In this document: one piece after another, positions 1 through 64,000 of the stretch
Numbering within the stretch: the stretch's first letter is position 1
Layout: every line of letters starts with the position of its first letter
Origin: Vibrio sp. 10N.286.49.B1
GTDB lineage: Bacteria; Pseudomonadota; Gammaproteobacteria; Enterobacterales; Vibrionaceae
Reading direction: 5' to 3'
NCBI RefSeq assembly: GCF_002873335.1
Contig: NZ_MCUW01000089.1
Coordinates: 62,001 to 126,000, forward strand
DNA: 64,000 nucleotides
Made by a program: the position numbers and the translations under genes
The notes under the pieces: generated by a model
What the model was told of the DNA's origin: nothing
Seen by the model: only the letters and a program-made list of their open reading frames with translations
Database searches by the model: none

Positions 1-557
1 AACCTGCTATCATCCCACTCGACCTCAAGGGCGCGACAAAACAGAATTACATTGATATGGCCGAGACTATCGAAAGTCAATTTGGACACCTAGATGGGCT
101 GGTTCATAATGCAGGTGTCTTAGGCACGCTAAGCCCATTCGATCAAATTGATGAAGAAACGTTTGATGATGTTATGCAGATCAATGTCAAAGCTGAGTTT
201 CTTATGACACAAGCCTTATTGCCTATTTTGAAAAAATCACAAGCAGGTCGAATTATTTTTACTTCTTCAACTGTTGGGCATATCGGCCGCACATTCTGGG
301 GAACGTACGCGATCTCCAAGTTTGCAACTGAAGGTATGATGCAAATCTTAGCCGATGAACTCAGTGATTCTGCCATCCGTGTCAATGCGATAAACCCAGG
401 AGCAACGCGTACACGTATGCGTGCAAAAGCCTATCCTGGTGAAGATGCGAATGCCTTGAAAACGCCAAGTGACCTCATGCCTTTATACCTACATCTAATG
501 GACCCTTCAGTATCTGATATCAACGGGCAATGTATAGACGCTCAACCTAAGCGTTAG
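1..557 (+). CDS. yciK: YciK-family short-chain dehydrogenase (5' end outside window)
   Basis: This is the C-terminal part of a short-chain dehydrogenase/reductase. The frame is open from base 3, upstream of the first ATG at 57, so the gene begins outside the window. The visible part has the NAG motif (HNAGVLG), the catalytic Ser (FTSSTVG) and the YxxxK pair (YAISK). It closely follows E. coli YciK as I remember it (SKFATEGMMQ, INPGATRT, ending DAQP). YciK is a cytosolic NAD(P)-dependent oxidoreductase of uncertain substrate. The gene converges on the patatin gene, with a hairpin between them. Confidence 0.85.
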   Translation, partial: PAIIPLDLKGATKQNYIDMAETIESQFGHLDGLVHNAGVLGTLSPFDQIDEETFDDVMQINVKAEFLMTQALLPILKKSQAGRIIFTSSTVGHIGRTFWGTYAISKFATEGMMQILADELSDSAIRVNAINPGATRTRMRAKAYPGEDANALKTPSDLMPLYLHLMDPSVSDINGQCIDAQPKR

Positions 558-606
558 CAAGCCTAGTTATTCACAGATCAATGGCTAACCGCTTTAAGCG
601 TTAACG

Positions 607-634
607 ATAAGTGAGTGCCAAAGTACTCACTTAT
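607..634. terminator. Hairpin between convergent yciK and patatin genes
   Basis: A perfect 10-bp inverted repeat, ATAAGTGAGT and ACTCACTTAT, has an 8-base loop and lies between two converging stop codons. The T-run is weak on both sides, so it is a plausible but not strong bidirectional terminator. Confidence 0.5.
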
Positions 635-642
635 TTAACCCA

Positions 643-1767
643 CTACCCTAAGTGTTGCCTCAAAAACTCCCCAGCCACCGCGCTGCCATGCTGGTAGTCC
701 TCTAAAATCTGATCCTTATGGCTCATTAATCCTTTGGACGTCAACTCATGTTTCGGCTGTATATGCCACAATTTCACCTCTTCCGGAGGGGATAGTAGAA
801 ATTGCTCAACCTGACTATGGTTATTGTAATGCGCCACCAGCATGTCTAAATGGCTCGTACCATTTCGGCTAAAAGGCACACGCTTGTTCTGAATATCAAT
901 CAAGCGAGATAGCTTTTCATTGTCGTTAATCCAAGTCGACAGCTTACTTTTTTCACTCTGAGGGATTTTGTACAATTCGGCTTGGTTTGCAGTAAATTGC
1001 TTATAATCCATTTTGATACTGTGAAGCTTTTCTGAAAATTGCTTATGGAATTCGGTCAATTTTTCTTTTGTACCCGAAACTTTGAGATGATTTAAATGCG
1101 TATCTAGCCCCGCTTCCAATTCTTTTTTCCAGCGCTCCAACGACTCCATGGCAGGAGACGGCGTTAGCTCTTTTCGATTGCCTTCTGGGATGGTGCTGAT
1201 CACCACCATATTGTTAATACCTCGACGACAAGACTCCTGCACAGGGATCGTTGCTGACACCCCTCCATCTACCCATTTTTTGCCATCAAACTCAATATCA
1301 TGATAATAAAGCATCGGGATCGCACAGGTCGCCCTAAGTACATCAAACCAATTATCCGCAAAAATCGGATAGTAATAATCTTGTAGGTCTTCTACATCAG
1401 TAATACAGGCCAGCGCCACCTTGTTGTCACCGAGTTGAATCTTTCCTTTAGGGATATCTAGTGGGAACTCGCCCGTATTCACGAACTCAAAAGCCCAATC
1501 TAGATCCATAGGCTGCTGCTTTTGAAGCAGTTTATTGACGTCAAAAAAACGTCCTCGCGTCGTATAATTGAGAATAAAATCTAACCCGAGCCCTTTTTGC
1601 TGAGTGACAAAAGAAGACACATTGAGCGCCCCAGCTGAGGTACCAATATATAAGGAAAACGGATCGAATTTAGCATCAATAAATTTATCTAAAACACCCG
1701 CGGCAAACGCCCCTTTTTGTCCGCCACCTTGGACGATCAAAGAATATTGTTGATCCTTCGTGAACAC
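643..1767 (-). CDS. Patatin-like phospholipase (374 aa, GTG start)
   Basis: This is a patatin-fold serine lipase/acyl hydrolase with a Ser-Asp dyad. The oxyanion-hole motif QGGGQKG is at residues 13-19, the nucleophile elbow GTSAG at 42-46 (Ser44), and the DGG box at 167-169 (Asp167). I see no signal peptide, so it is probably cytosolic or delivered in another way. The start codon is GTG, preceded by a good Shine-Dalgarno (GAGGAG, about 6 bases away), and no ATG is near. It resembles the second patatin gene at 10061-11233 in the layout of all three motifs and near its C-terminus (LMSDKD/LMSHKD-ILxDYQ), so the two are paralogues. The substrate is unknown. It is divergent from the SOS operon. 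Confidence 0.85.
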   Translation of the reverse strand: MFTKDQQYSLIVQGGGQKGAFAAGVLDKFIDAKFDPFSLYIGTSAGALNVSSFVTQQKGLGLDFILNYTTRGRFFDVNKLLQKQQPMDLDWAFEFVNTGEFPLDIPKGKIQLGDNKVALACITDVEDLQDYYYPIFADNWFDVLRATCAIPMLYYHDIEFDGKKWVDGGVSATIPVQESCRRGINNMVVISTIPEGNRKELTPSPAMESLERWKKELEAGLDTHLNHLKVSGTKEKLTEFHKQFSEKLHSIKMDYKQFTANQAELYKIPQSEKSKLSTWINDNEKLSRLIDIQNKRVPFSRNGTSHLDMLVAHYNNHSQVEQFLLSPPEEVKLWHIQPKHELTSKGLMSHKDQILEDYQHGSAVAGEFLRQHLG

Positions 1768-1956
1768 ACAGCTCTCCTCACATTTTTTTTGTTCTTTCTT
1801 GAGATTAAAATAATTACTCTAGCCTGAACATCATTTTTCAAGATAATGCATCAAAACTGGTGACACCTTCTCACTAACTTCTTGATTATCAGCTTGACCC
1901 ATAATTTTAGCCCCATTCGCATTGAATACCATTTGCAGTCAGTCGATTCTCATTTA

Positions 1957-1976
1957 TACTGTATAAATATACAGGT
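1957..1976 (+). promoter_or_regulatory. LexA (SOS) box of the imuA-imuB-dnaE2 operon
   Basis: The 20-mer TACTGTATAAATATACAGGT contains a perfect CTGT-N8-ACAG core with an A/T-only spacer, the gammaproteobacterial LexA consensus. It ends 7 bases before the ATG at 1984 and overlaps a TATACT -10-like sequence. The position implies direct LexA repression of imuA, imuB and dnaE2. Confidence 0.92.
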
Positions 1977-1983
1977 ATTTATT

Positions 1984-2664
1984 ATGCATAATTTAATCAC
2001 TGAACTACAACATAAGCAATTGATCTGGAAAGGAAGTCACCCCTTAACCGCTTCAAACAACCATCATTCCACTGGTTTTAGCAAACTGGATCAATCACTC
2101 AATGGTGGGTTCCCTAGCCACGGGGTCATTGACATTCAATCCGCCACTGGCATTGGTGAACTAAGACTTCTCAGTCCTTACATAGCAACTCACACAGAAG
2201 AACGGCTTTTGGTATTAATCAACCCACCTGGTTATGTCTGTGCTGAGTACCTCTTAAACCAAAATATTAGCCCTTCACAGGTGTTGTTGATTTATCCAAC
2301 ATCAACAGCAGACGCCCTATGGGCCGCGGAGCAAAGCTTAAAAAGTGGCGCGAGTAGTTGTGTGTGTTTGTGGCAAAGTGACATTGAGATTCATCATGCA
2401 AAGCGTCTTCAAGTCGCGAGTGAAACCGGCCAGTGCCTGCAAGTTTTATTTAGGCCAATGCAGTCACATCGCTTCTCTCTCCCTGTGTCATTAGGTTTAC
2501 TTTTAGCCCCTCATGAGTCAGGGCTTGAAGTGACTATTACTAAACAAAAAGGTGATTTTCCTCGAGCACCTTTTATTATCAGTATGGCGTCGTATTGGCC
2601 TGAGCTAACCATCAAAACACCTCTTGTTATCGTCCCATCAATTCGACAGCAACAGCAAGGGTAA
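1984..2664 (+). CDS. imuA: ImuA, RecA-like SOS mutasome protein (226 aa)
   Basis: ImuA is the RecA/SulA-related accessory protein of the ImuA-ImuB-DnaE2 translesion mutasome. The N-terminus has the family's 'TGFxxLDxxLxGGFPxxGVIDI' pattern (residues about 28-50), with a degenerate Walker A (SATGIGE). I place the start at the ATG at 1984 because the LexA box would otherwise lie inside the coding region; a TTG at 1882 is in frame but has no such support. The stop is 8 bases before imuB. It is expected to be induced by DNA damage. Confidence 0.88.
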   Translation: MHNLITELQHKQLIWKGSHPLTASNNHHSTGFSKLDQSLNGGFPSHGVIDIQSATGIGELRLLSPYIATHTEERLLVLINPPGYVCAEYLLNQNISPSQVLLIYPTSTADALWAAEQSLKSGASSCVCLWQSDIEIHHAKRLQVASETGQCLQVLFRPMQSHRFSLPVSLGLLLAPHESGLEVTITKQKGDFPRAPFIISMASYWPELTIKTPLVIVPSIRQQQQG

Positions 2665-2672
2665 AAAGTATT

Positions 2673-4091
2673 ATGTTATTGTGGTTATATCTGCACTTCC
2701 CTACCCTGCAACTGGACACCTTATTCCGTCAAGATGATGACGATGTCGCTTTAGCGATCGTCGATGGACATCAGCACGATATTATTCAACTTAACACCGA
2801 GGCACAAAAACAAGGCTTACAGTTAGGGATGGGACTTGGTAGCGCCGCTGCGCTTTGCCAGGACTTACAAGTTCACCCTTATGATGCCAAGTTAGAAAAT
2901 CAGCGACTCGCGGACATCGCTCAATGGCTTTACCTGATTACGTCAGATATCACTTTGTTCCCGCCTAATGGCATTCTTATTAAGGTCACAAATATGTTGT
3001 CCCTATATGACAACATCGAAAACTACTGGCGCGCACTGTCACAGCATCTAGCACATTTGCATATCAACACATATTACTCTACAGGCCAATCTCCTTACGC
3101 GGCGATGATCATGGCAAAGCAAAAGTGCAACTGGATAGAAACGAATCCGCAGCAGCTTAAAAAGAGGATGAGTGGCTACTCACTTTCCTTAACTGAGTTG
3201 GAGACAAAACAAGTAGAGAAATTGCAGCGAGTAGGAATCCAAAATCTTTCCGATTTATTAGCACTTTCTTTACCTGAAGTCGCCAAACGATTTGATATCG
3301 AGCTAGTTAATTACGTCGGTAGGCTCACTGGGCAATTCAAGCATCCTATCAATTTTTATCATCCACCTGAGCAGTTCTCTCATTACCTAGAGCTGTTGTT
3401 TGATATTGAAAATGTTGCATGGCTGCACAACCCACTTACGCGCTTATTCCAGCAGCTGGAAGTATTTTTGAGATTACGTGACAAAGTTGCCTACGAGCTT
3501 AATCTAACCCTCCACCAGCGAGATCATGATGATAGTCATATCCAACTTCATTCAGCTCAAGGCGATTATCTAGTGACTAAGTGGCAGTCTTTATCAACAC
3601 TGACACTCGAAAACCTGCAAATAGACGCGGCCATTAATGGGCTCACGCTCTCTGTGATCAGAATGGGAGAGCATCAAATCAATGAATATGACTTATTCGA
3701 AGGCATAACGAGTAATCAAACGCCACTAGAACTCGTTTCTATTTTGCAAGCAAAGCTCGGCAAACAGGCCGTGACATCTTTACATTTTACGGATGATCCT
3801 AGGCCCGAAATGGCCACCCAGCCTATCGCCTTTTCTCAGACTACACATGGACCAAAAGCACCTTTTAGCAAGACCTGTCAAAAATTAAGACCCAGCTTGT
3901 TATACCCCCACCCCTTCCCGTTAACCGACAAAGTATCCATCACATTAGGCCCAGAACGCGTCATTAGTGGTTGGTGGGATGGTTATCAAGTAAAACGAGA
4001 CTATTTCATTGCGCGCAACGCGTTTGGTCAATGGTTGTGGATCTTTAGAACCGAGGACTATCACTGGTTCGTACACGGCCAATTCAGTTAA
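2673..4091 (+). CDS. imuB: ImuB, inactive Y-family polymerase-like protein (472 aa)
   Basis: ImuB is a DinB/UmuC relative that acts as the hub tying DnaE2 to the sliding clamp. The N-terminus (LLWLYLHFPTLQLD) aligns with the Y-polymerase start, but the catalytic acidic residues are missing: there is no DxDxF at the start and SDITLFPP stands where SxDE is expected. This is the known state of ImuB. The C-terminus has the family's GPERVISGWWDG...RDYFIARN...WFVHGQF pattern. It is the second gene of the SOS operon, starting 8 bases after imuA and ending 8 bases before dnaE2. Confidence 0.9.
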   Translation: MLLWLYLHFPTLQLDTLFRQDDDDVALAIVDGHQHDIIQLNTEAQKQGLQLGMGLGSAAALCQDLQVHPYDAKLENQRLADIAQWLYLITSDITLFPPNGILIKVTNMLSLYDNIENYWRALSQHLAHLHINTYYSTGQSPYAAMIMAKQKCNWIETNPQQLKKRMSGYSLSLTELETKQVEKLQRVGIQNLSDLLALSLPEVAKRFDIELVNYVGRLTGQFKHPINFYHPPEQFSHYLELLFDIENVAWLHNPLTRLFQQLEVFLRLRDKVAYELNLTLHQRDHDDSHIQLHSAQGDYLVTKWQSLSTLTLENLQIDAAINGLTLSVIRMGEHQINEYDLFEGITSNQTPLELVSILQAKLGKQAVTSLHFTDDPRPEMATQPIAFSQTTHGPKAPFSKTCQKLRPSLLYPHPFPLTDKVSITLGPERVISGWWDGYQVKRDYFIARNAFGQWLWIFRTEDYHWFVHGQFS

Positions 4092-4099
4092 GGAATAAT

Positions 4100-7000
4100 A
4101 TGAAGTACGCTGAATTATTTTGTCAAAGCAACTTTTCGTTTCTCACTGGGGCTTCGCATGCAGAAGAACTGATGTTACAAGCCGATTTTCTGCAATATGC
4201 TGCGCTGGCCATCACCGATGAATGCTCCGTCGCCGGGGTGGTGCGTGCTCACACAGCCATCAAACAGCATAATCTCACGATTCAACAAATCGTTGGCAGC
4301 ATGTTTTGGCTCAATGCTGAATGTCAATTCATTCTCATTAGCCCAAATCGCGACGCCTATGCAGAACTATGTCGAGTCATTACCAACGCAAGGCGCCGCT
4401 GTAAAAAGGGGGATTATCAACTATCAGAATGGGACATTATGTCATTACGCCATTGCTTTATTATTTGGCTACCCACCGGTGACGAACATGATCGGAAATG
4501 GGGACAATGGTTATGTAAGCACCATAAGCAAAGGGTTTGGATTGGCCTCCAGCGACATCTGACGTCTCATGAGCATCGTTATTTGCAACATTGCCAGTCA
4601 CTATCGAAATATCTCGACATCACGATTACGGCTTGTGGCGGGGCACTCATGCACACCGCAACTCGTCTTCCTCTCCAGCACACATTAACGGCCATACGCT
4701 TAAACACTTCTATTGATAACGTCTGTGGCCAACTGCTCGTCAATGCTGAGCGTTGCTTACGGTCAAAAACTAAGCTCGAAAAGCTCTACTCTCAAGAGTG
4801 GATAGACGAAAGTGTTCATATCGCGCAACGATGTAAGTTTTCCCTCGGAGAGCTTCGCTACGAATACCCAAGTGAATTAGTCCCAAACGGCGAAACGCCA
4901 ATGACGTATTTACGAAAGTTGGTTGAGCATGGTAAACACACTCGCTTTCCTGAAGGAATATCTAATGAAATTGAAGACATCATAGAGAAGGAATTAAGGT
5001 TAATTGATGAACTCAACTACCCCTTTTTCTTTCTCACCATTCATGACGTTGTTATGTTTGCCAAGCGACAAGGCATCCTCTATCAAGGCCGGGGCTCCGC
5101 CGCGAATTCCATCGTCTGCTATTGCTTGTATATTACCTCCGTGGATCCTCGACAGATTTCAGTTTTATTTGAACGCTTCATTAGTAAAGAACGTAATGAG
5201 CCGCCAGATATCGATGTTGACTTTGAGCATGAGAGACGTGAAGAAGTCATTCAATACCTTTACAAAAAATATGGCAGAGAACGTGCTGCACTGGCGGCAA
5301 CGGTCATTTCTTATCGATTTAAAAGCGCAGTAAGAGACGTAGGAAAGGCGCTTGGCGTCAGGGAGGTTCAGCTTGATTACTTTATCAAAAATATCAATCG
5401 TCGCGACCATAGTACAGGATGGCAGGCCCAGATCATCGAACTTGGGCTACAACCTGATTCCTTAAAAGGCCAACACTTTATTGAGCTAGTCAATGATATC
5501 ATGGGGTTTCCGAGGCACCTCTCTCAACACGTCGGTGGGTTTATTATCTCATCCGGGCCATTGTATGAACTCGTACCGATTGAAAATGCTGCAATGAATG
5601 AACGAACGGTCATTCAATGGGATAAGGATGATTTAGAAAGCTTAGGGTTACTCAAAGTGGATGTACTTGCCCTTGGCATGCTGACCGCCATTCGAAAGTG
5701 CTTTCAATTAGTCAAACAACATTATGGCCATGACCTTAGTATTGCCAACATCACTCGACGAAAAGATGATGCGAATGTCTATCGCATGTTACAGCAAGCC
5801 GATACTGTCGGCGTATTCCAGATTGAATCGAGAGCACAGATGAGTATGTTGCCGCGCCTAAAACCAGCGACGTATTACGACCTCGTGATCCAAATTGCCA
5901 TTGTTCGTCCTGGTCCTATTCAAGGGGATATGGTGCACCCTTTTCTAAAGCGTAGAAACGGTGAAGAAGCCATCTCTTATCCCTCAAAGGAAGTCGAAGA
6001 GGTATTATCTCGCACACTTGGTGTGCCCATTTTCCAAGAACAAGTCATCAAACTCGCTATGGTTGCCGCAGGCTTTAGCGGCGGGGAAGCCGATAAACTG
6101 CGCCGAGCAATGGCGGCTTGGAAAAAAAACGGTAGCATCTTTACGTTTCGTTCAAAGCTCATCAACGGCATGCTAGAAAGAGGCTATGAACGTGATTTTG
6201 CGGAACGCTTATTTGAACAGATTTGTGGCTTTGGTGAGTACGGATTCCCTGAAAGCCACTCCGCCTCATTTGCCGTATTAGCGTATTGTTCTGCTTGGCT
6301 GAAATACTACTACCCTGAGGTCTTTTATACCTCCTTGCTCAATAGTTTACCGATGGGTTTCTACAGTGCTTCTCAACTACTACAAGATGCCAAGCGTCAT
6401 GGTGTCAGCATTTTGCCGATATGCATCAACCATTCGCAATACCACCACTATTTAGTCGAAAACGTTCACCATCAAGACACCGTCTTGACAATTCGCCTTG
6501 GCTTCACACAGGTTAAGGGGTTGAGCCAAGAAAGCGTAAAGAGAATTCTGCAACATCGTCCCAAAGAAGGATTCACTACGCCAACACAAATTAAGCAATT
6601 GGGGCTCAACAAGAAAGAGCTGGAACAATTGGCATCAGCGGACGCTTTACAATCGATTTCAGGCGATCGTTATTCGACACGCTGGGCCATGATGGACAAT
6701 GCACATGATCTCCCGCTATTTCAATCGCTCCCTTACGAATCCAAAGCGCTTCCCAATACGCCAACAGAAATAGATAACGTTCTTGAAGATTTTTCATCGA
6801 CAAACGTCTCATTACGACAACACCCAATTACGTTACTTGATAGAGCAGGTACGCTAGGCCGCTTTACACGCATGCAGGAACTGCATCAGCACGCTCATAA
6901 ATCGATGGTCAATGTCGTTGGGCTAGTGACGGGGAAACAATCGCCTGGCACGGCTGCTGGGGTCACATTCATTACCTTGGAAGATGATACTGGCAATATT

Positions 7001-7183
7001 AATATTGTGGTTTGGAGCGCAACCGCGAAAGCACAAAAAAAGGCTTACTTAACGGCTAAGATTTTAAAAATAAGTGGGATTTTAGAAAGAGAGGGAGACG
7101 TCACACATATCATTGCCGGTAGGCTCACCGACATGACACATGAACTGTCCAAACTCACCATTCAATCGCGGCAGTTTCACTAG
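4100..7183 (+). CDS. dnaE2: DnaE2 error-prone DNA polymerase III alpha (1027 aa)
   Basis: This is the C-family polymerase that performs damage-induced mutagenesis with ImuA and ImuB. It opens with a PHP domain (YAELFCQSNFSFLTGASH). The catalytic palm has PDIDVDF at 369-375 (Asp370, Asp372) and KVDVLALG with Asp521, so the three metal ligands are present. A helix-hairpin-helix region and a C-terminal OB fold follow (about 905-1010). The length is typical for DnaE2 and shorter than replicative DnaE. The Shine-Dalgarno AAGGAA lies 5 bases before the ATG. It is the last gene of the LexA-controlled operon and is followed by a terminator. Confidence 0.94.
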   Translation: MKYAELFCQSNFSFLTGASHAEELMLQADFLQYAALAITDECSVAGVVRAHTAIKQHNLTIQQIVGSMFWLNAECQFILISPNRDAYAELCRVITNARRRCKKGDYQLSEWDIMSLRHCFIIWLPTGDEHDRKWGQWLCKHHKQRVWIGLQRHLTSHEHRYLQHCQSLSKYLDITITACGGALMHTATRLPLQHTLTAIRLNTSIDNVCGQLLVNAERCLRSKTKLEKLYSQEWIDESVHIAQRCKFSLGELRYEYPSELVPNGETPMTYLRKLVEHGKHTRFPEGISNEIEDIIEKELRLIDELNYPFFFLTIHDVVMFAKRQGILYQGRGSAANSIVCYCLYITSVDPRQISVLFERFISKERNEPPDIDVDFEHERREEVIQYLYKKYGRERAALAATVISYRFKSAVRDVGKALGVREVQLDYFIKNINRRDHSTGWQAQIIELGLQPDSLKGQHFIELVNDIMGFPRHLSQHVGGFIISSGPLYELVPIENAAMNERTVIQWDKDDLESLGLLKVDVLALGMLTAIRKCFQLVKQHYGHDLSIANITRRKDDANVYRMLQQADTVGVFQIESRAQMSMLPRLKPATYYDLVIQIAIVRPGPIQGDMVHPFLKRRNGEEAISYPSKEVEEVLSRTLGVPIFQEQVIKLAMVAAGFSGGEADKLRRAMAAWKKNGSIFTFRSKLINGMLERGYERDFAERLFEQICGFGEYGFPESHSASFAVLAYCSAWLKYYYPEVFYTSLLNSLPMGFYSASQLLQDAKRHGVSILPICINHSQYHHYLVENVHHQDTVLTIRLGFTQVKGLSQESVKRILQHRPKEGFTTPTQIKQLGLNKKELEQLASADALQSISGDRYSTRWAMMDNAHDLPLFQSLPYESKALPNTPTEIDNVLEDFSSTNVSLRQHPITLLDRAGTLGRFTRMQELHQHAHKSMVNVVGLVTGKQSPGTAAGVTFITLEDDTGNINIVVWSATAKAQKKAYLTAKILKISGILEREGDVTHIIAGRLTDMTHELSKLTIQSRQFH

Positions 7184-7217
7184 CCTTAAACTAGACTGGA
7201 CGTAAACTAGAAACAAT

Positions 7218-7243
7218 AAAAAAGGGAGCAAATGCTCCCTTTT
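7218..7243 (+). terminator. Rho-independent terminator after dnaE2
   Basis: The stem GGGAGCA/TGCTCCC has a 2-base loop, is flanked by an A-run and TTTT, and lies 34 bases after the dnaE2 stop. Confidence 0.85.
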
Positions 7244-7277
7244 CAATCCAAGCTATCACTACGCTTCAAGCATTGAA

Positions 7278-7379
7278 TTATCGATCTATTTCAACTGCCG
7301 CTTCCGTACGTCTTTTCTTCCATTCCTTGAAGACCAGTAAACTTAAAGTCATGATGACTTTTGAAGTTAGCCAAATCAT
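7278..7379 (-). CDS. Possible 33-aa membrane peptide
   Basis: In the 281-base stretch between the dnaE2 terminator and the cheV stop, an ATG-started frame encodes 33 residues: a short hydrophobic segment (VIMTLSLLVF) followed by a basic stretch (KEWKKRR). No convincing Shine-Dalgarno precedes it, so it may be chance. I see nothing else in this gap. Confidence 0.2.
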   Translation of the reverse strand: MIWLTSKVIMTLSLLVFKEWKKRRTEAAVEIDR

Positions 7380-7524
7380 TCTGATGGAACAACCTTAGTC
7401 AGTAGTTTTATAATCTGCGGTACTTATCGTAATAGCACAATTCGCAACAGCACAATAAATACACAAGAAGGATAACATGACATCAACTCATCCGTAACAA
7501 AGCAAATAGGGTAAAAAGTCTAAA

Positions 7525-8463
7525 TTATAATATTTGACCCATCCGCTGCTGTACAACGTCGACTAACAGATCAGGCTGGAATTTCGAAATAAACCGGTCA
7601 CAACCAACTTTCTCAACCATCGCGTCATTGAAGCTACCGCTAAGAGAAGTATTGAGCGTGATATACAACTGACTCATTCTCGGGTCGCTTCGAACTTCGT
7701 GAGTAAGTTTATATCCGTCCATTTCCGGCATTTCTGCATCCGTGATCATCATTAACAGTTCGGAGCAAACATCAATACCTTCGTCGCACCACTGTTTAAG
7801 TAACCTAAGGGCCATCGCGCCATCAAAGCACTCGATAATTTCGACACCGAGTTGAGATAAAGTGCCTTTTACTTGACTCCTCGCGGTTGATGAATCATCA
7901 ACAATTAATATTTTTTTCCCTGCAAGATGAGGTAAGAGGGCCTTATCCAGTGTCTCTTCTGAGATACTCACATCATAATCAATGATCTCAGCAAGTACTT
8001 TCTCGACATCAATAATTTCAACTAATTCGATTAATTGGTCTTGTTCAACTTTGGTAATCGCTGTGAGATAATTGGCACGTCCAACCGTACGAGGCGGTGG
8101 TTGAATTTCCGTCCAAGTTGTATTAACAATATTTCGAACCTCACCGACAAGAAACCCCTGAACCGTACGATTATACTCAGTAATAATAAGATTATGGTCC
8201 CCCCCTTCCGCAGGTCTAGGAAAACCCACAGCTCGACGAAGGTCAATAACTGGCACAGAGACACCACGTAGTGATGCCACACCACAGATACTAGGGTGAG
8301 AGCCGGGAAGTTGAGTAAGCACAGGAAGCTTAATCACTTCCTTTACCTTGAATACATTTATAGCAAAAGTCTGACGGCTGTTTAGGTTGAACAATAAAAG
8401 TTCTAACCTGTTTTCTCCCACCAATTGCGTTCTTTGATCAACTGAACTTAATACGCTCGACAT
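7525..8463 (-). CDS. cheV: Chemotaxis protein CheV (312 aa)
   Basis: CheV couples chemoreceptors to CheA and adjusts adaptation. An N-terminal CheW-like domain (about residues 15-155, with INVFKVKEVI and GVASLRGVSVPVIDL) is fused to a response-regulator receiver (about 168-305: ILIVDDSSTAR, phospho-acceptor Asp242 in ITDAEMPEMDG, LNTSLSG, ISKF). The ATG at 8463 has AAGGAAG 5 bases upstream and is preferred to an in-frame ATG 21 bases earlier. The gene lies 118 bases downstream of mlc on the same strand. Several cheV paralogues are usual in Vibrio. Confidence 0.92.
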   Translation of the reverse strand: MSSVLSSVDQRTQLVGENRLELLLFNLNSRQTFAINVFKVKEVIKLPVLTQLPGSHPSICGVASLRGVSVPVIDLRRAVGFPRPAEGGDHNLIITEYNRTVQGFLVGEVRNIVNTTWTEIQPPPRTVGRANYLTAITKVEQDQLIELVEIIDVEKVLAEIIDYDVSISEETLDKALLPHLAGKKILIVDDSSTARSQVKGTLSQLGVEIIECFDGAMALRLLKQWCDEGIDVCSELLMMITDAEMPEMDGYKLTHEVRSDPRMSQLYITLNTSLSGSFNDAMVEKVGCDRFISKFQPDLLVDVVQQRMGQIL

Positions 8464-8581
8464 GAGACTTCCTTGGCAAAACACATACGAAGATTCTTAT
8501 CTCATGTAATCGGCACCATGGACAAGAAGTTTAGCGACGAAAGGTAGAAAACTATGATGCATCGCAAAGACGGTAAAGTGG

Positions 8582-9811
8582 TTAGCCTTCAATGACTTTC
8601 ATAAGTAGTACACCGTCATAAAGCGCTTGTTTGACAAGTGCAGCTCCAGGCATGGTGGCTTGTTTATAAAAACGAGATTCCACTATTTTGAGATTCTTAG
8701 TGTAAGCAGGAAGGCTTTGCTGCTCAATACAGCACTGAATCGCAGGATATAAGATGTCTTTAGCCTGATTAATCACGCCACCAATTAATATTTTTTCAGG
8801 ATTAAACAGGTTGATCACAATAGCAATCGCCGATCCGAGGTGATCGCCTAATTTTTCAATAACATTAACCGCTAAAGGGTCACCATTTGCCGCCGCTTCA
8901 CAGATTGCTTCAACACTCACATCTTCATCATCATTTAACGCCTCAACCAAACTCGACGCTTCTCCATTGGCAATTCTTTGTATCACTTCACGGCGAATAG
9001 CTTGAGAACTTGCCACCGTTTCCAGACATCCTTTATTGCCGCAATGGCATTCCATTCCATTACGATCAACCTGAATATGTCCCAGTTCACCAATATTACC
9101 ATGTCTTCCTTGCAGCACCCGGCCATCGAGAATAATCCCTGCGCCAACACCATGGTGAATAGAAATTAGAACCGAGTTATCACAGTCTTGAGAGTGACCG
9201 AAGAGATTTTCAGCTAACGCCCAAGCTCGCGTATCGTTGGCTACGAAGACAGGCAATCCTGTCGCGCTAAATATCTCAGAGCCAATAGGAAAGTTAGCAA
9301 CGTTATAATGCGGCATCTGCAAAACAATGCCTTGCTCAGTGTTCACTAATCCCGGGAGCGTCAACGCGATACTGGTGACCCTATCGAGTTGATCGTTATA
9401 AGTTTCAAAAAACTCCTCAATTTCATACAGAAGGCGAGCCGCGACATCTTCTTGATCAACTTCATGAATTTCTATTTTGGTATCGATAAGCACATCCCCT
9501 CCTAGCTCATGAAGAGCTATTGAAAGGTACCCACGTCCGAGACGCATCGATAAAAATTGCCAACCTTGATTATTGGTCTGTAGACCAACAGCAGGACGAC
9601 CACGACTGATCGCTTCCTGAACCACGGTTTCATGAATGAGGTGTGCAGCGATAAGTTCTCGCGTAATTTTAGTAATACTTGCCGGCGCTAAACCGCTTAG
9701 CTTCGACAAATCGATACGCGAAATAGGCCCATATTGGTCTATTAATTTATACACACGACCAGCATTGACCTGCTTGATATGGTCGATATGCCCAGGTTGA
9801 GCCATGTACAT
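8582..9811 (-). CDS. mlc: ROK-family transcriptional repressor Mlc (409 aa)
   Basis: Mlc represses ptsG and other sugar genes and is released when dephosphorylated EIICB-Glc sequesters it. An N-terminal winged helix (about 20-75: ISRIDLSKLSGLAPASITKITREL) is followed by the ROK domain, including GELGHIQVD and the zinc-binding CHCGNKGCLE. The PGHIDHIKQVNAG start matches E. coli Mlc rather than NagC. The ATG at 9811 (MYMAQPG) is chosen because GGAG lies 6 bases upstream; an in-frame ATG 30 bases earlier lacks this. Its likely target ptsG is 5 kb away with a candidate operator. The 249-base gap to the patatin gene upstream holds nothing I can name. Confidence 0.9.
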   Translation of the reverse strand: MYMAQPGHIDHIKQVNAGRVYKLIDQYGPISRIDLSKLSGLAPASITKITRELIAAHLIHETVVQEAISRGRPAVGLQTNNQGWQFLSMRLGRGYLSIALHELGGDVLIDTKIEIHEVDQEDVAARLLYEIEEFFETYNDQLDRVTSIALTLPGLVNTEQGIVLQMPHYNVANFPIGSEIFSATGLPVFVANDTRAWALAENLFGHSQDCDNSVLISIHHGVGAGIILDGRVLQGRHGNIGELGHIQVDRNGMECHCGNKGCLETVASSQAIRREVIQRIANGEASSLVEALNDDEDVSVEAICEAAANGDPLAVNVIEKLGDHLGSAIAIVINLFNPEKILIGGVINQAKDILYPAIQCCIEQQSLPAYTKNLKIVESRFYKQATMPGAALVKQALYDGVLLMKVIEG

Positions 9812-10060
9812 CTTGCACTCCAAAAAACAACAACCTAGCAATTTTTTTACTTTGCGAAGTAATTGTGAAGTAGTTTAATGAATCGCCGTGACAAACATCA
9901 CGCATATAGGGTGAACTTTGGGGTGCAAGTCATGTTACACGCCATCATTGGGACTAGAAACATGAAAGTTTACTACATTTCACAAGGTCAAAACGAGGAG
10001 AATTGCAATTGACGAACCACTTTTTTCACTGCAATTAATAAGCGCAATGCACGCCTAGTA

Positions 10061-11233
10061 TTATATTCGATCATCACTGAATAAATCAGAGGCTTTCTTA
10101 CCTTTAGTCACACCTTGATACTGCTCAATAAATCGAAAACCCGCTTTTAAACCCAGCTGATAATCATGCAAAATATCATCTTTATCACTCATTAGCGACG
10201 ATGTTTTTAACGGCTGACTTGGTGCAATCTGAACAATAAAGCAGTCATCCGGTGGAAGTGACAAGAACGTGTTGGTTAGTGAATAAGTTTGATAGTGCAC
10301 CATCAACATATCAGCCAAGCCTGCATCAAATTTTTCACCAAAGAGATGACTTAACCGATAAATATCAGCGCCACCAAACAACCAGCGCCCACCATTAATC
10401 ATATTTAGATGCTGAGAATGTTTCTGAGCCACTGCTTTACTCAATTGAAGATCAAAAAAACCATTCCAATCTTTAGACCACTGCTCAAGTTTATCCTGCC
10501 ATTGAAGTTGCACACTGTTTAAAGACTCTCGAAACCAAGCGGGTGACTCAGTGATGCGCTCTTCGTCAACGATAGTCGGTTCAACGCCACTATCACTTTC
10601 CTCTGTTCGAATCACAACGATCATTCGGTTTTCTTGCCGCCATGCCTCTTGCACTGGGATCGATGCCGATACTCCCCCATCAATAAACTCTTGTCCATTA
10701 ATCGCCACGGTGCCTTCAAAGAGATTAGGGATAGCGCTCGTTGCCATCATGACGGAATACCAGTCTTGCTTCAGCATAGGCAAATAATGGTCTTTAAGCG
10801 TAGAGGCATCGGTGACCGCGGCATAAGCACGCCGCTCACCAATGACTCTGCGTCCCATATCAATATCGAGTTTGTAGGGATACTCACATAACTGATCGAG
10901 TGCCCACTCCAAATTGAGAGACTGCTTTTTCCGAATGAAACTAAATACATTAAAAAATTTTGGATCCGTAGTCAGATCCAGAAGAAATGATCGGCCTAAT
11001 CCAGGTTGACGAGACAAGTATGCACACAAGTTTAAGGCACCTGCGGAAGTACCATAAAATTCATCAAAGGGATCAAAATTAGACAGTAAAAAAGAGTCGA
11101 GCACCCCTGAGGTAAAGATCCCACGCTGTCCACCACCTTGCGCAACCAGCGCTGTTTTTCCTACTACATATTGGGCAAGACGCGCGACATCGTAAGCAGC
11201 ATGGGTATCCGTCACCACACCGGTATTCTTCAT
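10061..11233 (-). CDS. Patatin-like phospholipase (390 aa)
   Basis: This is a second patatin-fold acyl hydrolase. It has QGGGQRG (32-38), GTSAG with nucleophile Ser63 (61-65), and DGG with Asp185 (185-187). It has an extra N-terminal stretch of about 20 residues compared with the patatin at 643-1767, and both share LMSxKDxILxDYQ near the C-terminus. No signal peptide is seen. The ATG has a poor Shine-Dalgarno but starts 8 bases after the stop of the 30-residue membrane protein gene, which suggests translational coupling. The substrate is unknown. Confidence 0.85.
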   Translation of the reverse strand: MKNTGVVTDTHAAYDVARLAQYVVGKTALVAQGGGQRGIFTSGVLDSFLLSNFDPFDEFYGTSAGALNLCAYLSRQPGLGRSFLLDLTTDPKFFNVFSFIRKKQSLNLEWALDQLCEYPYKLDIDMGRRVIGERRAYAAVTDASTLKDHYLPMLKQDWYSVMMATSAIPNLFEGTVAINGQEFIDGGVSASIPVQEAWRQENRMIVVIRTEESDSGVEPTIVDEERITESPAWFRESLNSVQLQWQDKLEQWSKDWNGFFDLQLSKAVAQKHSQHLNMINGGRWLFGGADIYRLSHLFGEKFDAGLADMLMVHYQTYSLTNTFLSLPPDDCFIVQIAPSQPLKTSSLMSDKDDILHDYQLGLKAGFRFIEQYQGVTKGKKASDLFSDDRI

Positions 11234-11241
11234 CGTTATAA

Positions 11242-11334
11242 TTAAGCGGCCAGAATTGCAGTAAAACCAAAAGCAAAAATAATGCCTAATGCGACCGTAA
11301 CAATCCCCAGCGCCATTTTCATATCAAATTCCAT
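11242..11334 (-). CDS. Small single-pass membrane protein (30 aa) upstream of patatin
   Basis: I do not recognise a family. The frame starts at an ATG with a near-ideal Shine-Dalgarno (GGAGG, 4 bases away) and encodes 30 residues: a short acidic/basic start (MEFDMKMA), then an almost continuous hydrophobic segment (GIVTVALGIIFAFGFTAILA). Its stop is 8 bases before the patatin ATG, so the pair is very likely one operon. It could anchor or regulate the hydrolase, or be a membrane-active peptide; this is inference from position only. Confidence 0.7.
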   Translation of the reverse strand: MEFDMKMALGIVTVALGIIFAFGFTAILAA

Positions 11335-11345
11335 ACAACCTCCAA

Positions 11346-11361
11346 AATGTAACATTACATT
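11346..11361. promoter_or_regulatory. Perfect inverted repeat upstream of the small-protein/patatin operon
   Basis: AATGTAA-CA-TTACATT is a perfect 7-bp inverted repeat that begins 2 bases upstream of the GGAGG Shine-Dalgarno of the 30-aa gene. It looks like a dimeric repressor site; the regulator is unknown. Confidence 0.45.
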
Positions 11362-11372
11362 TACTATTGTGA

Positions 11373-11431
11373 CACACTATGGCGTTGCAGAAATAACAAC
11401 TTCAAAATTATGATGTTAGTGTCACACTATG
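11373..11431. promoter_or_regulatory. Paired 9-bp direct repeats in a divergent promoter region
   Basis: CACACTATG occurs at 11373-11381 and 11423-11431, exactly 50 bp (about five helical turns) apart. The bases overlapping each copy form GTGACAC (11369-11375) and its reverse complement GTGTCAC (11419-11425). The element lies between the divergent small-protein/patatin operon and the OMP gene at 11530. Confidence 0.4.
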
Positions 11432-11482
11432 TTTAAACGTTAGTACAATTTGATTCATACAGCTAGCCAACCAAGCTCCAGT

Positions 11483-11515
<33 letters not shown>

Positions 11516-11529
11516 GGTAAGGACATGTC

Positions 11530-12123
11530 ATGGTACCGCTCATTTTACAATCATTTCGGTTTCTTTTTGTTTTAATTCTTCCTTATCCTGTATTTGCTAG
11601 TGTCATTTTAACTCCGTTTTTTGGAGCCAGTGTCGGGGGGAGCGCTGAAGACGAAAATAACAATAAATATGATATATCAGCTTCAACTCACCTCGCTTTG
11701 GCGATCGAATTTCCGGTAAAAAATGGTCGAATGGGATTATTTTATTCTCAACAAAATTCGTCACTTGATACCCTAAATCTTGAGACCACAATACAATACC
11801 TTCAATTTCAGAGTAGCGCTGAATACCTTATTGCAAACAAAACCATCACTTATATCGGCGCTGGGATCGGCGCCTCTCATATATCAGCACAATGGACTCG
11901 CTCTCAAACAGGTTTTGCAGCCAGTATTTACGGTGGCGTGGAATATCAACTCACTCAGCGTTTATTTATCAATGGACAAGCACGCTGGCAAGGCACTGTT
12001 GTCGACAACGAAACGGTATCCGTATGCAACTTACCGACAACAGAGGCCGGCTGCCTCATCGGTTTCAATACCCAGTGGATGAACCAATTCCAAACAAATA
12101 TTGGCATTTCCGCAAAATTTTAG
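11530..12123 (+). CDS. Small outer-membrane beta-barrel protein (197 aa)
   Basis: A signal peptide (about residues 1-24, hydrophobic core FRFLFVLILPYPVFA) precedes repeated amphipathic strands rich in Gly, aromatic residues and alternating polar residues (GGVEYQLTQRLFINGQARW). The C-terminus ISAKF ends in Phe, typical of outer-membrane barrels. Size and layout suggest an 8-stranded barrel of the OmpA/OmpW type. Two Cys near residues 160-170 could form a disulfide. A Shine-Dalgarno (AAGGA) lies 6 bases before the ATG. The function is unknown. Confidence 0.7.
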   Translation: MVPLILQSFRFLFVLILPYPVFASVILTPFFGASVGGSAEDENNNKYDISASTHLALAIEFPVKNGRMGLFYSQQNSSLDTLNLETTIQYLQFQSSAEYLIANKTITYIGAGIGASHISAQWTRSQTGFAASIYGGVEYQLTQRLFINGQARWQGTVVDNETVSVCNLPTTEAGCLIGFNTQWMNQFQTNIGISAKF

Positions 12124-12600
12124 TGCCAACCTCTATCCGCAACTTCCTCCCGGAATTTATATTGGTGAGTAGCACATTATTTAGTGACTCCATCTAAAAA
12201 ACCCAAAAGTTGTTTAGACTAACTTTAAACCCTACCTCATCACTTATAATTGCAACGCACCTCACATTAAGTTAATTAAACCATAAATTAGGTAAAAACA
12301 AGTGTTTACCGCCACACAGCAAGTAAACCTACCCAGACGTAATCTATTGCTAATCAACTATAAGATGGGTAACCTTATTTTAATGCATAGTCGAAAGTTT
12401 CAGTATTGACCACCAGTAGTTTAATAATTCAGGTGAAATCGGCATGCTTTACAACTTAAAACAGAATTAAAAACCATAAATTTCACATTACACAATCGAA
12501 CATTATGCTTGCCAAGTAAATAGTCATTCAATTATTGGTATAGCACTCTATTCATTGAATAGCATTTTATGTCGCAGACAATGTATAAAAGGAGTTAACT
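12124..12600. other. 477-base intergenic region upstream of the NSS transporter
   Basis: This is an A/T-rich gap with no convincing gene. It contains a perfect inverted repeat CTATTCA-T-TGAATAG at 12548-12562, 38 bases before the transporter ATG, which could be an operator. AAGGAG at the end is the transporter's Shine-Dalgarno. Confidence 0.5.
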
Positions 12601-14070
12601 ATGAAGCGTGAACAATGGGGATCTCGAGCTGGATTCATTCTAGCCGCAGTAGGATCAGCAATCGGACTTGGTAACATCTGGCGATTCCCTTACATGGCTT
12701 ATGAGAATGGCGGCGGAGCTTTCTTTATTCCTTATCTATTCGCCATGATTACCGCTGGTATCCCTTTCATGATTCTTGAATTCAGTATGGGACAAAAATA
12801 TCGCGGTTCAGCGCCTAAAACACTGAGTAAAATAAATTCTAAATTTGAATGGCTTGGTTGGTTTCAGGTAGGAGTAGCGGCCACAATCGCTGTCTATTAT
12901 GTCGCGGTAATCGGTTGGGCTATCTCTTATTTCGGCATGTCATTCACTCAAAGCTGGGGCACAGACACTAATGCATTTTTCTTCAGCGAATACCTACAAC
13001 TTGGTGACAATTCACCGACTAGTCTAGGGTCGATTCAGTGGAAAATCGCCGGAGCGATGCTTCTTGCTTGGGGCATCACCTATTCAGCCATTGCCGGTGG
13101 TGTAAAAGCAGGTATAGAACGCGCAGCAAAAATCATGATGCCTGTTCTATTTGTCATGGTTTTGCTACTTATCGGACGCATGGTATTCCTTCCGGGTGCT
13201 CTTAACGGAATCAACTATCTATTCGAACCTGATTTCTCCAAGATATTAGATATGAAAGTGTGGGCGGCAGCTTACGGTCAGATCTTTTTCACTCTAAGTA
13301 TTGGTTTCGCTATCATGCTAGCTTACTCGAGCTACCTACCTGAGAAATCGGATATTACCAATAACGCCTTCATGACCGTATTGATTAACTGTGGTTTTTC
13401 AATTCTTGCCGGTATTATGATTTTCTCAGTTCTTGGTTACATGGCTCAGGAACAAGGCAAACCCCTTACCGAAGTCGTCACAGCGGGCGTAGGTTTAGCA
13501 TTTGTAACGCTGCCAGCGGCAATCAACTTGCTGCCAGCGCCGTACATTTTGGGACCACTATTTTTCTTCGCACTTGTGATTGCAGGTTTAAGCTCACACA
13601 TTTCCATTATGGAAGCAGTAACTTCAGCCGTGATTGATAAGCTGAACTGGACACGTAAGAAAGCCGCGACCATTATTTGCGGATCGGGTCTAGTGATTTC
13701 GATGGCGTTCGCGACTAATGGCGGTTTACTCTTGCTTGATCTTGTCGACCACTTCGCCAACAACGTCGGTATCGTCGTCAGTTGCTTCATTGAGATTATT
13801 CTGATGGCTTGGTTGCTAAAAATTGCTGATGTGCGTGATTACGTCAATAAAGTGTCTGATTTCACTATCGGCGCTTGGTTCGATATCTGCTTACGCTTTA
13901 TCACACCGATTATCCTCGCGATTATCGTCGCCACTAAATTCCAAACACTGATCACAGAAGGCTATGGCGGTTACGCTCAGTTTGATTTGATGCTGCTAGG
14001 CTGGGGACTAATGGGTCTACTCGTAGTCGTTGGTGTTGCGATAAATATAACAAGTAAAAAGGACGCTTAA
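12601..14070 (+). CDS. Sodium-dependent NSS-family amino-acid transporter (489 aa)
   Basis: This is a neurotransmitter:sodium symporter family protein of the inner membrane. The hallmark TM1 WGSRAGFILAAVGSAIGLGNIWRFPYMAYENGGGAF contains the broken helix that binds sodium and substrate. About 11-12 membrane segments follow over 489 residues, a usual length for bacterial members. A 33-residue MetS-like gene follows after 1 base, which makes a MetP-type methionine/alanine importer the best guess. The substrate cannot be read from the sequence. Confidence 0.9.
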   Translation: MKREQWGSRAGFILAAVGSAIGLGNIWRFPYMAYENGGGAFFIPYLFAMITAGIPFMILEFSMGQKYRGSAPKTLSKINSKFEWLGWFQVGVAATIAVYYVAVIGWAISYFGMSFTQSWGTDTNAFFFSEYLQLGDNSPTSLGSIQWKIAGAMLLAWGITYSAIAGGVKAGIERAAKIMMPVLFVMVLLLIGRMVFLPGALNGINYLFEPDFSKILDMKVWAAAYGQIFFTLSIGFAIMLAYSSYLPEKSDITNNAFMTVLINCGFSILAGIMIFSVLGYMAQEQGKPLTEVVTAGVGLAFVTLPAAINLLPAPYILGPLFFFALVIAGLSSHISIMEAVTSAVIDKLNWTRKKAATIICGSGLVISMAFATNGGLLLLDLVDHFANNVGIVVSCFIEIILMAWLLKIADVRDYVNKVSDFTIGAWFDICLRFITPIILAIIVATKFQTLITEGYGGYAQFDLMLLGWGLMGLLVVVGVAINITSKKDA

Positions 14071-14071
14071 T

Positions 14072-14173
14072 ATGACAACAAGTGCGATTATAATGATGGT
14101 TTTGGGTTTAGGCATTACATGGGGCGGCGCGTCTTACTGTATCAAAAAAGCCATGGACAAGAACCACAAGTAA
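14072..14173 (+). CDS. MetS-like small subunit of the NSS transporter (33 aa)
   Basis: The ATG lies 1 base after the transporter stop, with AAAGGA 9 bases upstream. The product is a 33-residue peptide with one membrane segment (SAIIMMVLGLGITWGGASYCI) and a charged tail (KKAMDKNHK). Size, layout and position match the MetS family, known in Corynebacterium as essential for MetP activity. It is likely the transporter's obligate partner in the inner membrane. Confidence 0.85.
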   Translation: MTTSAIIMMVLGLGITWGGASYCIKKAMDKNHK

Positions 14174-14188
14174 AAACGACTAAAATAG

Positions 14189-14218
14189 AAAAAGCCAGCA
14201 TTTGATGCTGGCTTTTTT
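14189..14218 (+). terminator. Terminator after the transporter operon
   Basis: The stem GCCAGCA/TGCTGGC has a 5-base loop, is preceded by AAAAA and followed by TTTTTT, and lies 20 bases after the MetS-like stop. It may also serve the convergent gene at 14252. Confidence 0.92.
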
Positions 14219-14251
14219 ATTGGGACTAATTCGTCAGAAAAAGTGAGGTGC

Positions 14252-14833
14252 TTAAAAGCTGTAACGAATACCGATACCCGCGCCGATGCCCAATTTCAGG
14301 TCGCTTTTGTGGAACATCATGTTTGGCGTAAGTTGCGCGTACGCATCCCAACCATTCGAGATATCCAATTCCACCCCAAGAGCAATCCTTGGGCCAAAAT
14401 TATCAGAGCGCTTAATCTGACCACCAACACCAGCAAACCACGTAAACGGAACATCCCCACCAAAACGCCCACGATTAAAAATGTAATCTGCCGCAATACC
14501 GTCATTCCCTATTGCAAAGTTAACCGTGTTATTAATCTGGCCAACCACACTCAATCCTTGATCTAAACCCATACCGATTTTAAAACCGCCAGAGCTATTG
14601 CCACTACTGCGGCTCGAACTGCGTGGCTTATTCGCCGATTGAGTATTATTCGATGAACGAGTACTCGTTGATGCCTTAGCCGGCGCTGGGGCGGCTGCCG
14701 AGCTTGTTGTGCTACCTTCTTCTACAATCTGCCACTCTTCTTCACCACCTGCAGTATTAGCCGCCGCTAGCGTCACTGAAGAAAAGAGCATCAAACTTAA
14801 AAAGGTGATGCGTTGAATAGTATTTGATTTCAT
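14252..14833 (-). CDS. Outer-membrane-like protein with Ser/Ala/Pro-rich linker (193 aa)
   Basis: A signal peptide (MKSNTIQRITFLSLMLFSSVTLAA) precedes a low-complexity segment rich in Ser, Ala, Pro, Thr and Asn (about residues 35-82). A short beta-barrel-like domain follows, ending GIGAGIGIRYSF, with the C-terminal Phe typical of outer-membrane proteins. The ATG at 14833 has AGGGAA 7 bases upstream and is preferred to an in-frame ATG 24 bases earlier. I do not recognise the family. Confidence 0.65.
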   Translation of the reverse strand: MKSNTIQRITFLSLMLFSSVTLAAANTAGGEEEWQIVEEGSTTSSAAAPAPAKASTSTRSSNNTQSANKPRSSSRSSGNSSGGFKIGMGLDQGLSVVGQINNTVNFAIGNDGIAADYIFNRGRFGGDVPFTWFAGVGGQIKRSDNFGPRIALGVELDISNGWDAYAQLTPNMMFHKSDLKLGIGAGIGIRYSF

Positions 14834-14975
14834 GTATAGGTTCCCTGCATGGTTCATGACTCTTCTATATAACGAGAGCTAATATTGGATACGACAAAAT
14901 TGCAGAGATTTTAGTGAATGGCGTGGTTGTTATGTCATGGAAAGGAAAGAGACAAGAAAGCTTTCAGGCGAGATC

Positions 14976-15004
14976 AAAAAAGGGAAGCATCAGCTTCCCT
15001 TTTA
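14976..15004 (-). terminator. Terminator after ptsG
   Basis: The stem GGGAAGC/GCTTCCC has loop ATCA. On the minus strand the hairpin is followed by a run of six T, 25 bases after the ptsG stop. Confidence 0.88.
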
Positions 15005-15028
15005 GATTATGAGTTAACTCATCAGATA

Positions 15029-16462
15029 TTAACCGTGGTTACGAATCCACTCATCCATATCTGTTTTAAGGTTATCAGATTTTGTACCGAAGATAGCTTG
15101 TACACCACCAGCAACAACAACAACACCTGCTGCGCCTAGCTTTTTAAGTTTATCTTGGTCTACTTTTTCTACATCTGCTACTGCAACACGTAGACGAGTA
15201 ATACAAGCGTCTAGACCAGTAATGTTTGCTTTGCCACCAAATGCTGCAACCAATTCACCTGCCATTTCTGTACCAGATTGAACAGCTACGTCATCTTCTG
15301 ACTCGTCTTCACGGCCTGGAGTTTTAAGGTCCATCGCTGTGATAACAGTGCGGAATACGAAGTAGTAGATAGCTGCGTAACAAAGACCAACACCTACCAT
15401 TAGACCCATCTTCTGTGCATTACCAGAAAGTACTAGGAAGTCAATTAGGCCGTGTGAGAACGATGTACCGTGTACAAAACCAAGCATGTTAGCAACAACG
15501 TATGCAGAGCCCGCTAGAAGAGCGTGAATTGCGTACAGTACTGGAGCAACGAATAGGAAAGAGAATTCGATTGGTTCAGTGATACCCGTTAGGAATGAAG
15601 TCAATGCTGCAGAAGCCATGATACCCATTACTTTCGCACGGTTTTCAGGCTTAGCACAATGTGCAATAGCAATCGCCGCTGCTGGTAGACCGAACATCTT
15701 GAACATGTAACCGCCAGCTAGCTGACCAAAGCCGTTGCCTGCTGCACGAGAAGCGTCATCCGCAACTAGGTAACAAGTCAGTACGCCGTTTTGAGTTTCG
15801 CCAGCTGCATTGATACAAGTACCTGCTTCGAAGAAGAATGGTACGTTCCAAACGTGGTGAAGACCGAATGGAATTAGAGAACGCTCAACGATACCGTAGA
15901 TACCAAATGCTACTGTTGGGTTTTGATGTGCAGCCCAGTCAGAGAATGCGCTGATTGCGCCGCCAATTGGTGGCCAGATGATAGAAAGTACGATACCAAG
16001 ACCAATGGCTGCAAAACCAGTAATAATTGGCACAGCACGCTTACCAGCGAAGAACCCAAGGTACTCTGGAAGCTGAATTTTGAAGAATCGGTTGAATGCC
16101 CAAGCCGCAACACCACCTACAAGGATGCCACCTAGAACACCAGTATCGATGCCTTCAACGCCCATGATTTCAGCCATAACGCTCAGCGTAGCTGTCATGA
16201 TGCCGTAACCAACGATAGCCGCTAGACCCGCAACACCGTCATTGTTCGTAAAGCCTAGTGCAACACCAACGGCAAATAGCAATGCCATTTGACCGAAGAC
16301 TGAGCCACCCGCTTGTTCCATTAGGTTTGAAACAACACCTGGAATAAAGCTAAGGTCGGCAGCGCCCACCCCTAATAGAATACCTGCAACTGGTAAAACT
16401 GATACTGGTAGCATCAGAGACTTACCAACTTTTTGCAGGTTAGCAAAAAGGTTCTTAAACAT
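15029..16462 (-). CDS. ptsG: PTS glucose transporter EIICB-Glc (477 aa)
   Basis: This is the glucose-specific IIC-IIB permease of the phosphotransferase system. It takes up glucose, phosphorylates it to glucose-6-phosphate, and in its dephosphorylated form sequesters Mlc. The IIC membrane domain (about 1-370) has the conserved GITEPIEF motif and FGLHHVWN. The IIB domain (about 395-477) carries the phosphorylated Cys420 in [10 protein letters not shown]. There is no fused IIA domain. The ATG has AGGAG 7 bases upstream. A long leader of about 230 bases and a candidate Mlc operator lie upstream. Confidence 0.95.
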
Positions 16463-16698
16463 GTTTATGCTCCTGATAAAGTTATTAGATTAATGGGTAC
16501 TAACGGCACACCCCCGCAGCCTTAAATGTTAGCACCCAATGAAAATGTAACCACATTATGATTTGTATTTTCTGCCAACAAATATAGCTCGTTGCCCCTA
16601 ATAGTTTCTACAGTGTAACGATATTAAGTTGCAAAACTATGAGTAGATCACAGTCAAAAACGTCTTAAATAACGGCTAAATAAACAAATAACCTATTG

Positions 16699-16726
16699 AA
16701 TATAAAGGATTAAACAATACTATCAA
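16699..16726 (-). promoter_or_regulatory. Candidate sigma-70 promoter of ptsG
   Basis: On the minus strand TTGATA (16726-16721), a 16-base spacer and TATATT (16704-16699) fit a sigma-70 promoter, which would give a leader of about 230 bases before ptsG. A TGTGATC half-site (about 16651-16645) further downstream suggests a second, CRP-dependent start. Confidence 0.4.
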
Positions 16727-16761
16727 TTAATTTTACTGAGTAAATAAAATAGGCTTGTAAG

Positions 16762-16782
16762 TTATTTTACGTAACGTAATAA
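16762..16782. promoter_or_regulatory. Candidate Mlc operator upstream of ptsG
   Basis: The 21-bp element reads TTATTTTAC-N5-GTAATAA and contains the palindrome TTACGT-A-ACGTAA. It has the same arms and spacing as the E. coli ptsG Mlc site as I recall it. It lies about 300 bases upstream of the ptsG ATG and 36 bp upstream of the candidate -35. The rest of this 452-base gap is A/T-rich leader and the tatD terminator. Confidence 0.6.
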
Positions 16783-16864
16783 CAGTGTGTGTTGCAGATC
16801 GGGTTTTCGCTCAAATTTTAACGTTAACTTTAACCTACTGTTAACTCTCTAACTTGCAAAAACT

Positions 16865-16891
16865 AATAAAGGTGCTTCACGCACCTTTATT
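16865..16891 (-). terminator. Terminator after tatD
   Basis: An 11-bp stem AATAAAGGTGC/GCACCTTTATT has a 5-base loop, followed on the minus strand by AGTTTTTG. It separates tatD from ptsG. Confidence 0.8.
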
Positions 16892-16914
16892 AATCAAAAT
16901 ACGAACAAACTTAA

Positions 16915-17685
16915 TTATCGTCGTAAAAAAACAGCATCGTAGTTTTCTGACGTTCTATTACCTACTTCATTGAGCGAAATGCCTTTTAATTGTGCGATAT
17001 ACGCTGCTACCTCAACCACATACGCAGGTTGGTTCTCTTTTCCTCTATGGGGCACTGGTGCTAAATAAGGTGAATCAGTCTCAATGAGTAATCGCTCTAA
17101 CGGTAGGTCTCTAACCACATCTTTTAACTCTTTAGCTTGCTTGAACGTCACAATACCTGAAATTGAAATATAGAACCCTAAATCCATCGCGGCTTCTGCA
17201 AAAGGAAGGTCTTCGGTAAAACAGTGAATCACTCCCCCACAACGTTCAGCGTGACCATTACGTAATATCGATAGCGTATCTTCTCTCGCATCGCGAGTAT
17301 GAATAATCAATGGCTTATCAACCTCGACGGCCACTTCAACTTGTTGTTCAAAGCGTTGCTTTTGTAAATCAGCCGTTTCCGGCATGTAGTGATAATCTAA
17401 ACCTGTTTCGCCCACGGCAACGACCCTAGGGTGGTTGACGTATTCTTTGAAGGTAGTGAGTGAAAAATCACTTTCTACATCAAGAGGATGAACACCACAA
17501 GAAGCCATCACCTCCGGATACGGTTCAATTAGCTTCATCATCCCTGGAAATGCCCCCAATGTAACCCCTACGGACAACAGCTTATGAACGTTAGCCGCCT
17601 TAGCATTGTTAATGATGTCTTGAAGACCCTGAGGGTGTGCTTCTAAATTGAGTTTATCGAGGTGACAATGAGAATCTACAAACAT
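16915..17685 (-). CDS. ycfH: TatD-family metal-dependent hydrolase (YcfH, 256 aa)
   Basis: This is a TatD-type amidohydrolase-fold nuclease. The metal-binding HCH pair is at His7/His9 (DSHCHLD), followed by GVHP, the glutamate in AVGETGLDYHY, IIHTRDA, IHCFT and the final ETDSPYLAP aspartate. The length is usual for YcfH. It is the last gene of the holB-tmk-mltG-pabC string, an order shared with E. coli and V. cholerae. The 274-base gap to holB holds only an imperfect 10-bp hairpin (17902-17929) without a T-run. Confidence 0.92.
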   Translation of the reverse strand: MFVDSHCHLDKLNLEAHPQGLQDIINNAKAANVHKLLSVGVTLGAFPGMMKLIEPYPEVMASCGVHPLDVESDFSLTTFKEYVNHPRVVAVGETGLDYHYMPETADLQKQRFEQQVEVAVEVDKPLIIHTRDAREDTLSILRNGHAERCGGVIHCFTEDLPFAEAAMDLGFYISISGIVTFKQAKELKDVVRDLPLERLLIETDSPYLAPVPHRGKENQPAYVVEVAAYIAQLKGISLNEVGNRTSENYDAVFLRR

Positions 17686-17959
17686 AGGAATAGTACTTAC
17701 TGTTGAGAATAGAAATAACGACGAGATGATAACGTCTAATGAACGGCCATTAAAGACAACAACGGATCATACTGTCTAAACAAAAAATCCGATCACCGCT
17801 AAACCACTATAGCTTACAAAGGTTGCCGCTGACCCAGGTGAAAAATGTCACGTGACAATCGTCAATTGATGACGACCATCAACAGCTGCTCTGCGCTTGA
17901 CCTCTATCTCGATTAACCACGAGGTAGAGACATACAAAAAATAGCATCAGCGAAGAAAG

Positions 17960-18919
17960 TTACGAATCGAACTGATACAACCAACTTGCGAAAAGAACTT
18001 CGCCGTTAAGGCCAGGACTCGTGCGTAATTGCTCTCTCAGTGCTTGAATTCGACTCCCCTGTTGAAATAAACACTCATAGCTAAATAGTTGACTCAATAC
18101 TTTTGCTTCTCGAAGCTTCGACACACCATCGACGCCTAGTGATTGTTTTTGAGCTGCACACAATAGATGCCAATACCATCCTAGGACTATCGAAAAGTCT
18201 ATCTTACTTTTTGCTATTTCACTCCACACAATAGAGGTGTCAAGTCGACTACCCTGTAAAAAAGTAAGGAATGACGCCATGATTTGATCGTAAGACTTAT
18301 CCTGTTTATCTTTTAAAAAGTTAAGAACCGTTAGAGGTTCATAACTGCATAGATAACCCGCAGACTCAGGCACTCGCTTACCCCATTGTTCACTAACCCA
18401 ATCCAAGCACGTTTGCGCATTAGGTAAAGCGATATGCCATACTTCGCAGCGGCTCCGAATGGTAGGAAGCAATAACCGTGCATTCTCTGCCGACAACAAA
18501 AACATGCAGTTCTTGGGAGGCTCTTCCAATGTTTTGAGCAACGCATTCGAAGAGGCAACATTCATGGTTTCTGCATTTGGAATGATGATGACACGGGTTC
18601 GGCCAAACGCAGAAGATTCGTAAGCCCACTTGTTTGCTTGACGAATCTGGTCAACCGATAAGGCCTTTTTATCTTTTTCTGGAAGCAAGTAATGAACATC
18701 AGGATGTGATTCACTTTTTAATAAATCACATGAATGGCAAAAACCACACGCTTCAGAAGGATCGTTCTGACACATTACACCTGCAACGTACTTCGCTATT
18801 AAAGCATCCGAAGCTAGGCCATTTTGCGCTTGAATCAATAAGGCACCAGGCATTCTCTCATTATCGAGGTTCTGTTTAAGCTGAAGCCATAGACTTTGAA
18901 GCCAAGGATAGCTTTCCAC
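17960..18919 (-). CDS. holB: DNA polymerase III delta' subunit (319 aa, GTG start)
   Basis: HolB is the delta' stator of the clamp loader. It has the zinc module (CxxxxxxxxCGFCHSC, about residues 50-65), an AAA+ fold without a functional P-loop (QAQNGLASDA), NALLKTLEEPPKN and the SRC motif (TIRSRCE), then a C-terminal collar. The start is GTG with AAGGAG 7 bases upstream. It begins 3 bases after the tmk stop, so the two are co-transcribed. Confidence 0.94.
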   Translation of the reverse strand: MESYPWLQSLWLQLKQNLDNERMPGALLIQAQNGLASDALIAKYVAGVMCQNDPSEACGFCHSCDLLKSESHPDVHYLLPEKDKKALSVDQIRQANKWAYESSAFGRTRVIIIPNAETMNVASSNALLKTLEEPPKNCMFLLSAENARLLLPTIRSRCEVWHIALPNAQTCLDWVSEQWGKRVPESAGYLCSYEPLTVLNFLKDKQDKSYDQIMASFLTFLQGSRLDTSIVWSEIAKSKIDFSIVLGWYWHLLCAAQKQSLGVDGVSKLREAKVLSQLFSYECLFQQGSRIQALREQLRTSPGLNGEVLFASWLYQFDS

Positions 18920-18922
18920 TGT

Positions 18923-19561
18923 TTACTCCTTGAGCCTATTTAGCCATGCTTGCACCGCTTCTTGGATACTGTTCTGTACACCATCAAGCGATTGGCTCGC
19001 ATCGATAATAGTTACGCTATCGTCAGACTCTGCCATCGCTAGATAAGAAGCTCGAGTACGTTCAAAAAAACCAATATCCATTTTTTCGATACGGTCTAGT
19101 TCACCACGTCCACGCGCACGCTCAAGCCCCAGCTTAGGGTCAATGTCCAGGTACAGCGTGAAGTCTGGTTTGAAATCCCCTAAGGCGATCTTCTTGAGAG
19201 AATGCATGGTCCCTTGATCTATCTGACGTCCACCGCCTTGATAAGCCTGAGATGACATGTCGTGACGATCACCGATGACCCATGTTCCTTGTGCTAATGC
19301 AGGCTTAATCACTGTTTCTACTAGTTGAATTCGAGCCGCGTACATGAGTAGTAGCTCTGAACGGTCTTGCAGCGCTTCTTCAACCTGTTCTTCTTTGACC
19401 AATGCCCTCATCTTTTCCGCGAGGATCGTCCCTCCCGGCTCGCGGGTATTGGTAATATGATTGATACCGGATTTTTCTAGTTCTGAGCGAAGTGTCGCAA
19501 TCGCAGTACTTTTACCTGCGCCTTCTAAACCTTCGATGACAATAAATTTTGCTTGACTCAT
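18923..19561 (-). CDS. tmk: Thymidylate kinase (212 aa)
   Basis: This enzyme phosphorylates dTMP to dTDP. It has P-loop [10 protein letters not shown] (10-19), the DR(H/Y) motif as [16 protein letters not shown], and the lid [10 protein letters not shown] with basic residues as in E. coli-type TMK. The ATG overlaps the mltG stop (ATGA), indicating translational coupling. Confidence 0.95.
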
Positions 19562-20574
19562 TTTTGGCTTCTTATCGTTCTTAAATACTGTTGCACGGCG
19601 CGATTGTGATCTCTGAGGTTCTTGGAGAATACGTGCCCTCCCTTACCACTTGCCACAAAATACAGGTAATTACTTTTCTCTGGATTGAGCGCGGCATGAA
19701 TAGAGGCTTCTCCAGGCATAGCGATCGGTGTTGGCGGCAGACCATCGATCACATAGGTATTGTAAGGCGTTTTCTCGCGCAGGTCTTTCTTACGAATGTT
19801 ACCGTCATATCTATCACCCATGCCGTAAATAACCGTCGGATCAGTTTGTAAGCGCATTGGTCGATTCAAGCGATTGACAAACACAGACGCCACACGCTCT
19901 CGTTCAGAAGCAACCGCCGTCTCTTTCTCAATAATCGACGCCAGGATGAGTGCTTCATATTGATTATTTAGCGGAAGGTTTGCCTGCTTCTCATCCCAGT
20001 TTTTATTTAACACTCGATTCAATTTAGTATGAGCGCGGCGAAGAATATCAAGATCAGTATCGCCAACAGAATAATGGTAAGTTTCCGCTAGAAATAAGCC
20101 TTCAAGTTTATGTTGCGAAATATCAAGCGCTTTCGCAATGTCAGCCTCAGACATTTCGCTGGTAATTTTGTTTAAATGGTCCGCTTCAATGAGCTGCTCA
20201 CGCCATTCTTTAAACGTGGAGCCTTCAATAAAGGTAATCGCAAGCTGAAATTCCGTACCTTCGTTTAACACGTCAATGGCCTGAGTGAGATCAATGCCGG
20301 GCTTGAGCTGGAAAGTTCCAACTTTAAGTTGAGACAGCTCGGGATGAAAACGACGAACTAATTGGGTAAATGGGCTTGCTTCTATCCAACCATTATCCTC
20401 AAATTGAGAAAATACTGTATTGAGGTTGTTTCCACGTTTAACCGTGACCAACTGAGGTGATTCAATACGAAGCGTCTGACCGAGAAAAGCATCAACACCT
20501 TTCTGAGCGTAAAATAGAGCACCAAGTGCCACTGCACTTAACACAATAATTAACATTAATAGCTTTTTTAACAC
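19558..20574 (-). CDS. mltG: Endolytic murein transglycosylase MltG (338 aa, GTG start)
   Basis: MltG cleaves nascent peptidoglycan glycan strands at the inner membrane. A short cytosolic tail and one N-terminal membrane helix ([19 protein letters not shown]) precede a LysM-like segment and the YceG catalytic domain, with the catalytic Glu in ASIIEKET and the [10 protein letters not shown] and GLPPTPI motifs. I choose the GTG at 20574, which overlaps the pabC stop by 7 bases and gives 338 residues (E. coli 340). A longer ATG reading would overlap pabC by 100 bases. Confidence 0.9.
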
Positions 20575-21374
20575 TGACCTAGATTCTCCTGAATACGTCT
20601 TGTAATGCTGCCTATTGGCAACGAAGCTTCCTGAATTCTGTTCACAGGTGCAACCCCTAGAATACAATTCGACACAAATATTTCTTCTGCTGTCATTATC
20701 GAAGTCACAGGAAACTCTCCAATGTGCAGCGTGATCCCTAAGACCTCGAGTGCTTTAATTATCTGCTCTCTCATGACACCGGCTACGCCAGAATAAACGA
20801 GTGAAGGTGTATAAACCGCACCGCGGTGGACCCAGAATACATTTGCCATGCTCGTTTCTATAACATTGCCATTGAGATCAAGAGCAAGGCCATCATCAAA
20901 ATTTGTTTTCTCTATTTCCGCTTTGACCAGCACCTGCTCCAATCGATTGTTGTGTTTAATCCCAGCTAATAGTGGATTAAGCCCAAGTCGAGTATCACAT
21001 AACATCAAAGACAGTCCGCGTGATTTAAGCAAACCATAATGGGAAGGGTAATCGAATCGACTTATAGTGGTAATCGGTCCATCACCCACCAATGTACTAT
21101 ACCCTCGTCCGCCTTCACCTCGACTCACATGAACTTTCAGTCCAGCAAGTGGTGCCTTGAGTGCAATAGATGACAAATTGTCATGAACAGCAGACCAATC
21201 AGGGTGCGGTATTTGTAATGTGTCGAGCGCCGTGTTCATTCTAGCAATATGTTGAGGCCACAATTCTAGATTGCCACATTTTGTCAGTATCGTTGTAAAG
21301 CAGCCGTCACCGTACTGAAAACTTCTGTCCCGTACTGATACGTTGTCGATGAGCTGTCCATCTCGCCAGAACAT
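20568..21374 (-). CDS. pabC: Aminodeoxychorismate lyase (268 aa)
   Basis: PabC is a PLP enzyme that releases p-aminobenzoate from aminodeoxychorismate in folate synthesis. It has the fold-IV pattern RDRSFQYGDGCFTT, the PLP lysine in GIKHNNRLEQVL, and the ETSMANVFW and SGVAGVMR phosphate-binding motifs. The position between fabF and mltG is as in E. coli. Its stop overlaps the mltG GTG start. Confidence 0.93.
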   Translation of the reverse strand: MFWRDGQLIDNVSVRDRSFQYGDGCFTTILTKCGNLELWPQHIARMNTALDTLQIPHPDWSAVHDNLSSIALKAPLAGLKVHVSRGEGGRGYSTLVGDGPITTISRFDYPSHYGLLKSRGLSLMLCDTRLGLNPLLAGIKHNNRLEQVLVKAEIEKTNFDDGLALDLNGNVIETSMANVFWVHRGAVYTPSLVYSGVAGVMREQIIKALEVLGITLHIGEFPVTSIMTAEEIFVSNCILGVAPVNRIQEASLPIGSITRRIQENLGQC

Positions 21375-21392
21375 GTTTCTTCCTTAAATAAA

Positions 21393-21426
21393 CAAACGGC
21401 TTAATGCTAAAGCATCAAGCCGTTTG
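21393..21426 (-). terminator. Strong two-part hairpin between fabF and pabC
   Basis: CAAACGGCTT/AAGCCGTTTG (10 bp) encloses ATGCT-AA-AGCAT (5 bp). On the minus strand it is followed by TTTATTT, 27 bases after the fabF stop. It probably terminates much of the fab transcription ahead of pabC. Confidence 0.75.
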
Positions 21427-21453
21427 AATACAAGTGACTTTTTAACGCGGTGA

Positions 21454-22695
21454 TTAGATCTTCTTAAAGATAAGCGATCCGTTTGTACCACCAAAGCCAA
21501 AAGAGTTACATAGTGCATATTCCATATCAACTTTACGAGCCGTGTGAGGCACTAAGTCAATATCGATTTCTGGATCTGGGTTGTCTAGGTTGATTGTCGG
21601 CGGGACAATTTGATCAACAAGAGACATCACCGTAATAATTGCTTCAGCCGAACCAGCAGCACCTAAAAGGTGACCCGTCATTGACTTAGTAGAAGACACT
21701 AAAACTTGCTTAGAACCGGCTTCACCTAGTGCGCGCTTGATACCGTTGATTTCTGCAACGTCACCCGCTGGTGTTGATGTTCCGTGAGCATTAACATAAC
21801 CGATCTGTTCACCAGTTACGCCCGCATCACGCATCGCCGCTTCCATTGCTAACGCACCACCTGAACCATCTGCGCTTGGCGATGTCATGTGGTAGGCATC
21901 GCCACTCATTCCGAAACCAACGATTTCAGCATAAATTTTAGCGCCACGAGCTTTCGCATGTTCGTATTCTTCAACAACCATTACACCTGCGCCGTCTCCT
22001 AATACAAAGCCATCGCGATCAACATCCCAAGGACGTGAGGCTTTTTGAGGCTCGTCATTACGAGTCGACAAGGCTTTAGCAGCACCGAAACCCGCCATGC
22101 CTAAAGGCGTAGACGCTTTTTCAGAACCACCAGCAACCATCGCATCAGCATCGCCATAAGCGATCATACGAGCGGCGTGGCCGATATTGTGCAAACCAGT
22201 GGTACACGCTGTAGAAATAGCTATGTTAGGGCCACGTAAGCCTGCGAAGATAGATAGCTGTCCAGCAACCATGTTAACGATGGTTGATGGTACAAAGAAA
22301 GGACTTACACGACGAGGGCCTTTACCTACCAACGCATTATATCCCGCTTCGATTAAGTCTAGACCGCCAATACCAGAGCCGATTGCCACACCGTAACGGT
22401 GAGCATTGTCTGGATTAACTTCAAGGCCTGAGTCTTTAATAGCTTGCATGCCTGCCACGATGCCATATTGGATAAATAAATCCATTTTACGTGCATCTTT
22501 TTTAGTCAGGTATTCACTGTAATCAAAGTCTTTGACTAAGCCAGCGAAGCGAGTGGAGTATTCAGTTGCATCAAAGTGCTCGATATTAACGATACCACTT
22601 TGACCTTCTAATAGGGCTTTCCATGAAGATTCTACGGTGTTGCCTACCGGTGACAACATACCCATGCCAGTGACAACAACACGACGCTTGGACAT
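21454..22695 (-). CDS. fabF: Beta-ketoacyl-ACP synthase II (413 aa)
   Basis: FabF extends acyl-ACP with malonyl-ACP and is needed for temperature control of unsaturated fatty acids. The Cys-His-His triad is seen: Cys164 in STACTTG, His304 in [11 protein letters not shown] and His342 in [12 protein letters not shown]. The length matches E. coli FabF. It follows acpP but is separated from it by a strong terminator hairpin. Confidence 0.96.
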
Positions 22696-22750
22696 GATTT
22701 TATTCTCCGGGGGATTGAAATGATTCTATTTGAAAGGATAGAAGATGGTT

Positions 22751-22783
22751 AAAAAAACACAGGCGGCCAGAAGGCCGCCTGTG
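22751..22783 (-). terminator. Intrinsic terminator between acpP and fabF
   Basis: An 11-bp G/C-rich stem (CACAGGCGGCC/GGCCGCCTGTG) with loop AGAA is followed on the minus strand by seven T. It lies 8 bases after the acpP stop. It should reduce fabF transcription relative to acpP, in keeping with the large excess of ACP over synthase in cells. Confidence 0.88.
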
Positions 22784-22790
22784 AGAGATA

Positions 22791-23024
22791 TTACTGAGCG
22801 CTATTTACGTAGTCGATAGCCGCTTGAACAGTAGTGATTTTCTCTGCTTCTTCGTCAGGAATCTCAGTATCGAATTCCTCTTCTAGAGCCATTACTAGCT
22901 CAACTGTGTCTAGAGAGTCTGCACCTAGATCGTCAACAAATGAAGCTTCGTTTTTAACTTCTGCTTCGTCTACACCTAGCTGTTCTACAATGATTTTTCT
23001 TACGCGTTCTTCAATGTTGCTCAT
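22791..23024 (-). CDS. acpP: Acyl carrier protein (77 aa)
   Basis: ACP carries growing acyl chains on 4'-phosphopantetheine attached to Ser37 in the [18 protein letters not shown] motif. The protein is small and acidic, with the standard length. The 162-base gap to fabG upstream likely holds an additional promoter, as acpP usually has its own. Confidence 0.97.
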
Positions 23025-23186
23025 TTTTCTTTTCCTTTACAGATTTCGCTCAATGCGATGTTTCCGTAGTTTATTCGAACTGTTGAAAGTTGCAAGGGGG
23101 TCCTTGCTGGTCAAACCACAATTTTCGCGAATTTAACCGAAATTCAGTACATTTTTGACTTAAATCATGCACAAAAGTTGCGCAGA

Positions 23187-23924
23187 TCAAACCATATACA
23201 TGCCGCCGTTCACGTGAAGAGTCTCACCCGTGATATAAGCCGCTTCTGGAGATGCAAGAAATACAACTGCTGAAGCAATCTCACGAGGGTCACCTAAACG
23301 ACCTGCAGGTACGTTCGCTAGTGTAGCAGCTCGTTGCTCATCATTCAGCGCTTTTGTCATATCAGTTTCAATAAAACCTGGTGCAACTGTGTTCACCGTC
23401 ACACCACGAGAAGCCACTTCACGTGCCAAAGACTTAGTAAACCCAATGACACCCGCCTTCGCAGCTGCATAGTTCGCTTGACCTGCGTTGCCCATCGTGC
23501 CAACAACAGAACCTACATTAATGATACGGCCTTGACGTTTTTTCATCATGCCACGCATCACTGCCTTAGAAAGACGGAAGATCGAAGTCAAGTTGGTGTC
23601 CATGATATCTGTCCATTCGTCATCTTTCATACGCATTAACAAATTATCGCGGGTAATACCTGCGTTGTTCACCAGAATATCAATAGGACCAAATTCGTTG
23701 GTCATTTGCTTTAGCGACGCTTCGATCGATGCAGTATCAGTTACGTTCAACGCAAAGCCTTTACCGTTCTCACCAAGATATTCACTAATAGCAGCAGCGC
23801 CATTGTCCGTGGTAGCAGTACCAATAACCGTTGCGCCGCGTTCTACAAGCAGTTCTGCTATAGAACGGCCAATACCGCGACTTGCACCCGTTACTAAGGC
23901 AATCTTGCCTTCTAGGTTCATCAT
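23187..23924 (-). CDS. fabG: 3-oxoacyl-ACP reductase (245 aa)
   Basis: FabG is the NADPH-dependent SDR that reduces 3-ketoacyl-ACP. It has the TGASRGIGRS cofactor motif, NNAG, the catalytic Ser (INVGSVVG), YAAAK and the C-terminal INVNGGMYMV-like end (HVNGGMYMV). Two consecutive ATGs follow AAGGAA; either could start translation. It lies 14 bases after fabD. Confidence 0.96.
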   Translation of the reverse strand: MMNLEGKIALVTGASRGIGRSIAELLVERGATVIGTATTDNGAAAISEYLGENGKGFALNVTDTASIEASLKQMTNEFGPIDILVNNAGITRDNLLMRMKDDEWTDIMDTNLTSIFRLSKAVMRGMMKKRQGRIINVGSVVGTMGNAGQANYAAAKAGVIGFTKSLAREVASRGVTVNTVAPGFIETDMTKALNDEQRAATLANVPAGRLGDPREIASAVVFLASPEAAYITGETLHVNGGMYMV

Positions 23925-23938
23925 TTTACTTTTCCTTA

Positions 23939-24862
23939 TTATTTCGCTGCTTCAAGTGATGCAGAGTCATTGACTGCTGCCGCACTTAGCGTTTTAACAA
24001 TGCGTTTCGTTAAACCTGTTAGTACTTTGCCAGGACCGAGTTCAAATAACTTCTCAACGCCCTCTTCACTCATTTTTTGCACGCCTTCGGTCCAACGAAC
24101 CGGGCTATGCAGCTGCGCAACTAACGCGGCTTTAATCTTCTCAGGATCCGTTTCTGCAATCACAGCAACATTGTTGATGACAGGCAATGTTGGAGCACTG
24201 AATTCAATGTCTTGTAACGCGACAGCAAGCTTATCAGCTGCAGGCTTCATCAAAGCACAGTGAGACGGTACCGATACCGGTAATGGCAGCGCACGTTTGG
24301 CACCCGCTTCTTTACACAGTACACCCGCTCGCTCAACCGCTGCTTTATTACCCGCAATAACGACTTGACCTGGTGAGTTGAAATTGACAGGCGAAACGAC
24401 TTCACCTTGCGAGGCTTCTTCACAAGCATTGGCAATGGCTGCGTCATCTAAACCGATGATGGCATACATTGCTCCGACGCCTGCAGGGACGGCTTCTTGC
24501 ATTAATTGTCCACGCAATTGAACCAATTTGATCGCTTCTTTGAAATCAATAACGCCTGCACACACTAGCGCAGAGTATTCACCAAGGCTATGTCCCGCAA
24601 TCATGCTTGGTTGCTCAAGACCTTGTTGCTGCCAAACACGCCAAATAGCGACAGAAGACGCTAGCAATGCCGGTTGAGTTCGGTGCGTTTGATTAAGGTC
24701 TTCTGCTGGGCCATTTTGGACAAGCGCCCACAAATCATAACCTAAAGCGGCGGACGCCTCAGCGAAGGTTTCCTTAACAATGTCAAACTGCTCACCAAGT
24801 TCAGCAAGCATACCAACTGTTTGTGAACCCTGACCAGGGAACACGATTGCAAAATTACTCAT
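23939..24862 (-). CDS. fabD: Malonyl-CoA:ACP transacylase (307 aa)
   Basis: FabD loads malonyl groups onto ACP. It has the FPGQGSQ motif at 8-14, nucleophile Ser92 in GHSLGEYSAL and the catalytic His in VPSHCALM. I use the ATG at 24862, preceded by AAGGAAA, because it gives 307 residues (E. coli 309); an earlier in-frame start would overlap fabH. Confidence 0.95.
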   Translation of the reverse strand: MSNFAIVFPGQGSQTVGMLAELGEQFDIVKETFAEASAALGYDLWALVQNGPAEDLNQTHRTQPALLASSVAIWRVWQQQGLEQPSMIAGHSLGEYSALVCAGVIDFKEAIKLVQLRGQLMQEAVPAGVGAMYAIIGLDDAAIANACEEASQGEVVSPVNFNSPGQVVIAGNKAAVERAGVLCKEAGAKRALPLPVSVPSHCALMKPAADKLAVALQDIEFSAPTLPVINNVAVIAETDPEKIKAALVAQLHSPVRWTEGVQKMSEEGVEKLFELGPGKVLTGLTKRIVKTLSAAAVNDSASLEAAK

Positions 24863-24918
24863 TGATATTTCCTTAAACAACGCAATCAATATAAATAGGG
24901 ATAACTCAATACTCGGAG

Positions 24919-25869
24919 TTAGAAACGGACCAAAGCCGCGCCCCAAGTAAATCCGCCGCCAAAGGCTTCGAGCAATAAATTTTGGCCACGTTTAATTCGT
25001 CCATCACGCACTGCTTCATCAAGGGCAGTCGGTACGGTAGCGGCGGAAGTATTACCGTGACGATCCAGAGTGATAACCACCTGATCCATTGGCATACCTA
25101 ACTTTTTCGCTGTGGCGGAGATAATACGATAGTTGGCTTGATGTGGTACTAACCAATCAAGATCAGATTTATCCATGTCGTTTGCTGCCAGTGTATCTTT
25201 CACTAACTTAGACAACTGCGTCACCGCCACCTTAAAGACTTCGTTACCTGACATACTGAGCCACTTATCAAGCTCTCCGCCTCGAACTGGCATCTCAAGA
25301 CTAAGTAGATCGCCAAATCGACCATCCGCATAGGTATGTGTTGATAGAATGCCGGGCTCTTCACTGGCGCTAAGGACAACCGCTCCAGCGGCATCACCAA
25401 ACAAAATAACCGTTGAACGATCAATTTCTTCAATTGTCTTTGATAAGCAATCAGAGCCAATCACTAGAACGTTTTTACACATACCCGTTTTAATATGTTG
25501 ATCCGCAACAGATAAAGCGTAGACAAACCCAGTACATGCTGCTGCCATGTCAAAGGCGGGACAGCCTTGAATACCTAGCTTAGCTTGAATTTGACAGGCC
25601 GATGAAGGAAAGGCATGACTGCTGCTCGTGGTGGCAACAATGATCATGTCGATATCATTTTTATCGATACCGGCCATCTCAATGGCATTTACAGAGGCGT
25701 AATACCCCATATCAGCAACGGTTTCATCTTCAGCGGCGATACGGCGTTCTTTAATGCCAGTACGCGTCACGATCCATTCATCCGTAGTCTCTACCATTTT
25801 CTCTAAGTCTGCGTTTGAACGCACCTGAGACGGCAAGTAGCTGCCTGTACCTAATATTTTGCTATACAT
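24919..25869 (-). CDS. fabH: Beta-ketoacyl-ACP synthase III (316 aa)
   Basis: FabH starts fatty-acid synthesis by condensing acetyl-CoA with malonyl-ACP. The triad is present: Cys112 ([11 protein letters not shown]), His in [10 protein letters not shown] and Asn in [10 protein letters not shown]. It ends [13 protein letters not shown] as in E. coli. It starts 8 bases after the plsX stop. Confidence 0.96.
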
Positions 25870-25877
25870 GAAGACTA

Positions 25878-26900
25878 TTATTGCCTCTCGAGTAACACTG
25901 CTTCTAGACGATCACTTATCTGGTTAGGCACTTGACGTCTAACCTCGTGGACTGCTTCGCCTATAGCATTAACAAGTGCTGGGACATCAGCACTTCCATG
26001 GCTTTTAATGACAATGCCGCGCAATCCTAACAAACTTGCCCCGTTATACTGGTCGGGGTTCAGTGTTTTCACCTCACTTATAAGATCGGAGAACAATATT
26101 CGCGCTATCCATCCTTTAAGCGTTGAGGCGGACAAGCGAGCTTTCAGCTTATCAACAAAAAGTTGAGCTGTTCCCTCACATGCCTTTAGTACTGTATTTC
26201 CTACAAAACCATCACACACAACCACATCCGCCGCATCATGAAGTAACTCATTACCTTCAATATAACCAATATAATGGATAGAATGTGTTTGCGACAACAT
26301 TTCAGAGCAACGTTTTACTAAATCATTGCCTTTAATCTCTTCAGCGCCAATATTGAGTATCGCGACTCTTGGTTTTCTCCCCAAGTGCTGCTCCGCAAGT
26401 GCGCTGCCCATCACCGCAAACTGAAACAATGAATCGGCGTCAACAGATGCGTTTGCACCGAGGTCCAGCATCCATGTTTTATTACCCAGTGCAGTAGGAA
26501 GAGCAGAAACTAATGCTGGCCTGTCAATGCCAGGTAGAAGCTTGAGACGAAAACGTGAAAGCGCCATCAATGCGCCCGTATTACCGCTGCTCACACAGGC
26601 ATCAGCTTGTTCTGATTCAACGAGATCAATCGTGACGCGCATTGACGTATCGTGGCTATGACGAAGGGCTAAAGAAGGTTTTTCTGAATTCGATATGACA
26701 CGGTCACTGTGCACGACCGTAAGACGGTTGTGACATTGGTAACCGAGTTCGGTAAGTTGGTTTTGTATCGCCACTTGATCGCCGACGATAATAACTTTCA
26801 GCTCTGGGAAATGCGACAATGCCTGCACGGCGGCAGGCACTGTTACGGAAGGACCGAAGTCCCCGCCCATTGCATCAAGTGCAACGGTTATATTATGCAA
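25878..26900 (-). CDS. plsX: Phosphate acyltransferase PlsX (340 aa, TTG start)
   Basis: PlsX makes acyl-phosphate from acyl-ACP for phospholipid synthesis at the membrane face. It has the hallmark [18 protein letters not shown] start, [28 protein letters not shown] and [14 protein letters not shown] [22 protein letters not shown]. No ATG is available before this motif; the start is TTG with AAGG upstream (rare-start translation). It follows rpmF by 9 bases. Confidence 0.94.
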
Positions 26901-26909
26901 AGGTCAACC

Positions 26910-27080
26910 TTACTTGTTGATAACCTTTTTGCCACGGTAGTAACCGTCAGCAGTCACATTGTGACGTAGGTGAGTTTCACCTGAAGTTGCGTCTACAGAT
27001 AGAGCACTAGTAGTTAGCGCATCATGTGAACGACGCATGCCACGCATTGAACGTGACTTTTTGCTTTTTTGTACGGCCAT
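26910..27080 (-). CDS. rpmF: Ribosomal protein L32 (56 aa)
   Basis: This small basic protein starts [20 protein letters not shown] and ends [10 protein letters not shown], unmistakably L32 of the large ribosomal subunit. The zinc-binding Cys residues found in some phyla are absent, as in other enterobacteria and vibrios. It lies between yceD and plsX, the conserved order. Confidence 0.97.
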
Positions 27081-27110
27081 TGACCCTACTCCTATGTAAA
27101 TGCTTAAAAT

Positions 27111-27638
27111 TTATTTCTTTAAGCTTTTCAAAACATCGAATGGATTCGGTTTCTCTTCCACAATAGCTTCTTCTGGAAGTTCACCAAACACCATGTTATT
27201 TGAGTTAACGCTACAATCTGCGTCGTCATGCATTGCTATTTGAGGCAGGTTTAAGATGAACTCGTCTTCAACTAGTCGTATCAAATCTACTTCACCGTAT
27301 TCATTAAGATCTACCAAATCATAATCTTCAGGTGCTTCCTCTTCACTTTTCTCACTAAAATAAGGAGTATAAGTAAATTGGACTTCGCACTCATGTGCGA
27401 AAGATTCGTTACAACGTTGACACTCTAAGTCGACTTCGATGTTAGCTTTACCAGAGATAACAACTAATCGCTGTTCATCATGCCCAAAGGACAATGATAC
27501 GTTCGCATCGCGTTTTACGCTTTCAACTGACTCGTGAAGACGCTTGAATAAACTCACTTGGATGATGCCATCTAAATCGAGTCTTTTCTGTGCTGTCTTG
27601 GACGGATCAACCGTTCGCGGTATTTTTACCTTCTGCAT
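27111..27638 (-). CDS. yceD: YceD-family protein (DUF177, 175 aa)
   Basis: YceD is the conserved companion of rpmF, linked in other organisms to 23S rRNA or ribosome biogenesis. It has a CQRC pair (LECQRCNESF), an acidic middle and the typical LPQIAMHDDADC segment. It starts the rpmF-plsX-fab operon and is divergent from maf across a 123-base gap. Confidence 0.9.
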   Translation of the reverse strand: MQKVKIPRTVDPSKTAQKRLDLDGIIQVSLFKRLHESVESVKRDANVSLSFGHDEQRLVVISGKANIEVDLECQRCNESFAHECEVQFTYTPYFSEKSEEEAPEDYDLVDLNEYGEVDLIRLVEDEFILNLPQIAMHDDADCSVNSNNMVFGELPEEAIVEEKPNPFDVLKSLKK

Positions 27639-27761
27639 AGGGCGCGAATATTATCTTCCAAATCAAATTTAGTCAAAGAAAAAGGCAAAAAAGTTGTACT
27701 TTTTTCACCTTACGTTTAAGAATCTCCAGATTACTCTAAAAACCACTTAAATGATAAAAAA

Positions 27762-28358
27762 ATGATAGCAAAAATGGAACCAATTCAATTGATCCTCGCT
27801 TCAACATCGCCTTATCGAGCTGAGTTACTTGCCAAGTTAGGGCTGCCGTTTATTGCAAAGTCACCCCACTTTGATGAAACTGCACACCCTAATGAGTCAC
27901 CACACGACTTAGTAAAGCGATTAGCACTAGGAAAAGCCGAAGCGCTATCACATGAACCCAACTCACTCGTCATTGGTAGCGACCAAGTATGTGTGATTGA
28001 TGGCAGCATAATAGGTAAGCCGTTAACTCGCGAAAATGCGATTAAACAACTCTCAGCACAAAGTGGGAAAACCATCCGTTTTTATACCGGCTTAGCGCTC
28101 TACGATACCGTTAATCATCAATCTCAAGTATGCGTCGACACGTTTGATGTCACATTCAGGCAATTGAACCTGCAGCAGATCACCCGATATGTCGATATAG
28201 AACAACCACTGCAATGCGCTGGCAGTTTTATGAGTGAAGGTTTAGGCATCAGTTTGTTCGCATCCATGAATGGTAAAGATCCCAACACACTCGTTGGTTT
28301 ACCACTAATTGAGCTTGTCTCGATGCTAGAAAAACATGGAGTATCGCCATTAAGTTAG
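27762..28358 (+). CDS. yceF: Maf-like nucleotide pyrophosphatase YceF (198 aa)
   Basis: This is a Maf/HAM1-type pyrophosphatase; the YceF subgroup hydrolyses 7-methyl-GTP and removes modified nucleotides. It has the LASTSPYRAELL start, the VIGSDQVCVIDG motif, GKPLTRENA and the C-terminal DPNTLVGLPL. Both an ATG at 27762 and one at 27774 are possible; neither has a clear Shine-Dalgarno, and the second fits E. coli YceF better. Confidence 0.92.
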   Translation: MIAKMEPIQLILASTSPYRAELLAKLGLPFIAKSPHFDETAHPNESPHDLVKRLALGKAEALSHEPNSLVIGSDQVCVIDGSIIGKPLTRENAIKQLSAQSGKTIRFYTGLALYDTVNHQSQVCVDTFDVTFRQLNLQQITRYVDIEQPLQCAGSFMSEGLGISLFASMNGKDPNTLVGLPLIELVSMLEKHGVSPLS

Positions 28359-28505
28359 CCGTATCGTTCGATTACGCGCAACCATTGATTAGGCTAAGCA
28401 TTGACAATAGTCACTGGCAGTTAGACAAGCCGACAGGGTTCGAACTGACAACGCTAAAGCGTGTCAGCAATTGACTGTCTTAACGATGCGAGCAATACCA
28501 CTAAG

Positions 28506-28543
28506 GTCATATTGCTCGAATCATGTCATATTGCTCGAATCAT
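28506..28543. repeat. 19-bp perfect tandem duplication
   Basis: GTCATATTGCTCGAATCAT is repeated twice without a gap in the intergenic region between convergent maf and rluC, ending 7 bases before the rluC stop. Confidence 0.9.
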
Positions 28544-28550
28544 CAACGTG

Positions 28551-29489
28551 TTATTTTAAACGAGAAAGAGCTTGAGTTAGTTTAGGCTCCATCTCTGCAT
28601 GTATCTCCATACGCTCTTCAGTCGCAGGGTGCACAAATATAATATTTGCGGCATGCAAGAACAGACGATTAAGACCCACCTTCGCGGTGTAAGCATCAAA
28701 ACGGCGGTCACCGTAACGATCATCCCAAGCAATCGGATGACCCGTATATTGAGCGTGCACACGAATTTGGTGAGTGCGTCCGGTAATCGGACTCGCCTGA
28801 ACCAGCGTCGCGTCTTCAAATGCTTGAAGCACTTTAAAACGAGTTTCTGACGCTTTGCCATTCGGGTTCACTCGTACAATGCTGTTTACTTCGTTTTTCA
28901 ACAGCGGCGCTTTCACCACTTTGCAGCTTGGCTTCCAATTTCCCATGACAAGTGCAAAATAATATTTCTGTACGGTTTTCTCTCTAAACTGCGCTTGCAA
29001 ATGTCTCAATGCAGACCGTTTTTTTGCCACCAAAAGAATACCGGAAGTATCCCGGTCAATACGATGAACTAATTCGAGAAAGCGAGCTTGAGGACGCAAC
29101 GCCCTAAGCGCCTCAATGGCCCCAAACTTCAAACCACTGCCGCCGTGGACTGCCGTACCGGATGGCTTGTTTAGAATCAATAGATGATCGTCTTCATGGA
29201 TAATAAACGATTCCAACTCTGCGACTTTATTCAACTTAGTGCTCACTGGCGCCTCGTCGTCTTTTTCCTCAATCGTCACAGGTGGAATTCGAACGATATC
29301 CCCCGCTTGAAGCTTGTATTCCGCTTTAACTCTTTTTTTGTTAACGCGAACTTCTCCCTTGCGGACAATTCGATACACCACACTTTTCGGTACACTTTTT
29401 AATTGGTTGCGCAAAAAGTTATCAATGCGCTGACCAGCCATATCGTCGTCTATATCGACAAATTGGACTTTAGTTCTTATTTCACTCAT
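28551..29489 (-). CDS. rluC: 23S rRNA pseudouridine synthase RluC (312 aa)
   Basis: RluC makes pseudouridines 955, 2504 and 2580 in E. coli 23S rRNA. An N-terminal S4 RNA-binding domain (about 18-80: RIDNFLRNQLK...GEVRVNKKRVK) precedes the RluA-type catalytic domain with the catalytic Asp in HRIDRDTSGILLVAK and the TGRTHQIRVH motif. It is divergent from rne, the conserved arrangement. Confidence 0.95.
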   Translation of the reverse strand: MSEIRTKVQFVDIDDDMAGQRIDNFLRNQLKSVPKSVVYRIVRKGEVRVNKKRVKAEYKLQAGDIVRIPPVTIEEKDDEAPVSTKLNKVAELESFIIHEDDHLLILNKPSGTAVHGGSGLKFGAIEALRALRPQARFLELVHRIDRDTSGILLVAKKRSALRHLQAQFREKTVQKYYFALVMGNWKPSCKVVKAPLLKNEVNSIVRVNPNGKASETRFKVLQAFEDATLVQASPITGRTHQIRVHAQYTGHPIAWDDRYGDRRFDAYTAKVGLNRLFLHAANIIFVHPATEERMEIHAEMEPKLTQALSRLK

Positions 29490-29920
29490 TTGGCGATTAT
29501 AACACCCAAAGCGTCAAGAAAATAACGCTTTCTTCTACCTAACCCCGCCTGATTACCCACGCACCAATTCATCGCAAGCTCGTTTAACGTAGCATGGACA
29601 AGCTGTGGATAAATTTCATCCAATTTGCACGAAGAAAAATGAGCATTAGTAAAATAAGACGAAAATTCAGACAATTAGTCGACTTTGAAACACTTTAAAG
29701 CTGTTTTTTTCTGTGGTTTGTCGTAAAGCTGATTGCCGATAAATCCTTGCACTGCTATAGTTCACAGCTGCGTAGGATGATTAGATTGTATTTTACTATT
29801 TATCAGCATTATCCATACGTAATCTACACCATGAGTAGAGCCCTTAATATTGAGACGCTGCGTACGGCATAAGACGTTGATAATTAAGGCAGCCTTGTCA
29901 TCTACTCACGTATTCGTGTT

Positions 29921-30102
29921 TTGAGTATTACCGCCATATGCGGATCACCCAAGTAGAACTTGTGTGATGACTGTAGTGCCCCAGAGCATCCCCTCCAGCC
30001 GGGAGGCTGCATTTATTAGCCATGGGATCAGGCACCACGAGGTACGACCTCTGTGACAAGAGCAACGATGAAAACAAAGAAAATAAAACGAGAATTTCCG
30101 TA
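29921..30102 (+). promoter_or_regulatory. Structured 5' leader of rne (candidate autoregulatory element)
   Basis: The 613-base gap between rluC and rne has no convincing gene. Its last 180 bases contain stacked hairpins: CCGC-CATAT-GCGG (29931-29943), CCTCC/GGAGG (29992-30006) and GAGGT-ACG-ACCTC (30039-30051). In E. coli the rne leader forms the rne5 element, through which RNase E cleaves its own mRNA. Position and hairpins suggest an equivalent, but I could not compare it with the family model. Confidence 0.55.
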
Positions 30103-33100
30103 ATGAAAAGAATGTTAATCAACGCAACTCAAAAAGAAGAGTTGCGTGTCGCTCTGGTTGATGGCCAGCGACTATTTGACCTTGATATTGAAAGTCCTGG
30201 TCACGAATCAAAAAAAGCAAATATCTATAAAGGTCGTATCACACGAGTTGAGCCTAGCTTAGAGGCCGCATTCGTTGACTATGGCGCTGACCGCCACGGC
30301 TTCCTCCCTCTTAAAGAAATTGCACGCGAATACTTCCCAGCTGGTTATACCTACCAGGGTCGCCCAAGCATCAAAGATGTCTTGAAGGAAGGCCAAGAAG
30401 TTATCGTGCAAGTTGAAAAAGAAGAGCGTGGTAGCAAAGGCGCGGCACTCACAACCTTTATTTCACTCGCAGGTAGCTACCTAGTATTGATGCCAAATAA
30501 CCCAAGAGCTGGCGGAATTTCTCGTCGCATCGAAGGTGATGAACGCACAGAACTTAAGGCAGCACTAAGCACGCTTGAACTACCACAAGGTATGGGGTTA
30601 ATTGTCCGTACTGCAGGTGTAGGCAAAAGTGCCGAAGAGCTAGAGTGGGATTTAAAATTCCTTCTCAATAACTGGGGCAACATTAAAAATGCTTCAGACG
30701 CTAACCCTGCACCTTTCCTCATTCACCAAGAAAGTAACGTCATTGTCCGTGCTTTACGTGACTACCTACGTCGCGATATTGGTGAGATCCTAATTGATAG
30801 CAACACAATCTACGAACGTGCAAAACAACACATTGAGCACGTCCGTCCAGATTTTGTCAGCCGCGTTAAAAAATACGACGGTGAAGTGCCACTGTTTAGT
30901 CATTATCAAATCGAAAGCCAAATCGAGTCTGCGTTCCAGCGTGAAGTTCGACTCCCATCTGGTGGTTCAATTGTTATCGACCCAACAGAAGCATTGACCT
31001 CTATCGATATTAACTCAGCTCGTGCAACAAAGGGCAGCGATATCGAAGAAACAGCACTTAACACCAACCTAGAAGCTGCTGACGAAATTGCTCGTCAACT
31101 TCGTCTACGTGACCTAGGTGGTTTGGTGGTTATCGACTTTATCGATATGACACCAGTGCGTCACCAAAGAGAAGTAGAGAACCGCCTGCGTGAAGCCGTC
31201 CGTATCGATCGTGCTCGCGTTCAAATCGGTCGTATCTCACGCTTTGGTTTACTTGAGATGTCTCGCCAACGTTTAAGCCCATCATTGGCTGAAGCGAGTC
31301 ACCACATTTGTCCTCGCTGTACGGGTACCGGTGTGGTTCGTGACAACGAATCCCTAGCACTTTCTGTCCTTCGTTTAATCGAAGAAGAAGCGCTAAAAGA
31401 CAATACTTGCCAAGTCCTAGCGATTGTACCGGTACCAATTGCCTCTTACCTTCTTAATGAAAAACGCCGTTCTGTCAATCACATCGAACGCGTGCAAGAA
31501 GTTAAGATTACTATTGTTCCAGACTCTGATATGGAAACGCCTCATTTCGAGGTAATTCGTGTCCGTGATGGCGAAGAGCATGACCTTCTTTCTTACCTAC
31601 TTCCTAAGAAGATCGACGCGCTTAAAGAAGCCGAGAGCAAAGAAGTTCCTGAAACTGAAATCAAGCCACGTAAGATCGAGCAACCTGCTGTTCAAGGTTT
31701 TGCAACGCCGGCACCAACACCAACGGCACCAAAGCCTGCCCCTAAAGCAAAAGCGGAAGTGGCAAAAGACAGCAATGAACCTGGCTTAGTGTCGCGTTTC
31801 TTCTCGGCTATCAGTGCTTTCTTCTCTTCGACTGAAGAACCGAAGAAAGAAACCGAAGAACCAGAGAAAAAAGACACTCAACGTAACGACAAGCCACGTC
31901 GTAACAACCGTAACGACCAACGCCGTCGTAATAACCGTGATTCTCGCGACAATCGCGATTCTCGTGACAATGACCGCAACAGGAATCGTCGTAAGCCGAC
32001 TCAAGAAAATGACACTGCGAAAGAGCAAGCGGATACGGCTCAAGAACCTCGCAAGCCACAAAATCGCCGCAATAAGCCTCAAAATCGTCGCAATAAGTCA
32101 CAACGCGAAGATGTAGCGAATAAGTCAAAGGTCGAAGAGCAAGGTCAGCAAATCGCAGCCGAGGTTCAAGCTGAAAAAGCCGCCCCTCGCGCGGAAGAGA
32201 AAGCACCTCGTACCGAAGAGAAGACTGCGAAGATCAAAGAGCGCCGTCAACGTCGTAAGTTGACCAAGCAAATTCGCACCAAAGATCAAAACGCTCAGCA
32301 AGAAGTTGAACCTGCAGTTCAAGCCGTTGAGAGCGCAAAAGCACAAGACGATAAAGTAGTACAGACGACTCAGGCTGTTGAAGCCGTTGTTGATGCTGCT
32401 CAAACAGATGCACCTGCAAAAGAAGAAGGCAAACAGCGCCGAAACCGCCGTTCACCTCGTCATTTGCGAGCAAGCGGACAACGTCGTCGTCGTGGTCGTG
32501 ACCGTCGTCCAAATCCGTTTAGACTAAGAAAAGGTGGCGTTGCCTCTCCTGAGATGGCAATGGGTAAAGTAATGCCAAGCTACGGTATTATCAAACCAGC
32601 ACCAAAAGCCAAAACACAAAAAGAGCAAGTGAATGACGTAACCATTCCAATGATCACTTCAGGTGTATCTCGCCCTGAAATGGCAATGGGTAAGGTGATC
32701 ATCCTAAGCTCTGCAGTTATCGCTGAAGCGAACGTTGCTAAAGCAGCAGCGGTACAAGCCGCTGTGGTTGAGCCTAAGGTTACAGAAGCGGCAGTTGTCG
32801 AAGTGAAAGCAGTTGAGACAGCTCAGGTTGTCGACACACCAGCTGTCGAAGCGCCGAGTGTTGAAACCGTTATCGTTGAAACCCCAGTAACTGAAGTGCC
32901 TGCTGTTGACGTTCCGGTTGTTGAAAAGCACATCGTTGAAGAACCAACTGTTGAAGCGCCAGTTGCTGAAACCGTCACCCCAGCTGTAGAAGCGAAAGCT
33001 GAGCCGGTTAAAAAAGCGGTAGCGAAAGCGAAACCAACAAAGATCACAGCCAAAGGGCACGCAAGTGCAGGAATGGCGAAGGCTCCAGGTCAAGCTGAGC

Positions 33101-33219
33101 TAGGTCAAATTGAAATTAAAGCCGCAGCACTTAAAACCGAACGCTACACACCAAAAGGTGCAGGTAGCCAGGTGGCACGAAGTAGTGCTGGTGCAGGAAT
33201 GACTAAACCTAACTATTAA
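30103..33219 (+). CDS. rne: Ribonuclease E (1038 aa)
   Basis: RNase E is the endonuclease and scaffold of the RNA degradosome at the inner membrane. The start [10 protein letters not shown] matches E. coli exactly, so the ATG at 30103 is used. The catalytic half has an S1 domain, Asp302 and Asp345 (E. coli 303/346) and the zinc link CPRC (403-406). The tail from about 520 is disordered: Arg/Asn-rich RNA-binding segments, two EMAMGKV repeats, a Val/Glu/Pro repeat region and a C-terminal [11 protein letters not shown] like the E. coli PNPase-binding end. A membrane-targeting segment ([15 protein letters not shown]) is seen at about 565. Confidence 0.96.
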
Positions 33220-33247
33220 TTAAGTTAAGTCATTAGCAATGTAAGAT

Positions 33248-33274
33248 GGGCTGCCTTTGGGTAGCCCTTTTTTT
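33248..33274 (+). terminator. Terminator after rne
   Basis: An 8-bp stem GGGCTGCC/GGTAGCCC (one G-U) with loop TTTG is followed by T7, 28 bases after the rne stop. Confidence 0.9.
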
Positions 33275-33516
33275 ATGCTAATTTAATTCGACACATTTCG
33301 TTTCATTATTGAACTTCTCCTCACATTTCTGTAGCATGCGCAACCTTGTCCTTTTCATTACCAATACGCCATATCTTTGTCACATGATAAGTAGATAATG
33401 ACAGTAATTAGCTTTGAATTGCCGCAAATTTTGCAGCAACACCCCTTTTTAATAATGTCGTCGCTTGCGCTGTTTGGAATGGATTTTTATCCAACACAAC
33501 TATTGAATTGAATCCT

Positions 33517-35076
33517 ATGTTTGAGTTTCCACAATTTTCGAAGCACTCCGTTAAAAACGATGTGTTATCAGGGCTAACCGTAGCCTTAGCGTTAGTACCC
33601 GAAGCGGTAGCTTTTGCTTTCGTCGCAGGGGTTGACCCGATGGTAGGCCTTTATGCGGCCTTTATCGTGGGCCTAATCACCTCTATTTTTGGTGGTCGCC
33701 CGGGTATGATATCTGGTGCAACGGGTGCAATGGCGGTAGTAATGGTGAGCTTAGTGGCCACCCATGGGGTGCAATATCTATTTGCGGCTGTTATGTTCGC
33801 TGGCTTTTTGCAGATTACCGCCGGTTTATTTAAGCTGGGTAAATTCATTCGCATGGTGCCACACCCCGTCATGATTGGTTTTGTTAACGGCCTAGCGATT
33901 GTTATTTTCCTTGCTCAAATGGGGCAATTTAAAGCCCCCGATATCAATGGTGTTATGACCTGGTTGCCACAAGGGCAAATGATCATCATGTTAGGCCTAG
34001 TCGCTTTAACTATGGCTATCATTCATTTCTTACCAAAACTCACCACCGCCGTCCCTTCATCACTTGTTGCAATAGTCGGTGTTACTGCTCTAGTGCACTT
34101 GTTAGGGTTAGAAACCCGTACGGTCGTTGATTTCCTTAGAACGATGTCTGGTGACGTCTCAGCCACGCTAGCAGGCTCGCTGCCGACTTTCTCCATCCCA
34201 GCGGTTCCGTTCACGCTTGAAACCTTTAACATCATTCTTCCATACGCCATCATCTTAGCCGCTATCGGTTTGATTGAATCATTACTGACTCTAACGGTAC
34301 TTGACGAGATGACTAATACTCGTGGCCAATCAAACCGTGAATGTGTTGGTCAAGGTCTTGCGAACGTTACCTGCTCCGTATTCGGTGCTATGGGTGGTTG
34401 CGCGATGATTGGACAGTCAATGATTAACGTCAACTCCGGTGGTCGTGGTCGTTTATCTGGAATTGTTGCCGCTGGTGCTCTACTGTTCTTCATTTTATTT
34501 GCTTCCGCAATGATTGAAATGATCCCTCTAGCTGCACTGGTTGGTGTCATGTTTATGGTGGTTATCGGTACATTCGAATGGGCGACGTTCAAGCTTGCTC
34601 GTCGTGTACCAAAACAAGATTTCTTCGTCATCGTCCTAGTCACGGTTGTTACCGTTCTAACAGACCTTGCTGTTGCCGTTGCGATTGGCGTTGTTGTCTC
34701 TGCGCTGATGTTTGCTTGGCAACACGCGAAGCATATCTATGCAAGTAGCCACACCAATGAGGAAGGCTCAAAAGAATATAAGGTGAATGGCCCTATCTTT
34801 TTCGGTTCTGCCGCTAACTTCCTAGAGTTGTTTGATGCGCCTAACGACCCGCAAGATGTGATTGTTGATTTCGCTCAATCACGCGTCGCTGACCACTCAG
34901 CCATTGAAGCTATTGAGACCTTGGCAGAGCGTTATAACGCAGTAGGTAAAACCTTACACCTAAGGCACCTTAGCCCTGACTGCCGTGCGCTGCTGCAAAA
35001 AGCAGGAAGCCTAGTTGAGATTAACGTTAAAGAAGACCCAAGCTACAAAGTGGCTACGGACATTCTTGCAGGTTAA
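33517..35076 (+). CDS. SulP-family anion transporter with STAS domain (519 aa)
   Basis: This is a SulP/SLC26-type inner-membrane anion transporter. The N-terminal membrane domain has the family's [28 protein letters not shown] signature and a second [10 protein letters not shown] motif. A C-terminal cytosolic STAS domain (about 425-519) follows. Substrates in the family include sulfate, bicarbonate and dicarboxylates; the substrate here is not readable. The ATG at 33517 lies 9 bases after an in-frame TTG; neither has a strong Shine-Dalgarno. Confidence 0.9.
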
Positions 35077-35116
35077 CGAACGGCGGTTAGCGAGGATTAA
35101 AAATCTCGTGTAATAC

Positions 35117-35152
35117 AAAAATAATAAGGGACCACGAGGTCCCTTATTATTT
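35117..35152. terminator. Bidirectional terminator between sulP and yeaC
   Basis: A perfect 15-bp stem (AAATAATAAGGGACC and its complement) with loop ACGA is flanked by A- and T-runs and serves two convergent genes. Confidence 0.92.
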
Positions 35153-35196
35153 GATGGCTACATAGTAAGATTCTTTGGAAGCAAACCATCAAGCGC

Positions 35197-35481
35197 TTAA
35201 CTATCCGCAACCTTCATTCTTACAATATCAGCCTGATCCACTGAAAATTGCTTTTTCAATTCTGATTTAGATTTGAAGGATATTTCCCCTCCTGCCGCCA
35301 CTGACATGTGTTGCGGGTCAACATTATGCTTCGACTGATACAACATCACTGCCTGCATACAAGAATCTTTCTGTTCTTGTGACAAAGCTGCACCCTCTGG
35401 CCACCTGCCAGTCTCACATGCATAAATAAGGCGGTCATAGACATCAGGTGTCATTGCGTTTAAGAGTTGCTCTACATCCAT
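35197..35481 (-). CDS. yeaC: YeaC-family protein (DUF1315, 94 aa)
   Basis: This small cytosolic protein of unknown function matches E. coli YeaC in MTPDVYDRL, GRWPEGAALSQEQKDSCMQAVMLYQ and the KSKSELKKQF end. In E. coli yeaC neighbours msrB and gapA as it does here, with one lipoprotein gene inserted. The ATG at 35481 has AAGG 5-6 bases upstream. Confidence 0.85.
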   Translation of the reverse strand: MDVEQLLNAMTPDVYDRLIYACETGRWPEGAALSQEQKDSCMQAVMLYQSKHNVDPQHMSVAAGGEISFKSKSELKKQFSVDQADIVRMKVADS

Positions 35482-35622
35482 TCTGAACCTTCTTTTTCTC
35501 AATATTACAGTGGCGCAAAAACTGAGTTCTGCGAGGTTAATTCCTTACTGGAACCATAACCTGATGATACACTGAGTCAAGTTGAGCTCCATCATTCAGT
35601 GTTTCTGATCACAAGTAAATCA

Positions 35623-36447
35623 ATGAAAATACATTACGCCGTACTCTTACTCGCTTCCTCTTCTCTTTTAACAGGTTGCTTTGAATCTAGAAAAAACACC
35701 GACCAAGTATGTTCGTCAGAACCTGGGCTTGAATGTTCATCACTTAATGTCAACGATGGACAATGTCGAATCGCGCGCACCGACTTGATCTGGCATCGTT
35801 ACGAGACATTAGATACTTTTACTGAGCCCTCTCAGATCGAAGAATTTTATTTACTTCGAGAATATCGGAAATGCTTAGAGCTTGCGTCGCAAATACAGCC
35901 TATTGAGCAAGCCGCATTAAAAGAAAAGCGCTTTAATGCTCTTGTTTACGCCATAGATGAGCAAATGCGAATACAAACCAAACTGATGTCATCGACTAAG
36001 CCCGAGACATTATATTTTTTATGGAGTGAGACGGGCAATACCATGGCAAAGAGGCGCTTTCTTGCAATGGAAGGCGATGCTGCATTGGAAACAGCAGCAA
36101 TGCAGTACGCATTAGCCACTTACTACATCTCACGAGACAAGTTGAAAACACACGAATTATTAGTCCATTCATTGGAGCTATCTTCCGATGGAAATATCAA
36201 TACTGATGCACTTAAATCTTTGGCGAGTGTTAATTACACGTTATCACGTCCACGCGAATCCTATCTTTGGACCATGGTCGGCAAGCAATTCAATATCCCT
36301 ATTGTTTCTGACAATGAATTAAAGCGATTGTTTGCTCTAAATCATGACGAATATCGTCAACTTGATGAACAAGCTGAGGCGATTGTGTCGTCTCTGGAAT
36401 CAGGAGCCTTTAATCGCAGCCAATCACTCACGACTCTTTCAAACTAA
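35623..36447 (+). CDS. DUF2989-like lipoprotein (274 aa)
   Basis: A lipoprotein signal (MKIHYAVLLLASSSLLTGC, lipobox LLTGC, lipidated Cys19) is followed by a Cys-containing stretch and the segment NDGQCRIARTDLIWHRYE...YRKCLELASQI, which I associate with DUF2989 of vibrios and relatives. The rest is helical, possibly repeat-like. The function is unknown. The residue after Cys19 is Phe, so Lol transport to the outer membrane is likely. It starts at the ATG at 35623 because the signal peptide begins there. Confidence 0.75.
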   Translation: MKIHYAVLLLASSSLLTGCFESRKNTDQVCSSEPGLECSSLNVNDGQCRIARTDLIWHRYETLDTFTEPSQIEEFYLLREYRKCLELASQIQPIEQAALKEKRFNALVYAIDEQMRIQTKLMSSTKPETLYFLWSETGNTMAKRRFLAMEGDAALETAAMQYALATYYISRDKLKTHELLVHSLELSSDGNINTDALKSLASVNYTLSRPRESYLWTMVGKQFNIPIVSDNELKRLFALNHDEYRQLDEQAEAIVSSLESGAFNRSQSLTTLSN

Positions 36448-36496
36448 ACCCACGTACCGTTGAGACCACTACCCTTTACAATTTTTAGCCTCTAAA

Positions 36497-36523
36497 ACGA
36501 AAAACGCGCGCCTGCGCGTTTTC
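36497..36523. terminator. Bidirectional terminator before msrB
   Basis: A perfect 9-bp stem AAAACGCGC/GCGCGTTTT with loop GCCT lies between convergent genes. Confidence 0.85.
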
Positions 36524-36575
36524 TTAGTCAATACTGATTTGTAATAATGATACAATCGGCCGATTAAAATCTGTT

Positions 36576-36986
36576 TTAACTTTCACTTTTGTTGAAAATT
36601 AACGACACAGAGTTAACGCAATAACGTTCCCCTGTTGTTTTTGGACCGTCTTCAAATACATGCCCTAAATGACTATCACATGTGCTACAACGTATTTCTA
36701 CTCTCACCATACCGTGACTCGTATCATCAATATAACGAATAGCATCGCTGCGTAGCGGCGCATCAAAACTCGGCCAACCACAGCCAGAGTCATACTTGTT
36801 GTTTGATTCAAACAGTGCAACACCACAACAAGTACAGCGATAAAGGCCGCTATCTTTATTGTGTAACAAGGTACCACTGAATGGTGCTTCAGTGCCCTGT
36901 TGTCGACAGACTCGATACTGTTCTTCCGTCAGCTCATCACGCCAGTCTGCATCAGTCTTAGTCACCGTTTTTTTTTCATCACTCAT
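36576..36986 (-). CDS. msrB: Peptide-methionine (R)-S-oxide reductase (136 aa)
   Basis: MsrB repairs methionine-R-sulfoxide in proteins. Two CxxC zinc pairs are seen (CTCC and CSTC), with GCGWPSFD and the catalytic Cys123 in [11 protein letters not shown]. It is divergent from gapA across a 335-base gap, the conserved order. Confidence 0.95.
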
Positions 36987-37189
36987 GACCTTTACACTCC
37001 CTTTTTTATTGACTACATTTTACTCACTCTGAGATTGTTCAAAGAGTAAACTTTGCTGTAGCACGCTGTTTAACTATATGACGCCGTCTGTTTCAAATAT
37101 GTTAACCCAGCTAACCACAAAGGTTAAACACATAATTTTAACATTACAGAAATACAACTAAAGTTCAAAAAACAGTCACTTATTACTAA

Positions 37190-38317
<1,128 letters not shown>

Positions 38318-38340
38318 TGTAAGCATCTAGCTCCAACTTT

Positions 38341-38371
38341 AAAAAAGGCGACTCTTAGGGTCGCCTTTTTT
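38341..38371 (+). terminator. Terminator after gapA
   Basis: The stem AAAAAGGCGAC/GTCGCCTTTTT has a 7-base loop and lies 24 bases after the gapA stop. Confidence 0.92.
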
Positions 38372-38412
38372 GTACCCAAAAAGTGTGTATTCCTATTCTG
38401 AGGTGTCAAAAT

Positions 38413-39297
38413 ATGGACTTTAATGCCCTACCCGCATCAACAGTACTTTCCGATTTCGTGACTATCACCCAATACGGCGACAATAAAATTGTTCGCGTTA
38501 TTCACCCTAAAGCGTCGGCTGCTATCTCCCTTCATGGCGGACACGTTCTTTCTTATCAACCAACAGGTCAAGACGACTTAATCTGGATGAGCAAAGACGC
38601 TATCTACGACAATACAACCGCATTGCGTGGTGGTATTCCGATATGTTGGCCTTGGTTTGGACGTATCGCGGCCCCTGCTCATGGTTTTGCTCGCACGACT
38701 GAATGGGCGCTACTTGAGCACCGTGAAAATGATGACGGTGTGATTATTAGCCTAGGTCTTAGCGACTCTGAAGCCACACGAAGCATTTGGCCTCACCAGT
38801 TCTCGTTGGTATTAAATGTCGAGATTAACGATGAATTACGCGTGACACTCAGCGCGACGAATACTGATAATGCACCATGGGTTTTCTCCGGAGCACTTCA
38901 TACTTACCTGAACGTTGGTGATATTACTGCAACGGAAGTCACTGGAATGGGACCAACTTATATTGACAGCCTGCTTGAGGGAAAACGCTGTGAAGGCGGC
39001 GCTTCCTTAACGCTTACTGATACTATCGACCGTGTATACACCAGCCCTGAAACTGAAATACTGGTTAATGATCGCGCAATGAAACGATGCCTGTCAGTGA
39101 AGAACCAAGGTCACAACTCAGCCGTATTATGGAACCCATGGGCGGCAGGAGCTCAAGCGATGGGCGACATGAATGATGATGGTTATCAGTCGTTCTTATG
39201 TGTTGAGTCAACATTGCATGCCCCTTCACTACAACAAGGCCAACAAGTTGCTCCCGGTGAAACTTACCAGCTATCCACGGTGATCGGAAAGCAATAA
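38413..39297 (+). CDS. yeaD: YeaD-like hexose-6-phosphate mutarotase (294 aa)
   Basis: YeaD is an aldose-1-epimerase-fold enzyme that interconverts anomers of glucose-6-phosphate. It has GGHVLSYQP, LRGGIPICWPWFG, the catalytic HGFAR histidine, and a later His and Glu (LHTYLNVGD; CVESTL). The length equals E. coli YeaD (294) from the ATG at 38413, which has GAGG upstream. It follows gapA as in E. coli. Confidence 0.93.
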   Translation: MDFNALPASTVLSDFVTITQYGDNKIVRVIHPKASAAISLHGGHVLSYQPTGQDDLIWMSKDAIYDNTTALRGGIPICWPWFGRIAAPAHGFARTTEWALLEHRENDDGVIISLGLSDSEATRSIWPHQFSLVLNVEINDELRVTLSATNTDNAPWVFSGALHTYLNVGDITATEVTGMGPTYIDSLLEGKRCEGGASLTLTDTIDRVYTSPETEILVNDRAMKRCLSVKNQGHNSAVLWNPWAAGAQAMGDMNDDGYQSFLCVESTLHAPSLQQGQQVAPGETYQLSTVIGKQ

Positions 39298-39370
39298 AAT
39301 CACACACGCATAATTGCGAACCATTAACGATATGGTTAGACTTAGCAAAATTTTTCATGAGTCTAACCGT

Positions 39371-40219
39371 ATGTCTTACCAATGCCCTCTTTGTCATCTT
39401 CCATTGTTACAGCGCGAGCGCCATTTCGCTTGTGAAAACCGTCATCAATTTGATATGGCAAAAGAAGGTTACGTGAACTTGATGCCCGTTCAGCACAAAC
39501 AATCAAAAGACCCCGGTGACAACAAAGAGATGATGCAAGCAAGACGCACCTTTCTCGCTCATGGTTTTTATGCGCCAATGCGTGATGCCGTCGCGCAATC
39601 TTTGCTAACTCACACTCCATCAGGTCCATTAAATGTCCTCGATATTGGATGTGGAGAAGGGTATTACACCCATCATTTTGCTCAACATCTCACTGATCAA
39701 TTAATGACGGGACAAGGAGTCGCTGAACGAGCGACTGAGGTTAATGTTTACGGCTTAGATATCTCCAAAATAGCAATCCGTTATGCCGCAAAGCGATATT
39801 CTAATGTGGCCTTTTCTGTTGCTTCAAGCCATCGTTTACCCTTTGCCGATGAGACTCTCTCTGCCATTATTCGAATCTACGCACCATGTAAGCAAGAAGA
39901 GCTGGTGCGTTGCCTGAAAGATAATGGCATCGTGATCACTGTCACACCTGGCGCTCATCACCTCTATGAATTACGAGAACTGATTTATACGGATGTACGC
40001 TTACATGATGAAGAGGTCGAGGACCTTTCTCAGTTCAAACTTATTTCGGAAGATAAGCTAAACTATGTAATGAACCTTTCTGGGGAACAAGCCTATGATT
40101 TACTCCAAATGACCCCGTTTGCTTGGAAAGCCACAGATGAACTTCGAGCAACGTTAAAGGGCACCGATCAGTTTGCATGCCAAGCGGACTTTATCGTCAG
40201 GGTATTCAAAAAATCATAA
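39371..40219 (+). CDS. rlmA: 23S rRNA (guanine-N1) methyltransferase RlmA (282 aa)
   Basis: RlmA methylates G745 of E. coli 23S rRNA. An N-terminal zinc finger (CPLCHLPL...CENRH, residues 5-25) precedes AKEGYVNLMPVQHK and the SAM-binding motif VLDIGCGEGYYT. The ATG at 39371 gives the E. coli-like start MSYQCPLC. A short insertion (about 12 residues after HLTDQL) is seen relative to E. coli. Confidence 0.94.
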   Translation: MSYQCPLCHLPLLQRERHFACENRHQFDMAKEGYVNLMPVQHKQSKDPGDNKEMMQARRTFLAHGFYAPMRDAVAQSLLTHTPSGPLNVLDIGCGEGYYTHHFAQHLTDQLMTGQGVAERATEVNVYGLDISKIAIRYAAKRYSNVAFSVASSHRLPFADETLSAIIRIYAPCKQEELVRCLKDNGIVITVTPGAHHLYELRELIYTDVRLHDEEVEDLSQFKLISEDKLNYVMNLSGEQAYDLLQMTPFAWKATDELRATLKGTDQFACQADFIVRVFKKS

Positions 40220-40280
40220 TGCAAATAGTTATCAATTAGATTGAATCCAGTCTCTATCTCGATTATCATCTTTCTTCCCT

Positions 40281-40310
40281 AATAGCCGGCGATATCGTTG
40301 GCTATTTTTG
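40281..40310 (+). terminator. Terminator after rlmA
   Basis: A long stem built on AATAGCC/GGCTATT with inner GCGAT/ATCGT pairs is followed by TTTTTG, 61 bases after the stop and 20 bases before the next gene. Confidence 0.75.
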
Positions 40311-40330
40311 TTTAGGAATTCGCTAATATT

Positions 40331-41341
40331 ATGAAACTATTATCTATTGCTATCATCGCTTCATTCCTTACAGGGTGCGCGACATCAACAAAGACGCCGG
40401 TATCACCGACCGCTGCGGCAACACCAATAGAAATTGTACCAGTAGAAGCAGCGTCAATTGAGACGTTCTACGACTACCAGCTTTACACCGCACATGGTGA
40501 ACCTGTCTCAATACACGCACTTCCAATCGCATTAGCGAATGCAGATGTCATATTAGTTGGCGAATGGCACACACACCCAGGTATCCATCGCTTTCAAACC
40601 GACCTACTGCGCGTATTATCGAAATCCAATCGCAGTGTAGCGTTATCAATGGAGCAGTTTTCAAGACCATCACAAACCATCATCGATGAGTACTTAGCCA
40701 GTGAAATTGGTGAACAAACCTTAATGTCCCAAGCCAACGCATGGCCTAATTACGAAAGCGATTATCGACCGCTTGTCGAGTTAGCTAAGCATAATCAATT
40801 GGATGTTATCGCAAGTAACGCACCAAAGCCCACAGTACGCTGTATCGGCCGCCTGGGCTTAGCTTACCTCGACAAGCTCGACGCCACCGAACGTAACTAT
40901 GTGGCAGAAAACATTGATACGTCTGAAACGCCGTATAAAGAAAAGTTCATGCGTTCGATGCATCATGGCAACATCGACCAAACCAATAAACAGTACGCCG
41001 CTCAACTCACTTGGGACGCGACCATGGCCGAAAGTATTGTCGACTACTTAGAGAGCAACCCAAATTCTCAGGTAATGCATATCGCCGGGAAGTTTCACAT
41101 TGAAAATGGACTCGGTACCGCCGATCAGATACGCAAGCTGAACCCTAATTTAACCATCGCTGTCATTAACCCTGCTTCCGAATTAATGACGGCAGATTCC
41201 GATGCCAATAAGTCCGATATGCAGCTATTAGTCCTTTCTCCTCCCGTCAGATATGTCAAAAAAGAAAATAGAATGAATGCGTACAAACACCTAAAGGTAA
41301 GAAATGACGACTTGCAGTGCCAAACGGACACCATTAAATAA
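40331..41341 (+). CDS. ChaN-family lipoprotein (336 aa)
   Basis: A lipoprotein signal (MKLLSIAIIASFLTGC, Cys16) precedes a ChaN/DUF399 domain with VILVGEWHTHPGIHRFQ and a SMEQFSR motif. In the family, ChaN of Campylobacter binds haem and is linked to iron uptake, and the fold is shared with Tiki-type metalloproteases. Membrane-anchored; the exact role here is open. The stop codon is part of an inverted repeat (TAACCAT-T-ATGGTTA). Confidence 0.82.
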   Translation: MKLLSIAIIASFLTGCATSTKTPVSPTAAATPIEIVPVEAASIETFYDYQLYTAHGEPVSIHALPIALANADVILVGEWHTHPGIHRFQTDLLRVLSKSNRSVALSMEQFSRPSQTIIDEYLASEIGEQTLMSQANAWPNYESDYRPLVELAKHNQLDVIASNAPKPTVRCIGRLGLAYLDKLDATERNYVAENIDTSETPYKEKFMRSMHHGNIDQTNKQYAAQLTWDATMAESIVDYLESNPNSQVMHIAGKFHIENGLGTADQIRKLNPNLTIAVINPASELMTADSDANKSDMQLLVLSPPVRYVKKENRMNAYKHLKVRNDDLQCQTDTIK

Positions 41342-41415
41342 CCATTATGGTTAAGTAGGTAGGTCGTCAAAATGGTTAAATAAATGGCTTAAAATTTGCT
41401 TGCGTTTAATTCAGA

Positions 41416-41467
41416 GTGAACCATTCACACCACTGATGAAAAAGATTAAAGTTTATCCCATCAGTGG
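41416..41467. promoter_or_regulatory. Two inverted repeats upstream of the 115-aa gene
   Basis: GTGAA-CCA-TTCAC lies at 41416-41428, and CCACTGATG/CATCAGTGG at 41430-41438 and 41459-41467 with a 20-base loop. The second ends 36 bases before the ATG at 41504. Each could be an operator or an mRNA stem. Confidence 0.4.
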
Positions 41468-41503
41468 CGATACAGTAATTGATAGCGGTGAGGGAGTACC
41501 AGC

Positions 41504-41851
41504 ATGCAAGGCATCAATTCTAATCTGAATCAAACGACACATATTCCAAGCTCCAACGTCAATAAATCGGCACTAGTATCAGGTCCTATTGAAAACGGCA
41601 AACCTTTGCCGACATCAGACTCGGAAACCGTTCACTTTTCTTCGCAAGCCAAGCTCGCTTTAGAAGAAGACAACAAATCCAGCAAAGACAAAGAAGAAAC
41701 CATGGGAAGCACAATGCAATCATTCGCTCATGGCGCATTAGGCATGGATCACCCTGACGACTTGGAAGAACAAAAAGACGAATCTTATTCCGCCGGTCAG
41801 TACGTCTCTGCAGCCGTTACGGTTGGCGCATTACTGCTCGCTATCGTCTAA
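41504..41851 (+). CDS. Unknown protein with C-terminal membrane segment (115 aa)
   Basis: I do not recognise this protein. It has a Ser/Asn/Pro-rich start (about 1-40), the stretch SETVHFSSQAKLALEED reminiscent of secretion-linked or flagellar small proteins, a charged middle (DKEET...HPDDLEEQKDE) and a C-terminal hydrophobic segment (AAVTVGALLLAIV) like a tail anchor. A strong Shine-Dalgarno (GGGAG, 8 bases) supports translation. Inverted repeats lie before it and heptamer repeats overlap its stop codon. Confidence 0.7.
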   Translation: MQGINSNLNQTTHIPSSNVNKSALVSGPIENGKPLPTSDSETVHFSSQAKLALEEDNKSSKDKEETMGSTMQSFAHGALGMDHPDDLEEQKDESYSAGQYVSAAVTVGALLLAIV

Positions 41852-41886
41852 CGTCTATCGTCTATCGTCTATCGTCTATCGTCTAA
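41845..41886 (+). repeat. Six tandem heptamers spanning a stop codon
   Basis: CGTCTAA, four copies of CGTCTAT, then CGTCTAA run without a gap. The first copy includes the last codon and stop of the 115-aa gene. Confidence 0.9.
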
Positions 41887-41970
41887 CATCTCGCAAACAG
41901 CTTTACGTCTCCTACTTATCATCACGACAAACAATCGTGTTTGTCGTCACGGTGTGTTCGACTAGATAAT

Positions 41971-41998
41971 CAACAGTCATTTACTGACATGACTGTTG
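41971..41998. promoter_or_regulatory. Perfect 10-bp inverted repeat at the BCCT start
   Basis: CAACAGTCAT and ATGACTGTTG are separated by 8 bases and end 3 bases before the ATG at 42002. In the mRNA this hairpin would cover the place of a ribosome-binding site; in DNA it resembles an operator. Confidence 0.6.
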
Positions 41999-42001
41999 AC
42001 T

Positions 42002-43873
42002 ATGGAACGTTACTTTAAGCTTATTGATAAGCCGACTTTTTTTGGTGCTATTGCACTGCTTTTCTCCGTTATTATTCCTTTAATACTCTTTCCAGAACAA
42101 GGCGCTGAAATCATTTCGCAAGCCAAGCTTGTGATGACAGACAAATTTGGATTCTTGTACTTATCCCTTGGTCTCGCCGCCCTTTTCTTCATGATTTTCA
42201 TCATTTTTAGCGATATTGGCCAAATCAAACTTGGTGATACCGATGAACAACCTGAGTTTAAAACATCGTCGTGGGCTGCGATGTTATTTTGCGGTGGTAT
42301 CGGCGCCAGTATTTTATATTGGGGTTGTATCGAATGGGCGTATTACTACCAATCCCCTCCTTTCCAGTTAGAGTCAGGCAGTGAAGAAGCGGTACGCTGG
42401 GCCGCCACTTACGGCATATTTCATTGGGGACCGATAGCGTGGTCCATTTACCTTATCCCTGCGATCCCCATTGCGTATTTTTTCTATGTTCGTAAAAAGC
42501 CGGCCCTAAAAGTATCCAGCGCTCTCATTCCTGTGCTCGGTGAAAAACACAGCGATGGTGCATTAGGTAAACTGATTGACGTCTTGTTTATCTTTGGACT
42601 ACTTGGTGGTGCCGCCACTACCCTCGGTTTGGCCGCCCCGCTGATTAGCGAAGGATTAAATGTTCTCTTTGGCTTACCACAAAATACCTACTCTCAGATC
42701 GGCGTGCTGGCAGTGTGTACGGCTATTTTCGCCTATTCTTCTTTTGCAGGTATGGAAAAAGGCATCAAAATCCTCAGCAATATTAATTTCTGGGGTGCCA
42801 TGCTACTGCTCGCCCTTGTACTCATTTTAGGCCCGACGATATTCATACTCGAAACGGGGTTAGATTCCATCGGTCGCATGATGTCCAACTTCTTTGTGAT
42901 GGCAACATGGGCAGAGCCATTTGGTGGATATGGTACATTCGACGATACGCACTTCCCACAAGACTGGACCATTTTTTATTGGGCGTGGTGGCTAGTATTC
43001 GCCCCAAGCATGGGTCTGTTTGTCGCGAGGATTTCTAGAGGGAGAACCATCAAGCAAATGGTGGCTGGCGCTTTATTTTTCGGCTCATGCGGTTGCTTCT
43101 TATTCTTCATTATCCTCGGTAATTACGGATTGTCTCTGCAACTATCTGGACAGCTTGATATTGTCAGCATTTTAAACACCTATGGCCCGACAAAAGCGAT
43201 CTTCTCAATGCTTTCAGAGCTGCCATTTTCGTGGTTTATCATCTTATTATTTACCTTGCTGTGCATTATCTTTACCGCAACTACATTTGATTCCATTTCC
43301 TATATCCTAGCGTCCGTCGTGCAGAAAGATGTCACCCAGGAGCCAATGCGATGGAACCGCTTATTTTGGGCATTTACACTGAGCTTTATGCCTGCCGTAC
43401 TCATGTTTTTAGGTGGCTTGGATACACTACAAACCGCGGCTATTGTTGGTGGTTTGCCGCTGTTGGTTATCGCAGTAATGCTAATGATGTCCGCGGTTAA
43501 AGCCGCAACATTGGATATTCGTCATCAAGAAGACTACGTCGAACCAACCATCAACATAGAAGAGCTACCAGAGTTTGATCCTTGGTCGACCGAAGGCGTT
43601 GCCCTGGCGCATTTTGAGAAATGCCGCGATCTTGCACAAAACGCGGCTGATGAGGAACGTGTTGCGATGCAAGACTTATTTAAAGTCAAGAAAACTATTC
43701 GAGCCTACGCATTAGAGCATGCCGCCGATGAACATGCCATCCCTCAAGAGCTTCTCGATGAGCTAGAGCTTAAACTAAAAGCATTGTCTGATGCGACTTC
43801 GTTAAAAGCACAGTCTTCTCAATCGGCACAAGAAGCTCGCGTACAATTTAGCGAAGCCTGCTCCGCTAACTAG
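42002..43873 (+). CDS. BCCT-family betaine/carnitine/choline transporter (623 aa)
   Basis: This is a 12-helix inner-membrane transporter of the betaine-carnitine-choline family. It contains the signature DWTIFYWAWWLVFAPSMG (Trp322 to Trp330 region) and a TM3-type segment GGIGASILYWGCIEWAYYY, which looks more like CaiT than BetP. A 100-residue hydrophilic, coiled-coil-like tail (about 525-623) follows, possibly osmosensory. The ATG at 42002 is chosen over an in-frame TTG inside the inverted repeat. The substrate is not assignable. Confidence 0.9.
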   Translation: MERYFKLIDKPTFFGAIALLFSVIIPLILFPEQGAEIISQAKLVMTDKFGFLYLSLGLAALFFMIFIIFSDIGQIKLGDTDEQPEFKTSSWAAMLFCGGIGASILYWGCIEWAYYYQSPPFQLESGSEEAVRWAATYGIFHWGPIAWSIYLIPAIPIAYFFYVRKKPALKVSSALIPVLGEKHSDGALGKLIDVLFIFGLLGGAATTLGLAAPLISEGLNVLFGLPQNTYSQIGVLAVCTAIFAYSSFAGMEKGIKILSNINFWGAMLLLALVLILGPTIFILETGLDSIGRMMSNFFVMATWAEPFGGYGTFDDTHFPQDWTIFYWAWWLVFAPSMGLFVARISRGRTIKQMVAGALFFGSCGCFLFFIILGNYGLSLQLSGQLDIVSILNTYGPTKAIFSMLSELPFSWFIILLFTLLCIIFTATTFDSISYILASVVQKDVTQEPMRWNRLFWAFTLSFMPAVLMFLGGLDTLQTAAIVGGLPLLVIAVMLMMSAVKAATLDIRHQEDYVEPTINIEELPEFDPWSTEGVALAHFEKCRDLAQNAADEERVAMQDLFKVKKTIRAYALEHAADEHAIPQELLDELELKLKALSDATSLKAQSSQSAQEARVQFSEACSAN

Positions 43874-43905
43874 TCTCACCTATAAGTGGGGTAATCCCAA
43901 ATAGT

Positions 43906-43938
43906 AAAGCCCACAGGCTAGTCAGTCTGTGGGCTTTT
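43906..43938. terminator. Bidirectional terminator between BCCT gene and ycgN
   Basis: An 11-bp stem AAAGCCCACAG/CTGTGGGCTTT with a 10-base loop lies between convergent genes. Confidence 0.88.
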
Positions 43939-43981
43939 AAATTCAAATCAACTTTGTGGTGCTAAGAATCAAGCGTAGTAA

Positions 43982-44419
43982 TTAACGATTTGGATGGTTG
44001 AGAATGTGATCCTCCCAATCAATAACATCAATTTCATACACGACTTTATTTCTCACACTTTCGCCTGCAGCATGCATTGCTGTTTTGGAACCCGTAATAA
44101 GCGGATGCCATTGTGGTAGATTGTCACCTTGTGATAAAAGGCGATAAGCACATGTCTCAGGTAACCAATTAAACTCCGAAATCTTATCGCGAGTTAACTT
44201 AAGACACTCTTCACCAGATTCAAAACGATTCATGTAATCTTTGCATGAGCAGGTATCACTGTTTAACCAGCTGCACGCCACGTTAGTGTAATAGACATCG
44301 TCAGAGTCTTCATCCATGAGCTTATGGAGACAACATTTTCCGCATCCGTCACAAAGCGATTCCCATTGCTCTTCGGACATGTTCTCCAGCGGTGTTGTTT
44401 CCCAAAATGGTTTGCTCAT
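43982..44419 (-). CDS. ycgN: YcgN-family cysteine-cluster protein (145 aa)
   Basis: This UPF0260 protein has the [11 protein letters not shown] cluster (about 23-33) and further Cys residues (CSWL, CSCKDY, CAYR), suggesting metal or Fe-S binding. The function is unknown. E. coli YcgN has the same start pattern and length. Confidence 0.9.
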
Positions 44420-44566
44420 GCTTACTACCTTATCGTTCTGTGGAGGCGTTTTATACCGTTAGTTAAGACAAACATCAAGTCATTCTCGATCACCTTAATG
44501 ATTCAATTGTGTACAAGTGACGATGTTTTGGTACACTCTGCGCCCCATTACTTTTAGGTTATTAAG

Positions 44567-44815
44567 ATGGATTGTCGATTAGGCTGCGGCGCCTGCTGTA
44601 TTGCACCAAGTATTTCTTCTGCTATTCCAGGTATGCCAGATGGCAAGCCGTCGGGTGTACGCTGTATTCAGCTCAATGAAGACAATCTTTGCAAGCTCTT
44701 TGGCAAACCAGAGCGCCCTAAAGTCTGCCATGATTTTAAACCCTGCCCAGACGTATGTGGAAGTTCGAATCAAATAGCACTCAGTAACCTATTAGAGTTG
44801 GATAGGTTAACGTAG
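44567..44815 (+). CDS. YkgJ/YeiW-like cysteine-cluster protein (82 aa)
   Basis: This small protein carries a CRLGCGACC cluster at its start and further Cys (RCIQL, LCKLFG, VCHDF, CPDVC), the UPF0153/YkgJ pattern. It resembles E. coli YeiW (GACCIAPSISS-IPGMPxGKP). Probable zinc or Fe-S binding; function unknown. It is divergent from ycgN, a second cysteine-cluster protein. Confidence 0.85.
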   Translation: MDCRLGCGACCIAPSISSAIPGMPDGKPSGVRCIQLNEDNLCKLFGKPERPKVCHDFKPCPDVCGSSNQIALSNLLELDRLT

Positions 44816-44822
44816 CAACAAA

Positions 44823-44853
44823 GTCGCGATTAACGCCAAAGCTTTATCGCGAC
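44823..44853. terminator. Hairpin between convergent genes
   Basis: GTCGCGAT/ATCGCGAC, a perfect 8-bp stem with a 15-base loop containing AAAGCTTT, lies between two stop codons. There is no T-run, so termination is uncertain. Confidence 0.4.
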
Positions 44854-44874
44854 ATTACACTCACATCACATTGT

Positions 44875-45666
44875 TTAAAAAAACCATTTCATTCCTAGCT
44901 CAATACGAAGTTCATCATCCGCTTTATCTTCATGACCATTGGGTAAGATGACATCTGCGCTGCCATATTCAAATCTCGTCATTAACCATGTTTTTCGATC
45001 AGTGTTAATAGGAGCATTAATGAATAGACTGTATTTTAGAGACTCCATCTCAACCACGTCACCCGTCGTTTTAAAATATTCCGGCGAGAACTGGATAAAC
45101 GCCCCACTGTCTCCAATCGCTTGAGTCAAATACAGGTTCAGCATCAAGCCATCAGCTTTCTCACCGAAAACCTCACCTACCGTATAAGCAATATTGGGAA
45201 AGATCATTGCCCCACCGGTATAGGTGGGGTTTATCAAACCAATCACCCCTAGAGAAAACAGTGTGGTATCGTCAAGCCCTGAGTCCATTTGCCCACCAGC
45301 CTCACCGTCTATATGTATGATATCAGTCGACACACCGATACGAGGCATCAACAGATTGTTCATTGCATGAACTTGAAAATACTGTGCACGACCTTTTTGG
45401 TAGTTAGTGCCTAATTTATGTTGTTCTTGCTGTTTAGCATCGTTGTTCCCAAACGTACCTTCAACAAAACCCGCAAATTGAATATCTTCATTCCACGATC
45501 CCGTCATCATGCCTGACATTCTAATATCAGCATTTGAATCGAGAAACACTGCAGCTTGTGTATAGACACGTGTAAGATCTGATGGGTCGATCACTTCATT
45601 TTCTTTCGCAATAGTGGTAATAGAGCATGTAGATAGCAAAGCGGTCGTTAAGAATATTTTTTTCAT
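44875..45666 (-). CDS. Outer-membrane beta-barrel protein of unknown function (263 aa)
   Basis: A signal peptide (MKKIFLTTALLSTCSITTIA) precedes a long run of alternating strands with Gly and aromatic residues (IQFAGFVEGTFGN, GDSGAFIQFSPEYF) and a C-terminus LRIELGMKWFF, typical of barrels recognised by the Bam machinery. I do not recognise the family. The promoter region carries the element shared with the hydrolase gene at 47061-48431, which suggests joint control and a role in uptake or export of the same compound. Confidence 0.65.
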   Translation of the reverse strand: MKKIFLTTALLSTCSITTIAKENEVIDPSDLTRVYTQAAVFLDSNADIRMSGMMTGSWNEDIQFAGFVEGTFGNNDAKQQEQHKLGTNYQKGRAQYFQVHAMNNLLMPRIGVSTDIIHIDGEAGGQMDSGLDDTTLFSLGVIGLINPTYTGGAMIFPNIAYTVGEVFGEKADGLMLNLYLTQAIGDSGAFIQFSPEYFKTTGDVVEMESLKYSLFINAPINTDRKTWLMTRFEYGSADVILPNGHEDKADDELRIELGMKWFF

Positions 45667-45784
45667 TATTATCGCCTAGTGGTCAGGATGAGGACTCTCT
45701 TGCAAGGCTTCCATGCAATTGAGGGTCAATTAATTCCTTTTCTGACTAGAGAATAAAAATGACTCGCTTATGTTAATACTTAAG

Positions 45785-45803
45785 TTTGTAGGGGGAAACC
45801 AAC
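45785..45803 (-). promoter_or_regulatory. Shared promoter element, copy A
   Basis: TTTGTAGGGGGAAACCAAC (plus-strand reading) lies 119 bp upstream of the ATG of the OMP gene. It nearly equals copy B upstream of the hydrolase, one G longer, and the similarity extends about 20 bases toward the gene. The rest of this 317-base gap holds nothing I can name. Confidence 0.65.
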
Positions 45804-45983
45804 CAAAGCATGTAGTGCGCTTCAATTAGCTCAATTAACAGGCATTTCAATGGTAGGCCTTCATGAATACTTACAAAGTTGGAATATGAGGGATCAGGTG
45901 ACATCCGAGTGAATGACAGTTAAACGGTATTAGGCAGAATTAAGCGTCTGTTAAACATCATCACAAACGCCAGCCATGCATAG

Positions 45984-46877
45984 TCAAGTTTGAATATACG
46001 GTTTCGCTGATTTTATCAAGGCCTGAATAGTGATATCAATTTCTTGCTGATATCTATTAGCCAGTCCATAGAAGATACAAATACCTTGTTGATAGTCATA
46101 AACTGCATCTTCAAGCGCCAAAGCTACGAGCTCGCCTCGTTTAACCCATGGCTCACCGACAGCAGCCGGCATAACCATCCAGCCCCCATTTTTTAAGCGA
46201 CTTATAGCTAGCTCCATGCTACCAACTCTCTCAATGATATTGGCAACGGAGAAGCTAGCAAAGTCACCCTCTTGCGTCGCTTGGAGGCGCAATTGAGGCT
46301 CTAGACGCAAATCATTTAAGGACAACCCCTGTCGACGTACTAAGGGGTTCGTAACATGACAGTAGCACTTTATTGGTAGAGTACTGATAAAGTGAGATGC
46401 AAGGCGAGCCTTCGTTCTTGGGGCATTTTCAGTCGCCATAAGTGCTACTTGACAGCTTCCCTTCTCAATACTTTCGTAAGCCTCAGCTCGAGAAGCTGAT
46501 AGACAGTGTACTGGCAATCGAGGATAAGCTCGTTGTATTATCGGCAAGGCATCCGAGAGCATAGCGATCGGAAGCATAGCATCATACATGATCACTAACT
46601 CATCCAATGGTTCTTCGTATAATGAATATGCTGCTAGTGAAAAATCGTCCGCCTGTTTACTTAAGTTTGTTGCTCTCGCTATCAACTTATGAGCGGCTGC
46701 CGTTGGGGTTGCTGTTCGACCTTTTATTTCAAACAATGAAACCCCAATTGCATCCTCAAGAGTAACAACGTGCTCCCGAATGGTACTGCGTTCTTTGGTC
46801 GCGATTCGAGCGGCTGCGCTATAGGAGCCATGTTGGTATACAAGAGTGAAGGAATGGACTTGTTCAATGGTTATCAT
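45984..46877 (-). CDS. LysR-family transcriptional regulator (297 aa)
   Basis: The N-terminal winged helix (about 1-60: HSFTLVYQHGSYSAAARIATKERSTIREHVVTLEDAIGVSLFEIKGR) is somewhat degenerate compared with typical LysR but recognisable. A substrate-binding effector domain follows (about 90-290). It sits between the OMP gene and the hydrolase gene on the same strand. The effector is unknown; control of the neighbours is inferred. Confidence 0.82.
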   Translation of the reverse strand: MITIEQVHSFTLVYQHGSYSAAARIATKERSTIREHVVTLEDAIGVSLFEIKGRTATPTAAAHKLIARATNLSKQADDFSLAAYSLYEEPLDELVIMYDAMLPIAMLSDALPIIQRAYPRLPVHCLSASRAEAYESIEKGSCQVALMATENAPRTKARLASHFISTLPIKCYCHVTNPLVRRQGLSLNDLRLEPQLRLQATQEGDFASFSVANIIERVGSMELAISRLKNGGWMVMPAAVGEPWVKRGELVALALEDAVYDYQQGICIFYGLANRYQQEIDITIQALIKSAKPYIQT

Positions 46878-47060
46878 GCTGCATCTCTTAACAAAAATCG
46901 AACGACCTACGTCGTAATCGCTTCAATATCTACAAGGTTCACGTCAATATTTCGACTGGCAAGGCGACTATTTATACCAAAACAAAAGCAGGCTTTAAGT
47001 ATATCACTCAAGCCTGTAAACATTTGTCCAAAAACTCTGACCGCTAAAAGCAGTTCGTCA

Positions 47061-48431
47061 TCACTGAGGTAGATTCAATCTTTCCGCTACTTTTCTGAAA
47101 TATGCCGGCGCTTTGATTTCTCCGTAAGGTGCAACATAAGGTGTCGCGGAGAAATACACGGCTGCGAAATCTCGATTTGGGTCAACATAGATCCCTTGGC
47201 CTGTGTTCCCATGTTTATACATCGCGCCATCATCGAAAATGAAATCAAACTGATACCCCCCCTTCAACGGCTTCTCTCCGAATAGGCTCAATGCCTGCCC
47301 TTCTTTGGCACTGCCAATAAATGTCGCTGGGTCACCAGCATCTCTCAGGGCATCAAGGAGTGCTGGAGTCACGACTTGCTCATGGGCTACTTTATGCCAG
47401 CTCGGAGTATAAAGTGTTGCGTATTTCGCAAAATCTTCAAGTGTCGATGATACCATAGCCATATTCAAAGGTGTGCCATCTGGTGTAAGGTGAACTTGCA
47501 GCGGCATACGTGCTCCCAGTTTACCCCAGACACGCTCTTCCACAACATCGGACCAACGTTTACCCGTCACATCTTCAATCACCATACCCAGCACTTGTGT
47601 ATTGAGCGACGAATAACGGAATCGATCCCCTGGTTTCTCATTGTTGAGCGGTTGTACCTCTTTGAGCACATCACGCCAACTTTCCAAATTGTTTCCTTTA
47701 GTCGTCCCTAAAGCTGCACTTACAAACCGAACAAACACTCCGTTGGGATCCAAAATTGATTGATTACTTTCTTCGTGATCCAAGCTTGCCGTATGATTTG
47801 CAAGGTGGCGTACTGTCACCCCATCCCACGCCGTGCCCTTCAATTCTTTTGCATAGGTCGTTACTGGTGCATCTAAGTTCAATAGCTTATCTTCATCCAG
47901 CATAGCAACAATCAAACCAGTGAGTGATTTGGATGACGACATCCAAATATGGTTATCAGTCGGCGTCATGCCAGGGTAAGCTTCATACACAACTTGCCCT
48001 TTATGAATCATCATGACACCTTGATGGCGAAAGGTTGAATGAAAAAAGTAATCATCCATTGCCACATCACCCTCGCTGTCTGTAGTGACCACTATATCGC
48101 CGATATCAGCATTTAAATTTCGCTCTAAATTGATTTGTTCTGAATGAGGATTAACCGTGTCCGTACGCATGAACGTTGACCAATTCGTTAAATAGTAAAG
48201 AGTATGGTCGCCTCCCATTTGAGCATGAAAACTTTCGAAACTATCATAGGCAACGTTAACAAATTCTGCAGAGAATGGCTGTTTTGCTGCACTAACAGGC
48301 AAAGTGACACTTGCACCGGGAGCTGCCAAATATTGCGCCAATGGGTGTTCATCTGCTGCAATAACTGGTGATGTCACTGTGACCAAAGATGAAATCGCAA
48401 AAGCTAAAGTTTTTATCGTAATGTTTTTCAT
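47061..48431 (-). CDS. Secreted beta-lactamase-fold serine hydrolase (456 aa)
   Basis: A signal peptide (about 1-26, cleavage after SPVIA) exports the protein to the periplasm or beyond. The fold is class C beta-lactamase/esterase: SSSK with nucleophile Ser165 and Lys168, then RYSSLN with Tyr273 (YSS rather than the YxN of true AmpC). HLANHTASLDHEE and HGNTGQGIYVDP are also present. The order fits 6-aminohexanoate-dimer hydrolase (NylB)-like esterases better than antibiotic-resistance enzymes. It is divergent from an AraC regulator and has the shared promoter element 87 bp upstream. Confidence 0.82.
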   Translation of the reverse strand: MKNITIKTLAFAISSLVTVTSPVIAADEHPLAQYLAAPGASVTLPVSAAKQPFSAEFVNVAYDSFESFHAQMGGDHTLYYLTNWSTFMRTDTVNPHSEQINLERNLNADIGDIVVTTDSEGDVAMDDYFFHSTFRHQGVMMIHKGQVVYEAYPGMTPTDNHIWMSSSKSLTGLIVAMLDEDKLLNLDAPVTTYAKELKGTAWDGVTVRHLANHTASLDHEESNQSILDPNGVFVRFVSAALGTTKGNNLESWRDVLKEVQPLNNEKPGDRFRYSSLNTQVLGMVIEDVTGKRWSDVVEERVWGKLGARMPLQVHLTPDGTPLNMAMVSSTLEDFAKYATLYTPSWHKVAHEQVVTPALLDALRDAGDPATFIGSAKEGQALSLFGEKPLKGGYQFDFIFDDGAMYKHGNTGQGIYVDPNRDFAAVYFSATPYVAPYGEIKAPAYFRKVAERLNLPQ

Positions 48432-48517
48432 ATGAGTACCATTATTAAAATGGCTCCTATCACGGAGCAGAAAGCTTCATTTCACTTTAACAATCAGTTC
48501 GCGTTGTAAAACTCATA

Positions 48518-48535
48518 TTTGTAGGGGAAACCAAC
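48518..48535 (-). promoter_or_regulatory. Shared promoter element, copy B
   Basis: TTTGTAGGGGAAACCAAC (plus-strand reading) lies 87 bp upstream of the hydrolase ATG, in the divergent region shared with the AraC gene. It matches copy A at 45785-45803 except for one G. Confidence 0.65.
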
Positions 48536-48680
48536 TCAAATGACACCCTGCACATTGACTTAACTGCATCTCCACTACCATCTTAATAGATCCTAATTTG
48601 CCTCTATACCAACAAACTCAAACCTAGTATCTTGCTTGACAACATCTATTGGCACATCCTTTTTAAATAATAGGGTTAAC

Positions 48681-49700
48681 ATGACTGAAAAATACGAATT
48701 CCCGTCAACATTGTCAGTACATCAAGGATGGCAAAAAATACTTTCCGAATGCAATTACATACATCATTCTGCCTCCTTTACCTCCTCCCTTAGAACAACT
48801 TCAAACGGACGCCTCCATTTACACGATTTGAGAAGGTTGCTAACTAATTTGTGTCACCAAACGAAAGATAACATTATACCGATGAGAGTCGCGCAACACG
48901 TCACCCCTCTGACGTTTGGGTGTTACTCGCTCGCATTATGGACAGCACCCAACCTCAAATCTTTGCTAAAAAATGCGGCAGATTATTGCATTGTCGTGGC
49001 GTCGCCCATCCGTCTTCAGTACAAGGAAGACAAACAAGGAAACGCTGAGTTATGGGTTCTGGATAGCGAACCATTTAATCAGGAAAGTCGCGTCACCTAC
49101 CTTGGCATCACTTTATTGATTTGTACCCTTGTCTCTATCATTCGACAGGTGACAAAAAACGAAACACTCCCAATCACCATTAAACTCAACGAACCCATAC
49201 AATCAGACGCTTACACGGAACAACTTAAATTATTGACACAAACCACCATCTTTAACGGTGCGCCCGTTAGAAAGATCTGTGTCGACAAAAGCTATTTGAA
49301 CGACCCACTTCCGACCCATGACAAAGCGCTTTATTTTGCTACGCTAACCTTAGTCAGAAAGGAATCAGAAGCGCTAGAAACCGGTGATTTAATTCTTCGC
49401 ATTTACAATGCGTTAAACAACATCGAACGCTTGGAAAACCTATCAGGCTCAGGCTTAGCCAGTGCTCTCAATATGAACATTCGCACTTTGAATAGAAAGC
49501 TCTATGGCCTCAATACTAGCTATCGCGGCGTACTTGAGAAATACAAACTGGAGAAATCACTACACTTGCTCGAAGATGCTAATAACAATTTAACCGAAAT
49601 TGCCTATCAATTAGGTTTCTCAGACCTTAGTACTTTTTCTCGCGCTTTCAAAAGATGGACAGGACAAAGCCCCATAAAATTTAGGCAGCAGAACATTTAA
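48681..49700 (+). CDS. AraC-family regulator (339 aa)
   Basis: An N-terminal ligand domain of the arabinose-binding-like type found in OruR/ArgR-like regulators (about 30-200) is followed by two C-terminal HTH motifs (LASALNMNIRTLNRKLYG and LTEIAYQLGFSDLSTFSRAFKRWTGQSP). The ATG at 48681 has AGGG 6 bases upstream and is preferred to an earlier in-frame TTG. Its divergent position beside the hydrolase makes it the prime candidate to read the shared element. Confidence 0.88.
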   Translation: MTEKYEFPSTLSVHQGWQKILSECNYIHHSASFTSSLRTTSNGRLHLHDLRRLLTNLCHQTKDNIIPMRVAQHVTPLTFGCYSLALWTAPNLKSLLKNAADYCIVVASPIRLQYKEDKQGNAELWVLDSEPFNQESRVTYLGITLLICTLVSIIRQVTKNETLPITIKLNEPIQSDAYTEQLKLLTQTTIFNGAPVRKICVDKSYLNDPLPTHDKALYFATLTLVRKESEALETGDLILRIYNALNNIERLENLSGSGLASALNMNIRTLNRKLYGLNTSYRGVLEKYKLEKSLHLLEDANNNLTEIAYQLGFSDLSTFSRAFKRWTGQSPIKFRQQNI

Positions 49701-49876
49701 TAGAAAGTAGCTATTTGAAGATCAAGTAGTTACTGATCTATATCAACGTTCAGTTCGAATGCACTTTCAGTCAAACGTTTGTCCTAAAATGCAAAGTTAG
49801 AACACATCTCCCTTGCTCTAATACCGATAGCTTATTTTTCTGGTTAATCCAGAGGTTAAAGATATTGGAGATTCAG

Positions 49877-51898
49877 ATGTTAGAACAAAAACACAAAGTA
49901 CTGTTTGAACCGATGAAAATTGGCTCATTAACCCTTAAAAATCGCTATTCGATGGCTCCAATGGGAACGTTAGGGTGTGTTGATGCCGATGGTGCTTATA
50001 ACCATCGTGGTATTGAGTATTATGCGGCTCGAGCTCGTGGGGGTGTCGGACTCATCATCACTGGCGTTCAAATGGTTGAGAATGAACTTGAACAATTTCC
50101 GATGCCATCACTTCCTTGCCCCACTCATCACCCTACCGCCTATATTCGCAGTGCGAAGGAGATGACGGAGCGGGTCCATACCTACGGTACGAAAATTTTT
50201 GCTCAACTGACTGCGGGTTGGGGCCGTTCCTGTATACCAGGTTTTACCCCCATCGATAAGTCTATCGCTCCTTCCGAAGCACCAAATAGGTTCGACCCGT
50301 CCATAAAGCATCGTGAACTCACGACCAAAGAAGTCAAATATTTCATTTCTAAATTTATAGAGTCAGCCGTTATTGCCCAAAAGTCAGGATATGATGGGGT
50401 CGAAATTCACGCTGTACATGAAGGCTATTTACTCGACCAATTTACCATGGAGTTCTTCAACCAACGAACGGATCAGTACGGCGGAAGTTTCGAAAATCGG
50501 TATCGATTTGCGACCGAAATTGTACAAGGCATTAAAGCCGTATGTGGTCAGCAATTTCCAGTATCACTCCGTTATTCCGTTAAAGGCAACATGAAAGGCT
50601 TTGGTCAAGGTATTCTGCCAGGAGAATACGCAGAAGAGGTGGGACGTGATTTGGAAGAGGGACTTCAAGCCGCAAAATATTTGCAGGACGCCGGTTTTGA
50701 TGCGCTCAACGTTGACGCAGGCACTTATGATTCTTGGTATTGGAATCACCCACCAAATTACTTCCAACCTGGAATGTACAAACCTTATTGTAAGGCAGTT
50801 TCGGAAGTCGTTGATATTCCGATTCTTATGGCTGGCCGCATGGAAGATCCAGACTTAGCTGCTCACGCTGTCACTACTAACATAGCTACAGGCATTTCGT
50901 TAGGCCGTCCTCTACTCGCCGATCCCGATGTTGTGAATAAGATTCGCCGCGGACGTTTTAATGAGGTTCGCCCTTGTTTATCATGTCACCTTGGTTGCTT
51001 GGGCCGCATGGCAGAAGTGGGCAACCTATCATGCGCAGTCAACCCTAGCTGTGGGCGAGAAGATGAGTTCAAGTTGCTACCAACGCACAAAAAGAAGAAA
51101 GTCGTCGTCGTCGGTGGTGGCGTAGCGGGAATGGAGGCTGCTAGGACCGCAGCAGAGCGAGGCCATGATGTCGTATTGTTTGAAAAGTCATCAGCATTGG
51201 GTGGTAATGTCATCCCTGGTAGCCAACCACCTTTCAAGCATGACGATAAAAGACTCATTGCATGGTTTACCGGCGAAATGGATCGCAAGCACGTAGAAGT
51301 TCGACTCAATACAACCGCCTGTCAAAGCTCTATTGAAGCTGAAGCACCTGATAGTGTCATCTTCGCAACGGGGTCTCGCCCGACAAGCGCGGCGTGGCTT
51401 GAAGGAAGCGACAAGCCAAATGTACTACTCGCCGAAGACATGTTAATGAATCCGAGCTTGATTACAGGCAATAGTGTAATTGTCATAGGTGCAGGTCTGG
51501 TCGGCGCCGAGGCAGCACTGTGGATGGCACAGCTGGGAAAGAAGACCACGCTTGTCGAGATCTCAAGTGACATAATTGGGGGGCCACATGGGACTTGTTT
51601 TGCTAACTACCAGATGCTCAAAGAATTACTGGTCAAGGAAAATGTCACCGTCATGACACAAACTGCATTGCATAGTATCAGCAACACGGGCGTTTCATTG
51701 CGCCAAGAGCAGAAAAAACTCAAAGTTGAAGCCGACCACGTAGTACTGGCTCTAGGTTATAAAGCACAAGACGAGATATATAACACGCTCGCCAATCAAT
51801 TAGATATTGATGATGTCTTCAATATTGGTGACAGCCAACTGGCACGAACAATTATGACAGCAATTTGGGATGGTTTTGAAGTGGGGCGTCACCTATAG
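49877..51898 (+). CDS. Old-yellow-enzyme/Fe-S/FAD oxidoreductase (673 aa)
   Basis: This is a multidomain flavoenzyme of the 2,4-dienoyl-CoA reductase/enoate reductase/BaiCD type. The N-terminal FMN TIM barrel (about 5-340) has EIHAVHEGYLLDQF and YGGSFENRYRF. The 4Fe-4S ligands are Cys367, Cys370, Cys374 and Cys386 (CLSCHLGC...LSC). An FAD/NAD(P)H region follows with VVVVGGGVAGMEAA and VIVIGAGLVGAEAA. It reduces activated C=C bonds; the substrate is unknown. The ATG at 49877 has GGAG 7 bases upstream. It lies downstream of the AraC gene in the same orientation. Confidence 0.88.
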   Translation: MLEQKHKVLFEPMKIGSLTLKNRYSMAPMGTLGCVDADGAYNHRGIEYYAARARGGVGLIITGVQMVENELEQFPMPSLPCPTHHPTAYIRSAKEMTERVHTYGTKIFAQLTAGWGRSCIPGFTPIDKSIAPSEAPNRFDPSIKHRELTTKEVKYFISKFIESAVIAQKSGYDGVEIHAVHEGYLLDQFTMEFFNQRTDQYGGSFENRYRFATEIVQGIKAVCGQQFPVSLRYSVKGNMKGFGQGILPGEYAEEVGRDLEEGLQAAKYLQDAGFDALNVDAGTYDSWYWNHPPNYFQPGMYKPYCKAVSEVVDIPILMAGRMEDPDLAAHAVTTNIATGISLGRPLLADPDVVNKIRRGRFNEVRPCLSCHLGCLGRMAEVGNLSCAVNPSCGREDEFKLLPTHKKKKVVVVGGGVAGMEAARTAAERGHDVVLFEKSSALGGNVIPGSQPPFKHDDKRLIAWFTGEMDRKHVEVRLNTTACQSSIEAEAPDSVIFATGSRPTSAAWLEGSDKPNVLLAEDMLMNPSLITGNSVIVIGAGLVGAEAALWMAQLGKKTTLVEISSDIIGGPHGTCFANYQMLKELLVKENVTVMTQTALHSISNTGVSLRQEQKKLKVEADHVVLALGYKAQDEIYNTLANQLDIDDVFNIGDSQLARTIMTAIWDGFEVGRHL

Positions 51899-51949
51899 CC
51901 CTTATCTATTTATAAATAACGCCAAAGAAATATTAAACAAGGACGTTTA

Positions 51950-52087
51950 ATGTTTCATTTCATCCGACTAGTCTTATGTGCCAACGGCAGTGCTCTTTTC
52001 AACTCCATGACGTCGTGTTTTGCCGCCACACATTATATGTGCAAATGCCATTGTTTATACTTTGACACCATTCACTATCGCATTTAA
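51950..52087 (+). CDS. Possible Cys-rich small protein (45 aa)
   Basis: An ATG with AAGGA 6 bases upstream opens a 45-residue frame in the 343-base gap before aqpZ. It contains five Cys, ending in a CKCHC cluster, with no clear membrane segment. I do not recognise it, and it may be chance. No other feature is seen in the gap apart from the aqpZ leader. Confidence 0.3.
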   Translation: MFHFIRLVLCANGSALFNSMTSCFAATHYMCKCHCLYFDTIHYRI

Positions 52088-52241
52088 TTACCAGTATCCA
52101 ACTAATCCTTAATTGGGTTCGAATTTATGCATATTACGGCCTAATAACGTACTTTCAACTCTTCTTATTAAACCAAACTGGCAGTCTCAGCAAAATCAGC
52201 TATGTTTCAAAAGAGCCACAATAATAGGAGTGGGATTTCTT

Positions 52242-52937
52242 ATGAATCGTTATTTAGCAGAGGTATTTGGTACATTTTGGCTAGTGCTAGGAGGATGTGG
52301 GTCCGCCGTTATTGCTGCCGCATTCCCTGATGTTGGAATTGGATTACTCGGCGTAGCTCTCGCCTTTGGTCTCACAGTGCTCACAATGGCATTTGCCATT
52401 GGACATATCTCAGGCTGTCACCTCAACCCTGCCGTCAGTATTGGGCTTTGGGCTGGAGGTCGTTTTGATGCCAAAGATTTATTGCCTTATATTATTGCGC
52501 AGGTGATCGGTGGTGTCCTTGCCGGCGGCATCCTTTATATTATTGCCTCTGGTCAACCCGGATTTGATGCTGTTGCTTCTGGGTTTGCAGCTAACGGATA
52601 TGGCGAGCATTCTCCTGGCCAATACTCCCTAACCTCTGCGCTAGTGTGCGAGATCGTGATGACAGCGATGTTCTTGATCGTCATTATGGGTGCCACCGAT
52701 TCAAGAGCCCCCCAAGGATTTGCACCCATTGCAATTGGGCTGTGTTTGACACTTATCCACCTTGTTAGTATTCCAGTCACTAATACATCGGTGAACCCGG
52801 CTCGAAGTACGGGTGTCGCTTTATATGTCGGTGACTGGGCAACCTCACAGCTGTGGCTGTTTTGGCTAGCGCCTATCGTTGGAGCCGTGATCGGCGCCTG
52901 GATATACCGCTCACTCCTTGGTAGTAATAGCAACTAA
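52242..52937 (+). CDS. aqpZ: Aquaporin Z (231 aa)
   Basis: This is a six-helix water channel of the inner membrane. Both NPA motifs are present (62-64 in HLNPAVSIG, 185-187 in SVNPARSTG). The selectivity-filter residues fit a water-specific channel (Phe42, His173, Arg188). The length from the ATG at 52242 equals E. coli AqpZ; the Shine-Dalgarno AGGAG is somewhat far (11 bases). Confidence 0.94.
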
Positions 52938-52962
52938 GACAGCTATGACAGCTATGACAGCT
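52936..52962 (+). repeat. Three tandem nonamers at the aqpZ stop
   Basis: AAGACAGCT followed by two ATGACAGCT copies begins inside the TAA stop codon of aqpZ. Confidence 0.8.
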
Positions 52963-52982
52963 AAGATAATTTCTTCAGGATC

Positions 52983-53013
52983 AAAAAAGGCGCGATAGCA
53001 TCGCGCCTTTTTT
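52983..53013. terminator. Bidirectional terminator between aqpZ and recR
   Basis: The stem GGCGCGA/TCGCGCC with a 5-base loop is flanked by A6 and T6. It touches the recR stop codon. Confidence 0.9.
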
Positions 53014-53611
53014 ATATCTTGTGTCGTCCAAGTAATGAATGAGACAAGGTCGTACCATCAACAAGCTCCAGTTCCCCACCAACAGGAACCCCATGGGCGA
53101 TCCTACTTGCGGTGACTTCATGCTCATGACAAAGCTCAGCAATATAGTGAGCGGTTGCCTCCCCTTCGACCGTTGGGTTTGTCGCGAGGATCACTTCACT
53201 AATATCACCACGCCGTAAACGATAATCTAAAGTATCGAGGCCAATGTCACTAGGTCCAATACCATCTAATGGTGAAAGATGACCCATTAATACAAAATAA
53301 CGGCCAGAATACTGCCCGGTGGCCTCCACCGCTGCAATATCTGCAGGGCTTTCCACAACACACAATTGGCCGTTTTCTTTGCGCTTAGGGTTGGTACAAA
53401 TATGGCAGGTTTCTTCTTCCGTAAACGTCCGACATTCCTGACAATGACCGATATCGGTCATGGCTTGAGCCAGAAGTTCAGCAAGCTGTAGCCCACCTTT
53501 TCTGTCTCGCTGTAACAAATGAAAGGCCATGCGTTGTGCTGACTTGGGGCCAACCCCAGGTAGACATCGCAAGGCCTCCATCAAATGCTCCAGCATTTGG
53601 CTAGTTCGCAT
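53012..53611 (-). CDS. recR: Recombination protein RecR (199 aa)
   Basis: RecR acts with RecF and RecO to load RecA on gapped DNA. It has the helix-hairpin-helix ([17 protein letters not shown]), the C4 zinc finger ([16 protein letters not shown]) and a Toprim domain ([13 protein letters not shown]). It is the last gene of apt-dnaX-ybaB-recR. Confidence 0.95.
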
Positions 53612-53633
53612 TTATTGTTCTCTAATTTTACAA

Positions 53634-53963
53634 TTAGAACGGCATTTTCATACCTGGTGGTAGTTGCATACCGCCAGTGACTGATGCCATTTTTTCTTTC
53701 TGTGTCTCTTCAACTCGACGAGCAGCATCGTTAAACGCAGCGGCAATCAAGTCTTCTAGCATTTCTTTGTCGTCTTCCATTAAGCTCTCGTCGATCTCTA
53801 CACGACGTGTGCTGTGGCTGCCAGTGATGGTGACTTTAACAAGACCCGCACCAGATTCACCAGTGACTTCCATGTTTGCAATTTCTTCTTGAAGCTTTTG
53901 CATACGCTCTTGCATTTGCTGGGCTTGCTTCATCATATTGCCCATTCCGCCTTTACCAAACAT
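53634..53963 (-). CDS. ybaB: Nucleoid-associated protein YbaB/EbfC (109 aa)
   Basis: This is a small dimeric DNA-binding protein. The N-terminal coiled helix ([23 protein letters not shown]) and the conserved [16 protein letters not shown] core are seen, followed by [23 protein letters not shown]. It is conserved between dnaX and recR. Confidence 0.95.
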
Positions 53964-54049
53964 AGCTTTCTCTCGGTTGATTCAGATTATTAATAACATG
54001 GGGGCAAGTGCAAAAAATGCAACCCCCGAACATACTTTGCATTCTAGAG

Positions 54050-56263
54050 TTATAACGGACGAATGCTCTCTTCGTCTAGCTCTGCAGAAAATCTTGTAAC
54101 AATAAACTGCACGTTAGCATCAGATTGTAAACTTTTGGCTGCTTCTGCAAGCTTATTTTGATAGATACTTTCTCTTCGCTCTAGCGGTGTCACACCCTGC
54201 TCTGAGACTTCGACAGAAAGGTGGCATTGCTCACCCAACGCGATATTTAAGCCAGCTAAAAGTTCAGACTGATTCCTATCAGTATTTAGGTGCGCATGGG
54301 TTGCGCGAAGACCAAGTACAACAGATGCACCATCTTTCGTGTAGGTCGAATTTAACGCAAGCTGTTGAACTAACTTACTCGTATCGAGGGTCTCAATCAA
54401 TGCCGCCCATGTATCTTGCTGAGCAGCCTCAACGGTCAGTCGTTGTGCCATTTCTGGTGTTTTTACATGCTCAAGCGCTTTTCTTAACGTTGAAGGTTTA
54501 ATCGATGTTGATGCTTTCTTATCAACCACCACTTCTTTAGTCGCGCGCCATCGATAAGGTTCATTGTCATCAACATGTTGAGCAGCATGAGAGCGATTCG
54601 CGTCACCAGCACCAGAAGGCATCGCGGGTTGAGCCGCAGTTCGCTGAGCGACCCTCTCCATTACTGATTTAGGCTCGGGTGACGCGTCAACCTTTTTTGC
54701 TGGTGACGTTCCAGGTTTTGGGCTCGTGGAAGCTGCATTTTGTCTTTTGGAGCGAAGTTGATGTCGCAGGCCAGCAACAGGAGAAGCCTTAGGTTGGGTC
54801 GCATCATGTGACGATTGGCCAACTTGGTGCGCAGGCAACGGTTCTACAGGTTGCCGTTGCATAGGCGGTTGCTGAACCACCGGTTGCTGAGCTGCCGGTT
54901 GGCCTTCATAAGGTAATTCAGCTGAACTTGGTGGTAGATTACCCACGTCAGGCATAGGGGGGGACATAGGCTCAGCGTAATACGCTGGCGGTGCCGAGTC
55001 ATAAGGCCTTGCCATTTCTTGAGAGGCTGGTACTACGTTACCGCTAGGCTGAGCCGGTACTTGCGAAGTCGCCGCTGCTGCTACCTGATTCGGTGTCGAT
55101 GTGACGCCTTGATTGACTGCTGGTGTCAAAGGGTTAAGCGCCGACGTTCCCACAATAATGTCATTGCTACCGAGTTGCGCGGTGGGTCTAAACGCCAACA
55201 TTCTCAATAACGTCATCTCTACAGCGACGCGTTGAGATGGCGAGGCCACAAGATCTTGACGACCTTTTAGTGCGATTTGGTAGTACAGCTGTACATCGGT
55301 GGCGGGTAATATTTTACCAAGTGTCACAATTTTCTCGTTATCAGGAATTGTCATGTCAACGCTTCCGGGCAATGCCTGATACATAGCAATACGGTGTAAC
55401 TGAGATGCAATTTCCGACAGCAATGAATCCCAATCTACGCCATTTTCAGCAAGTTGATTGACGGTCTGCATAACCTGCTCGGCATCGCCACTGCATATCG
55501 CATGGATGATCTTGACCGCAAGAGAGGTATCCAATGTCCCTAACATTAGACTCACTGTTTGCTTAGTGATATGACCGCTACCAAGCGCGATAGCTTGGTC
55601 TGTCAGGCTCAGTGCATCCCTCATACTGCCATCCGCGGCATGAGATATTAAAGCAAGGGCCTGCTGCTCTGCATCGACTTGCTCATGACCCAATATATCA
55701 ACCAGTTGCTGTTGAATTGTATCAACCGTGATCGGCTTCAAATGGAACTGTAAACAGCGGGATAAAATCGTCACTGGCAGTTTTTGAGGATCCGTCGTCG
55801 CCAACAAAAACTTCACATATTCGGGTGGCTCTTCTAGCGTTTTAAGTAACGCATTAAAGCTGTGCCGCGACAACATATGAACTTCATCAATCAAATAAAC
55901 CTTGAAGCGATTACGAGCGGGCTTGTATTGGACGTTATCCAGAAGCTCTCGAGTATCCTCGACCTTAGTCCGCGATGCCGCATCAATTTCCAGCAGATCA
56001 ACACTTCGCCCTTCGTCTATTTCGACGCAGGTTGCGCATTTCCCGCAAGGTGTGGATGTAATACCAGTTTCGCAATTCAAGCCTTTAGCAAAAAGACGTC
56101 CTATCGAAGTCTTTCCAACACCACGTGTGCCACTGAACAAGTAAGCATGGTGCAATCGATTTTGGCTCAATGCATTCTCGAGTGCGGTAAGAACATGGCG
56201 CTGGCCGACAACTTCAGAAAATTTCTTAGGGCGCCATTTTCGGGCTAAAGCCAAATAACTCAT
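54050..56263 (-). CDS. dnaX: DNA polymerase III tau subunit, with gamma by frameshift (737 aa)
   Basis: DnaX is the clamp-loader ATPase and replisome organiser. It has P-loop GTRGVGKTS (44-52), the zinc Cys cluster (CETGITSTPCGKCATC), DEVHML and the SRC motif (TILSRCLQF). A Pro/Gln/Ala-rich linker spans about 370-600, longer than in E. coli (643 aa total), before the tau-specific C-terminal domain. A slippery site at codons 522-524 should yield a gamma form of about 525 residues. Confidence 0.95.
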   Translation of the reverse strand: MSYLALARKWRPKKFSEVVGQRHVLTALENALSQNRLHHAYLFSGTRGVGKTSIGRLFAKGLNCETGITSTPCGKCATCVEIDEGRSVDLLEIDAASRTKVEDTRELLDNVQYKPARNRFKVYLIDEVHMLSRHSFNALLKTLEEPPEYVKFLLATTDPQKLPVTILSRCLQFHLKPITVDTIQQQLVDILGHEQVDAEQQALALISHAADGSMRDALSLTDQAIALGSGHITKQTVSLMLGTLDTSLAVKIIHAICSGDAEQVMQTVNQLAENGVDWDSLLSEIASQLHRIAMYQALPGSVDMTIPDNEKIVTLGKILPATDVQLYYQIALKGRQDLVASPSQRVAVEMTLLRMLAFRPTAQLGSNDIIVGTSALNPLTPAVNQGVTSTPNQVAAAATSQVPAQPSGNVVPASQEMARPYDSAPPAYYAEPMSPPMPDVGNLPPSSAELPYEGQPAAQQPVVQQPPMQRQPVEPLPAHQVGQSSHDATQPKASPVAGLRHQLRSKRQNAASTSPKPGTSPAKKVDASPEPKSVMERVAQRTAAQPAMPSGAGDANRSHAAQHVDDNEPYRWRATKEVVVDKKASTSIKPSTLRKALEHVKTPEMAQRLTVEAAQQDTWAALIETLDTSKLVQQLALNSTYTKDGASVVLGLRATHAHLNTDRNQSELLAGLNIALGEQCHLSVEVSEQGVTPLERRESIYQNKLAEAAKSLQSDANVQFIVTRFSAELDEESIRPL
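54687..54698 (-). promoter_or_regulatory. Programmed -1 frameshift site in dnaX
   Basis: A-AAA-AAG (54698-54692 on the minus strand) is in the E. coli dnaX phase (GCA AAA AAG). After a -1 slip the next codons are GGT and TGA (TGA at 54689-54687), so gamma ends one residue later, as in E. coli. A purine-rich GGAACG lies about 10 bases upstream and could act as an internal Shine-Dalgarno stimulator. Confidence 0.75.
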
Positions 56264-56276
56264 TCAAACATCCCGA

Positions 56277-56822
56277 TTAGTGGCCTTCAAATTCACAAAT
56301 GCTATAGACATCTAAATCTAAAGCTTTAAGACGTTTTTCACCGCCGATTTCAGGTAAATTGATCACAAACGCCGCATCCGAAACCGAACCACCAAGACGA
56401 CGAATCAATTTAGTGGTCGCTTCAATTGTCCCACCAGTCGCCAGTAAATCGTCGACCATTAGGACCTTATCACCTTCAGTAATCGCATCGGTGTGGATTT
56501 CTAATGTGTCAGTGCCATACTCCAACTCGTACGATTGTGACACCGTCTCGCGCGGTAATTTCCCTGGCTTACGCACGGGCACAAACCCAACACCAAGCTC
56601 TAATGCCAACGGAGCACCAAACAAGAAGCCACGAGCTTCCGTACCAACGATCTTTGTAAAGCCTTGTCCCTGGTATTTTTCAACCAACAATGCAATGGTA
56701 GCTCGATAGGCTTCAGGGTCTTCCATCAAACTCGTCACGTCACGAAAAAGGATTCCTGGCTTTGGGTAATCTGGGATGCTTTTAATGCTGGATTTGATCT
56801 GTGAAATTTTGTCGGTGGTCAT
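56277..56822 (-). CDS. apt: Adenine phosphoribosyltransferase (181 aa)
   Basis: This enzyme salvages adenine to AMP with PRPP. It has the PRPP loop [22 protein letters not shown] and the [12 protein letters not shown] start. It precedes dnaX by 13 bases, the conserved order. Confidence 0.96.
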
Positions 56823-56907
56823 AATTCGTTCTCTGGAGAAGTCAATCAGTGCCCAATGATTTAAGTGTCAATTGCTTGCAGCAAAACACACCTTAATGCT
56901 GTTGGCC

Positions 56908-56934
56908 TAAAAACAAACACTCGCCAAAAGCGAG
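56908..56934 (-). terminator. Terminator after ybaN
   Basis: The stem CTCGC/GCGAG with a 5-base loop is followed on the minus strand by GTTTGTTTTT, 18 bases after the ybaN stop. It isolates ybaN from apt. Confidence 0.75.
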
Positions 56935-56951
56935 CGTACAATCCCCTAATT

Positions 56952-57344
56952 TTAGTGACTTTCACTGTTATCAGCAACCGACTCTTTCACAGGAATCTGC
57001 AAAAAGAAGCCTAAAACAATCACACAAAGGAAAAAGAGCATAACCTTTAACCAAAAAAGTGGCACTAAGGTAATCGACAGCAGGAAGCTGATTAAAATGA
57101 AAACAACGGCTTTTTTACGTGTCGCCAGCGTCACCGCGCGCTCATGCTCCCACATCAATATGACCGGGCCAAGCTTGGGGTGAGCGAGCAATCGACGATG
57201 GAGCTCAGGGCTTCCTTTCAAAAAACAAGCACTGGCTAATAGTAAAAAGGGCGTGGTGGGTAGTAATGGAAGGATAATTCCTATTACCCCAAGAATGACC
57301 GACAATACTCCTGCGACACTCCATAAGAGTTGTCGCAGAGTCAT
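56952..57344 (-). CDS. ybaN: YbaN-family inner-membrane protein (DUF454, 130 aa)
   Basis: This small membrane protein has the DUF454 motif GIIGIILPLLPTTPFLLLASACF-like (VIGIILPLLPTTPFLLL) and two further hydrophobic segments. The function is unknown. I choose the ATG at 57344, which matches E. coli YbaN and follows the stop of the 43-aa frame by 13 bases; an in-frame ATG at 57377 would overlap that frame. Neither has a strong Shine-Dalgarno. Confidence 0.85.
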   Translation of the reverse strand: MTLRQLLWSVAGVLSVILGVIGIILPLLPTTPFLLLASACFLKGSPELHRRLLAHPKLGPVILMWEHERAVTLATRKKAVVFILISFLLSITLVPLFWLKVMLFFLCVIVLGFFLQIPVKESVADNSESH

Positions 57345-57357
57345 AATAATTCTATTT

Positions 57358-57489
57358 TCAAAAGGTGGCATACCCATTCATGATACGAAGCCATGTTAGA
57401 GTAGCGGGAAGCGTAGGGATAAGCAATACGGCAATAAAGCCTAAAAAATAGTAGATATTGTAAGGCTCTTTGAATTCTGTATCAGACAT
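57358..57489 (-). CDS. Small membrane protein (43 aa) upstream of ybaN
   Basis: An ATG with AAGAG 8 bases upstream opens a frame of 43 residues: an acidic start (MSDTEFKEPY), one membrane segment (IYYFLGFIAVLLIPTLPATLTWL) and a short end. It stops 13 bases before the chosen ybaN ATG, so coupling is possible. I do not recognise a family. The remaining 171 bases to the next gene hold nothing I can name. Confidence 0.5.
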   Translation of the reverse strand: MSDTEFKEPYNIYYFLGFIAVLLIPTLPATLTWLRIMNGYATF

Positions 57490-57660
57490 AACTTTGCTCT
57501 TAATGAATTGGTTCTTAATATGGCGTAACACGCGGTCACCACGCGTTTAAAAAGCAATGAAACTGGAAGGTAAAACCCCCATTCCATTAACATATGCACT
57601 ATATATTAATTACAATCCTTCAAAAACAGACTAACTGTACGGTTATTCGTTGAAATAATT

Positions 57661-58764
57661 TCAATCAGTTTGAGATAGGCGAATATCCCAACTAAAGCTT
57701 GATGTACCAACTTGGTTCATTGAAAGTTTACTTGAGGTATGGACTGGAAGATCTTTGGTCATAAAGTTCCTTACGCAGTTTTCGCCTAATCGTTGTCCAC
57801 CCGCCACTTGAAAATGTGCCTCTTCATTTTGCCATCGACAATCTAAGCCTGCAGGTAAGATTGACAAGGTTCTTTCAGACAAACTAATCACACCAAACAG
57901 CGCATCCACCGGAAAAGCCCCTGCTGAGCATTCCAGTCCTTTTTCAATGTTAGTCGCTAAGTCTTTTAGATCGACACTATTGTGCTGAACACGCCTGATG
58001 TAGTCATCAAACAATGCTCTAACAAGCAAAGTACTGGCGATTCCACCTTCCTCGCTCGAAGAGGCATCCACCAAGTAAAACGCCAACTGACCACTCATTA
58101 GCCAAGAAAAATCAAACACCAATGGCAATGTGTTAGCTGACTGCAACATTCTATAGCTACTACGCCATGCCCCCAAAGAACAATCTTTTTCTGGTAACAA
58201 AGCCGTCAGTAATTCACGGGCTGCGTTAGGGTTTTCTTGCAAAAACTGTAGATGCCAATGTAACTCTTGCTCATCTTGCGAGCTTGGCTTCTCTCCTTCT
58301 TCTAAGCGAAACCAGCGACTCAAAAAATCGCCTTGCTCATCAACAGTGGAGTTATCTTGCAACACGTTATCAATGGCATCATTGAGGTGATGATAGTCGA
58401 CGATAGGTTTAGTCAAAAAATCCTTAACACCAAAGCGCAATGCTTTCGCTACGTCGGCCATGTCTCCCGTGGCAGAGATGACGATTACTGGAAGAGACGG
58501 ATACTCCATACGCACTTCTTCTGCAAACTCCATCCCCGTAAGTAATGGCATAGACAGGTCACATAACACTAAATCAGGGCGTGACGAATTGAGAAGTTTT
58601 AATGCTTCTAAGCCATCTTGCGCCTCACTGACTCCATGTCCAATGGCTTCCAAATAATTTCGAGTAACACGACGAAAGACAGGATCATCATCAACCACCA
58701 TGATATGCGCATGGCTCTGCTGGTGGGTGCAGACTTCTGCCACTTGACTGTTCGTTTTAGACAT
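57661..58764 (-). CDS. RssB-like response regulator (367 aa)
   Basis: An N-terminal receiver domain (about 20-140: IMVVDDDPVFRR, phospho-acceptor Asp69 in LVLCDLSMP, VISATGD, DFLTKP) is joined to a C-terminal PP2C-like domain (about 190-360, DFSWLMSGQLAFYLVDASSSEEGGIASTLLV), the layout of RssB and of stage-II-phosphatase-type regulators. PP2C metal ligands look incomplete, so the domain may be non-catalytic as in RssB. The ATG at 58764 follows GAGG. It is divergent from aphB. Confidence 0.8.
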   Translation of the reverse strand: MSKTNSQVAEVCTHQQSHAHIMVVDDDPVFRRVTRNYLEAIGHGVSEAQDGLEALKLLNSSRPDLVLCDLSMPLLTGMEFAEEVRMEYPSLPVIVISATGDMADVAKALRFGVKDFLTKPIVDYHHLNDAIDNVLQDNSTVDEQGDFLSRWFRLEEGEKPSSQDEQELHWHLQFLQENPNAARELLTALLPEKDCSLGAWRSSYRMLQSANTLPLVFDFSWLMSGQLAFYLVDASSSEEGGIASTLLVRALFDDYIRRVQHNSVDLKDLATNIEKGLECSAGAFPVDALFGVISLSERTLSILPAGLDCRWQNEEAHFQVAGGQRLGENCVRNFMTKDLPVHTSSKLSMNQVGTSSFSWDIRLSQTD

Positions 58765-59119
58765 AAAATTACGCCTCACAAATTTTCATTGAGCGTTAGT
58801 TATAGTTTTTATTAGTTTGCATCAAACTTCATATCGCAAAGAAACGCTATAATAATGCATTTAGGTGATTACCGCCCTCCAAGCCCTTAGGCTTCTGAGT
58901 ATCTTAACTGTAGGCAAAAATAGTCTTTTATACAAATGTACCCCTTTGTCTAAATATCTAATACAATAGCTAGGTGTCTGTGAATTAACCAACTCGTTGA
59001 TATTACGTCATTCTCAGCCGCTCATTGCGCTATTGATAGCCTTTGATGTGCGACTGTCTCTAAGTTAAGCCTGTTAGGCTGAGCAATAATAAAACTAATT
59101 AATACAAATAGTTGACAAT
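58765..59119. other. Divergent promoter region between the response regulator and aphB
   Basis: No gene is seen. Two small perfect stems occur: AAGCC-CTTA-GGCTT (58881-58894) and AGCCT-GTT-AGGCT (59068-59080). Both lack T-runs. They could be leader structures. Confidence 0.4.
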
Positions 59120-59995
59120 ATGAAACTTGATGATTTAAACCTATTCCGACTTGTTGTTGAAAATGGAAGTTATACTGCAACTTCACGAAAAACCATGATC
59201 CCTGTTGCGACTATAACTCGACGTATTCAAGCATTAGAGGAATCTCTCAACCTACGATTACTCAATCGTCACGCTCGCAAACTATCATTAACAGAAGCAG
59301 GTGAGCGCTTTTACAATGAATGCTCGCCGTTGTTACATCGATTGACCTCGACGACAGAAGAAATTGCCGATGAGTGTAAGGGAGCGTCAGGCAAGCTTAA
59401 AATTTCATCGCCGTCGAACTTGACCAAGCGTATGATTATGCCGATGTTTAACGATTTTATGCAGCAGTATCCAGACATCAGCTTAGAACTAACAACAAGC
59501 AATCATGCCGACCAACTTGACCCTACCGAATGGGATGTCATCTTTCGCGTCGGTCCACAACGCGATTCAAGCCTCATTGCGCGCAAACTTAGCACTGTGA
59601 AAGATATCTTGATTGCCACACCTGGTTATTTGACAAAAAACGGTGAACCGGCCCACGCAGAAGAGTTGAGCGCTCATCGACTTTTAAAGGGTGCGCCGCT
59701 CATTAAGTGGCAGTTAATAAACAGCAGTGGCGAGTCAGTGATCAATAACGCGAAGGGCCGCTTTGAAGCAAACAGCCTTAATGTAGTCAGAAGAGCTTGT
59801 TCCGCTGGCCTAGGCATTACGTTAATGCCAGACGTGATGATTCAAGAGTATATTGATAACGGCGAATTGGTGCGTGTCTTACCAGATTGGAGCGCCAACC
59901 CACGTGACATCTATATGCTTTATAACCACAAAGATCATCTACCTGAAAAAGTGCGATTGTTCATCGACTTTGTCATCGATTACTCAATTCATTAA
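59120..59995 (+). CDS. aphB: LysR-family regulator AphB (291 aa)
   Basis: The whole sequence follows V. cholerae AphB as I recall it (MKLDDLNLFRLVVENGSYT, MIPVATITRRIQALE, LNRHARKL, PTEWDVIFRVGPQRDSSLIARK, NPRDIYMLYNHKDH). AphB with AphA activates tcpPH in V. cholerae and responds to low pH and anaerobiosis; in other vibrios it controls acid-stress and toxin genes. The residue at 100 is Asn (SSPSN), as in the wild-type protein. Cys227 in the effector domain may be the redox-sensing thiol; numbering needs alignment. Confidence 0.92.
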   Translation: MKLDDLNLFRLVVENGSYTATSRKTMIPVATITRRIQALEESLNLRLLNRHARKLSLTEAGERFYNECSPLLHRLTSTTEEIADECKGASGKLKISSPSNLTKRMIMPMFNDFMQQYPDISLELTTSNHADQLDPTEWDVIFRVGPQRDSSLIARKLSTVKDILIATPGYLTKNGEPAHAEELSAHRLLKGAPLIKWQLINSSGESVINNAKGRFEANSLNVVRRACSAGLGITLMPDVMIQEYIDNGELVRVLPDWSANPRDIYMLYNHKDHLPEKVRLFIDFVIDYSIH

Positions 59996-60029
59996 ATAAA
60001 AAAACCAGAGTTTAACTCTGGTTTTTTTT
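59996..60029. terminator. Bidirectional terminator between aphB and purF
   Basis: The stem CCAGAG/CTCTGG with a TTTAA loop is flanked by A7 and T8, between convergent genes. Confidence 0.9.
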
Positions 60030-60051
60030 GATTTGTCATATTGAAGTTGCG

Positions 60052-61566
60052 TTACGCGCCTTCGTTATGTAGCTCCAAGTTCGCTAAGTCTTGTTGAATC
60101 TCTCTTTGCACCTTAGAGTCATCATTACGCAGTGAATCTAAGAATTCTAGGTACTCTTGGTCAATATCACCCGTGACGTATTCGCCGTTAAATACTGAGG
60201 TATCGAATCGCTTAATATCTGGGTTACCTAGGCCAACCGCTTCTATCAAATCAGGTAACGTTTGGAAGATAAGCGCGTCAGCACCAATTGCTTGGCAAAT
60301 TGCGTCATTGTCACGACCGTGTGCAATCAACTCATTGGCACTCGGCATGTCAATACCATAAACATTAGGGAAACGAACTTCAGGCGCCGCTGACACCATA
60401 AATACTTTATTCGCACCTGAGTCGCGGGCCATTTCGATAATCTGCTCAGATGTCGTCCCACGAACAATTGAATCATCAACAAGCAACACGTTTTTACCTT
60501 TGAACTCAGAGCGAATGGCATTGAGTTTACGACGCACTGACTTCTTGCGCTGCTGCTGACCAGGCATGATAAAGGTACGGCCAACATAACGGTTTTTAAC
60601 AAACCCTTGGCGATACGGCTTATCAATCGCCTGTGCGATTTGCAGTGCAATATCACACGACGTTTCTGGGATTGGAATGACAACATCGATATCAAGGTCG
60701 GCATATTCTTGTTTAATGCGCTCACCCAGCTTTTTACCCATTTCTACACGAGCGCTGTAAACCGATACTTTATCGATGAATGAGTCAGGACGTGCAAAGT
60801 AGACAAATTCGAAAATACAAGGATTAAGCGCAGGGCTGTCCGCACATTGACGAGTATGCAACTCACCATCAAATGTGGCATATATCGCCTCACCCGGCGC
60901 AACATCACGAATAAAATCAAAACCGACTGCATCAAGTGCAACGGATTCTGAAGCCACCATATACTCGGTTTTACCATCAATCTCACGCTTGCCTAGGCAT
61001 AGCGGGCGGATGCCATGTGGGTCACGAAATGCAACCATACCGTGGCCGATGATCATTGCCGCTACCGCATACGCGCCTTTAATTGCACGATGGACGTTTG
61101 TCACTGCACGGAATACATCGTCAGAGGTGACATTCCCTTTAACGGTGTCGATCTCATGTGCCAACACGTTTAATAGAACTTCTGAGTCAGAGGTAGTATT
61201 GACATGGCGGCGGTCTTTCTCAAACAACTTTTCGCGTACCTCATGGGCATTCGTCAAGTTACCATTGTGCGCCAGAGTGATACCAAAAGGAGAGTTTACG
61301 TAGAAAGGCTGAGCCTCCGATGCACTTGAACTACCTGCTGTTGGGTAGCGTACGTGACCGATTCCCACACAACCTTGCAGGCGTTGCATGTGTTTCGCTT
61401 CAAAAACATCTTTTACGAGACCATTCGCCTTACGCAGACGAAAACGATTGCTTTCTATGGTAACAATACCAGCGGCATCTTGGCCACGATGCTGTAAAAC
61501 GGTCAAAGCGTCATAGATAGACTGATTCACAGGCGTAGAGCCAACGATTCCAACAATACCACACAT
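60052..61566 (-). CDS. purF: Amidophosphoribosyltransferase (504 aa)
   Basis: PurF starts purine synthesis by transferring the glutamine amide to PRPP. Removal of Met exposes the catalytic Cys (MCGIVGIVG). The glutaminase domain has HRGQDAAGI and GHVRYPTAG, and the C-terminal part has the PRPP loop [14 protein letters not shown]. The length matches E. coli (505). It is last in folC-dedD-cvpA-purF. Confidence 0.96.
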
Positions 61567-61602
61567 GTCCTAATCCTCGATTTGCGACATTAGCTGGCGC
61601 AA

Positions 61603-62091
61603 TTATGCGCCAGACAGGAAACTAGAAGTTGCTTCGATGTGTTCAAAAAACGGTTGGATGACCAGTTCAAAGTGCGGTACAAGTTGTGAACTTTCCCACC
61701 ACTCGCTGTTGTTCAATGCGGTAAAGGTATCCACAAAAAACAGCACTGCTGATACGATTAGCACGCCTCGCAACGCACCAAATACCACACCCAATACTCG
61801 GTCTGTACCCGACAAACCCGTTTTCTGAACCAACTGCCCTAGTACATAATTAATTAACGCCCCAACAACCAGTGTTGCGACAAACAGAGCAGCAATTGCG
61901 GCACCGCTCCGAATCATATCGTCTTCAATGTTGGTAAAGTACACCGCAAGTTTAGCGTGATACTGACTGGCGATAAAAAATGCGCCAAACCAAATAACTA
62001 ACGACATGGCTTCTTTAGCGAAACCGCGAACTAAGCTGATTAGAGCAGAAAGCCCAATCACACCCAAAATGACAAAATCTAACCAATTCAT
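61603..62091 (-). CDS. cvpA: CvpA-family inner-membrane protein (162 aa)
   Basis: This protein, needed in E. coli for colicin V production, has four hydrophobic segments and the family start NWLDFVILGVIGLSALISLVRGFAKEAMSL. The biochemical role is unknown. It lies 36 bases before purF. Confidence 0.92.
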   Translation of the reverse strand: MNWLDFVILGVIGLSALISLVRGFAKEAMSLVIWFGAFFIASQYHAKLAVYFTNIEDDMIRSGAAIAALFVATLVVGALINYVLGQLVQKTGLSGTDRVLGVVFGALRGVLIVSAVLFFVDTFTALNNSEWWESSQLVPHFELVIQPFFEHIEATSSFLSGA

Positions 62092-62152
62092 GAATTCTTC
62101 ATCTCAAGTTGGCGCGCATTTTAACAGAAAAAAACGCGACGCAAACGTTTTC

Positions 62153-62698
62153 TTATGGATTTAGTGGTTTAAATTTAAGCAATTGACCTTTCGAACCAGT
62201 AATTTTCTCCAATTCAACCAATTGCGTCTCCAATTTACTTTTAGAAACATCGGGACCGATGATCACTCGAGTAAAATTCGATTCTTGTTTTACATGCGCT
62301 TGGTAGCCACGTTTTTGTAAATCGGCCACAAGACCACGTGCATTTTCCGCATTTTTAAGGGCCATCAACTGAATAATCCATGCGCTATCCGCATAGTCGT
62401 TACGCTCTGGTATGTCTTTGACGACCACATCGACAACCGACTCAGTGTCATTTTTTTCATCAAAAGCTTCATCTACTGTCGCCATTACCGGTGAGTCTGG
62501 CAAGACAGCTGATGCATCCTCAGGCTCAAGAATTTCAAAACTTTCTACGTCTGAGTTTAATTCAGGCTTTAATGGAATGCTGGCGAATTCTTCTTTGTAA
62601 TGCAGTTTTTTACCATCTAACAGATCTGGTAAAATAATGACCCCAACCGCAACCAACACAATGGTTCCAATCAAGCGACTTTGAAATTTACTGGCCAT
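62153..62698 (-). CDS. dedD: DedD-like SPOR-domain cell division protein (181 aa)
   Basis: An N-terminal membrane helix (RLIGTIVLVAVGVIILPDLLDG) and an acidic Pro/Glu linker precede a C-terminal SPOR domain (about 105-178: AWIIQLMALKNAENARGLVADLQKRGYQAHVK), which binds denuded peptidoglycan at the septum. It lies between folC and cvpA, as in E. coli. Confidence 0.92.
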   Translation of the reverse strand: MASKFQSRLIGTIVLVAVGVIILPDLLDGKKLHYKEEFASIPLKPELNSDVESFEILEPEDASAVLPDSPVMATVDEAFDEKNDTESVVDVVVKDIPERNDYADSAWIIQLMALKNAENARGLVADLQKRGYQAHVKQESNFTRVIIGPDVSKSKLETQLVELEKITGSKGQLLKFKPLNP

Positions 62699-62714
62699 CT
62701 CTACTCCTTATGAT

Positions 62715-63998
62715 TTAGCGGTGATGCGCTTGGTCCAAATTTTCGCAATCCTCAAGAATTTCTCCGACCGTATGGAAAGAACCTAATACCAAGACGATAT
62801 CATCTGGATTAGCGTCATTGAACGCACAACGATATGCCGCTTTAGGGTTCTCAAATTGTGATGACACAACCGAGTCATCCAAGCAGTCTCTAAGCTCTTG
62901 TGCACTCGCCGCACGAGGCCCTGACAATGATGCTAAATACCATTTTTTAGCTAATGGCTTAAGTACATGCATTGTTTCTTGAACATCTTTGTCATGTAGC
63001 ATACCAATCACAACTCGGAAAGTCTGAGATGGGTGCTGCTTAGTTAATTGCTCAACGAGGTATTCGGCTGAATGTGGATTATGTGCAACATCTAAAATCG
63101 TAGTCGGATTGCCTGCTAATACCTGCATACGTCCAGGTAACGTGGCAGAGTTAAGACCATTGACAATGTTAACATCCGAAATATTAAGTTCCGCTGCGCC
63201 CAAAGCCATTATAGCGGTATTTGCATTCATCAACGGCAAAGCTGGTATTGGTAGGTCTTCGAGTGAGAACGTACCATGTTGCCAAGACCAGGTGGTGTCA
63301 GATGTCTCTTTATAGTTAAACTGAATTCCAGTTTGATAAAAATTTGCACCAATATCATCAGCATGAGCGGGAACCGTTGCAGGCGGTTTTGGTTGACCAC
63401 AAATAGCAGGCTTACCTGAGCGGAAAATGCCGGCCTTTTCATAACCAATAACATTAATGTCATCACCGAGCCAATCGACATGGTCGACAGCAAGACTGGT
63501 AATCACCGATACGTCATGGTCCACAACATTCGTGGCGTCCAAGCGGCCACCAAGGCCGACTTCTAGGAGGAGCACTTCAACACCTTGGTCCTTGAATTGC
63601 TTTAAGGCGCCTAGTGTCGCGTACTCAAAAAAGCTCAAGCTCACATCACCACGAAGTGTCTCAATATAATCAAAAGCGGCAACATGGGAGGCATCGGGAA
63701 GTTCATTGCCATTGATACGAACACGTTCGTTGTAGCGAATAAGATGAGGAGAACTATAAACGCCAACAGAATAACCAGCGTCTAGTAAAATCGCCTCCAT
63801 CAATGCACAGGTCGAGCCTTTGCCATTGGTTCCAGCGACAGTAATAACAACAGGAGCAGGTTTAGTTAACTTGCCCTTTTCAGCAACAACAGCCACACGT
63901 TCCAGACCAAGGTCAATGGCGCTAGTGTGAATGCTTTGCAAATAATCAAGCCACACCTGTAATGAAGATGTGGCTTGTGGAATGGATTGTGAACTCAT
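62715..63998 (-). CDS. folC: Dihydrofolate/folylpolyglutamate synthase (427 aa)
   Basis: FolC adds glutamate to dihydropteroate and folates. It has the Mur-ligase P-loop VAGTNGKGSTCALME, SSPHLIRYNERVRING, LEVGLGGRLDATN and LDVAHNPHS. The ATG is 2 bases inside the window end, and the length fits E. coli (422), so the gene appears complete. It is first in the folC-dedD-cvpA-purF string. Confidence 0.95.
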   Translation of the reverse strand: MSSQSIPQATSSLQVWLDYLQSIHTSAIDLGLERVAVVAEKGKLTKPAPVVITVAGTNGKGSTCALMEAILLDAGYSVGVYSSPHLIRYNERVRINGNELPDASHVAAFDYIETLRGDVSLSFFEYATLGALKQFKDQGVEVLLLEVGLGGRLDATNVVDHDVSVITSLAVDHVDWLGDDINVIGYEKAGIFRSGKPAICGQPKPPATVPAHADDIGANFYQTGIQFNYKETSDTTWSWQHGTFSLEDLPIPALPLMNANTAIMALGAAELNISDVNIVNGLNSATLPGRMQVLAGNPTTILDVAHNPHSAEYLVEQLTKQHPSQTFRVVIGMLHDKDVQETMHVLKPLAKKWYLASLSGPRAASAQELRDCLDDSVVSSQFENPKAAYRCAFNDANPDDIVLVLGSFHTVGEILEDCENLDQAHHR

Positions 63999-64000
63999 TT

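Follow-up and report, generated by a model that had tools for sequence, protein, structure and literature searches.

Two genes of one accessory cluster, encoding a hydrolase with a signal-peptide-like start and an outer-membrane-like protein (OMP), are preceded by near-identical strings of 18-19 bp, and the question raised by this locus is which regulator would read them. We analyzed the cluster in a 64-kb (64,000-nucleotide) stretch of Vibrio DNA, hereafter called the window, in the rest of that genome and in relatives. A gene for a LysR-type regulator lies between the OMP and hydrolase genes on the same strand, in tandem with the hydrolase gene and 183 bp after it, and the flavoenzyme gene follows that for an AraC-type regulator (Table 1). 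The name OMP rests on the preliminary description of this DNA and on the look of the sequence, which is outer-membrane-like. That description had proposed that one activator, probably either the AraC or the LysR protein, controls both genes. In a literature search by sequence strings and gene content we found no description of the element, and the matches listed included no bacterial promoters by title.

Table 1. Genes, promoter elements and candidate -10 boxes of the cluster (window coordinates)
Feature	Position	Strand	Remarks
OMP-like gene, 263 aa	44875..45666	-	0 Pfam matches even at E 10
LysR-type regulator	45984..46877	-	Pfam HTH_1 and LysR_substrate
Hydrolase, beta-lactamase/esterase fold, signal-peptide-like start	47061..48431	-	PF00144, E 2.7e-36
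AraC-type regulator, divergent from hydrolase	48681..49700	+	PF12833, PF12625
Old-yellow-enzyme-type flavoenzyme gene, start chosen by us	49880..51898	+	PF00724, PF07992
Hydrolase-side element	48518..48535	-	Gene direction GTTGGTTTCCCCTACAAA; top match of two models built without the window
OMP-side element	45785..45803	-	Gene direction GTTGGTTTCCCCCTACAAA; model ranks 12 and 5; p 0.056
Shared promoter block, hydrolase half	48488..48540	-	Local alignment, 0/2000 shuffles
Shared promoter block, OMP half	45754..45807	-	Local alignment, 0/2000 shuffles
Candidate -10 box TAAAGT, hydrolase gene	48484..48489	-	15 bp after 22-bp core; spacing peak, 11 promoters
Candidate -10 box TATTCT, OMP gene	45750..45755	-	16 bp after 22-bp core; spacing peak, 9 promoters
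Presumed AraC operator TGTCCTAAAATGCAAAG	49780..49796	+	Before flavoenzyme gene; TCTAAT after 20 bp; same in 9/12 AraC loci

Two copies of the element in one genome

String search of the 64-kb window located the element as TTTGTAGGGGGAAACCAAC before the OMP gene and as TTTGTAGGGGAAACCAAC before the hydrolase gene, 119 and 87 bp from the start codons (at 45666 and 48431, respectively), just where it had been reported. Because both genes lie on the minus strand, its functional reading is GTTGGTTTCCCC(C)TACAAA toward the genes. The pattern arose in none of 100 shuffles of the window, and a search of the whole genome (5,149,300 bases) gave two exact matches, those at these two promoters; the many hits outside promoters that would have spoken against the proposal were not seen. 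With up to three mismatches allowed genome-wide, the 18-mer returned the hydrolase site only and the 19-mer returned the OMP site together with one place within a 729-aa reading frame.

The similarity had also been said to continue toward each gene, and this was borne out: the 300-bp regions upstream of the two genes align locally over ~55 bp with a score of 22.5, which none of 2000 dinucleotide shuffles of these regions reached (maximum 22.0). This shared block takes in the -35/-10 region, and beyond it no similarity is left between the two upstream regions. Given the outcome of both sets of shuffles and the conservation of the core in relatives, we give chance similarity practically no weight, in agreement with the original view that recurrence by chance was very unlikely.

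A conserved core at the hydrolase promoters of relatives

The exact element string is present in none of the 195 other genomes of the genus searched. With up to four mismatches, the 18-mer and the 19-mer gave stray hits among the first 45 loci, none of them at a relative's hydrolase or OMP promoter; the conserved core became visible only with the upstream regions laid side by side. A hydrolase of 72-75% identity is encoded in 10 other genomes of the 329 in the family, seven of them from the genus of the window and three from a second genus (two of these Photobacterium), and in all 10 the core CCCTACATAATTGAATTTTTTG, or a close variant, stands 92-100 bp before the hydrolase ATG. Nine of these relatives were used to build a hydrolase-promoter model, which then found the site in the tenth (L068). 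With up to three mismatches the core pattern has 16 matches in 12 genomes, 10 of them before these hydrolase genes; of the other six, one is on the G023 contig that bears AraC and the remaining five have exactly three mismatches. Read backwards, the pattern has no match in the same 12 genomes, and at up to three mismatches the relatives' pattern has none in the genome of the window. In the window itself the hydrolase model scores the hydrolase element highest (11.3, followed by 11.1) and puts the OMP element 12th.

Across 11 hydrolase promoters, the window's own included, a -10-like hexamer stands out 15 bp after the 22-bp core, with a mean of 4.82 of 6 matches to TATAAT compared with 3.82 at the next best spacing. 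The hydrolase copy of the window (CCCTACAAATATGAGTTTTACA, 15 bp, TAAAGT) has the same geometry as its relatives, and the core overlaps the -35 position. Judged by eye, the conserved stretch reaches this position without a TTGACA-like hexamer, in keeping with an activator-dependent promoter.

Two other sequence features were seen at hydrolase promoters. An inverted repeat, TTTGTTTCG / CGAAACAAA, flanks the -10 box upstream of the hydrolase gene in L064 and several relatives, not in the window, and is a possible repressor site or hairpin. The regions before paralogous hydrolase genes in L009, L010, L012 and L015 have the string AAATGACCTATTT in common, perhaps an operator of another regulator.

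The LysR-type regulator as a candidate binder

A LysR of 48-54% identity is encoded in exactly the 10 other genomes that carry the 72-75% hydrolase (329 searched), and it is the next gene downstream of the hydrolase in nine of the 10; in L046 another LysR gene and a choloylglycine-hydrolase-family gene stand between the two. The regulator gene is linked to its presumed target, as looked for in a LysR-type operator. In a tree of 26 LysRs the 11 hydrolase-linked proteins group together (support 89/91), and five OMP-linked proteins form a separate group (support 98/94). Over residues 1-65 the LysR of the window shares 74-83% identity with its orthologues, but over residues 90-297 the figure is 37-42%. 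Nine of the 10 orthologues have the same recognition-helix stretch as the window's LysR, KERSTIRE, and L065 has RERSTIRE. Weaker LysR relatives (39-42%) occur in three more genomes (G023, G008 and G007). We found no convincing element beside those of G007 and G008, or beside the second copy in G120 (in the same identity range), which counts against LysR as the binder.

The OMP promoters of other species were compared in a sample of 21 further OMP genes, all with an identity of 52% or more. A similar element, for example TGGGTTATTCCCATCAATATGGTTTTTTATG, precedes five OMP genes that have a convergent LysR gene alongside (L050, L052, the second copy of L053, L057 and L058), and the five convergent LysRs belong to one clade. 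With the hydrolase-only model and 300 shuffles for each site, these five OMP sites give p values of 0.003-0.040, compared with 0.013 for the hydrolase copy and 0.056 for the OMP copy of the window. Conversely, a model made from the five OMP sites recovers the core in all 10 hydrolase relatives (in L062 one base out). When run over both strands of the 64-kb window, this model has the hydrolase element as its top hit, shifted by one base, and the OMP element in fifth place; in register, the hydrolase site comes only 81st. The element was found at five of six OMP genes with an adjacent convergent LysR gene vs. one of 15 without (p 0.0017, with the labels set after the sites had been seen), and at four of five vs. 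one of 14 when near-identical pairs were collapsed (p 0.006). LysRs of other clades beside OMP genes (the first copy of L053, and L055) were counted as not adjacent, and the sole miss among the LysR-adjacent genes is L060, in which the OMP gene is broken. In an OMP set of nine promoters, three of whose sites are weak, the -10 spacing peaks at 16 bp (mean 4.22 of 6); the set includes L054, L056 and L059 (p 0.472, 0.372 and 0.037), which have no adjacent LysR gene.

LysR-type regulators are described as recognizing a T-N11-A site, which often lies near -65, and as binding in addition an activation site over the -35/-10 (PMC8407307). Set against that description, the element is alike in having T-N11-A in both window copies (48534-48522 and 45801-45789, by eye), a GG/CC-armed dyad, a stretch running into the -35 and a LysR gene beside the targets. 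T-N11-A was also seen by eye in all five OMP promoters with the convergent LysR clade. The element differs from the description in its dyad, which would be centered near -52 rather than -65 if transcription starts ~7 bp after the -10 box. It differs further in the T-N11-A register, which is not constant among the hydrolase relatives (by eye, only two of 10 keep that of the window), and in the LysR gene, which stands in tandem between its targets and is divergent from neither. For a dyad centered at -3 from the CCC, complementary pairs number 31/54 in the OMP set (median 0.28) and 32/66 in the hydrolase set (median 0.26); in the latter, a center at +10.5 scores above that at -3. The element may work like a LysR-type operator, its membership of the class being only partly shown.

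Together these data suggest that the element is probably the operator of the LysR encoded at 45984-46877 and serves both the hydrolase and the OMP gene. In the mechanism that we propose, LysR would dock on the GG-N3-CC dyad together with CCCTACA, at about -60 to -45, and once its ligand is bound would assist RNA polymerase where the promoter has no good -35. The -10 box of such promoters would lie 15-16 bp after the 22-bp core, and the element would merge into the -35 region as a LysR operator; we infer both the activation by LysR and the start sites. The proposal of one common activator is upheld insofar as promoter geometry, the conserved core and the other-species models, which pick out both copies (the OMP copy more weakly), all point to a common regulator. 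As for the choice between AraC and LysR, LysR is favored: it is inherited with the hydrolase, distant OMP genes that have a similar element stand beside a convergent LysR gene, and a different operator fits AraC. Some observations speak against LysR: the dyad near -52 is closer than the usual -65, the T-N11-A register recurs in only two of the 10 relatives, and the OMP copy reaches only p 0.056.

Two other readings bear on this evidence. A regulator encoded elsewhere in the genome might bind the element, given that neither local protein is linked to it by any physical observation and that many activators use class II geometry. Yet the restriction of the element to the two promoters of this cluster suits a local regulator, and the cluster with the element co-inherits LysR, so we consider a distant regulator quite improbable. 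Alternatively, the OMP promoter could be a recent copy of the hydrolase promoter, the match then reflecting shared origin rather than selection by a common regulator; the ~55-bp likeness of the two copies does exceed the likeness of either to the cores of relatives, and the OMP genes of the closest relatives lack the element. However, the similarity ends with the block, and the elements hold the spacing seen in other species. Such a copy would also bring its regulator along, which adds to the case for LysR more than it opposes it; we regard origin by recent copying alone as highly unlikely.

AraC and a possible change of operator at the OMP gene

Class II activator sites of the AraC/XylS type overlap the -35. 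The element shares with them this overlap and a fixed distance to the -10 box, measured from the first base of the core as 37 bp at the hydrolase promoters, 38 bp in the OMP set and, likewise, 37 bp at the presumed AraC sites. The divergent AraC-type regulator could therefore bind both copies as class II sites overlapping the -35, and this reading has further points in its favor. All 12 cluster genomes encode an AraC homologue, which in G275 is ~5 kb away from the hydrolase. In the window 163 bp separate the element from the AraC gene, and CCCTACATAA lies 158-160 bp upstream of AraC in seven of eight Vibrio relatives. The 12 of 12 homologues and the recurrence of CCCTACATAA also count against LysR as the binder and keep the choice between the two from being a clean one. 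The repeats upstream of AraC have, however, only ~10 bp in common with the core. In addition, the element persists in the Photobacterium loci L003 and L004 beside LysR, where we found neither AraC nor OMP within 12 and 17 kb of locus sequence.

The element is also unlike the sequence kept at the flavoenzyme gene next to AraC. A TGTCCTAAAATGCAAAG-like operator stands before the flavoenzyme gene of the window and of eight relatives, that is in nine of the 12 AraC loci scanned, as counted with a pattern written by eye from the very sequences then counted. It was not found in the three AraC loci of the second genus (counted per AraC locus), and the strict pattern is present in five of six flavoenzyme upstream regions, L053 differing. 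None of the hydrolase promoters scanned has a TGTCCTAAAATGCAAAG-like pattern. AraC would most naturally be expected to bind at this operator, and because another operator thus fits AraC, we demote AraC as the binder of the element and hold that role to be unlikely for it.

At the OMP gene this same operator, as TGACCTAAAATGCAAAG or a near variant, is found in all eight Vibrio cluster relatives, G023 included, and stands in each of the eight exactly 20 bp before TTTAAT or TTAAAT. No TGTCCTAAAATGCAAAG-like operator was found before the OMP gene of the window, where the element aligns on a CCCTACAAA-like string of L047, L062 and L063. In these three relatives the string comes shortly after the AraC-type promoter's -10. 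Hence the conservation asked of the two copies holds for the hydrolase copy, whose core is kept, and fails for the OMP copy, in place of which the closest relatives have another operator. These sequences suggest that the OMP gene of this lineage moved from AraC-type to LysR-type control.

A fuller account would be that operators were swapped while the regulator co-evolved: the OMP gene lost its AraC-type operator and gained the LysR operator of the hydrolase gene, with regulator, operators and regulon moving in step. Its basis is the long branch of the LysR, only 37-42% identical over residues 90-297, the form GTTGGTTTCCCC(C)TACAAA peculiar to both window operators, and the absence, in the same lineage, of the CoA-transferase, FadB-like and thiolase genes from between AraC and hydrolase. 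We offer this account tentatively, as possible rather than probable. Genes for a CoA-transferase/hydrolase, a FadB-like protein and a thiolase lie between AraC and hydrolase in L048 (11615-16299) and at the same place in L046, L062 and L063; they are absent here in the window (as judged for this locus only), so that AraC and hydrolase are direct neighbors. We also considered whether a deletion had joined CCCTACATAA, before the CoA-transferase gene, to the hydrolase element. Of 16 comparisons on the AraC side, not one beat its shuffles (lowest 47/300); on the hydrolase side, core included, at most 49/300 shuffles scored as high in seven of nine hydrolase relatives and in none of seven CoA-transferase regions.

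The site itself is of an ordinary regulatory kind, and the more interesting part is that the OMP gene may have changed its class of operator. If the operator swap is true, it would be a small case of a gene switching regulons while its neighbors stay. On the favored reading a secreted hydrolase and an outer-membrane-like protein without classification would form one regulated unit, for which a candidate regulator can be named, and this regulator offers a route to the ligand and substrate of the Vibrio/Photobacterium cluster.

Choloylglycine-hydrolase-family and RND-efflux genes also occur in the cluster of Vibrio/Photobacterium relatives, and in some relatives the OMP gene has RND-type efflux genes nearby (L062:13302-16412 and L050:5137-10729); these calls rest on Pfam ACR_tran and OEP, the remaining genes of each set being assigned by size only. 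Six of the 10 loci L036-L045 (L039-L044) carry a pair resembling a two-gene operon, in which a hydrolase paralogue of the 44-47% type is followed after ~66 bp by an OMP paralogue of 35-40% identity, an independent hint that the hydrolase and OMP proteins work together. Broken pieces were also seen, namely a hydrolase gene with stops (L047:112-1225, in G023), an OMP gene (L060:9611-10398) and a hydrolase-like remnant before a LysR gene (L110:1158-1406), and these suggest that such modules have been lost repeatedly.
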